From IMG/VR virus record IMGVR_UViG_3300023087_000115, positions 1 through 23,111 of that record: a stretch of DNA of 23,111 bases. One strand, given 5' to 3'. Shown piece by piece: positions 1 through 23,111 of the stretch. This DNA is from a virus. How positions within the stretch are numbered: position 1 is the stretch's first letter; every line of letters begins with the position of its first letter. The notes beneath the pieces were generated by a model. That model made no database searches and was not told the origin of the DNA. It saw only the letters and a program-made list of their open reading frames with translations. Position numbers and translations under genes: made by a program.

Positions 1-39
1 AATCAAAGGTAAATAAATATGATTGGAGAGGAAAAAAAC

Positions 40-297
40 ATGGACCTAAAATTACATGACGTTCCAACAAAATATCATCATATTTTGAACGAACTCTGGA
101 GCTGTAATTCTGATATGGATGTTGCAATATATCTTTATCAATGCCATCCTCAAAAAAGAAAAATTGCAGAATCACTAATAGAACTTATTAAGTTAGAAAT
201 TATTGACAGCAATTTTGAATCTCTTTCTAAAAAATACATACCAGAAGATTTCAACGATAAACTAATGGATATTATTAAAAATGGCCCTTCAAGTTAG
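40..297 (+). CDS. Small hypothetical phage protein
   Basis: An 85-residue, charged and mostly helical-looking protein with no motif I recognise. The start at 40 is chosen because GGAGAGG (25-31) lies 8 bases upstream; an in-frame ATG at 19 would add 7 residues and has only a weak AAAGG. The 3' end overlaps the next gene by 17 bases, which is typical of this cluster and points to translational coupling. The 39 bases before it hold a stop codon at 10-12 that may end an upstream gene. Confidence 0.7.
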   Translation: MDLKLHDVPTKYHHILNELWSCNSDMDVAIYLYQCHPQKRKIAESLIELIKLEIIDSNFESLSKKYIPEDFNDKLMDIIKNGPSS

Positions 298-556
298 AAC
301 AGTATCAGAACCAACATATGAAGAAGATGGTGTCAATTATGGCACACCAACCAATATGATTGAAAGAATTAAATATTTAGAAGATGAAGTAGCAAGGTTA
401 GAGTCAGAGTTATCTCTTCTCAGTACTGGTTACAATCAATCTTGGCAAGAATATGAAACAAGAACTAATGATATATATTCAAATAAATATCTCAGACAAA
501 GAGGATTTGATGAATATGGATATTATGGAGAAAATAATGGCCCAGTTGGGGATTGA
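281..556 (+). CDS. Hypothetical phage protein with short coiled coil
   Basis: A 91-residue acidic protein. Residues about 30-48 (IKYLEDEVARLESELSLL) form a heptad-like coiled coil, and the C-terminus is rich in Tyr, Gly and Asn. There is no clear Shine-Dalgarno before the ATG at 281, so it may be coupled to the upstream gene it overlaps; an in-frame ATG at 356, just before the coiled coil, is an alternative start. No known family is recognised. Confidence 0.65.
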   Translation: MALQVRTVSEPTYEEDGVNYGTPTNMIERIKYLEDEVARLESELSLLSTGYNQSWQEYETRTNDIYSNKYLRQRGFDEYGYYGENNGPVGD

Positions 557-570
557 TTAGGAGAAGAAAT

Positions 571-789
571 ATGGAAGATGGCCCACTAAAATATGCAGTA
601 GAATGCCAGAAGTTTGATAAGGTTGTGTCTGAGGTATTCGAAAGAACTTATATATCGCAAGGACGCATGTATTCAACTAAGGTAAAAAGGTCATATTTTC
701 CAAATGGAGATTATCAAGACACTTCAAATACAGAATTTGTAACAAAAGTAAGTGACTATGCTATGAAAGAGTGGCATGGGGAAAAATAA
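571..789 (+). CDS. Small hypothetical phage protein
   Basis: A 72-residue protein of unknown function. AGGAG at 559-563, 7 bases upstream, decides for the ATG at 571; a longer reading from 553 lacks this signal. The stop codon overlaps the next start (TAATG at 787-791), so the two genes are translationally linked. No motif or membrane segment is visible. Confidence 0.7.
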   Translation: MEDGPLKYAVECQKFDKVVSEVFERTYISQGRMYSTKVKRSYFPNGDYQDTSNTEFVTKVSDYAMKEWHGEK

Positions 790-1025
790 TGGACGAAATG
801 GATGAATTTATAGACGAGCTGGAGTCAAAAGTTCGTTCTATTAGACAATCTATTAGAAAGTTTTATTTAGACTTCCCTCAATACTCTCCAGAATTTCGAG
901 GAAAAAGTAAAGAAGAAATAATGCATACTCAAAAAGTAAGAGACATGCAAAAACGGATGATGGAACCCAAACAAATGTCGGATGCAGAGAAAATTCGGCG
1001 AGCCATCGCAAGACATAGTGAATAA
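789..1025 (+). CDS. Small charged hypothetical protein
   Basis: A 78-residue, highly charged helical protein (Asp/Glu N-terminus, Lys/Arg/Met-rich C-terminus). The ATG at 789 is preferred because it overlaps the upstream stop and follows GGGGAAAA; a GTG at 771 would add six residues. No family is recognised. Ten bases separate it from the methyltransferase gene that follows. Confidence 0.65.
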   Translation: MDEMDEFIDELESKVRSIRQSIRKFYLDFPQYSPEFRGKSKEEIMHTQKVRDMQKRMMEPKQMSDAEKIRRAIARHSE

Positions 1026-1034
1026 GGTGATATT

Positions 1035-1598
1035 ATGGGTAAAAGAAGTAAATTTGAACACAGAAAAAATGACTTTTACCCAACTCCAATAGAAGCAGTC
1101 CAGCCTCTAGTGGAATTCCTTCCAAAACACATATTTAAGTTTTACGAGCCTTGTGCTGGTGATGGTAGACTTGTAAACCATCTACACAAATTGTCGCCAG
1201 GAATATCTATGGGCCACACAGATATAGACCCACAATGTGATTGGGTAGGAAAGAAAGATGCCTTTGAAGTAAAATTTCCACTCAATATAGACTATATCAT
1301 CACAAATCCACCTTGGTCTCGGTGGTTGTTACATCCATTAATACTGCACTTTTCTAAACAAGCACCCACTTGGCTACTGTTTGATGCTGACTGGATTCAC
1401 ACAAAACAGGCAGTCCAATATCTACCTCTTTGTAAAAAAGTGGTATCTATTGGGCGTGTTAAGTGGATAGAGGACAGTAAGCACACTGGTAAAGATAATA
1501 GTTGCTGGTATTTATTTGATTATAATGATACTACTAGTGAAACTACATTTCATCCAAACCCAAAATGGACACAAGAATGCTTACAAATCCCGATTTAG
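1035..1598 (+). CDS. DNA N6-adenine-type methyltransferase
   Basis: A 187-residue Rossmann-type methyltransferase. An N-terminal FYPTP precedes SAM-binding motif I (EPCAGDGRL, residues 38-46), an acidic DIDP at 63-66 fits motif II, and the catalytic NPPW (91-94) is the amino-methyltransferase motif IV. It is short, with no evident target-recognition domain, as is common for phage orphan methyltransferases. AAGGTGA gives a good ribosome site 7-8 bases before the ATG. The likely role is methylation of an exocyclic amine, most likely adenine N6, in phage DNA as protection from host nucleases; target sequence and activity are inferred. It overlaps the next gene by 34 bases. Confidence 0.85.
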   Translation: MGKRSKFEHRKNDFYPTPIEAVQPLVEFLPKHIFKFYEPCAGDGRLVNHLHKLSPGISMGHTDIDPQCDWVGKKDAFEVKFPLNIDYIITNPPWSRWLLHPLILHFSKQAPTWLLFDADWIHTKQAVQYLPLCKKVVSIGRVKWIEDSKHTGKDNSCWYLFDYNDTTSETTFHPNPKWTQECLQIPI

Positions 1599-2098
1599 AA
1601 GAATTGATAGAATTACTATCAAAGCTTACAACAAATACAAAAATATACCTTGGATGTGACTCGATTAGATTTTTAGATAAAAGAGGTAAAAAAATGGGCA
1701 GATATGCCACCGTTCTTATTGTTCATATGGACGGAAAGCATGGATGTAGGATTTTTTCAAATATATCTTACGAACCAGACTATGATGTAAAGAAATCCAG
1801 ACCGAAAATCAGATTGTTGAATGAAGTGCGAAAGGTGTGCGAGCTATATCAACAAGTTATACCTTATATAGATGAATTTGATATTGAAGTACATCTGGAT
1901 ATTAACACAGACCCAAAACATGGTAGTAATTGTGTTGCAAATGAAGCAGCAGGCTATGTTTTAGGTATGACAGGAATTGAACCAAAACTAAAACCAGAAA
2001 GTTGGGCTGCAAGTTTTGGAGCAGATGGGGTTGCTCACGGTAGACATAAGAGAGAGGCCCAAAAACAACCAACATGGGCATATGAGGCAATCCTATGA
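1565..2098 (+). CDS. YkuK/DUF458-like RNase H-fold protein
   Basis: A 177-residue protein with the hallmarks of the YkuK (DUF458) family. A first strand ending YLGCDS (residues about 28-33) carries the first acidic residue; a second region has VHLDIN near residue 109; and the C-terminal part has GYVLGM, KPESWAAS and GADGVAHG. The family is predicted to adopt an RNase H fold, but its substrate is not known to me. The gene starts inside the methyltransferase gene; an in-frame ATG at 1577 is an alternative. It ends in a 4-base overlap (ATGA) with the next gene. Confidence 0.7.
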   Translation: MDTRMLTNPDLEELIELLSKLTTNTKIYLGCDSIRFLDKRGKKMGRYATVLIVHMDGKHGCRIFSNISYEPDYDVKKSRPKIRLLNEVRKVCELYQQVIPYIDEFDIEVHLDINTDPKHGSNCVANEAAGYVLGMTGIEPKLKPESWAASFGADGVAHGRHKREAQKQPTWAYEAIL

Positions 2099-2397
2099 TA
2101 AGATATCTTGGCAGAGTTACAATAGCATTTTCTATTTTTCTAAACAGTCTCTTTGGCGGTAGAAATAATCAAACTCTATCAGCACAACAATATGAGAGAC
2201 AAAGACAGGGAAAATGGAATTTATGTTGGATCATTGATAAATTATTTGCGTTTGAAGGCGACGGCCATTGTCTAGAAGCATGGATAAAATGGCAAATCAT
2301 ACACAGAGCAATGGATGATTATAAAAACATTGCAGAAAAGTACTATAGAAGAGAAGTCGGATATGAAAAACAAGAATCATTTAAGCGGATGTTGTGA
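2095..2397 (+). CDS. Conserved small phage protein with N-terminal hydrophobic segment
   Basis: 100 residues. Residues about 5-20 (LGRVTIAFSIFLNSLFGG) form one hydrophobic segment, either a signal anchor or an uncleaved signal. It is followed by a polar region with NQTLSAQQ, GKWNLCWIIDKLF and HCLEAWIKW. I recall this pattern as a recurring small protein in T4-like marine phages, without known function. It overlaps both neighbours, so it belongs to the tightly packed operon. Confidence 0.65.
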   Translation: MIRYLGRVTIAFSIFLNSLFGGRNNQTLSAQQYERQRQGKWNLCWIIDKLFAFEGDGHCLEAWIKWQIIHRAMDDYKNIAEKYYRREVGYEKQESFKRML

Positions 2398-2536
2398 TGA
2401 TGTTGATATAATACAAACGGAAGGGGCAGTTTATACTCCCAATGGATGGAGAGTCAGATATATCTTGACAATTTGCGATAATTGTGGTAGTATAAAGGCA
2501 AGATCTAATTTTTATGATGCAGAGGAGCGAATATGA
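2363..2536 (+). CDS. Small cysteine-rich hypothetical protein
   Basis: 57 residues with a CC pair near the N-terminus and a CDNCG motif near residue 41. These four cysteines could bind one zinc ion as a mini zinc ribbon. The start at 2363 is chosen because the longer frame from 2315 runs deep into the upstream gene; its ribosome site (AGAAG) is weak. It overlaps the next gene by 4 bases. Function unknown. Confidence 0.55.
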   Translation: MKNKNHLSGCCDDVDIIQTEGAVYTPNGWRVRYILTICDNCGSIKARSNFYDAEERI

Positions 2537-2892
2537 GTATGCATTTAGTTGGGCCATATATGACCACAACAAATACCAAGAAAAGAAAATCTAAAAAGAA
2601 GTCAAAATCACTTCTACAAGCAGAAGCTGATCACGAAAAGTTCTTAAAACGCATGGGCGTGGGTAAAAGTAAGACAGAATATCGTGCTGACCTGCCGAGC
2701 TACAAGTGTATAAACACAAACATTGTTCCAACTTCTGATGTCATTTGTAGTAATGGATCAAGGAAAGAGAGAAACATATATAGTGGTGAACGTCAATTGA
2801 TAGGAGTTGCCACAATGCACAAGTCAAATATGGTGCCTATTTTTGCAGACAAGAAAGAAGATGCTAAAGAAATTGCAAAAATGAGGCGATAA
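2533..2892 (+). CDS. Conserved hypothetical phage protein, basic N-terminus
   Basis: 119 residues. After MSMHLVGPYM there is a strongly basic run (KKRKSKKKSKS, residues about 16-26), then a helical segment and a C-terminal part with GERQLIGVATMHKSNMVPIF. The layout resembles a small protein common in marine and enteric phages, whose last part carries a short conserved G-x-A-x-M-H-K-S-N-x-x-P-x-F pattern. Function unknown; the lysine cluster suggests nucleic-acid contact. GAGGAG (2521-2526 region) supports the start. Confidence 0.7.
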   Translation: MSMHLVGPYMTTTNTKKRKSKKKSKSLLQAEADHEKFLKRMGVGKSKTEYRADLPSYKCINTNIVPTSDVICSNGSRKERNIYSGERQLIGVATMHKSNMVPIFADKKEDAKEIAKMRR

Positions 2893-3089
2893 TGAAAGAC
2901 CCACTAGAGTTTCGTAAAAAATATCAGGGTATTATAGAAAACTTGACGAATAATGCAGATCAATGTGCATATCAGTGGGCTCTCAGTGGTGAAAATGAAT
3001 GGTTGGCAGGATATTATATGTACGTGAAAAAGATTGAAGTCCTAAAGACATGGATAAAAGAACGCGAGAAAGAAGAAAATGACAAATGA
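2892..3089 (+). CDS. Small hypothetical phage protein
   Basis: 65 residues, helical, with an aromatic-rich centre (AYQWALSGENEWLAGYYMY). It starts one base before the upstream stop ends and overlaps the next gene by 11 bases. No function can be assigned. Confidence 0.65.
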   Translation: MKDPLEFRKKYQGIIENLTNNADQCAYQWALSGENEWLAGYYMYVKKIEVLKTWIKEREKEENDK

Positions 3090-3330
3090 GACAAAGCTCA
3101 TACTCATCACAGATTTTATCGAACAAAAATTGAGAAAAGAAAAAGAATTAGAATATTATTTGAAAGAATTGGAAGAACTTCAGCGTAAAATTGGATATTT
3201 GCGCCAAGAAGTAAATCTTACCAACACAATTATCAACATGATAAAGACAGATACGATATATGATATCAAAGAAAAGATGCTCACTGAAGAAAAGGTGATA
3301 CAATTACCAGAGGAAGATATAGATGCCTGA
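3079..3330 (+). CDS. Small coiled-coil protein
   Basis: 83 residues. Residues about 13-50 are a continuous charged heptad pattern (EQKLRKEKELEYYLKELEEL and following), so a coiled-coil dimer is likely. Nothing further is recognised. AGAAAG lies just upstream of the ATG, and the 3' end overlaps the following tiny membrane-protein gene by 8 bases. Confidence 0.65.
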   Translation: MTNETKLILITDFIEQKLRKEKELEYYLKELEELQRKIGYLRQEVNLTNTIINMIKTDTIYDIKEKMLTEEKVIQLPEEDIDA

Positions 3331-3421
3331 TTGGATGCTCATTGGATTGCTTGTTTTGGTTGTTTGTGTCATAATTCTTATCACGGAATTGATAGAATCA
3401 TGGTGGACAGGAAGAAAATAA
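3323..3421 (+). CDS. 32-residue single-pass membrane protein
   Basis: A 32-codon gene that standard length cutoffs would miss. Residues 5-21 (MLIGLLVLVVCVIILIT) are one transmembrane helix with a short charged tail ending WWTGRK. GAGGAAG ends 6 bases before the ATG, and the gene overlaps its neighbour by 8 bases, matching the coupling pattern of the cluster. It could be a holin-like or membrane-anchored phage peptide; function is not known. Confidence 0.6.
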   Translation: MPDWMLIGLLVLVVCVIILITELIESWWTGRK

Positions 3422-3422
3422 A

Positions 3423-3548
3423 ATGACAGATGATGAAATTCGTGAAATGATAGAAATGTTTCCAAATCTACCTAACCCCACTCACTATCCACAGACATTT
3501 CTCTACTATGTGAACCTGTATCGTTTTCTAAAATCTTTCGGGAACTAA
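3423..3548 (+). CDS. 41-residue conserved phage protein
   Basis: A 41-residue protein starting MTDDEIREMIEMFPNLPNP. The pattern PNP-x-H-Y-P-x-x-F-x-Y-Y-x-x-L-Y-x-F/Y occurs in small uncharacterised proteins of T4-like phages as I recall them. It starts one base after the preceding stop and converges on the minus-strand glutaredoxin gene, overlapping its 3' end by 21 bases. Function unknown. Confidence 0.6.
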   Translation: MTDDEIREMIEMFPNLPNPTHYPQTFLYYVNLYRFLKSFGN

Positions 3549-3803
3549 TTTTGCAACAAATTGCTCATAGCCACCGACATATTCCCACTCTCCATTTACT
3601 TCTGCCCAGATTTGAGGCACAGTCTTAGGACGAGCTCCTGTTGAAAACTCTTTTTCATAATCATTGACAAGCATTGCTTTCACTCTGGTGGATTGAATAT
3701 CATATTCATCAATCTCAATACCACGATCTTTACAGAGTGCTGCCGTTGCTTTACAGTATCCACAATTCTCTTTTGTGTACATTCTAATTCGTGCTACATT
3801 CAT
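3528..3803 (-). CDS. Glutaredoxin
   Basis: A 91-residue thioredoxin-fold protein, close to the usual glutaredoxin length. The redox-active CGYC follows the first strand (IRMYTKENCGYC), the cis-proline loop is TVPQIW, and GGYEQF matches the glutathione-binding end of the family. It likely reduces phage or host ribonucleotide reductase or mixed disulfides with glutathione as donor, as T4 NrdC does. The start at 3803 is chosen for GGAG 9 bases upstream; in-frame ATGs at 3818 and 3821 would overlap that site. It is a lone minus-strand gene between + strand genes. Confidence 0.85.
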   Translation of the reverse strand: MNVARIRMYTKENCGYCKATAALCKDRGIEIDEYDIQSTRVKAMLVNDYEKEFSTGARPKTVPQIWAEVNGEWEYVGGYEQFVAKLVPERF

Positions 3804-3833
3804 CTTACAAATCTCCATCATAATATATAGGGT

Positions 3834-4019
3834 ATGTCACAAGAGAAAAAAATAAGCATTGTCGATAAAGTTCTGCTAGTCATCATTGTTGTTGTATGGC
3901 TAGATCAAGAATTTTTCAAATTCACAGAACCCTCTCATAAGAAATTTCTTTCATTCTTTGAGCCAACAACTTCTGTTGTTCACGCTTTTCTTCGATTAGG
4001 TGAAAAACCGCTAAAATAG
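3834..4019 (+). CDS. Small membrane protein, hypothetical
   Basis: 61 residues with one hydrophobic segment near residues 9-23 (VDKVLLVIIVVVWL) followed by a polar aromatic region. The ATG lacks a convincing ribosome site and lies just upstream of the divergent glutaredoxin start, so initiation is uncertain. No family recognised. Confidence 0.5.
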   Translation: MSQEKKISIVDKVLLVIIVVVWLDQEFFKFTEPSHKKFLSFFEPTTSVVHAFLRLGEKPLK

Positions 4020-4022
4020 TTC

Positions 4023-4051
4023 TTGACACGAAAGAACGAATCATCTATACT
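4023..4051 (+). promoter_or_regulatory. Sigma-70-type promoter
   Basis: TTGACA (4023-4028), 17-base spacer, TATACT (4046-4051), close to the bacterial housekeeping consensus. It precedes the gene at 4081, whose AAAGGAAA ribosome site follows at about 4068. Confidence 0.8.
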
Positions 4052-4080
4052 GATAATGTAGAAAGAAAAAGGAAATTCTT

Positions 4081-4287
4081 ATGAACCTACCTCTTGAAAT
4101 TGGCCAGTCATTCATTCGTCGCTATTCAGACTATGTTGCAACAGGAGAGATCACTTCGATTTCCACTGATGCCGATGACGAAACTCTGATCACTGTGATG
4201 TTTGACGATGGTGCGGTAAAAGTCTACACCGAAAACTGCATAGAGCAAAACTTGGGCCGCCGCATGATAGTTTTAGATGATGCATAA
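4081..4287 (+). CDS. Small hypothetical protein, beta-rich
   Basis: 68 residues with alternating strands (VATGEITSIS, LITVMFDDGAVKVYT), which suggests a small SH3-like or KOW-like barrel. First gene behind the 4023-4051 promoter, with AAGGAAA 7 bases before the ATG. Its 3' end overlaps the next gene by 11 bases. Function unknown. Confidence 0.7.
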   Translation: MNLPLEIGQSFIRRYSDYVATGEITSISTDADDETLITVMFDDGAVKVYTENCIEQNLGRRMIVLDDA

Positions 4288-4462
4288 TTTCTCGCTTCTA
4301 GATTGTATGATGATACTCATATTTTCTCACTTGCTTTATTTTAGTGTTCTACTTCTATTTCTCACAGGAAGTCCAGGCGCAACAATTCTCGGCTGGTTCT
4401 TTTGGGAGATATGGAAAGGTTATGAAAAATGGAGATTGACAAATGACAACTATTTTACATAA
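4277..4462 (+). CDS. Small membrane protein, hypothetical
   Basis: 61 residues; about residues 9-30 (DCMMILIFSHLLYFSVLLLF) form a transmembrane helix, followed by a Trp-rich region (GWFFWEIWKGYEKW). Two tandem ATGs (4277, 4280) are possible starts and neither has a strong ribosome site; overlap with both neighbours suggests coupling. Function unknown. Confidence 0.55.
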   Translation: MMHNFSLLDCMMILIFSHLLYFSVLLLFLTGSPGATILGWFFWEIWKGYEKWRLTNDNYFT

Positions 4463-4703
4463 GTCTGGCCCACAACCTTGGGAAGCCAACAAACAAACTT
4501 CATCTTCCAACAAGCCTCCATACGCAATCATGATCGAGTTCGATAATGACGAATGGATGTATGTCTGTGAAGGATCACAATGGCAAGAATCAAAGGACAA
4601 TCCAGTACTCTATGATACATATGAAGAAGCTCTAGAAGCATCTAAAGTCTGGAATAATCCTCGCATAGTTTCTTATCATATTTCCGCTGCTGACCGCGGC
4701 TAG
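4443..4703 (+). CDS. Small hypothetical phage protein
   Basis: 86 residues with a Ser/Gln-rich N-terminus and a compact C-terminal part (PYAIMIEFDNDEWMYVCEG, then YDTYEEALEASKVWN). The strand-strand-helix order resembles small single-domain phage proteins of unknown role. GGAG about 7 bases before the ATG supports the start. Confidence 0.6.
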   Translation: MTTILHKSGPQPWEANKQTSSSNKPPYAIMIEFDNDEWMYVCEGSQWQESKDNPVLYDTYEEALEASKVWNNPRIVSYHISAADRG

Positions 4704-4740
4704 ACCGGAGCCCATTTTCTCTCTTTCTAAGGAGTTTCAA

Positions 4741-4805
4741 ATGATACGAGAAAGGGTTTCACAATGAGGAAGAATTTTGCCTTTTTTGGAGTAAATTATA
4801 TATAA
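4741..4805 (+). other. Two tandem mini-ORFs (8 and 13 codons) with good ribosome site
   Basis: AAGGAG about 7 bases before the ATG at 4741 precedes an 8-codon frame (MIRERVSQ), whose stop overlaps a second ATG at 4764 starting a 13-codon frame (MRKNFAFFGVNYI). TTTCTC (about 4717) can pair with GAGAAA (4748). This may be a leader peptide or a decayed gene between the genes ending at 4703 and starting at 4810. Nothing shows that either peptide is made. Confidence 0.25.
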
Positions 4806-4809
4806 CTGT

Positions 4810-5010
4810 ATGACAGGATTTATGAAGAAAAGAAAAGGTAAATATATTGCATATGACGCCAATGGAAAGGTGCTCATAATCTCACGATCTTTGACTGTAT
4901 GTAAGGAAGTCTTAGCGAGTATAATGAATAATGAAAGAGAACATTTGAATGAATCAGAAAAAGAAAAATATTATGCAAGGATACGACAAGAAGAAACATC
5001 CGATACTTGA
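4810..5010 (+). CDS. Small hypothetical phage protein
   Basis: 66 residues, basic N-terminus (MKKRKGKYIAYDANGKVLII), then a helical acidic tail. The ATG at 4822 (fifth codon) is an alternative start with AGGA only 3 bases upstream. The 3' part overlaps the next gene by 62 bases if that gene starts at 4949. Function unknown. Confidence 0.55.
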   Translation: MTGFMKKRKGKYIAYDANGKVLIISRSLTVCKEVLASIMNNEREHLNESEKEKYYARIRQEETSDT

Positions 5011-5272
5011 GCTTGAACAGAACATCTTAGACTGTTGGAAAGTCTGTGATGATATTGACTTGGTCTGGAAGGAAATGTATGATGGAAATCCAGAACCAAC
5101 TGAAGATCAGATTGCCAATGCTATGATAGGATTGAATCAGATCTATGAGTGGAAATTTCAGAGACTTTGGAATAATTTCGAAGAAGTCTTGAAGAAGAAT
5201 TCCGAGCCGCCGGATACCCATGAGAATGATGGCGAGAATTGGGAAAAATGGAGATTGAATGATGGAGATTGA
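4949..5272 (+). CDS. Conserved hypothetical phage protein
   Basis: Up to 107 residues. The core HPILELEQNILDCWKVCDDI followed by GLNQIYEWKFQRLWNNFEEV resembles a recurring helical protein of marine T4-like phages with no assigned function. The ATG at 4973 (ninth codon) would reduce the overlap with the preceding gene and is also possible. It is the last gene before a predicted terminator at 5345-5395. Confidence 0.65.
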   Translation: MNQKKKNIMQGYDKKKHPILELEQNILDCWKVCDDIDLVWKEMYDGNPEPTEDQIANAMIGLNQIYEWKFQRLWNNFEEVLKKNSEPPDTHENDGENWEKWRLNDGD

Positions 5273-5344
5273 TGGGAAAAGATGGGGAAAATTGGGATTC
5301 TTAGGGATATGATTTTCAGGAATCCGCTGCAGATTCTAGCTTTT

Positions 5345-5395
5345 GGGGGTTTAGCGAATATTTGAGACTGTTGAGTAAATCCCCCAGCCTTTTTT
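5345..5395 (+). terminator. Probable Rho-independent terminator
   Basis: GGGGGTTTA (5345-5353) pairs with TAAATCCCCC (5376-5385), including one G-U pair, across a 22-base loop. It is followed shortly by six T's (5390-5395). It would end the operon running from 4081 and insulate the ncRNA promoter at 5464. Confidence 0.55.
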
Positions 5396-5463
5396 CTGAG
5401 CCGCCTGAGAGATGCCGCTGAGAATTTCTGCCAAAATATTTTAAAAAAAATGCCGAATTGCCC

Positions 5464-5492
5464 TTGACATTTCATTGCGAATCACTTATATT
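5464..5492 (+). promoter_or_regulatory. Promoter of the structured ncRNA
   Basis: TTGACA (5464-5469), 17 bases, TATATT (5487-5492), preceded by GCCC as in several other promoters of this window. Transcription should start near 5499. No ORF with a ribosome site follows before the terminator at 5751. Confidence 0.8.
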
Positions 5493-5498
5493 AATATA

Positions 5499-5782
5499 TG
5501 TAAGAAGAAAAGATTTTAGACTCTTTTCCTCATATGTCCGTGCGGAGGGCAGGCCACCTGAAAGCACGATCTCTGGTGAATATATTCGCCCGTGAAATAT
5601 CGGTGACGTGAAACCCAGAGATGTTAGTTTCAATCAAACTAGAGCGGCAACGTCAATAAGTCCGTGCGGAGAGATTGGAGATACTAGCTGGGCGTATGAG
5701 GAAAAAAGTTTTTCTTCTTTTCCCTGTCTCCTTTCTATATGGGTAACTTAGAGCAGTCCTTCTTTGGCTGCTCTTTTTTTTT
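5499..5782 (+). ncRNA. Free-standing structured non-coding RNA, unknown class
   Basis: About 280 bases with its own promoter and an intrinsic terminator, and no plausible coding frame. A closing helix joins 5524-5534 to 5695-5705 (11 Watson-Crick pairs) and can extend inward to 5540/5689 with wobbles. Inside, ATCTCTGG pairs with CCAGAGAT (8 bp). TGACGT in that loop matches ACGTCA downstream, giving a likely pseudoknot. TAGTTT-caatc-AAACTA is a hairpin. GTCCGTGCGGAG occurs twice (5536-5547 and 5660-5671), once in the closing helix and once free. It does not match RNase P, 6S, tmRNA or group I intron cores that I know. Confidence 0.75.
5751..5782 (+). terminator. Rho-independent terminator of the ncRNA
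   Basis: GAGCAG (5751-5756) pairs with CTGCTC (5768-5773) over an 11-base loop, followed by nine T's (5774-5782). Confidence 0.85.
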
Positions 5783-5803
5783 GAAAAAAGTTTTAAAAAG
5801 CTC

Positions 5804-5832
5804 TTGACAGTGGCCGATTATAATGTTACTAT
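5804..5832 (+). promoter_or_regulatory. Sigma-70-type promoter
   Basis: TTGACA (5804-5809), 17-base spacer, TACTAT (5827-5832). It drives the gene at 5866. It lies 22 bases after the ncRNA terminator, so the two transcripts are separate. Confidence 0.75.
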
Positions 5833-5865
5833 GGCTATGCTAGCCAATAATGATTAGGAGATTAA

Positions 5866-6138
5866 ATGAGTATCGAATCATTAGCAGAAATTGCTGAATT
5901 AAATGCCTTACATGGAGTCTCTCCAGAAGAAGCTAGATTGAAATTCTTTGAGAATTTAAATGCTTCAATCATCAGAGATTACTTTGAAAAAGATATGGCA
6001 TGTCCCTGTGATGAATGCCCATTAAGAGACTCTTGTGCAGAGAGTTATGCAGAGTGTTCAGCATTTAGAAACTGGGCAGTAAAAGGACAATACGATGAGG
6101 CCACAATTGGAAAACATTTGAGAGTTCCTAAAGACTGA
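5866..6138 (+). CDS. Cysteine-rich conserved phage protein
   Basis: 90 residues. An N-terminal helical part is followed by a cysteine cluster near residues 46-64 (CPCDECPLRDSCAESYAEC) and then AFRNWAVKGQY. The spacing of six cysteines suggests metal binding, zinc or an iron-sulfur cluster; which one cannot be told from sequence. The combination C-x-A-F-R-x-W-x-x-x-G-x-Y is familiar from uncharacterised small phage proteins. It has its own promoter (5804), ribosome site (TAGGAG) and terminator (6166), so it is a single-gene transcription unit. Confidence 0.75.
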   Translation: MSIESLAEIAELNALHGVSPEEARLKFFENLNASIIRDYFEKDMACPCDECPLRDSCAESYAECSAFRNWAVKGQYDEATIGKHLRVPKD

Positions 6139-6165
6139 CCTTAGAAGAAAGTTTCTATCAAAAAA

Positions 6166-6191
6166 CCCTCTAGAGATTCTAGAGGGTTTTT
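6166..6191 (+). terminator. Rho-independent terminator
   Basis: CCCTCTAGA (6166-6174), loop GAT, TCTAGAGGG (6178-6186), then five T's. The perfect 9-bp stem with A's on the 5' side could also act on the minus strand. Confidence 0.9.
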
Positions 6192-6575
6192 GCGTATCTG
6201 GGGGTGACTTCAAGCTAAAAGCTTATGAGCAATTATTTATAATTCTGTGAATCTCATCTGCTAGAAATGAATAGAAAAGTTACAAAGAGTGCCCATATGA
6301 GCATCTTTTAGAGAGTTTCTGAGAGTTTCTGAAGTAGGGTCCCGGCAAAGCTTTCGTACAGCTTTAGCTCAGTTTAGCTTTCGTGACTTGAATTAGATAC
6401 CCCCCTAAACCTCAGCGTGTATCTTTAAATTTGTGGGTTCCCATCTGGAATGAGGCGGAAGTGTATAGCACCAGCCCCCCAGAATCTTTCAGTGTTTCTA
6501 AAAGTTTTTCCGAAAAAAATTTTTTTTGCTGGCTAAAAACCCAAAACCCTTTTTGGTAAGATCCTACATATTCAC
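6192..6575. other. 384-base region without a gene
   Basis: No supportable ORF on either strand and no clear promoter. Visible elements are tandem GAGAGTTTCT (near 6312-6331), repeated AGCTTTCGT and AGCTTTAGCT units (near 6350-6390), a C-run and an A/T homopolymer tract (about 6508-6528). It may hold a replication or packaging element or an untranslated RNA, but nothing identifies which. Confidence 0.3.
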
Positions 6576-6917
6576 ATGGAAGTCAAAGAGGCATATCGTT
6601 TGTTCTGGCTCGTCAAGGGTCATTTGAATTCTCCACACGAAACCATCATGGCATCTGCGAATGGATATTTCAAAAGAGTCTGGTATGATTTCGCGGGAGA
6701 GGATATGTCTATATGGGAAGTGGGGTTTGAAGAAGAATGGGAGAGAGTTATGTCTTTTCAAGCACAAAAAGAAATCATCTATCATTTGACTTGTAAGGTC
6801 TGTAAGGGATACTTTACTTATGCTACTATGAATGAGCATTATGATATAGAAAGAGGCCACATGTATTGTCCTACATGCGGCCATAGTGGTTCTGCTAAGT
6901 TAGAAGAAAGTGTTTAG
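6576..6917 (+). CDS. Zinc-ribbon hypothetical protein
   Basis: 113 residues. The N-terminal 65 residues are aromatic and acidic with no known motif. The C-terminal part has CKVC (near residue 73) and CPTCG (near residue 98), the two knuckles of a treble-clef or zinc-ribbon fold. It may bind nucleic acid or a protein partner. The ATG at 6576 has no obvious ribosome site, so the start is less certain. The antisense frame over the same bases lacks motifs and is taken as a shadow. Confidence 0.65.
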   Translation: MEVKEAYRLFWLVKGHLNSPHETIMASANGYFKRVWYDFAGEDMSIWEVGFEEEWERVMSFQAQKEIIYHLTCKVCKGYFTYATMNEHYDIERGHMYCPTCGHSGSAKLEESV

Positions 6918-6970
6918 TAGAGATACATAGAGATCAGTCCTATGATAAGGACGATTGAGAAAATTTCAGA

Positions 6971-6995
6971 AGAGACTTCTATCAAGAGGTCTTTT
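6971..6995 (+). terminator. Hairpin between convergent genes, probable terminator
   Basis: AGACTTCT (6973-6980), loop ATCA, AGAGGTCT (6985-6992) with one G-U pair, then a short T run. It lies between the + gene ending at 6917 and the minus gene ending at 7000, and could stop transcripts from the + side. Confidence 0.5.
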
Positions 6996-6999
6996 AGCA

Positions 7000-7170
7000 T
7001 CACTGTGTTCCTTCTAGTTGTTGTAGACACATTTCAAAATCGGCAATCATTCCTTCCGCGGCTTCTACAGCACGGGAATCTCCCATTGCGCGATACTCTA
7101 AGATATTTTGACGACAAGCATCAATGTATCCAAGGATTGAGTTACGAAAATTTTCAACTTCAGTAGACAT
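7000..7170 (-). CDS. 56-residue helical protein behind conserved leader
   Basis: A minus-strand gene too short for usual cutoffs: MSTEVENFRNSILGYIDA at its start, rich in Ala/Glu/Gln and helical throughout. It is supported by a promoter (TTGACA-N17-TAACAT, 7228 to 7200) and by the GAAAGGTGATTCGAA leader directly before the ATG, shared with four other genes nearby. No family is recognised. The + strand frame opposite it lacks any ribosome site. Confidence 0.75.
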   Translation of the reverse strand: MSTEVENFRNSILGYIDACRQNILEYRAMGDSRAVEAAEGMIADFEMCLQQLEGTQ

Positions 7171-7199
7171 TTCGAATCACCTTTCTTTGTCACTCTACT

Positions 7200-7228
7200 A
7201 TGTTATGATATTTGTAGAGAGCTGTCAA
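7200..7228 (-). promoter_or_regulatory. Minus-strand sigma-70-type promoter
   Basis: On the minus strand TTGACA (7228-7223), 17 bases, TAACAT (7205-7200), upstream of the gene starting at 7170. Confidence 0.7.
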
Positions 7229-7236
7229 GAGCAAAA

Positions 7237-7434
7237 TTAGCAAAAGACAACTCTCAAAACTTCACCTCTTTCACCGAAGAGTGTGTGTACAACTCTGTGA
7301 AGATGCCTTTGTGCGAGTCTGCATTCGAACCATGCTTCCGCTTCTGCCAAAGTCTCAACAACAAGAGCAGGCATTGCCAAAGTTCCCATCACAGGACACA
7401 AAGTGGTGATCGTAGTTCTTACTTCATATGTCAT
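7237..7434 (-). CDS. Small hypothetical protein behind conserved leader
   Basis: 65 residues, with MTYEVRTTITTLCPVMGT at the start and an Ala/Glu-rich middle, looking like a small alpha/beta domain (strand, helix AEAEAWFECRLAQ, strand). No family is recognised. GAGGTGATTCGAA precedes the ATG, matching the leader cassette of the neighbouring genes. A near-consensus promoter lies at 7492-7464. Confidence 0.7.
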   Translation of the reverse strand: MTYEVRTTITTLCPVMGTLAMPALVVETLAEAEAWFECRLAQRHLHRVVHTLFGERGEVLRVVFC

Positions 7435-7463
7435 TTCGAATCACCTCTCTCTTATTATGTCTA

Positions 7464-7492
7464 ACTATACCACACAAAAAGGAATCTGTCAA
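7464..7492 (-). promoter_or_regulatory. Minus-strand sigma-70-type promoter
   Basis: On the minus strand TTGACA (7492-7487), 17 bases, TATAGT (7469-7464), upstream of the gene starting at 7434. Confidence 0.8.
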
Positions 7493-7495
7493 CCC

Positions 7496-7723
7496 CTAAA
7501 ATGACTCATAATACCAAGATGGTATCGGTTTATGGGTTATTTCAGTAACTCCCCAACTCTCAAACCTTCCATTTTTGATTGCCTCTATGGCATTTTTCTT
7601 TGTTTTGAAAGGACAATTAGGCATCATGATTGGTTCGATGTTTTCATCCACAACAACCCAACCATACCAACCTTTTTTGGGAGTCGGCCATGTCCAAGTG
7701 TTTTTTACAACTCTTACTTTCAT
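7496..7723 (-). CDS. Small Trp-rich hypothetical protein
   Basis: 75 residues with many tryptophans (TWTWPTPKKGWYGWVVVDEN). Strand-rich N-terminal half and a helix (KKNAIEAIKNGRFESW) suggest a compact alpha/beta fold. It starts 12 bases after the stop of the sigma region 4 gene and has no ribosome site of its own, so it is probably translated from that message. Function unknown. Confidence 0.6.
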   Translation of the reverse strand: MKVRVVKNTWTWPTPKKGWYGWVVVDENIEPIMMPNCPFKTKKNAIEAIKNGRFESWGVTEITHKPIPSWYYESF

Positions 7724-7735
7724 AATGTATCAGAC

Positions 7736-7981
7736 TTACGCAGCAATGTCAACTAAAATCGAGCGAAGATCCGCAGAACGCGAAGGATGTTTCAGTTTCC
7801 GTTCGGCTTTGGCTTGGATTTGACGAATGCGCTCAACAGACAAGTTCATAATGCATCCGATTTCGCCGAGAGTGTGCTGCCCGACACCGTTCAGTCCGTA
7901 GCGCATTCGAATGACACGCTCTTCTCTGGGGGAGAGAGTAAGAAGAGTTGTACGAAGAATGTCTGAGTCGTTCTTAATCAT
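7736..7981 (-). CDS. Stand-alone sigma-70 region 4 domain protein
   Basis: 81 residues that align by eye along nearly their full length with region 4 of RpoD: LTLSPREERVIRMRYGL (residues 14-30) is region 4.1, and HTLGEIGC through the helix-turn-helix to KLKHPSRS (36-69) is region 4.2. Regions 1-3 are absent, so it cannot open a -10 element itself. In E. coli RpoD numbering the recognition helix reads S583-V584-E585-R586, so the -35-contacting Arg584 appears replaced by Val. It could bind the RNA polymerase beta-flap, compete with host sigma, or retarget -35 recognition. It has its own promoter (8039-8010) and the shared AAAGGTGATTCGAA leader. Confidence 0.85.
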   Translation of the reverse strand: MIKNDSDILRTTLLTLSPREERVIRMRYGLNGVGQHTLGEIGCIMNLSVERIRQIQAKAERKLKHPSRSADLRSILVDIAA

Positions 7982-8009
7982 TTCGAATCACCTTTCTCTT
8001 ATTACTCTT

Positions 8010-8039
8010 ATAATCTAACAGATTCATAGAGAAAGTCAA
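8010..8039 (-). promoter_or_regulatory. Minus-strand promoter of the sigma region 4 gene
   Basis: On the minus strand TTGACT (8039-8034) preceded by GCCC, then a -10 region near 8017-8010 (TAGATT at 16-base or GATTAT at 18-base spacing). The transcript enters the GAAAGGTGATTCGAA leader. Confidence 0.7.
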
Positions 8040-8048
8040 GGGCTTTTT

Positions 8049-8207
8049 TTAGCCTGCTTGAATGTAGATGTATTCGGAATTTTCTAGAGTAGGAAAGTTG
8101 GAAACATTTTGCAGATCGACTTTGCGAACAAAGTGGCCGTGGTGAATGACATACCACCACCTTTGTTGATCTGGAATGCTGTCTCCTTGAAGATATATCT
8201 TTCCCAT
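8049..8207 (-). CDS. 52-residue hypothetical protein
   Basis: A short minus-strand frame starting MGKIYLQGDSIPDQQRWWYV and ending EYIYIQAG, with protein-like aromatic and strand patterns. It is preferred over two longer overlapping frames (8084-8269 minus, 8109-8291 plus) whose translations look less natural. No Shine-Dalgarno is visible and an in-frame stop lies 5 codons upstream, so the start is the weak point. A GGCT-AAAAAA-AGCC hairpin overlaps its stop. Confidence 0.5.
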   Translation of the reverse strand: MGKIYLQGDSIPDQQRWWYVIHHGHFVRKVDLQNVSNFPTLENSEYIYIQAG

Positions 8208-8304
8208 ACTGAAACATATTTATTTTTAGCGGTCAAAAGCAGCGGGTCAAATCCAAGGAATTCTAACATAAATTATATTGTGAGGTATTAGAAGGAAATA
8301 CTCT

Positions 8305-8790
8305 ATGGAAAATCAGAATCAAAATAAGAAACTTTGGAAAAAGGTAAAGAAAATGGATTTAGGAAACCCTGCCGTCACGGCACTAGTAGGTCTGGTAATA
8401 TTCTATATCGGATTAAAAACATTCTCTGGGGGCATGAAGGCCATGGGAAACATGGAGCATCTTTCGTTTTTCTTGGGAAATCCACTGTATATGTTCTTTG
8501 GTGGAATCATCATGACTTTGTTGTGGCAATCGTCAAGCTTGAGTACAACCGCCATCATTGCGTTGGTTGCGTCTGGTGCCTTGCCGCTTCCGGCAGCGAT
8601 TGGAGCAGTTCTAGGAGCGAACATCGGAACAACAGGAACCATCTGGCTTGCGGGAATTTTTGTTTCTGATGGCATGCCGAAGGGAGACACACTACGAATT
8701 GCGATGGCACATACAGGAGCGAACCTTCTAATGGCTATCATGTTGTTGCCGTTTGTTGGCCAGATTGCTAAATATTTGAGCAAATTTTAG
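8305..8790 (+). CDS. Half-length Na+/phosphate cotransporter-like membrane protein
   Basis: 161 residues matching one repeat of the Na/Pi-cotransporter family (NptA / SLC34-like fold). Signature QSSSLSTT at residues 75-82 is followed by ALPLPAAIGAVLGANIGTTGT (about 92-112), the paired substrate-site elements. About four hydrophobic segments are visible (near 24-40, 61-75, 83-120, 134-151). Family members usually have two such repeats, so this copy would need to dimerise or act with the host protein. AAGGAAA supports the start. The base composition looks more GC-rich than its neighbours, suggesting recent acquisition. Probable role: phosphate uptake during infection, an inferred auxiliary metabolic function. 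Confidence 0.8.
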   Translation: MENQNQNKKLWKKVKKMDLGNPAVTALVGLVIFYIGLKTFSGGMKAMGNMEHLSFFLGNPLYMFFGGIIMTLLWQSSSLSTTAIIALVASGALPLPAAIGAVLGANIGTTGTIWLAGIFVSDGMPKGDTLRIAMAHTGANLLMAIMLLPFVGQIAKYLSKF

Positions 8791-8796
8791 CCACAG

Positions 8797-8840
8797 GCCC
8801 TTGACTTCTTTGCTCAAATGACTTATATTAGTAGTGTAAG
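8797..8840 (+). repeat. 44-bp direct repeat carrying a promoter (copy 1)
   Basis: Identical base for base to 11580-11623. It contains TTGACT (8801-8806), a 17-base spacer and TATATT (8824-8829). The segment just before it (about 8785-8796) is shared instead with the promoter at 9027. Confidence 0.9.
8801..8829 (+). promoter_or_regulatory. Early-type promoter with conserved leader
   Basis: TTGACT-N17-TATATT, followed by GTGTAAGTAATG and the AAAGGTGATTCGTA leader that ends at the ATG of the 8860 gene. Confidence 0.8.
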
Positions 8841-8859
8841 TAATGAAAGGTGATTCGTA

Positions 8860-8991
8860 ATGACAAGAGAGGAATTTTTTGAGTGGTTGGAGACTTGCCC
8901 CACGCATAAACACAACATTACATTTGATGAGTTTGATTTTGTGACTGTGTGCTTTCCAATTGAAGAAGAGGAAGAAGAGAGCGCGGCATAA
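8860..8991 (+). CDS. 43-residue acidic protein
   Basis: A short gene starting MTREEFFEWLETCPTH and ending in a run of seven-plus acidic residues (PIEEEEEESAA). Its own promoter (8801) and the conserved AAAGGTGATTCGTA leader show that it is a real transcription unit. The acidic tail recalls DNA-mimic or RNA-polymerase-binding phage peptides, but no family is recognised, so this is only a suggestion. Confidence 0.7.
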   Translation: MTREEFFEWLETCPTHKHNITFDEFDFVTVCFPIEEEEEESAA

Positions 8992-9026
8992 ACCGAACAC
9001 ATCCCCCAAATTTTAGCCACAGGCCC

Positions 9027-9055
9027 TTGACTTTTGAGTTCGAATCGCATATATT
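9027..9055 (+). promoter_or_regulatory. Early-type promoter with conserved leader
   Basis: TTGACT (9027-9032), 17 bases, TATATT (9050-9055). The upstream about 20 bases and the leader through 9088 nearly duplicate the 8801 promoter unit; only the spacer differs. Confidence 0.8.
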
Positions 9056-9085
9056 AGTAGTATAAGTAATGAAAGGTGATTCGTA

Positions 9086-9427
9086 ATGACACAGACTGCT
9101 AAAGAATTCATAGATGAAATGAACTACTTCGATACATATGGAAGTGGTTGTGGATTTGAGACACGTTGGTCTATCTATGGTGAAAATATCAAAATGGGAG
9201 AGAACCATCCCTTTCAAACTCCCATGACGATTCAGAACAAATGTGATGTTTGGGGATATGATTCCTCTGCTGTTTGTAATGGTAAAACGTGGGGAGATCT
9301 CTGGCAGACATGTGAAACTGTCATACGCAATTCAGTGGATAGTGATGGTAATAGAGATCATCACATCTTTATTGAAGATTTAGAAGCGCAAGGTAATGGC
9401 GTTTGGAACTTGGTAACAGGGAGCTAA
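9086..9427 (+). CDS. Hypothetical phage protein
   Basis: 113 residues, starting MTQTAKEFIDEMNYF, with many Gly, Asn, Trp and acidic residues and a C-terminal strand region. No family recognised. It is first in a run of small genes behind the 9027 promoter and has the AAAGGTGATTCGTA ribosome-site cassette. Confidence 0.75.
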   Translation: MTQTAKEFIDEMNYFDTYGSGCGFETRWSIYGENIKMGENHPFQTPMTIQNKCDVWGYDSSAVCNGKTWGDLWQTCETVIRNSVDSDGNRDHHIFIEDLEAQGNGVWNLVTGS

Positions 9428-9430
9428 ATT

Positions 9431-9622
9431 ATGAACTCTAACTTAAAAACTTTTATGGATTCTGTGTGGACTGCTACACAAATCTCCGGCAACACTGTTG
9501 TTGATCGTCGTGTTTGTTTTGGTGGAAATCCAGACATTCAATTCACTGTCGAACTTCCCAATGGGGAATTTGATTTTGTATCTGCTGTTGACATGTTTGA
9601 AGTGGGGGTAGAATTCTCATGA
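9431..9622 (+). CDS. Small hypothetical protein
   Basis: 63 residues, beta-rich (NTVVDRRVCFGG, IQFTVELPNGEFDFVSAVD). It lies 3 bases after the preceding stop and overlaps the next gene by 4 bases. Function unknown. Confidence 0.65.
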   Translation: MNSNLKTFMDSVWTATQISGNTVVDRRVCFGGNPDIQFTVELPNGEFDFVSAVDMFEVGVEFS

Positions 9623-9849
9623 CCATATATCCTGATTTTGATATCATTGTAACTGATGGCATTCCTTTACATGGCAGCCCTCAAGACAGAGGTTCTGCCG
9701 ATCGTTATTATCACCGTTCTTTTGACCCCCACTACTGGCCACTAGGCACATACAAAGGTGAGCGTGTTGAAAAAGATAACATGACTGTTGGTGAGATTGA
9801 GGCTTATCGTTATGGCTGGGATAACGAAAAAGATCGTAAGGAGTGGTAA
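9619..9849 (+). CDS. Small conserved-looking phage protein
   Basis: 76 residues containing DPHYWPLGTYKGERV and MTVGEIEAYRYGWDNEKDRKEW. The C-terminal tyrosine and tryptophan pattern resembles small uncharacterised phage proteins in which a helix ends in a G-W/Y-x-x-N motif. ATGA overlap with its upstream neighbour and TAATG overlap downstream indicate coupling. Confidence 0.65.
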   Translation: MTIYPDFDIIVTDGIPLHGSPQDRGSADRYYHRSFDPHYWPLGTYKGERVEKDNMTVGEIEAYRYGWDNEKDRKEW

Positions 9850-10049
9850 TGTTTCGAATAATATTTTACTCGGCTGCGTTTGGCCTGGGCGGAGCAATGA
9901 TTGTGAATTCGTTTTTGAACATGTTGGAAATGCCTGACGTGCATTTTTCATATTCAAGTGGCGAATGTGTTCGAGTTCTGAATTACACTGATGAAGTTTT
10001 CACTTGTGAAAACCTTCCAGAGAGATTTCATCATGTGTGGGTCGAATAA
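9849..10049 (+). CDS. Small conserved phage membrane protein
   Basis: 66 residues. Residues 3-22 (RIIFYSAAFGLGGAMIVNSF) are a transmembrane helix. The polar part has SGECVRVLNY and FTCENLPERFHHVWVE, a pattern I recall in T4-like cyanophage and marine phage genomes without assigned function; the two cysteines could pair if exported. AAGGAG precedes the ATG, which overlaps the upstream stop by one base; a GTG at 9843 is less likely. Confidence 0.65.
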   Translation: MFRIIFYSAAFGLGGAMIVNSFLNMLEMPDVHFSYSSGECVRVLNYTDEVFTCENLPERFHHVWVE

Positions 10050-10194
10050 TTTTTTTCAAGAAGGCGTAGATGCACATGCTTCTGGCCTTCTTTGGAAAGA
10101 TAATCCATATAAAGAAGATTCTTTTGAATATTCTGAGTGGAAAAAAGGTTGGGATGCTCGTATGACGTGGTGTTTAGAAAATGCATACACATAA
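10033..10194 (+). CDS. Ribosome modulation factor-like (RMF/CrpP-type) small protein
   Basis: 53 residues. EGVDAHASG followed by NPY and EWKKGWDAR follows the RMF pattern G-x-x-A-x-x-x-G ... (C/N)PY ... W-x-x-G-W-x-x-(A/R). Bacterial RMF is about 55 residues, so the length fits. RMF binds the 30S subunit near the mRNA exit and drives 100S hibernation; a phage version might dampen host translation or do something unrelated, since this small fold is widespread in phages. The start at 10033 fits the family; an upstream ATG at 9991 lies well within the preceding gene. Confidence 0.6.
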   Translation: MCGSNNFFQEGVDAHASGLLWKDNPYKEDSFEYSEWKKGWDARMTWCLENAYT

Positions 10195-10197
10195 ATA
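10190..10197 (+). promoter_or_regulatory. Possible late-type promoter element (CATAAATA)
   Basis: CATAAATA matches the NATAAATA late-promoter pattern of T4-like cyanophages and overlaps the stop codon of the preceding gene, 27 bases before the ATG at 10224. A match this short in AT-rich DNA may be chance. Confidence 0.3.
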
Positions 10198-10223
10198 TTT
10201 TAATGAAACTGAAGGTGACAGTA

Positions 10224-10544
10224 ATGACGCAAATGAATTTTGATTTTTTTGATGAAAAATCTACACAAATGTCAGAAAATCTTGTAAATTTAAATGAGGC
10301 ACTTGATGGAACGGCAACTTTAACTGACTTCGAAACATATTTGAAAGAAAGAATGTATGATGCTGAGTATAAATTGCATCTTTCAGAACAAGCTCTTACA
10401 AACATTGGACTTGAACTCAAAAATTTTCTAGAAATTTATGAACATTCTTGGAATGGATCGCATGAAGTCAAAGAAATGATTGAGACAATAGACAATTATT
10501 TTGATATTAGTTCTAAAATTACAATCAAAGAGGAAAAAAAATGA
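10224..10544 (+). CDS. Helical hypothetical phage protein
   Basis: 106 residues with long helices (YDAEYKLHLSEQALTNIGLE, then HEVKEMIETIDNYFDI). The start at 10224 is chosen because GAAGGTGACAGTA lies just before it, a variant of the AAAGGTGATTCGTA leader used at 8860 and 9086; longer in-frame starts run into the upstream gene. Function unknown. Confidence 0.65.
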   Translation: MTQMNFDFFDEKSTQMSENLVNLNEALDGTATLTDFETYLKERMYDAEYKLHLSEQALTNIGLELKNFLEIYEHSWNGSHEVKEMIETIDNYFDISSKITIKEEKK

Positions 10545-10762
10545 TTTCTATGTCAGTTGTAATCGGGTTCGGCATTTATCTTTGTGTCGCACTATACTTT
10601 AGTATGAAATCTGCCCATAAAACTGGATATGTACAAGGACTACAGGATATATTAACTTCAGTTGAAGAGGCTCTCGACCATGATAGGTCAAAAATTGATA
10701 GTCTTTATGAAAAAATGGCAAAAAATAAAGGAATGAGAGTAGAAATTTCAGAAGAAATTTAA
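10541..10762 (+). CDS. Small membrane-anchored protein
   Basis: 73 residues. Residues 3-21 (SMSVVIGFGIYLCVALYFS) are a transmembrane helix, followed by a soluble charged helix (DILTSVEEALDHDRSKID). GAGG about 8 bases upstream supports the start. No family recognised. Confidence 0.65.
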   Translation: MISMSVVIGFGIYLCVALYFSMKSAHKTGYVQGLQDILTSVEEALDHDRSKIDSLYEKMAKNKGMRVEISEEI

Positions 10763-10771
10763 TAAAAGCCC

Positions 10772-10800
10772 TTGACAAATCCCCTCAAATGTGACAGAAT
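10772..10800 (+). promoter_or_regulatory. Probable promoter of the metalloprotease gene
   Basis: GCCC-TTGACA (hexamer 10772-10777), 17 bases, CAGAAT (10795-10800). The -35 is perfect but the -10 is poor. Confidence 0.55.
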
Positions 10801-10830
10801 CATATTGTATTTGATGATAGAGGTAAAAAA

Positions 10831-11265
10831 ATGGTTCACTTCGACAATTTATATGTCTCTGGTTCCGGCTCTCGCAAAAGAAAACTCGCATATCAAGTTG
10901 CTGAGTTCGTAAAATCTCAAATTTTCCCTAGAACACAAGGTGTGATGCTGGAAATTCAGCTCATTTCGAAGCTTTCTGAGAAAGAAGGCGTCCTTGGCGA
11001 TTGTATGGATGAAGATGATCGCGAATATACAGTCAGAATTGATAGTTCTTTGGATAGAGAAACTTTTATCAAGACTCTTTGTCATGAATTAGTTCATGTA
11101 AAACAATATGCAAAGAATGAACTACGTCAAATTACTTTCAAAACACACAAATGGCATCGTAAAACTTTGATGGGCGATCTAGAATATCATGAGCGTCCTT
11201 GGGAAATCGAAGCATTTTCAATGGAAGATGAATTAGCTGAAAAATTTGGAGAAAATAATGAGTAA
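10831..11265 (+). CDS. SprT-like zinc metalloprotease
   Basis: 144 residues. HELVH at 85-89 within TLCHELVHVKQYA is the zinc-binding HExxH helix, and PWEIEAF near 123-129 supplies a plausible glutamate third ligand. Short single-domain proteins of this kind are common in phages and are related to the SprT/M48-type fold; substrates are unknown. Intracellular, since no signal peptide is seen. AGAGG precedes the ATG; the gene has its own promoter (10772). It overlaps the next gene by 8 bases. Confidence 0.75.
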   Translation: MVHFDNLYVSGSGSRKRKLAYQVAEFVKSQIFPRTQGVMLEIQLISKLSEKEGVLGDCMDEDDREYTVRIDSSLDRETFIKTLCHELVHVKQYAKNELRQITFKTHKWHRKTLMGDLEYHERPWEIEAFSMEDELAEKFGENNE

Positions 11266-11587
11266 AATGGGAAATTATGTTGTAGAATTAATGGAAACTG
11301 GACTTTGGGAAGAGGACGAAAATCCTTCTGAACCAAATTTTGATGAATATTATAGCGAACAGCTGTCTAGATTCAAGCATGAATTGAGAGATTGTATGCA
11401 ATCTAGAAATATTACTTGGAAAGAGGCACTAACTTTTTTATATCAAACCGAAGAAGATGATTATGAACTCTTTGATATAGAGGAAGATGCATATTGTTAC
11501 CAAAAACTTGAACATTTTCTTTATAAATGGGATTTACAGGAAAGAAAAATTGATGAAATATGTAAAAAATTCTTCATTAGCCCTTGA
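11258..11587 (+). CDS. Acidic hypothetical protein
   Basis: 109 residues, strongly acidic (EEDENPSEPNFDEYY, EEDDYELFDIEEDAY) with aromatic residues. The start at 11258 follows GGAG by 6 bases; an ATG at 11246 would overlap it. Its last codons (ISP-stop) are contributed by the 44-bp promoter repeat at 11580, so that repeat sets the C-terminus. Function unknown. Confidence 0.65.
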   Translation: MSKMGNYVVELMETGLWEEDENPSEPNFDEYYSEQLSRFKHELRDCMQSRNITWKEALTFLYQTEEDDYELFDIEEDAYCYQKLEHFLYKWDLQERKIDEICKKFFISP

Positions 11588-11623
11588 CTTCTTTGCTCAA
11601 ATGACTTATATTAGTAGTGTAAG
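11580..11623 (+). repeat. 44-bp direct repeat carrying a promoter (copy 2)
   Basis: Exact duplicate of 8797-8840. It includes TTGACT (11584-11589) and TATATT (11607-11612) and reads into the gene at 11652; the leader beyond 11623 differs from copy 1. Confidence 0.9.
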
Positions 11624-11651
11624 GTAAAAAAACATAGGAGATTCTTACGTT

Positions 11652-12077
11652 ATGGCATATGTTTCACAAGACATGAAAAAAGCTCTTGCCCCTGCAATTA
11701 AAAATGTACTAAAACAGTACGGTATGAAAGGCACGATTGGTGTTAACAACCATTCTTCTTTGGTTGTGAATATTAAAGAAGGTGTTCTTGACTTGATTGG
11801 AATTGCAAATGCAAAAAATCAAGAGATTGCTGAACGGCGGAATATGCCTTACTATGAATGTAACGGATACTTTCAGGCAAATCCCTACCATTCCGATCAA
11901 TATGGAGAAGCTTCTTCTTTCTTTGAAGATTTGGTTGCGGCAATGAAAGGTGCGTTTACAAACGGTGGTCCCAAATGGTATGATAACAGTGATGCAATGA
12001 TTGATTACTTTGATACTGCATACTATTTGGACATCAATGTTGGAAAATGGAACAAGCCTTACGTTTGTACGGCTTAA
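11652..12077 (+). CDS. Conserved phage/plasmid protein of unknown function
   Basis: 141 residues. MAYVSQDMKKALAPAIKNVL, then GTIGVNNHSSLVVNIKEG, NPYHSDQYG, WYDNSDAMIDYFDTAYY and a terminal INVGKWNKPY. This order is characteristic of a conserved protein I recall in phages and plasmids of Proteobacteria with no established function. It has its own copy of the repeated promoter (11584-11612) and AGGAG about 11 bases upstream. Confidence 0.75.
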   Translation: MAYVSQDMKKALAPAIKNVLKQYGMKGTIGVNNHSSLVVNIKEGVLDLIGIANAKNQEIAERRNMPYYECNGYFQANPYHSDQYGEASSFFEDLVAAMKGAFTNGGPKWYDNSDAMIDYFDTAYYLDINVGKWNKPYVCTA

Positions 12078-12094
12078 ACAATAAGGAGTGATAT

Positions 12095-12253
12095 ATGTGG
12101 TATGTTCAGTATGAACTTGCTGATGGTTCAAATGAAACTTTTCGATATGAGGGCTTGACACAAGAGCAGGCGCGTGAAATCCATCGTCAATGGTCTGGTT
12201 GGAACACCAAATATGTCCAATCAGGAAGGATGGATTTAGGATATGGTAAATAA
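12095..12253 (+). CDS. 52-residue hypothetical protein
   Basis: A short gene (MWYVQYELADGSNETFRYEG at the start) with strands then a helix (LTQEQAREIHRQWSGW). AAGGAG lies 7 bases before the ATG, and the 3' end overlaps the next gene by 11 bases. The strand-strand-helix layout is a compact single domain; function unknown. Confidence 0.75.
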   Translation: MWYVQYELADGSNETFRYEGLTQEQAREIHRQWSGWNTKYVQSGRMDLGYGK

Positions 12254-12458
12254 AATACAGCGCATGGTCGTCCCGCTAATGGACGAACTGCAATGGTGCA
12301 TGGAGAACAACGCACACTTGGAAGACCCCGATAGGGTCTCTGCTATAATTGATAGGGTCAGTATCTATATTGCACATTTAACAGATGAAGATAGTGACTA
12401 TCTACATGCTGCTCAAGATGCGATAGAGGAAGGTCGCGAATGGAACGTGAAGAAATAA
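12243..12458 (+). CDS. Small conserved-looking phage protein
   Basis: 71 residues, helical. LMDELQWCMENNAHLEDPDR, SIYIAHLTDEDSDYLHAA and AIEEGREWNV form a pattern reminiscent of a small T4-like phage protein of unknown role. Coupled by overlap to both neighbours. Confidence 0.7.
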   Translation: MVNKIQRMVVPLMDELQWCMENNAHLEDPDRVSAIIDRVSIYIAHLTDEDSDYLHAAQDAIEEGREWNVKK

Positions 12459-12598
12459 CACAGTTAAAAGAAATTCGTGATGTTTTTTTAAAAATGTATC
12501 ATGAAACTAAAAAACCTGATATAAGTATTGATATGTCTTTTTTAAGGCTTCATAATATTATATCAAGATTAGAAGAGGATACATTAAATGGCAGATAA
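12440..12598 (+). CDS. 52-residue hypothetical protein
   Basis: Starts MEREEITQLKEIRDVF and is helical and charged. It overlaps the preceding gene by 19 bases and the next by 11, with GAGGAAGG before the ATG. These overlaps and the clean reading frame support it; no function is recognised. Confidence 0.65.
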   Translation: MEREEITQLKEIRDVFLKMYHETKKPDISIDMSFLRLHNIISRLEEDTLNGR

Positions 12599-12782
12599 AG
12601 AAATTTCTATTAGAGTTGGAAAACTTTATTCTAAAGGACTTGATTATGATGATGCTCAGAAAGAATTTTTGAGCCATGCTTCTGATAAAGAAAAATCATT
12701 ATTAGAAAATCAATTTGATGAAGTTTGGAATGAATATGAGCACATGTATCTTTCAACTCTTTCTTTTATGAGTAACAAATGA
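12588..12782 (+). CDS. Small helical hypothetical protein
   Basis: 64 residues (MADKEISIRVGKLYSKGLDY at the start), acidic and helical. GAAGAGGATA precedes the ATG. A 4-base ATGA overlap links it to the next gene. Function unknown. Confidence 0.65.
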   Translation: MADKEISIRVGKLYSKGLDYDDAQKEFLSHASDKEKSLLENQFDEVWNEYEHMYLSTLSFMSNK

Positions 12783-12973
12783 GCATAGATTATTACGCAG
12801 ACAAATTATATGATGTGCAGATAGATACCGTAAAAGGAGATGTTATTTTAGGTGGTGTTTTCTTTATAGAAGATAGTCCAAAAGAGGCATATATTTTTGA
12901 GCGAGCTTACATTATGGGAAGAGAACATAAAAAAGCTCAAGTGATTAATATTCTTTCAAAGAAAACTTCTTGA
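12779..12973 (+). CDS. Small hypothetical protein
   Basis: 64 residues with strands (YDVQIDTVKGDVILGGVFF) followed by a helix. It is the last gene before the tRNA operon; its stop overlaps the -35 of the tRNA promoter. Function unknown. Confidence 0.65.
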   Translation: MSIDYYADKLYDVQIDTVKGDVILGGVFFIEDSPKEAYIFERAYIMGREHKKAQVINILSKKTS

Positions 12974-12998
12974 CAGAATCGGAGTTATTTGATATAAA
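12970..12998 (+). promoter_or_regulatory. tRNA operon promoter
   Basis: TTGACA (12970-12975), 17-base spacer, TATAAA (12993-12998), 8 bases before tRNA-Arg. This is near-consensus and consistent with strong early expression by host polymerase. Confidence 0.85.
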
Positions 12999-13006
12999 GA
13001 AAATAT

Positions 13007-13083
13007 CCGCTCGTAGATCAACTGGATAGATCAACTGACTTCTAATCAGTAGGTTGAGGGTTCGAGTCCTTCCGAGCGGGCCA
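13007..13083 (+). tRNA. tRNA-Arg (anticodon UCU)
   Basis: Complete cloverleaf: acceptor CCGCTCG/CGAGCGG, D stem GATC/GATC, anticodon arm ACTGA-CTTCTAA-TCAGT, T arm GAGGG-TTCGAGT-CCTTC, encoded CCA. It reads AGA/AGG, which are frequent in this AT-rich phage. Confidence 0.95.
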
Positions 13084-13090
13084 GATAAAT

Positions 13091-13202
13091 AGGGGAGACT
13101 ACTAGGAAGAGGTAGAAACCAGTAAGGCAGAAATGGTTCTGATTTTATTGAAGCGACCTGAATCCCCTCAAACCGCGCACCAGAAAGGAACACCTAGTAG
13201 TC
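13091..13202 (+). ncRNA. Pseudoknotted RNA element in the tRNA operon
   Basis: GACTACTAGG (13097-13106) pairs perfectly with CCTAGTAGTC (13193-13202). AGGGGA immediately before it (13091-13096) is complementary to TCCCCT (13163-13168) inside that loop, giving a nested pseudoknot. AACCA (13117-13121) and TGGTT (13134-13138) form an inner hairpin. The strand order P1-5', P2-5', inner hairpin, P1-3', P2-3' is that of HDV-like ribozymes, but I see no convincing catalytic core. GATAAATA at 13084-13091 also resembles a late promoter. Confidence 0.6.
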
Positions 13203-13225
13203 GTTAATTTAGAAAGGATAATGAA

Positions 13226-13525
13226 ATGGGTGTAACACCATCGACAGGAATGCCATTTGATGTTTATCAAGTGATGCAGGCGACAATGTATGGAACTCCA
13301 CAAGCTCCACATTATCCTAATAGTGAAAATGTTAGACCCCCAGCGGGTAAAGATTCAAAACGTGTAGTAGAACCATCTACAAGGACTGATGTAAATATAG
13401 ATGTTTTACGAAGATGGGTTGAACAAAAAGATAGAATTGATGATAGTTTAGAAGATCTAAGACTTAGGACTTATTTCAATAAAGAACAAATTGAACAAGG
13501 AGCAATCTTAGATATAGAAGTTTAA
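13226..13525 (+). CDS. Hypothetical phage protein inside the tRNA cluster
   Basis: 99 residues. The N-terminal half is Pro/Gly/Thr-rich (MGVTPSTGMPFDVYQVMQAT, then PHYPNSENVRPPAGKD) and probably disordered; the C-terminal part is helical and charged. AAAGGATAATGAA gives the ribosome site. Its UAA is directly abutted by the first base of tRNA-Gly. Function unknown. Confidence 0.7.
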   Translation: MGVTPSTGMPFDVYQVMQATMYGTPQAPHYPNSENVRPPAGKDSKRVVEPSTRTDVNIDVLRRWVEQKDRIDDSLEDLRLRTYFNKEQIEQGAILDIEV

Positions 13526-13599
13526 GCGGGTATAGCATAGTGGTAATGTTACAGCCTTCCAAGCTGAAGATAGGAGTTCGATTCTCCTTACCCGCTCCA
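13526..13599 (+). tRNA. tRNA-Gly (anticodon UCC)
   Basis: Acceptor GCGGGTA/TACCCGC, anticodon loop CTTCCAA, T arm AGGAG-TTCGATT-CTCCT, encoded CCA. The outermost anticodon-stem pair is a mismatch. It begins on the base after the upstream stop codon. Confidence 0.93.
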
Positions 13600-13605
13600 A
13601 ATAAA

Positions 13606-13778
13606 AATCCATGGCGACGGCCTATGGATTGTGGTGACTGAATAAGTGGTAAGCGTGCCACTAAGGTATACACAAAGAGGGTAGCACCCTGTCTTAGCGG
13701 ATGCAGTGTAGTTTGAAAGCGAGTTAGCCCGAGCGCTCAGTGCGAGTAGATGTAGGTAATCGGTAATCCTACCCACAA
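13606..13778 (+). ncRNA. Structured spacer between tRNA-Gly and tRNA-Pro
   Basis: No ORF with a start signal. Clear stems: AATCCATGG (13606-13614) with CTATGGATT (13622-13630, one wobble); AGTGG/CCACT (13645-13649/13658-13662); CTAAG/CTTAG enclosing AGGGT-agc-ACCCT (13661-13697); GTAGG/CCTAC (13752-13756/13768-13772). The density of hairpins suggests a folded RNA released by tRNA processing, of unknown class. Confidence 0.45.
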
Positions 13779-13786
13779 CTTATAAA

Positions 13787-13863
<77 letters not shown>

Positions 13864-13875
13864 AACAGAAATTAT

Positions 13876-13950
13876 TCCGGCGTAGCTCAGCGGTAGAGCA
13901 GTTGACTGTTAATCAATTGGTCGTAGGTTCGATCCCTACCGCCGGAGCCA
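13876..13950 (+). tRNA. tRNA-Asn (anticodon GUU)
   Basis: Acceptor TCCGGCG/CGCCGGA, anticodon loop CTGTTAA, T arm GTAGG-TTCGATC-CCTAC, encoded CCA. Confidence 0.96.
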
Positions 13951-13963
13951 GAAAGAGGCAAAA

Positions 13964-14251
13964 ATGTATAAACCTTTACCTGATAGCGTTACTATTAAAA
14001 AATCTGAAATCAATGGATTAGGACTCTTTGCAGTTGAACCTATTAAGGAAGGAACCGAAATAGGATTGTCTCATTTTTATTGGGGCGATCAGTTACAGAG
14101 AACACCTTTAGGTGCTTTCTATAATCATTCCGAAGAACCTAATATCTTAAAGGTTCAAAGGGATAGTAGATTCTTTATTGTGGCTACAAGAGATATTTTG
14201 CCAGATGAAGAAATAACATGTAGATATACTTTTTATAATGTGGAGAAGTGA
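13964..14251 (+). CDS. SET-domain protein (putative lysine methyltransferase)
   Basis: 95 residues carrying the three SET signatures in order: SEINGLGLFAVEPIKEG (about 14-30), YNHSEEPN (about 52-59) and DEEITCRYTFY (about 81-91). The NH-S-x-x-PN motif and the late tyrosine form the SAM and substrate pseudoknot. It is shorter than typical SET domains of about 130 residues, so the insert region is minimal. A target (ribosomal protein, host factor or virion protein) cannot be told from sequence. It follows tRNA-Asn by 13 bases with GAGG upstream of the ATG. Confidence 0.75.
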   Translation: MYKPLPDSVTIKKSEINGLGLFAVEPIKEGTEIGLSHFYWGDQLQRTPLGAFYNHSEEPNILKVQRDSRFFIVATRDILPDEEITCRYTFYNVEK

Positions 14252-14253
14252 AA

Positions 14254-14436
14254 ATGACTCGTTATGGTTCAAGCACAAATGTAAAAGATACTTGGAGTAC
14301 TGATGATGATGGAAACATTCGTTTATCGTCATCTAAAGATTTCAAATCTTTAGGTATTCAAGATGCTGATACATTTGCAGCAGTAAACATCAACGGAAGT
14401 GTAGTGTTGGTTAAAATAGATATGGTATTGAAATAA
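14254..14436 (+). CDS. Small hypothetical protein in the tRNA cluster
   Basis: 60 residues; an N-terminal Ser/Asp-rich stretch, then SLGIQDADTFAAVNINGSVV, strand-rich. GGAGAAGTGAAA precedes the ATG at 14254; a GTG at 14248 is less likely. Its UAA is immediately followed by the first base of tRNA-Thr. Function unknown. Confidence 0.65.
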   Translation: MTRYGSSTNVKDTWSTDDDGNIRLSSSKDFKSLGIQDADTFAAVNINGSVVLVKIDMVLK

Positions 14437-14512
14437 GCCGCTCTAGCTCAGCTGGTAGAGCAACTGATTTGTAATCAGTGGGTCGGGGGTTCGAGTCCCT
14501 CGAGCGGCACCA
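14437..14512 (+). tRNA. tRNA-Thr (anticodon UGU)
   Basis: Acceptor GCCGCTC/GAGCGGC, anticodon arm ACTGA-TTTGTAA-TCAGT, T arm GGGGG-TTCGAGT-CCCTC, encoded CCA. No gap to the preceding stop codon. Confidence 0.96.
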
Positions 14513-14514
14513 CC

Positions 14515-14600
14515 GCCTCTGTGGTGAAATAGGTAGACACAAGAGACTTAAAATCTCTCGACCTTAGGTCGTCCCAGTTCGAGTCTGGGTGGAGGCACCA
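14515..14600 (+). tRNA. tRNA-Leu (anticodon UAA)
   Basis: Acceptor GCCTCTG/TGGAGGC, anticodon arm AGAGA-CTTAAAA-TCTCT, long variable arm CGACCTTAGGTCG, T arm CCCAG-TTCGAGT-CTGGG, encoded CCA. Two bases after tRNA-Thr. Confidence 0.96.
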
Positions 14601-14619
14601 ATCAATCTTGGAGATTATT

Positions 14620-15213
14620 ATGCCAAAGTTTAGAGACATTTTTGATGTCTTAGAAGAAAAACCAAAAAAGAAACGCAAACGCCGAACCAAGGCGGAAATG
14701 GCAGCTGCCCGTGAAAAAGAAGCGCAGTTGGAAGCAGAAAAGAATTTTGTGGTTCCACAAAATACAACTGTATATTCTAATAGGCCCATACCAACTAAAT
14801 CATCCAGGCCTATAAAAAAATATCCACCACCCCCACCAAAACCAAAATTTGATCTTTCTAAAATAGAAGAAGAAATAGTCTTGCCAGGCGGGGCAAAATA
14901 TGGTATAACTAAAGAAACAAAACATGGTAAACATATGATCTACTACTGTAGTGCTGCAAAAGATTGGAGCATATTATATGATGCAAGATATAATGATGTA
15001 TCGAAACATTGGAATTTTTATAACAAATTAAAAGTTAGATTAGAGAGTGAAAAAAATGGAAGCACAAAAAAATCCGTGGCATCTAGAAATAGAACCAGCA
15101 AAACTAAAACTTCTGCTAAGCGAAAAAGTACAAAAGGTGGTGTTCGAAAAAGCAGACGGAACGATTCGGGAGATGATGTGTACAACAAATCCAAATATAG
15201 TGCCGTGGCCTGA
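14620..15213 (+). CDS. Basic, proline-rich hypothetical phage protein
   Basis: 197 residues. An N-terminal helix (MPKFRDIFDVLEE) leads to a KKKRKRRTK basic cluster and a Pro-rich linker (KKYPPPPPKPKFDL), then a folded-looking part (GGAKYGITKETKHGKHMIYY to HWNFYNKLKVRLE). The last about 50 residues are Ser/Lys/Thr/Arg-rich, lie wholly inside the next gene in another frame, and look like run-on translation. GGAG about 7 bases upstream supports the ATG at 14620. Function unknown; basic clusters suggest nucleic-acid binding. Confidence 0.65.
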   Translation: MPKFRDIFDVLEEKPKKKRKRRTKAEMAAAREKEAQLEAEKNFVVPQNTTVYSNRPIPTKSSRPIKKYPPPPPKPKFDLSKIEEEIVLPGGAKYGITKETKHGKHMIYYCSAAKDWSILYDARYNDVSKHWNFYNKLKVRLESEKNGSTKKSVASRNRTSKTKTSAKRKSTKGGVRKSRRNDSGDDVYNKSKYSAVA

Positions 15214-15352
15214 TAACCCTACTGAAGCAGAAGGGCGCATTTCCGAAAAAAGAAATAAAGATGAAAATCTTTTTTCAGTATGGGACGTGGAAAAGGAAGG
15301 ATGGAGATCCTTTCGATTTGAAAGACTTATTAAATACGGAGATCCAGAATAA
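15056..15352 (+). CDS. Conserved small phage protein (SH3-like core)
   Basis: 98 residues. LLSEKVQKVVFEKADGTIRE followed by MMCTTNPNIVPWP and a C-terminal VWDVEKEGWRSFRFERL. This F-x-K-x-D-G-T-x-R-x-M ... WRSFR layout is widespread in T4-like phages, without known function to me; it looks like a small beta-barrel. The ATG at 15056 has AGAGAG about 8 bases upstream; a GTG at 15047 is also in frame. It overlaps the preceding frame by 158 bases and the next by one. Confidence 0.75.
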   Translation: MEAQKNPWHLEIEPAKLKLLLSEKVQKVVFEKADGTIREMMCTTNPNIVPWPDNPTEAEGRISEKRNKDENLFSVWDVEKEGWRSFRFERLIKYGDPE

Positions 15353-15615
15353 TGGGAAAGAAAAAACTAAGAGATAAATATACTTCTAAGGGCGAACGTA
15401 GAAGTGTTGCTAAGCACAACCGCACACCAATGCCAAAGAATACAATCGGTCGTTTGATTCGTCAGAGGGATGCCTGGAAAGAGGGCAAGAATGTTGTTAT
15501 CACTATGGCAAATCCAAATCCAAATGAAACAAACAAAAAATTTATTAGAGTAAATGCTAGAGAACTTTGGGGAGATCCAAAGAAACAAAGAGCTTACTCC
15601 ATGAAAGATGCTTGA
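15352..15615 (+). CDS. Conserved basic phage protein
   Basis: 87 residues, basic N-terminus (MGKKKLRDKYTSKGERRSVA), then RDAWKEGKNVVITMANPNPN and KKFIRVNARELWGDPK. I recall this combination in T4-like marine phages as an uncharacterised conserved protein. It overlaps the upstream stop by one base and the Mom-like gene by one base, so the three are probably translated together. Confidence 0.7.
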   Translation: MGKKKLRDKYTSKGERRSVAKHNRTPMPKNTIGRLIRQRDAWKEGKNVVITMANPNPNETNKKFIRVNARELWGDPKKQRAYSMKDA

Positions 15616-16421
15616 TGGTTGAATTTGACATAAAACCTTTGCATAAGAATAAAGCCTCTTTGTTTGTCGCAGAGAGGCACTATTCTGCTGTTATGCCTAG
15701 ATTGACTAAACATTATCTTGGTTTTTTTGTCAAAGAAGAATTGATGGGTGTACTAACATTGGGGTGGGGCACAAATCCAATGGGAACAATAAAGAAAATG
15801 TTTCCAGACTTGACAACAAAAGATTACTTTGAAATTGGCAAGATGTGTATGGACGAGACAATGCCAAGAAATTCTGAAAGTCAGATGTTATCGCAAACAG
15901 TTAAATGGATGAAACAGAATACTCCAGATATCAAATTTTTATACACTTGGGCAGATGGAATTGTGGGCAAGCCTGGCTATGTTTATCAATCTGCTAACTT
16001 CTTGCATGGCGGTTTTATTTGGTCTGATGTTTATGTTTCAGAAACAGGAGAGAAAGTACACTTTAGAACCATCCAAAGACAAATGAAAAAAGAGATGGGT
16101 AGATTTGATACAAAATATGGCCCACGACCAAATGATGAAAAAATGGGTCAGCTAGGGTTTTCTAGAGTTTGGGGAAAGCAGTTTAGATATATCTATCCAT
16201 TGACTAAAAAAGATAGAAAGTATATGAATAGATACTCGACTTGTAGTTGGGATAATAATTATCCTAAAGATAGTGATCTACAATGGAAGATAAAAAAACC
16301 AGGCGAAACAGAATATACTATCACTGATACAATGCCTTTTATACATAGTAAAGATGTTAAACACAATACTGCAAATATAAGAAGGTATAAATCAGAAATA
16401 AGTATTGACGATTTTTTATAA
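15615..16421 (+). CDS. mom: Mom-like DNA adenine modification protein (GNAT-related)
   Basis: 268 residues resembling the phage Mu Mom family. AERHYSAVMPRLTKHYLGFF, GVLTLGWGTNPMGTIKKMFP, EIGKMCMDE, PRNSESQMLSQTVKWMKQ and LYTWADGIVGKPGYVYQSAN follow the family order; these lie within the first about 140 residues. Mu Mom converts adenine to N6-carbamoylmethyl-adenine, shielding DNA from restriction. Here it would modify phage DNA, complementing the methyltransferase at 1035. The ATG at 15615 overlaps the upstream stop (TGATG); a longer frame from 15567 lies inside that gene. The C-terminal about 120 residues extend beyond the recognised core. Confidence 0.8.
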   Translation: MVEFDIKPLHKNKASLFVAERHYSAVMPRLTKHYLGFFVKEELMGVLTLGWGTNPMGTIKKMFPDLTTKDYFEIGKMCMDETMPRNSESQMLSQTVKWMKQNTPDIKFLYTWADGIVGKPGYVYQSANFLHGGFIWSDVYVSETGEKVHFRTIQRQMKKEMGRFDTKYGPRPNDEKMGQLGFSRVWGKQFRYIYPLTKKDRKYMNRYSTCSWDNNYPKDSDLQWKIKKPGETEYTITDTMPFIHSKDVKHNTANIRRYKSEISIDDFL

Positions 16422-16431
16422 GGAGAATGAT

Positions 16432-16986
16432 ATGGTTGAATTGCCAGAATGGAAATCTTTCTATAAATTTAGTTATATAGAAACAGAAAATGGAAGTGAG
16501 AGTCAAAAGATTGATTATAAGTTTGATTCTTCTGAATTTGCATTACCAGAAGTACTAGCTAAGATCGAAGATTTTCTTATTGCGTCTGGATATGATTGGA
16601 TTCAGAGAGGTACTTTATCTGTAAAAAATAAAAGAAATGATTTGTTTACAAGCACCGAATTAGGATCATTACCAGACGATTTGGAATTAGAATTAGCAGA
16701 TTCATTGAAGAGTGCTCTAGAAGAACTCAAAAGACAGAATAATATTGAGATTGGTGAGAGAATGATGGGAATAGACAGAACTGCAAAGGTTGTAAGTATA
16801 AATGATGGAAAAGAAATTCCAGAGTTTAATATGGATACATCATTTCAGCATATAACACCAGAAACCCTTAATGTTAGATGGGATGAATATGATCAAACTA
16901 TCACATATGGTGGAATTCCAATTGAAGAAATAGATTTTTCAAAACATGAATATGAAGTAGACGAAGAAGATAATATTTTACATTAG
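16432..16986 (+). CDS. Acidic hypothetical phage protein
   Basis: 184 residues, acidic, no motif recognised. The middle has a helix (DDLELELADSLKSALEELKR) and the C-terminus ends YEVDEEDNILH. AAGGAG followed by 7 bases precedes the ATG at 16432, a strong start. It lies between the Mom-like gene and the endolysin, 12 bases before the latter. Confidence 0.7.
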   Translation: MVELPEWKSFYKFSYIETENGSESQKIDYKFDSSEFALPEVLAKIEDFLIASGYDWIQRGTLSVKNKRNDLFTSTELGSLPDDLELELADSLKSALEELKRQNNIEIGERMMGIDRTAKVVSINDGKEIPEFNMDTSFQHITPETLNVRWDEYDQTITYGGIPIEEIDFSKHEYEVDEEDNILH

Positions 16987-16998
16987 AAAGGATTATAA

Positions 16999-17466
16999 AT
17001 GGGATTTAATTTATCAAATAGATCGAAGGCAAAACTAGAAGGAGTGCATCCAGATATGGTTGCAGTCGTTGAGCGAGCCATAGAGCTCACTAAAGTTGAT
17101 TTTGGTGTCACTTATGGAGTTAGAACGCTTGAAGAACAGGAGAGACTTGTAGCAAGTGGTCGCTCACAGACTATGAAGTCTAAACATCTTATTCAAGACT
17201 CTGGTTATTCACATGCGGTGGATGTGGTAGCTTATGATGGGTCAGATGTTGTGTGGGAAATTAATGTATATGACGATATTTGTGATGCTTTCAAACAGGC
17301 CGCTGAAGAGCTTGGAGTAGCGATCAAGTGGGGTGCTGCTTGGTCAGAAGGCGATATCAGATCTTATTCTGGTACTGCTGAAGATGCTATGAATGCATAC
17401 ATAGATCTTCGTCGCAGTCAAGGTCGGAGGCCTTTTATCGATGGGCCACACTTTGAACTTATGTGA
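16999..17466 (+). CDS. Endolysin, M15-type peptidoglycan peptidase
   Basis: 155 residues in the L-alanyl-D-glutamate / D-Ala-D-Ala peptidase (M15/VanY-like) family. TYGVRTLEEQERLVASGRSQ leads to SKH (61-63) and HAVDVV (72-77), then the C-terminal GPHFEL (149-154); H63, D75 and H151 are the likely zinc ligands. The H...D spacing is five residues longer than the usual SRHLTGHAVD form. No signal peptide, so release would need a holin. AAAGGATT supports the start. It precedes the tmRNA and the exported protein. Confidence 0.88.
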   Translation: MGFNLSNRSKAKLEGVHPDMVAVVERAIELTKVDFGVTYGVRTLEEQERLVASGRSQTMKSKHLIQDSGYSHAVDVVAYDGSDVVWEINVYDDICDAFKQAAEELGVAIKWGAAWSEGDIRSYSGTAEDAMNAYIDLRRSQGRRPFIDGPHFELM

Positions 17467-17492
17467 TATATTTGCAATACTTTAAAAAAGTG

Positions 17493-17523
17493 TTGACATG
17501 TCGTAATAATTGTGGTATAAATA
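17493..17523 (+). promoter_or_regulatory. tmRNA promoter, also a late-type TATAAATA match
   Basis: TTGACA (17493-17498), 17 bases, TATAAA (17516-17521). The -10 extends to TATAAATA (17516-17523), identical to the T4 late-promoter consensus, so the tmRNA could be read both early by host sigma-70 and late by the phage sigma. Confidence 0.75.
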
Positions 17524-17527
17524 AATT

Positions 17528-17850
17528 CGTAATTGTTGATGCAATTCAAAACACATACTGGACTTGGGGGCAGTACCCAACGCCTCCACCATAAATGCAC
17601 TATGTCCTGCTGCATCAGGAAGTTATGCAGAACATAGGTTGCCCACGATGGGACGCCGAAGTTAGTGCATTTTTGATGGGGGCGAACTAGGATCGACAGG
17701 TGAGTAGAGATGAGTGGAGATTACCGTGGTGGCTTACGATATTCGGCCAACTAAACTAAATGCAAACGATAATTTTGCACCTTCTGAGTTCGCTCTAGCA
17801 GCGTAACCACAGGGGGTTGGCCACTCACCTAGCAACAGAAGAAGTGGCGC
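17528..17850 (+). ncRNA. ssrA: Two-piece (circularly permuted) tmRNA
   Basis: The acceptor piece comes first: T arm TTGGG-GGCAGTA-CCCAA (17564-17580), acceptor strand CGCCTCC (17581-17587) and CCA (17589-17591). After an intervening segment (17592-17677) comes the coding piece, with GGGGGCG (17678-17684) pairing to CGCCTCC, then GAACTAGGATCGACAGG. The tag frame GCA...TAA (17762-17806) reads ANDNFAPSEFALAA, an alphaproteobacterial-type tag with an Ala-rich degron end. AGGTGAGT (17698-17705) pairs with ACTCACCT (17823-17830). It would rescue stalled ribosomes and tag nascent chains, with SmpB presumably from the host. Exact 5' and 3' ends are estimates. Confidence 0.93.
17592..17677 (+). other. 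Intervening segment of the permuted tmRNA
   Basis: AAATGCACTA (17593-17602) pairs perfectly with TAGTGCATTT (17663-17672). Inside, CCTG/CAGG (17606-17609/17616-17619) and CTGCAT/ATGCAG (17610-17615/17625-17630) are both possible and form a pseudoknot; CCCA-cga-TGGG follows (17642-17652). It is presumably removed during maturation. Confidence 0.7.
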
Positions 17851-17874
17851 TCATAATAAAAAGGAATAACAAAA

Positions 17875-18228
17875 ATGAGAAGTATTATTTTGTCAGGTGC
17901 ATTTGCACTTGTATTGGCAAGTTCGGCCGCAGCGATGGAACTTGGAAACGGTCTTTCATGGAACAATGAAGTGACAGCAGAAAGAAATTTGGAAACAGAA
18001 ACAAATAGCTTTACATTTGAAACTGATGTTGCATGGGATTTTGGATTGGGTACTTTAGAAGTCGGCCCAAATGTATTTGATCTTGAAAATATTGAATGGA
18101 CTTCAACAGAATACCAAGTAACTATGCCAGTCAAATTTCTTGATGGCGCAGAAGTTTTTACAAAAACATCTACCAATAGTGATTGGGAAATTGGTGACGT
18201 AACAATCGGCGCATCTTTCACATTCTAA
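17875..18228 (+). CDS. Small exported outer-membrane-like beta protein
   Basis: 117 residues. Residues 1-20 are a typical signal peptide (MRSIILSGAFALVLASSAAA) with a likely cleavage after AAA. The mature about 97 residues begin LGNGLSWNNEVTAERN and alternate amphipathic strands, ending GASFTF with a C-terminal phenylalanine, as outer-membrane beta-barrel proteins do. It is too short for a full porin; it could oligomerise or alter the cell surface. AAAGGAATAACAAAA precedes the ATG. Probably cotranscribed with the tmRNA, since no terminator lies between them. A superinfection-exclusion or lysis role is only conjecture. Confidence 0.75.
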   Translation: MRSIILSGAFALVLASSAAAMELGNGLSWNNEVTAERNLETETNSFTFETDVAWDFGLGTLEVGPNVFDLENIEWTSTEYQVTMPVKFLDGAEVFTKTSTNSDWEIGDVTIGASFTF

Positions 18229-18260
18229 ATATTTACAGGGTTGCTACTTAATAAGCACGC

Positions 18261-18287
18261 CTCCCCCCACGGTTAGGGGGAGATTTT
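18261..18287 (+). terminator. Probable Rho-independent terminator
   Basis: CTCCCCC (18261-18267) pairs with GGGGGAG (18276-18282), then ATTTTA. The stem is strong and the U tract short. It ends the tmRNA/exported-protein unit. Confidence 0.65.
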
Positions 18288-18310
18288 ACACACAGACACA
18301 GGAGAAAAAA

Positions 18311-18532
18311 ATGTCTAATAAAAATCCTTTTGAAATTCGTTCCGAAATGCTTCAACTTGCCAAAGATTATATGGATCAGCAATATCACATGAATCGTGAG
18401 TTCGCGGAGAAAATGTATGAAGCAGGTAAAAGCTCTATGGAAGAGTGGCAAAAAGCCAATCAAATGTATTCAATGGATGAACTAATGGAAAAAGCAAAAG
18501 AAATGTATTCTTTTGTTTCTAAAAAAGACTAG
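18311..18532 (+). CDS. Conserved helical phage protein
   Basis: 73 residues, fully helical, Met-rich and acidic (NPFEIRSEMLQLAKDYMDQQ, then EKAKEMYSFVSKKD). The NPFEIR start and (A)KE(M/L)YSFV end match a small conserved protein of T4-like cyanophages and marine phages of unknown function, possibly virion-associated. AGGAG precedes the ATG. Confidence 0.72.
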   Translation: MSNKNPFEIRSEMLQLAKDYMDQQYHMNREFAEKMYEAGKSSMEEWQKANQMYSMDELMEKAKEMYSFVSKKD

Positions 18533-18542
18533 CTGAAATGCG

Positions 18543-18648
18543 GATGTCGGATACAAGTAAATCATATATATTTTAGTGGTTATGAATTTCTAAGATTGAA
18601 ATATCAATAAACGGAAAATATAATTGAATAAAGCTTGTATCCAACATC
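18543..18648. repeat. Long imperfect inverted repeat
   Basis: The 15-base arm at 18543-18557 (GATGTCGGATACAAG) and that at 18634-18648 (CTTGTATCCAACATC) pair at 14 of 15 positions across a 76-base AT-rich loop. It fills the gap between the genes ending at 18532 and starting at 18670, with no ORF inside. It could be an RNA stem for processing or stability, a protein-binding site, or a remnant element. Confidence 0.7.
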
Positions 18649-18669
18649 TAAAAGTGAATAGAGGTAATA

Positions 18670-18957
18670 ATGCCATTATATACATTTAGATGTAAAAGTT
18701 GTAATCACGAATTTGAACATTCGTGTAAAATATCAGAGAGGGACGAAGCCCTACGTGGTTCTTGTCCGTCTTGCGTTCACCCCGAAAAATGTACATTAGA
18801 ACAGATCATTACCAAAGTAAACATTGGTGATCCAACTGGTCGTGCAAAAGTTCCCCTTGAATTTAAAGAAAAAGTATTAGATAAGGTTGATGCTGTGCCA
18901 GGCGCTGCAAAACGTGAATCTAAATTTAATGTAGAGAGATCTGCCTCGGGGTATTAG
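18670..18957 (+). CDS. FmdB-like zinc-ribbon protein
   Basis: 95 residues. MPLYTFRCKSCNHEFEH at the start with C8, C11, C32 and C35 forms the zinc ribbon of the FmdB/CxxC regulatory family; ISERDEALRGSCPSC contains the second knuckle. The C-terminal half (EFKEKVLDKVDAVPGAAKRE) is polar. The family's role in phages is unclear; it may bind nucleic acid or act as an adaptor. GAGG lies about 6 bases before the ATG. Confidence 0.8.
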   Translation: MPLYTFRCKSCNHEFEHSCKISERDEALRGSCPSCVHPEKCTLEQIITKVNIGDPTGRAKVPLEFKEKVLDKVDAVPGAAKRESKFNVERSASGY

Positions 18958-19006
18958 ATATTTACAAGCTTACAATTAGTTTTCCCCCAACAATAGGAGT
19001 CTGATC

Positions 19007-19726
19007 GTGAGCAGAAGGTCTAAGAAAAATAGAAGTAGTAACAATAGATTAATTGGTTTAGATAGCAGGAGTACAGATTTAAAAAAAATTTTTCCAATGA
19101 CACCAGCACAAGATAAAGTATTTTCTTCATTTGAACAAGGAAATCATTTATTCTTACATGGAGTTGCAGGCACAGGTAAAACTTTCGTTTCATTATATCT
19201 TGCATTGAATGAATTGCTTTCTAAAAGATCGATGTATAGAGAAATACAGATAATCAGAAGTGTAGTTCCAACAAGAGATATGGGATTCTTGCCCGGCACA
19301 GAAAAACAGAAAACAGAATCATATGAAGCACCATATAAAACAATTGTAAACGAATTGTTTCAGTGTGGCACAGCATATGAAAGTTTAAGAAAAACCAATT
19401 TAATTAATTTTAGTTCTACATCATTTATTCGTGGCCAAACATTTTACGATAGCATAATAATTGTTGATGAATGTCAAAATATGAACTTTCATGAACTAGA
19501 TTCAGTAATTACTAGAATAGGAGATAATTGTTTAATAATATTCTGTGGAGACTTTAGACAGTCTGACTTCAGATGGGAAGATGAGAAAAATGGCATCAAA
19601 GAATTTATGAAAATTATCAGAAAGATGTCACAGTTTTCATTCATAGAATTTGGCCAAGAGGACATTGTAAGGAGCGCACTAGTTAAAGATTACATTATAA
19701 ATAAACTAGAACTAGGAATTGCGTAA
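19007..19726 (+). CDS. phoH: PhoH-family ATPase
   Basis: 239 residues. Walker A GVAGTGKT (52-59) and Walker B IIIVDECQN (150-158) flank the family motif VVPTRDMGFLPGTEKQK (86-102); FCGDFRQSDF is the sensor-type motif. Bacterial PhoH is a phosphate-regulated ATPase/RNA-helicase-like protein, and phoH is very common in marine phages, but the phage role is unsettled. The start is a GTG at 19007 with AGGAG 7-8 bases upstream; no better ATG exists. It abuts the next gene with no gap and heads a phoH/exonuclease cluster. Confidence 0.9.
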   Translation: MSRRSKKNRSSNNRLIGLDSRSTDLKKIFPMTPAQDKVFSSFEQGNHLFLHGVAGTGKTFVSLYLALNELLSKRSMYREIQIIRSVVPTRDMGFLPGTEKQKTESYEAPYKTIVNELFQCGTAYESLRKTNLINFSSTSFIRGQTFYDSIIIVDECQNMNFHELDSVITRIGDNCLIIFCGDFRQSDFRWEDEKNGIKEFMKIIRKMSQFSFIEFGQEDIVRSALVKDYIINKLELGIA

Positions 19727-20050
19727 ATGTCAAATGTAATAGATGCAGCAGAGTATTTCAGTATTAAGAAAGAACAGGGCCTCCCAACACTGGAGTCGAT
19801 CAAAGATTATATTGACTATGGAGATGAATCAGATCAAATTTGTCAGCATGTTATGTTGGATTTAATCGAAACATTATCTGTAGAATATGAATTTGAAACA
19901 CAGGATTTGAGGTTCTTAGATGAATTAGCTTTTCTGCATCTAATACTACAAGCAATTGTTGACAGACAATTAGATATTGATAATCCATTTATTGAAGAGA
20001 TGAATGTAGCAATTAGTAATTTGAAAAGGGAACATAAGAAAGAAGTATAA
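19727..20050 (+). CDS. Hypothetical phage protein between phoH and exonuclease
   Basis: 107 residues, acidic and helical (MSNVIDAAEYFSIKKEQG at the start; LAFLHLILQAIVDRQL near the end). It starts right after the phoH stop and overlaps the exonuclease start by one base (TAATG), so all three are likely translated together. No motif recognised. Confidence 0.7.
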   Translation: MSNVIDAAEYFSIKKEQGLPTLESIKDYIDYGDESDQICQHVMLDLIETLSVEYEFETQDLRFLDELAFLHLILQAIVDRQLDIDNPFIEEMNVAISNLKREHKKEV

Positions 20051-20724
20051 TGTTTAATCATGTTGATGTTGACTTACCGATTAATAAGCTTAGTCGAGTA
20101 AATGAAAATGGTAAAAGATGGTATCTAACACCAGACGGAAATAAGTATCCATCTATAACAACAGTCCTTTCGTGGTTTTCTGCGAAAGGACTTATGGAAT
20201 GGAGAAAAAGAGTTGGTGAAGAGGTTGCCAATAAAATCACTACTCAAGCTGCCCGAAGTGGAACTAGTGTTCATCAAATGGCAGAAGATCATCTAAACAA
20301 TTTAGAATGGAAATCAAAAAAGACTATGCCTAATGACATAGAAACTTTTTTGAAAATAAAACCTGTCTTAGATGAAAGAATTGATAATGTGTATGCACAG
20401 GAACATCCATTATATTCAGATCATTTAGGACTGGCTGGGACGGTTGACTGTGTTGCCGAATTTGATGGTAAACTATCCATAATTGACTTCAAGACTTCTA
20501 GGCAAAGCATGATTGGAGATAAATATGGTAAGTTAGAAAAATATTTTTGTCAGGCTTCTGGTTACGCAGTGATGTTTGAGGAGAGATATAAAATGCCCAT
20601 AAATAATTTAGTCATTATTGCGGCGGTGGCAGACAAAGACGAACCAGAGGTTTTTGTGTCTAAACGAGATGTTCATATAAAAGAACTAATAAATATGACA
20701 GAAGAATATAAAAATAGGTTTTAG
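20050..20724 (+). CDS. PD-(D/E)XK exonuclease (RecB/MGME1-like)
   Basis: 224 residues. GTSVHQMAEDH (71-81), GLAGTVDCVAEFDGKLSIID (127-146) and DFKTS (146-150) give the PD-(D/E)XK order: D133, then D146-x-K148, with H75 and a downstream FCQASGYAVMFEE helix. These resemble the ssDNA exonucleases annotated MGME1-like in T4-like marine phages, related to RecB/Cas4 nuclease domains. A likely role is DNA end processing in recombination-dependent replication or host DNA breakdown. There is no Cas context here. Start overlaps the upstream stop; the ribosome site is weak, suggesting coupling. Confidence 0.85.
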   Translation: MFNHVDVDLPINKLSRVNENGKRWYLTPDGNKYPSITTVLSWFSAKGLMEWRKRVGEEVANKITTQAARSGTSVHQMAEDHLNNLEWKSKKTMPNDIETFLKIKPVLDERIDNVYAQEHPLYSDHLGLAGTVDCVAEFDGKLSIIDFKTSRQSMIGDKYGKLEKYFCQASGYAVMFEERYKMPINNLVIIAAVADKDEPEVFVSKRDVHIKELINMTEEYKNRF

Positions 20725-20734
20725 GAAAAAATAA

Positions 20735-21526
20735 ATGTCCAGAGTAGTTAGATTGGTTAGCGACAGAATTCCATTGGGAATTGAGCATCATCTTGGAGTT
20801 CTCTATGAGCCCCAATATGAGGATGGGGCCCCTTTTGTTTGGGGGAATTTTTATTTATTTGGTGTTACCAGATTGGATAAAAACACTGATGATCTTGAGA
20901 TTGTTCCAGAAAAAACAGTTACTCTTAATTCACAAATTAGAGAAAAGAGAGTGACACTCGCGCCTGGCCAGACTGTAAAGTTAAAAGTTAATAATTCTTC
21001 TGTAGGAATTGCTAGAGTTGCTTTACTCATAAGTGCTAGCACTAGTGATGGGAGTGTGGATATAATTTTTGATGATAAAAATAAAACAGTTGTTCATACA
21101 AACGAAACTTCATGGATGCAATATATTGATTTAACTCTGACGCCCGTAAAAGATTTTCCTACAGTTACATATTCCCTTTCGATAGATAGACAAATCGGAG
21201 AATGGGGATACAATTTAATTAATTCTACAAGTCCATATCCAAAATTTCCATCATCTCCACAATTAGTTGCTCAATGGGATACTAAAAAATTTGAAAATGT
21301 GAGTTGTACTATAGTTTTTGGACAAAGATTCGGAGAACGTCTGGGACAAACAAAAATTCATATCAATTCTATAGAAAGTAAATTTTTGATTTTGCCATAT
21401 AGATGGAAAAATAGTGGATGTAGCAAAGCAGATATTGTATGTCATTTTGATGTATTGTCTGAAAATGGAGATGTTGCTAAATTTAAATGTAAAGAATTAG
21501 CAGGTATAGACGGCATAAGTTATTAA
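20735..21526 (+). CDS. Hypothetical beta-rich phage protein
   Basis: 263 residues with mostly predicted strands (for example FVWGNFYLFGVTRL, KTVTLNSQIREKRVTLAPGQ, FENVSCTIVFGQRFGER). This resembles a structural or carbohydrate-binding beta-sandwich, but no family is recognised and no catalytic motif is seen. TTAGGA lies before the ATG at 20735. It sits alone between the replication-type genes and the small membrane proteins. Confidence 0.7.
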   Translation: MSRVVRLVSDRIPLGIEHHLGVLYEPQYEDGAPFVWGNFYLFGVTRLDKNTDDLEIVPEKTVTLNSQIREKRVTLAPGQTVKLKVNNSSVGIARVALLISASTSDGSVDIIFDDKNKTVVHTNETSWMQYIDLTLTPVKDFPTVTYSLSIDRQIGEWGYNLINSTSPYPKFPSSPQLVAQWDTKKFENVSCTIVFGQRFGERLGQTKIHINSIESKFLILPYRWKNSGCSKADIVCHFDVLSENGDVAKFKCKELAGIDGISY

Positions 21527-21587
21527 AGCCGTATATTAATTACTATGTGAATTTGAAAAACAACTTAAAAACGAAAGGAGGTAATAC

Positions 21588-21818
21588 ATGGATATTATCA
21601 ACAAAGTAAAAGGTTGGGCTGGCGCACTAGCTGAATTAGGTATTAGTGTCGCCGCGCTTATGATTGTAGTAGAAGTACTAGGTTTAGGTGCAATCCCATT
21701 CTTTCCAGAAGTGAGTGTAGTAAGCAATGTGAGTAATATGCTTGCTGTACTAGGCGCAGAAGGTCTTATGGGCTTGATTGCGATTTGGGTATTATGGGGA
21801 ATTTGGAATCGCAAGTGA
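21588..21818 (+). CDS. Small two-helix membrane protein
   Basis: 76 residues. Two hydrophobic segments (about 11-38, ALAELGISVAALMIVVEVLG; about 52-73, LAVLGAEGLMGLIAIWVLWG) with a short loop between them. AAAGGAGGT 6 bases before the ATG is a near-perfect ribosome site, so high expression is expected. It is followed by a second small membrane protein with the same ribosome site. This pair is familiar from T4-like marine phages; function unknown, holin-like being one option. Confidence 0.75.
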   Translation: MDIINKVKGWAGALAELGISVAALMIVVEVLGLGAIPFFPEVSVVSNVSNMLAVLGAEGLMGLIAIWVLWGIWNRK

Positions 21819-21855
21819 TTCCAGACAATTAACTGATTAACAGAAAGGAGGTCAT

Positions 21856-22029
21856 ATGGTCGATAAGTTAAAAGACTGGACTATGGCTAGAAAAAATGAA
21901 AGAACTACTTGGGATGGTATTCTTTTAGTAGTATTTGGAGTTTTATTGTTAATGGGAAGTCCATTAGTAAAACTCGCCGCATGGATAGCAATTCTTTGGG
22001 GCGTATGGACAATCTGGAAGTCAGAATAA
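21856..22029 (+). CDS. 57-residue membrane protein
   Basis: Starts MVDKLKDWTMARKNERTTWD, then two hydrophobic stretches (GILLVVFGVLLLMG; LAAWIAILWGVWTIW) and ends KSE. It shares the AAAGGAGGT ribosome site and the D-K-x-K-x-W start type with its neighbour at 21588, so the two are probably a functional pair. Below usual length cutoffs but well supported. Function unknown. Confidence 0.75.
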   Translation: MVDKLKDWTMARKNERTTWDGILLVVFGVLLLMGSPLVKLAAWIAILWGVWTIWKSE

Positions 22030-22033
22030 AGTC

Positions 22034-22062
22034 TTGACATAACTTGTATTATAGCGTATACT
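22034..22062 (+). promoter_or_regulatory. Promoter of the 33-59 unit
   Basis: TTGACA (22034-22039), 17 bases, TATACT (22057-22062). A 14-bp inverted repeat overlaps its -10 (see next feature). Confidence 0.85.
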
Positions 22063-22083
22063 GTAAAAATATACGCTATAATA
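22047..22083. promoter_or_regulatory. Perfect 14-bp inverted repeat over the promoter, candidate operator
   Basis: TATTATAGCGTATA (22047-22060) and TATACGCTATAATA (22070-22083) are exact inverted copies separated by 9 bases. The left arm covers the spacer and -10; the right arm lies at about +2 to +15. A transcript from this promoter would contain only the right arm, so a DNA-bound dimeric repressor fits better than an RNA hairpin. Confidence 0.7.
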
Positions 22084-22097
22084 CGAAAGGAGATAGA

Positions 22098-22322
22098 ATG
22101 TTAAAATTAAAAAGTTCAAAAGAATTTTGTGATGAAATTGAAAAGAATGTAAGTGAAATGAAAATGTCTTACATCGAAACAATCACGCATTACTGCGAAA
22201 CTAATAATTTAGAAGTTGAAAATGTGACTCCACTTTTGAGTTCATTTATAAAAGAGAAAATCAAATACGAAGCAGAGGGTTTAAACTTAGTCAGAAAATC
22301 GACTCAGCGGCTACCTTTATGA
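22098..22322 (+). CDS. 33: Late-transcription coactivator, T4 gp33-like
   Basis: 74 residues: KSSKEFCDEIEKNVSEMKMS, YIETITHYCETNNLEVENVT and a KEKIKYEAEGLNL tail ending RLPL. This resembles the short gp33-type proteins of T4-like cyanophages. T4 gp33 binds the RNA polymerase beta-flap and links it to the sliding clamp at late promoters. The position directly before the gp59-like gene matches T4 gene order (33-59-32). AAAGGAG precedes the ATG; the 3' end overlaps the next gene by 4 bases. Confidence 0.65.
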   Translation: MLKLKSSKEFCDEIEKNVSEMKMSYIETITHYCETNNLEVENVTPLLSSFIKEKIKYEAEGLNLVRKSTQRLPL

Positions 22323-23002
22323 GATACATGTCTAGTAGAAAAATAGATGATTTTGAAGCCTTTAAGATATATTTGGCAATGAAGAATCATTTCGCTGGTA
22401 AGTTTGATTTTAAGAAGTATAATGGTAAAGTAAATACAAAAAAAGAAACATATCTGAATAGAAAAGATAAAAAAACTTTTGAAGAACTTTCTAAAAGATA
22501 TGACAAAAAAACCTTAGAAGAATTTTTACTTTCAGTTTTTGTTAATGTTACTGATAGTGGAAATTTAGCAATACATAGAAATGAATATATGTATTCTAAA
22601 AATCTACTTGATAAAGAATCGATTGAGATCTATAAAAACTGGAAAAAAAGAATACATAGTATCAGATACACTTTTAAATCGGATTGTGAAATTCTATTTT
22701 CTAGTGCATCAAATAAAGACTTAGAATTTCAAGATATTTTTAGGTCTTTAAAAGGACACTATCCTTTTATAGTACAACTGGAACAAAAAGGTGAAATTTG
22801 TTTAGAAACCTTAGTAATCTTTGAAAAGATTTTTGGTTTCTTGAAAAAAGTAAAGATTGATGATACAACTTACTGGCCGGTTTATTGTAAGAAGATAGAC
22901 AAGTACATGTCTTTTTTAGATGTGGAACTTGATTATTATGTTGGAGTTATAAAGACTCTTTTGATTGAAGATTATTATGAAAATTATGGTAAATATATTT
23001 AA
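22319..23002 (+). CDS. 59: Replicative helicase loader, T4 gp59-like
   Basis: 227 residues, near the T4 gp59 length of 217. The N-terminus AFKIYLAMKNHFAGKFDFKK, then LNRKDKKTFEELSKRYDKK and a later YKNWKKRIHSIRYTFKSD, line up by eye with T4 gp59. Gp59 loads the gp41 helicase onto forked DNA coated by gp32. ATGA overlap with gene 33; an ATG at 22328 is an alternative start. The flanking 33 and 32 genes strengthen the call. Confidence 0.88.
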   Translation: MRYMSSRKIDDFEAFKIYLAMKNHFAGKFDFKKYNGKVNTKKETYLNRKDKKTFEELSKRYDKKTLEEFLLSVFVNVTDSGNLAIHRNEYMYSKNLLDKESIEIYKNWKKRIHSIRYTFKSDCEILFSSASNKDLEFQDIFRSLKGHYPFIVQLEQKGEICLETLVIFEKIFGFLKKVKIDDTTYWPVYCKKIDKYMSFLDVELDYYVGVIKTLLIEDYYENYGKYI

Positions 23003-23010
23003 TTTACATC

Positions 23011-23039
23011 TTGACATACAACGAATATTGAGTTATATT
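23011..23039 (+). promoter_or_regulatory. Promoter of gene 32
   Basis: TTGACA (23011-23016), 17 bases, TATATT (23034-23039), 46 bases before the gene 32 ATG. It gives the ssDNA-binding protein its own transcript. Confidence 0.8.
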
Positions 23040-23071
23040 AGAAAAATAAACAAACGCATACAACGCATATT
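23015..23071 (+). repeat. Pair of 15-bp direct repeats at the gene 32 promoter and ribosome site
   Basis: CATACAACGAATATT (23015-23029) and CATACAACGCATATT (23057-23071) differ at one base. The first lies in the promoter spacer, the second ends exactly where the AAGGAG ribosome site (23072-23077) begins. Confidence 0.75.
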
Positions 23072-23085
23072 AAGGAGAAAAATAT

Positions 23086-23111
23086 ATGTCTTTTGCAGCA
23101 TTAAAAAAGAA
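23086..23111 (+). CDS. 32: ssDNA-binding protein gp32, 5' end only
   Basis: The window ends after MSFAALKK. This start is typical of gp32 in T4-like cyanophages and marine phages, the position after gp59 matches T4, and AAGGAG lies 8 bases before the ATG. The product coats single-stranded DNA in replication and recombination. Confidence 0.75.

Follow-up and report, generated by a model that had tools for sequence, protein, structure and literature searches.

A structured RNA family, very likely undescribed, in uncultured T4-like aquatic phages

Which class of RNA is encoded at positions 5500-5782 of a 23-kb IMG/VR viral record (the window, i.e., the whole stretch of DNA analyzed here), and what might it do for the phage that carries it? 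The initial annotation described a promoter, a structured non-coding transcript of unknown class, and a strong terminator, standing free between two protein-coding units. Near-identical versions of the locus are also present in records of 203, 95, and 30 kb. The largest of these, at 203 kb, belongs to a T4-like virus: it encodes a T4-type major head protein, and its terminase shares 57% identity with the terminase of Methylophilales phage Melnitz and also resembles those of the Kyanoviridae (T4-like cyanophages).

Transcription unit and comparison with known RNAs

The elements of the proposed transcription unit were all recovered (Table 1). The promoter (TTGACA-17-TATATT at 5464-5492) has 11 of 12 promoter matches and belongs to a family with 11 copies in the 203-kb record (CCCTTGAC...CTTATATTA..GTAAG or close variants), of which none occurred in mononucleotide shuffles; a promoter 98% identical to it lies upstream of a small ORF in another phage. 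The anticipated terminator is an intrinsic one, no credible ORF was found within 5464-5782, and the folding energy of the RNA (z = -4.07, 0/100 shuffles equally low) agrees with the claim that it is structured. A pyrimidine stretch in its 3' tail (TCTCCTTTCTA, 5725-5745), which we take to resemble the 3' end of alphaproteobacterial 16S rRNA (the anti-Shine-Dalgarno), could pair with Shine-Dalgarno (SD) sequences. The same strong promoter family recurs at window positions 8800, 9026, 11583, and 23010, the copies at 8800 and 9026 lying directly before small ORFs. Just upstream of phage promoters, 8305-8790 encodes a 161-aa hydrophobic protein for which no PHROG match was found and which, by eye, resembles a portion of a Na/phosphate cotransporter. 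An 81-aa protein (7736-7981, - strand) matches sigma-factor PHROGs and may consist solely of a sigma-factor DNA-binding domain.

Table 1. Positions of the RNA element, its parts, and associated features in the window
Feature	Position	Strand	Remarks
Sigma70-type phage promoter	5460-5500	+	GCCCTTGACA-17-TATATTA...GTAAG; transcription start predicted near 5499-5505
Predicted non-coding transcript, ~283 nt	5500-5782	+	Free-standing between ORFs 4949-5272 and 5866-6138
Possible anti-P1 hairpin	5507-5529	+	GAAAAGA/UCUUUUC, upstream of and overlapping P1 5' strand; p 0.02 vs shuffles
Conserved RNA element (core)	5518-5711	+	Covariance-model match 1-154 of 154
P1 closing helix, 5' strand	5518-5539	+	Partner 5690-5711; invariant ACU 5520-5522, U5537
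P2 hairpin	5540-5567	+	GUGC 5540-5543/GCAC 5564-5567; apical loop palindrome GGCC 5552-5555
P3 arm (optional, variable in family)	5569-5622	+	Stem 5569-5576/5615-5622; long version in window
P4 arm	5623-5688	+	GUUAGU/ACUAGC and UUCAAUC/GAUUGGA helices around P5
P5 hairpin	5644-5665	+	Invariant core GCGG-CAACGUCAAUAAGU-CCGU; also in a second RNA architecture of other phages
P1 closing helix, 3' strand	5690-5711	+	GGAG (Shine-Dalgarno) site of gene-abutting relatives; AAAG in window
Intrinsic terminator	5750-5782	+	9-bp stem at 5750-5774, then T9 tail
tmRNA, alphaproteobacterial-type permuted	17478-17851		Rfam RF01849 and RF04321

Scans of the window RNA and of one relative (L191) against Rfam 15 returned no family at the gathering threshold, in line with the assignment to an unknown class. 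The best score (21.3 bits against a threshold of 42) was for GcvB and was driven by the terminator; other matches at permissive thresholds reflected chance only, mostly again from the terminator. Group I and II introns and known self-cleaving ribozymes in Rfam gave no match (E up to 10), nor did 6S RNA, tmRNA, RNase P RNA, or SRP RNA at 5464-5782. The tmRNA of the window lies elsewhere (Table 1), and tmRNA was also found in other phages that carry the element (L184, L192, L208, and L212). A search of open-licence papers found no description of this RNA family, and we consider it very likely to be new.

The nearest known kind, without relation by model match, is GOLLD/ROOL, large ornate RNAs of phages and prophages that are often located at tRNA islands and form homo-oligomers via kissing loops (PMC12286853); many GOLLD RNAs exceed 800 nt (PMC12286853). 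Both groups are phage-encoded, have conserved secondary structure, and may adjoin tRNA genes (8/59 distinct copies here), and kissing-loop self-association, proven for GOLLD/ROOL, is predicted here from palindromic P2 loops. The present RNA is nonetheless unrelated in sequence and structure, has no Rfam model match, and is shorter (~140-220 nt); moreover, its closing helix doubles as a Shine-Dalgarno site in gene-abutting copies and its P5 hairpin is reused elsewhere. The wcaG, manA, and glnA RNAs of cyanophages, classed in Rfam as cis-regulatory leaders (PMC9964418), are likewise structured RNAs of T4-like aquatic phages, whereas the RNA described here lacks an Rfam match and has varying neighbor genes. 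Like RNA-based anti-CRISPRs (Racr) and other phage decoy RNAs, it would be a small accessory RNA that offers a conserved hairpin to a host factor; it did not, however, match CRISPR repeats better than expected by chance (CRISPR-DR2, E 2.3, 15.8 bits where the cut-off is 37).

Family membership, fold, and covariation

Apart from GC-rich repeats of no relation, an exact two-motif scan detected nothing but near-identical copies. A search with a neighboring RNase H-like protein (1565-2098, named by eye) as the query led to contig L064, whose end carries a diverged copy in syntenic position. Relative to the window, this copy has two full compensatory changes in P1, a P3 reduced to a GAAA-capped 5-bp hairpin, and an almost identical P4/P5 arm. 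A 30-mer pattern from that arm matched 44 viral stretches, and a shorter 20-mer pattern matched at least 120. A single-sequence model (R1) recovered L064 and G036, and a covariance model built from 30 diverse members (R2) recovered at least 90 elements on 90 IMG/VR contigs, with 59 distinct sequences among the matches listed. One R1 match (G028, 27 bits) did not reappear with R2 and was rejected as a member. The RNA was not detected in those relatives of the downstream protein (40-60%) that were searched, and promoter-like matches beside them proved to be shared promoters.

At the sensitivity used, distant BLAST searches of 50,697 phage records and 72,556 plasmids were negative, and GTDB genomes yielded only two 20-mers, which are in protein-coding DNA and look like chance. 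By covariance model or pattern, the element is absent from HTVC008M, Melnitz, S-SRM01, P-SSM4, and P-HM2; it is also absent from the related records G004, G006, G013, G044, and G026, although incomplete records may account for some absences among relatives.

All members share an architecture of P1, P2, an optional P3, and a long, well-conserved P4/P5 arm, ~140-220 nt in total, to which the window RNA conforms (157.2 bits for the element in the identical record L002:5682-5875). Toward its outer end P1 always has ACU/AGU, and toward its inner end a U-G wobble (U5537-G5692 in the window) is present in 59/59 distinct sequences; the window P1 comprises 22 bp with one C-A mismatch, and is hence slightly longer than the long closing helix that had been proposed. 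The 8-bp internal stem of the initial annotation is present in the window as the stem of P3, which is dispensable across relatives. A proposed pseudoknot between TGACGT (5604-5609) and ACGTCA (5650-5655) did not survive the comparison: its 5' partner sits in P3, which is absent or cut to a tetraloop hairpin in many relatives, and relatives with a long P3 often read TGTCGT against ATGTCA or ACGTCA at these positions. The 12-base repeat GTCCGTGCGGAG does occur at 5536 and 5660, 124 bases apart, with 1/100 shuffles giving two matches at ≤2 mismatches; the copies diverge in relatives, and their exact identity is partly accidental, each lying inside its own conserved segment.

Covariation lends strong support to the secondary structure and, with it, to conservation of the RNA in related phages. 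In an alignment of the 59 distinct sequences fitted to the covariance model, 97.1% of cells were paired (37.7-47.7% with partners slid), and both sides had changed in 23 of 51 pairs, including 11 of the 22 pairs of P1. The covariation score was 0.255, compared with 0.132 +/- 0.005 for shuffled alignments (0/500 reach it) and ≤0.062 with partners slid. A separate MAFFT alignment of 30 sequences gave similar values (96.2% paired, 16 pairs doubly changed, score 0.239), and an independent RNAalifold prediction returned an almost identical set of pairs. Covariation was strongest in P1 and P3 and moderate in the P2 and P4 helices; because the P5 sequence hardly varies among family members, its covariation is seen only via a second RNA context (described below). 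Scores on the opposite strand reached at most ~29 bits, against 119-172 bits for full elements, which, together with the many G-U pairs, indicates conservation as RNA rather than DNA.

A palindrome occupies a fixed position in all distinct P2 loops except that of L219 (TCGG). Its forms are GGCC, GATC (TGATCA in the common form), CCGG, GTAC (CCGTACGG in two forms), and CCGGCCGG. For the GATC, CCGG (except CCGGCCGG loops), and GTAC forms, the element contains no second copy that would allow internal pairing, and self-kissing of two molecules is the simplest reason for the palindrome. A kissing-loop homodimer via P2 is thus plausible from the loop sequences. Tandem second elements in L266 (419-531, - strand) and L273 (~5880-5990, - strand) combine the P1-P2 scaffold with a third domain unrelated to the P4/P5 arm that it replaces, so the scaffold seems to be modular; a dedicated scan for further scaffolds bearing other cargo gave no new ones.

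The P5 hairpin (CGGCAAYGUCAAUAAGNCCG) is also found inside a different conserved element of ~47 nt in other phages (CCCCUGCAGUGUGCGUAA-hairpin-UUUCGAUAA), located close to the 3' termini of several genes and single per genome where checked (L253, L256, L260, L265, L271, L278, L283, L286, L299, L301, L314, and others). A terminator or the next gene comes after this element, which in L288 and L301 is preceded by a phrog_1250 protein. Its stem covaries (AACGG/CCGUU, ACCGG/CCGGU, AGCGG/CCGCU), and no Rfam match was found for it. A third context of the hairpin, in L263 (2506-2525) and L335, is AAACTCGGCAATGTCAATAAGACCGAATTGGG, directly after an ORF. That unrelated RNAs use the same loop points to a common binding partner.

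Copy number, genomic context, and Shine-Dalgarno rule

Each of 28 records with strong matches (up to 204 kb) has one full element, on a single strand, and the P5 hairpin is single in 25/25 records (up to 275 kb, ≤3 mismatches allowed); in the uncultured T4-like aquatic phages that carry it, the family apparently has one member per genome. The neighboring gene varies between phages and may be an ORF of several kinds, a tRNA, or nothing. An ORF begins directly after the element in over half of the distinct copies, including those with an ATG 3-5 nt downstream, and a tRNA gene (Thr, Pro, Asn, or Trp) lies 2-5 nt downstream in 8/59. A terminator-like hairpin follows the element in L315, L317, and L329 (a TTGCAC-17-TATAAT promoter picked by eye in L317 was not accepted by the promoter scanner), and L219 has the order promoter, element, tRNA-Trp. 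The window copy has its own promoter and terminator and is not beside tRNA genes, the tRNA cluster of the window starting at 13,007. Hence, the free-standing arrangement initially described holds for the window copy and is one of several contexts across the family. In all classified copies, the element is co-directional with the next gene or tRNA.

The context is reflected in P1. Where an ATG follows 3-5 nt after the element, GGAG is found in the P1 3' strand of 25/25 distinct copies, compared with 0/19 otherwise (0/9 with the ATG ≥7 nt away, 0/10 with a tRNA; Fisher p 7e-13, for sequences that are phylogenetically related and not independent). An upstream hairpin that would compete with P1 was found in ~13/20 SD copies and in 3-4/29 others (Fisher p 5e-4); it is not universal among SD copies and is possibly a local device exposing the SD.

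Possible roles of the RNA

These observations can be read in more than one way. The reading that we favor, with some confidence, is an autonomous gene for a trans-acting accessory RNA that homodimerizes and presents P5 to a partner; action as a trans-acting accessory RNA is in itself probable. The host transcript differs among phages while the RNA is kept once per genome, which argues for action in trans as RNA, and related phages can lack the element, which suggests an accessory "moron" RNA that is not essential to replication or packaging. Tentatively, the RNA may represent a new class in which a kissing-loop homodimer and a universal hairpin (GCGG-CAAYGUCAAUAAGN-CCGU) capture a host or phage factor, with P1 as a processing site and switchable SD. 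In tRNA-adjacent and operonic copies, the RNA would probably be excised from a longer transcript, by RNase P at the abutting tRNA or through P1 being opened or cut in the manner of RNase III, the latter route also freeing the SD covered by P1 in gene-abutting copies; the window copy would use its own promoter and terminator instead. The mature RNA would then probably homodimerize via the palindromic P2 loop and expose the invariant hairpin P5 for recognition by a conserved partner. Our best guess at the purpose, from the patchy, wandering, single-copy behavior, is host takeover or counter-defense. The targets suggested in the initial annotation (RNA polymerase, ribosomes, or replication) were not supported: complementarity to E. 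coli rRNA or to tRNA was no longer than in shuffles, and no GC-skew turn, as a sign of an origin, was present at the element locus (117 kb of a 204-kb record).

A cis-acting translational switch or processing signal, in which P1 hides the SD of the next gene, the junction senses a ligand or protein, and an upstream hairpin or terminating ribosome displaces the P1 5' strand, is a rather unlikely alternative, although the SD rule and the enrichment of competing hairpins in SD copies speak for it. P1 would cover the SD in most copies with an ORF directly downstream, and the stop codon of the upstream ORF is often ≤6 nt from the element start. However, the window copy has AAAG in place of GGAG and a transcript without a gene, tRNA-abutting copies have no SD, and a single copy per genome is followed by genes that differ among phages; a riboswitch or cis leader class was rejected, as it needs one constant class of downstream gene. 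Since the RNA is kept whatever the transcript and P1 is tuned to the neighbor, we attribute the function to the RNA as such and regard cis effects as secondary.

Insertion between genes as a mobile or selfish RNA element (ribozyme, intron-like, or MITE-like) would explain the differing insertion sites in related phages, the sharp ends with invariant ACU...AGU, the modular arms, and the tandem second copies in L266 and L273. It is improbable given the single copy per genome, the co-direction of classified copies with the next gene or tRNA, P1 ends that covary as an RNA helix and not as a fixed terminal repeat, and the absence of Rfam intron or ribozyme matches. A DNA-level or replication signal (an origin or packaging site) that folds by coincidence would fit a single element of variable position, but is highly improbable in view of the conserved wobble pairs, the strand-specific scores, the SD and tRNA coupling confined to one strand, the lack of a skew turn, and the several relatives without the element.

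The novelty claimed here is that of the RNA family. Non-coding genes are poorly known in uncultured T4-like aquatic phages, to which the results add an RNA class of at least 90 members whose structure is supported by covariation, and the rule linking the SD to the closing helix makes the choice between RNA processing and cis control directly testable. The once-per-genome presence, shifting position, and reuse of the hairpin imply a common partner, one that is worth finding.
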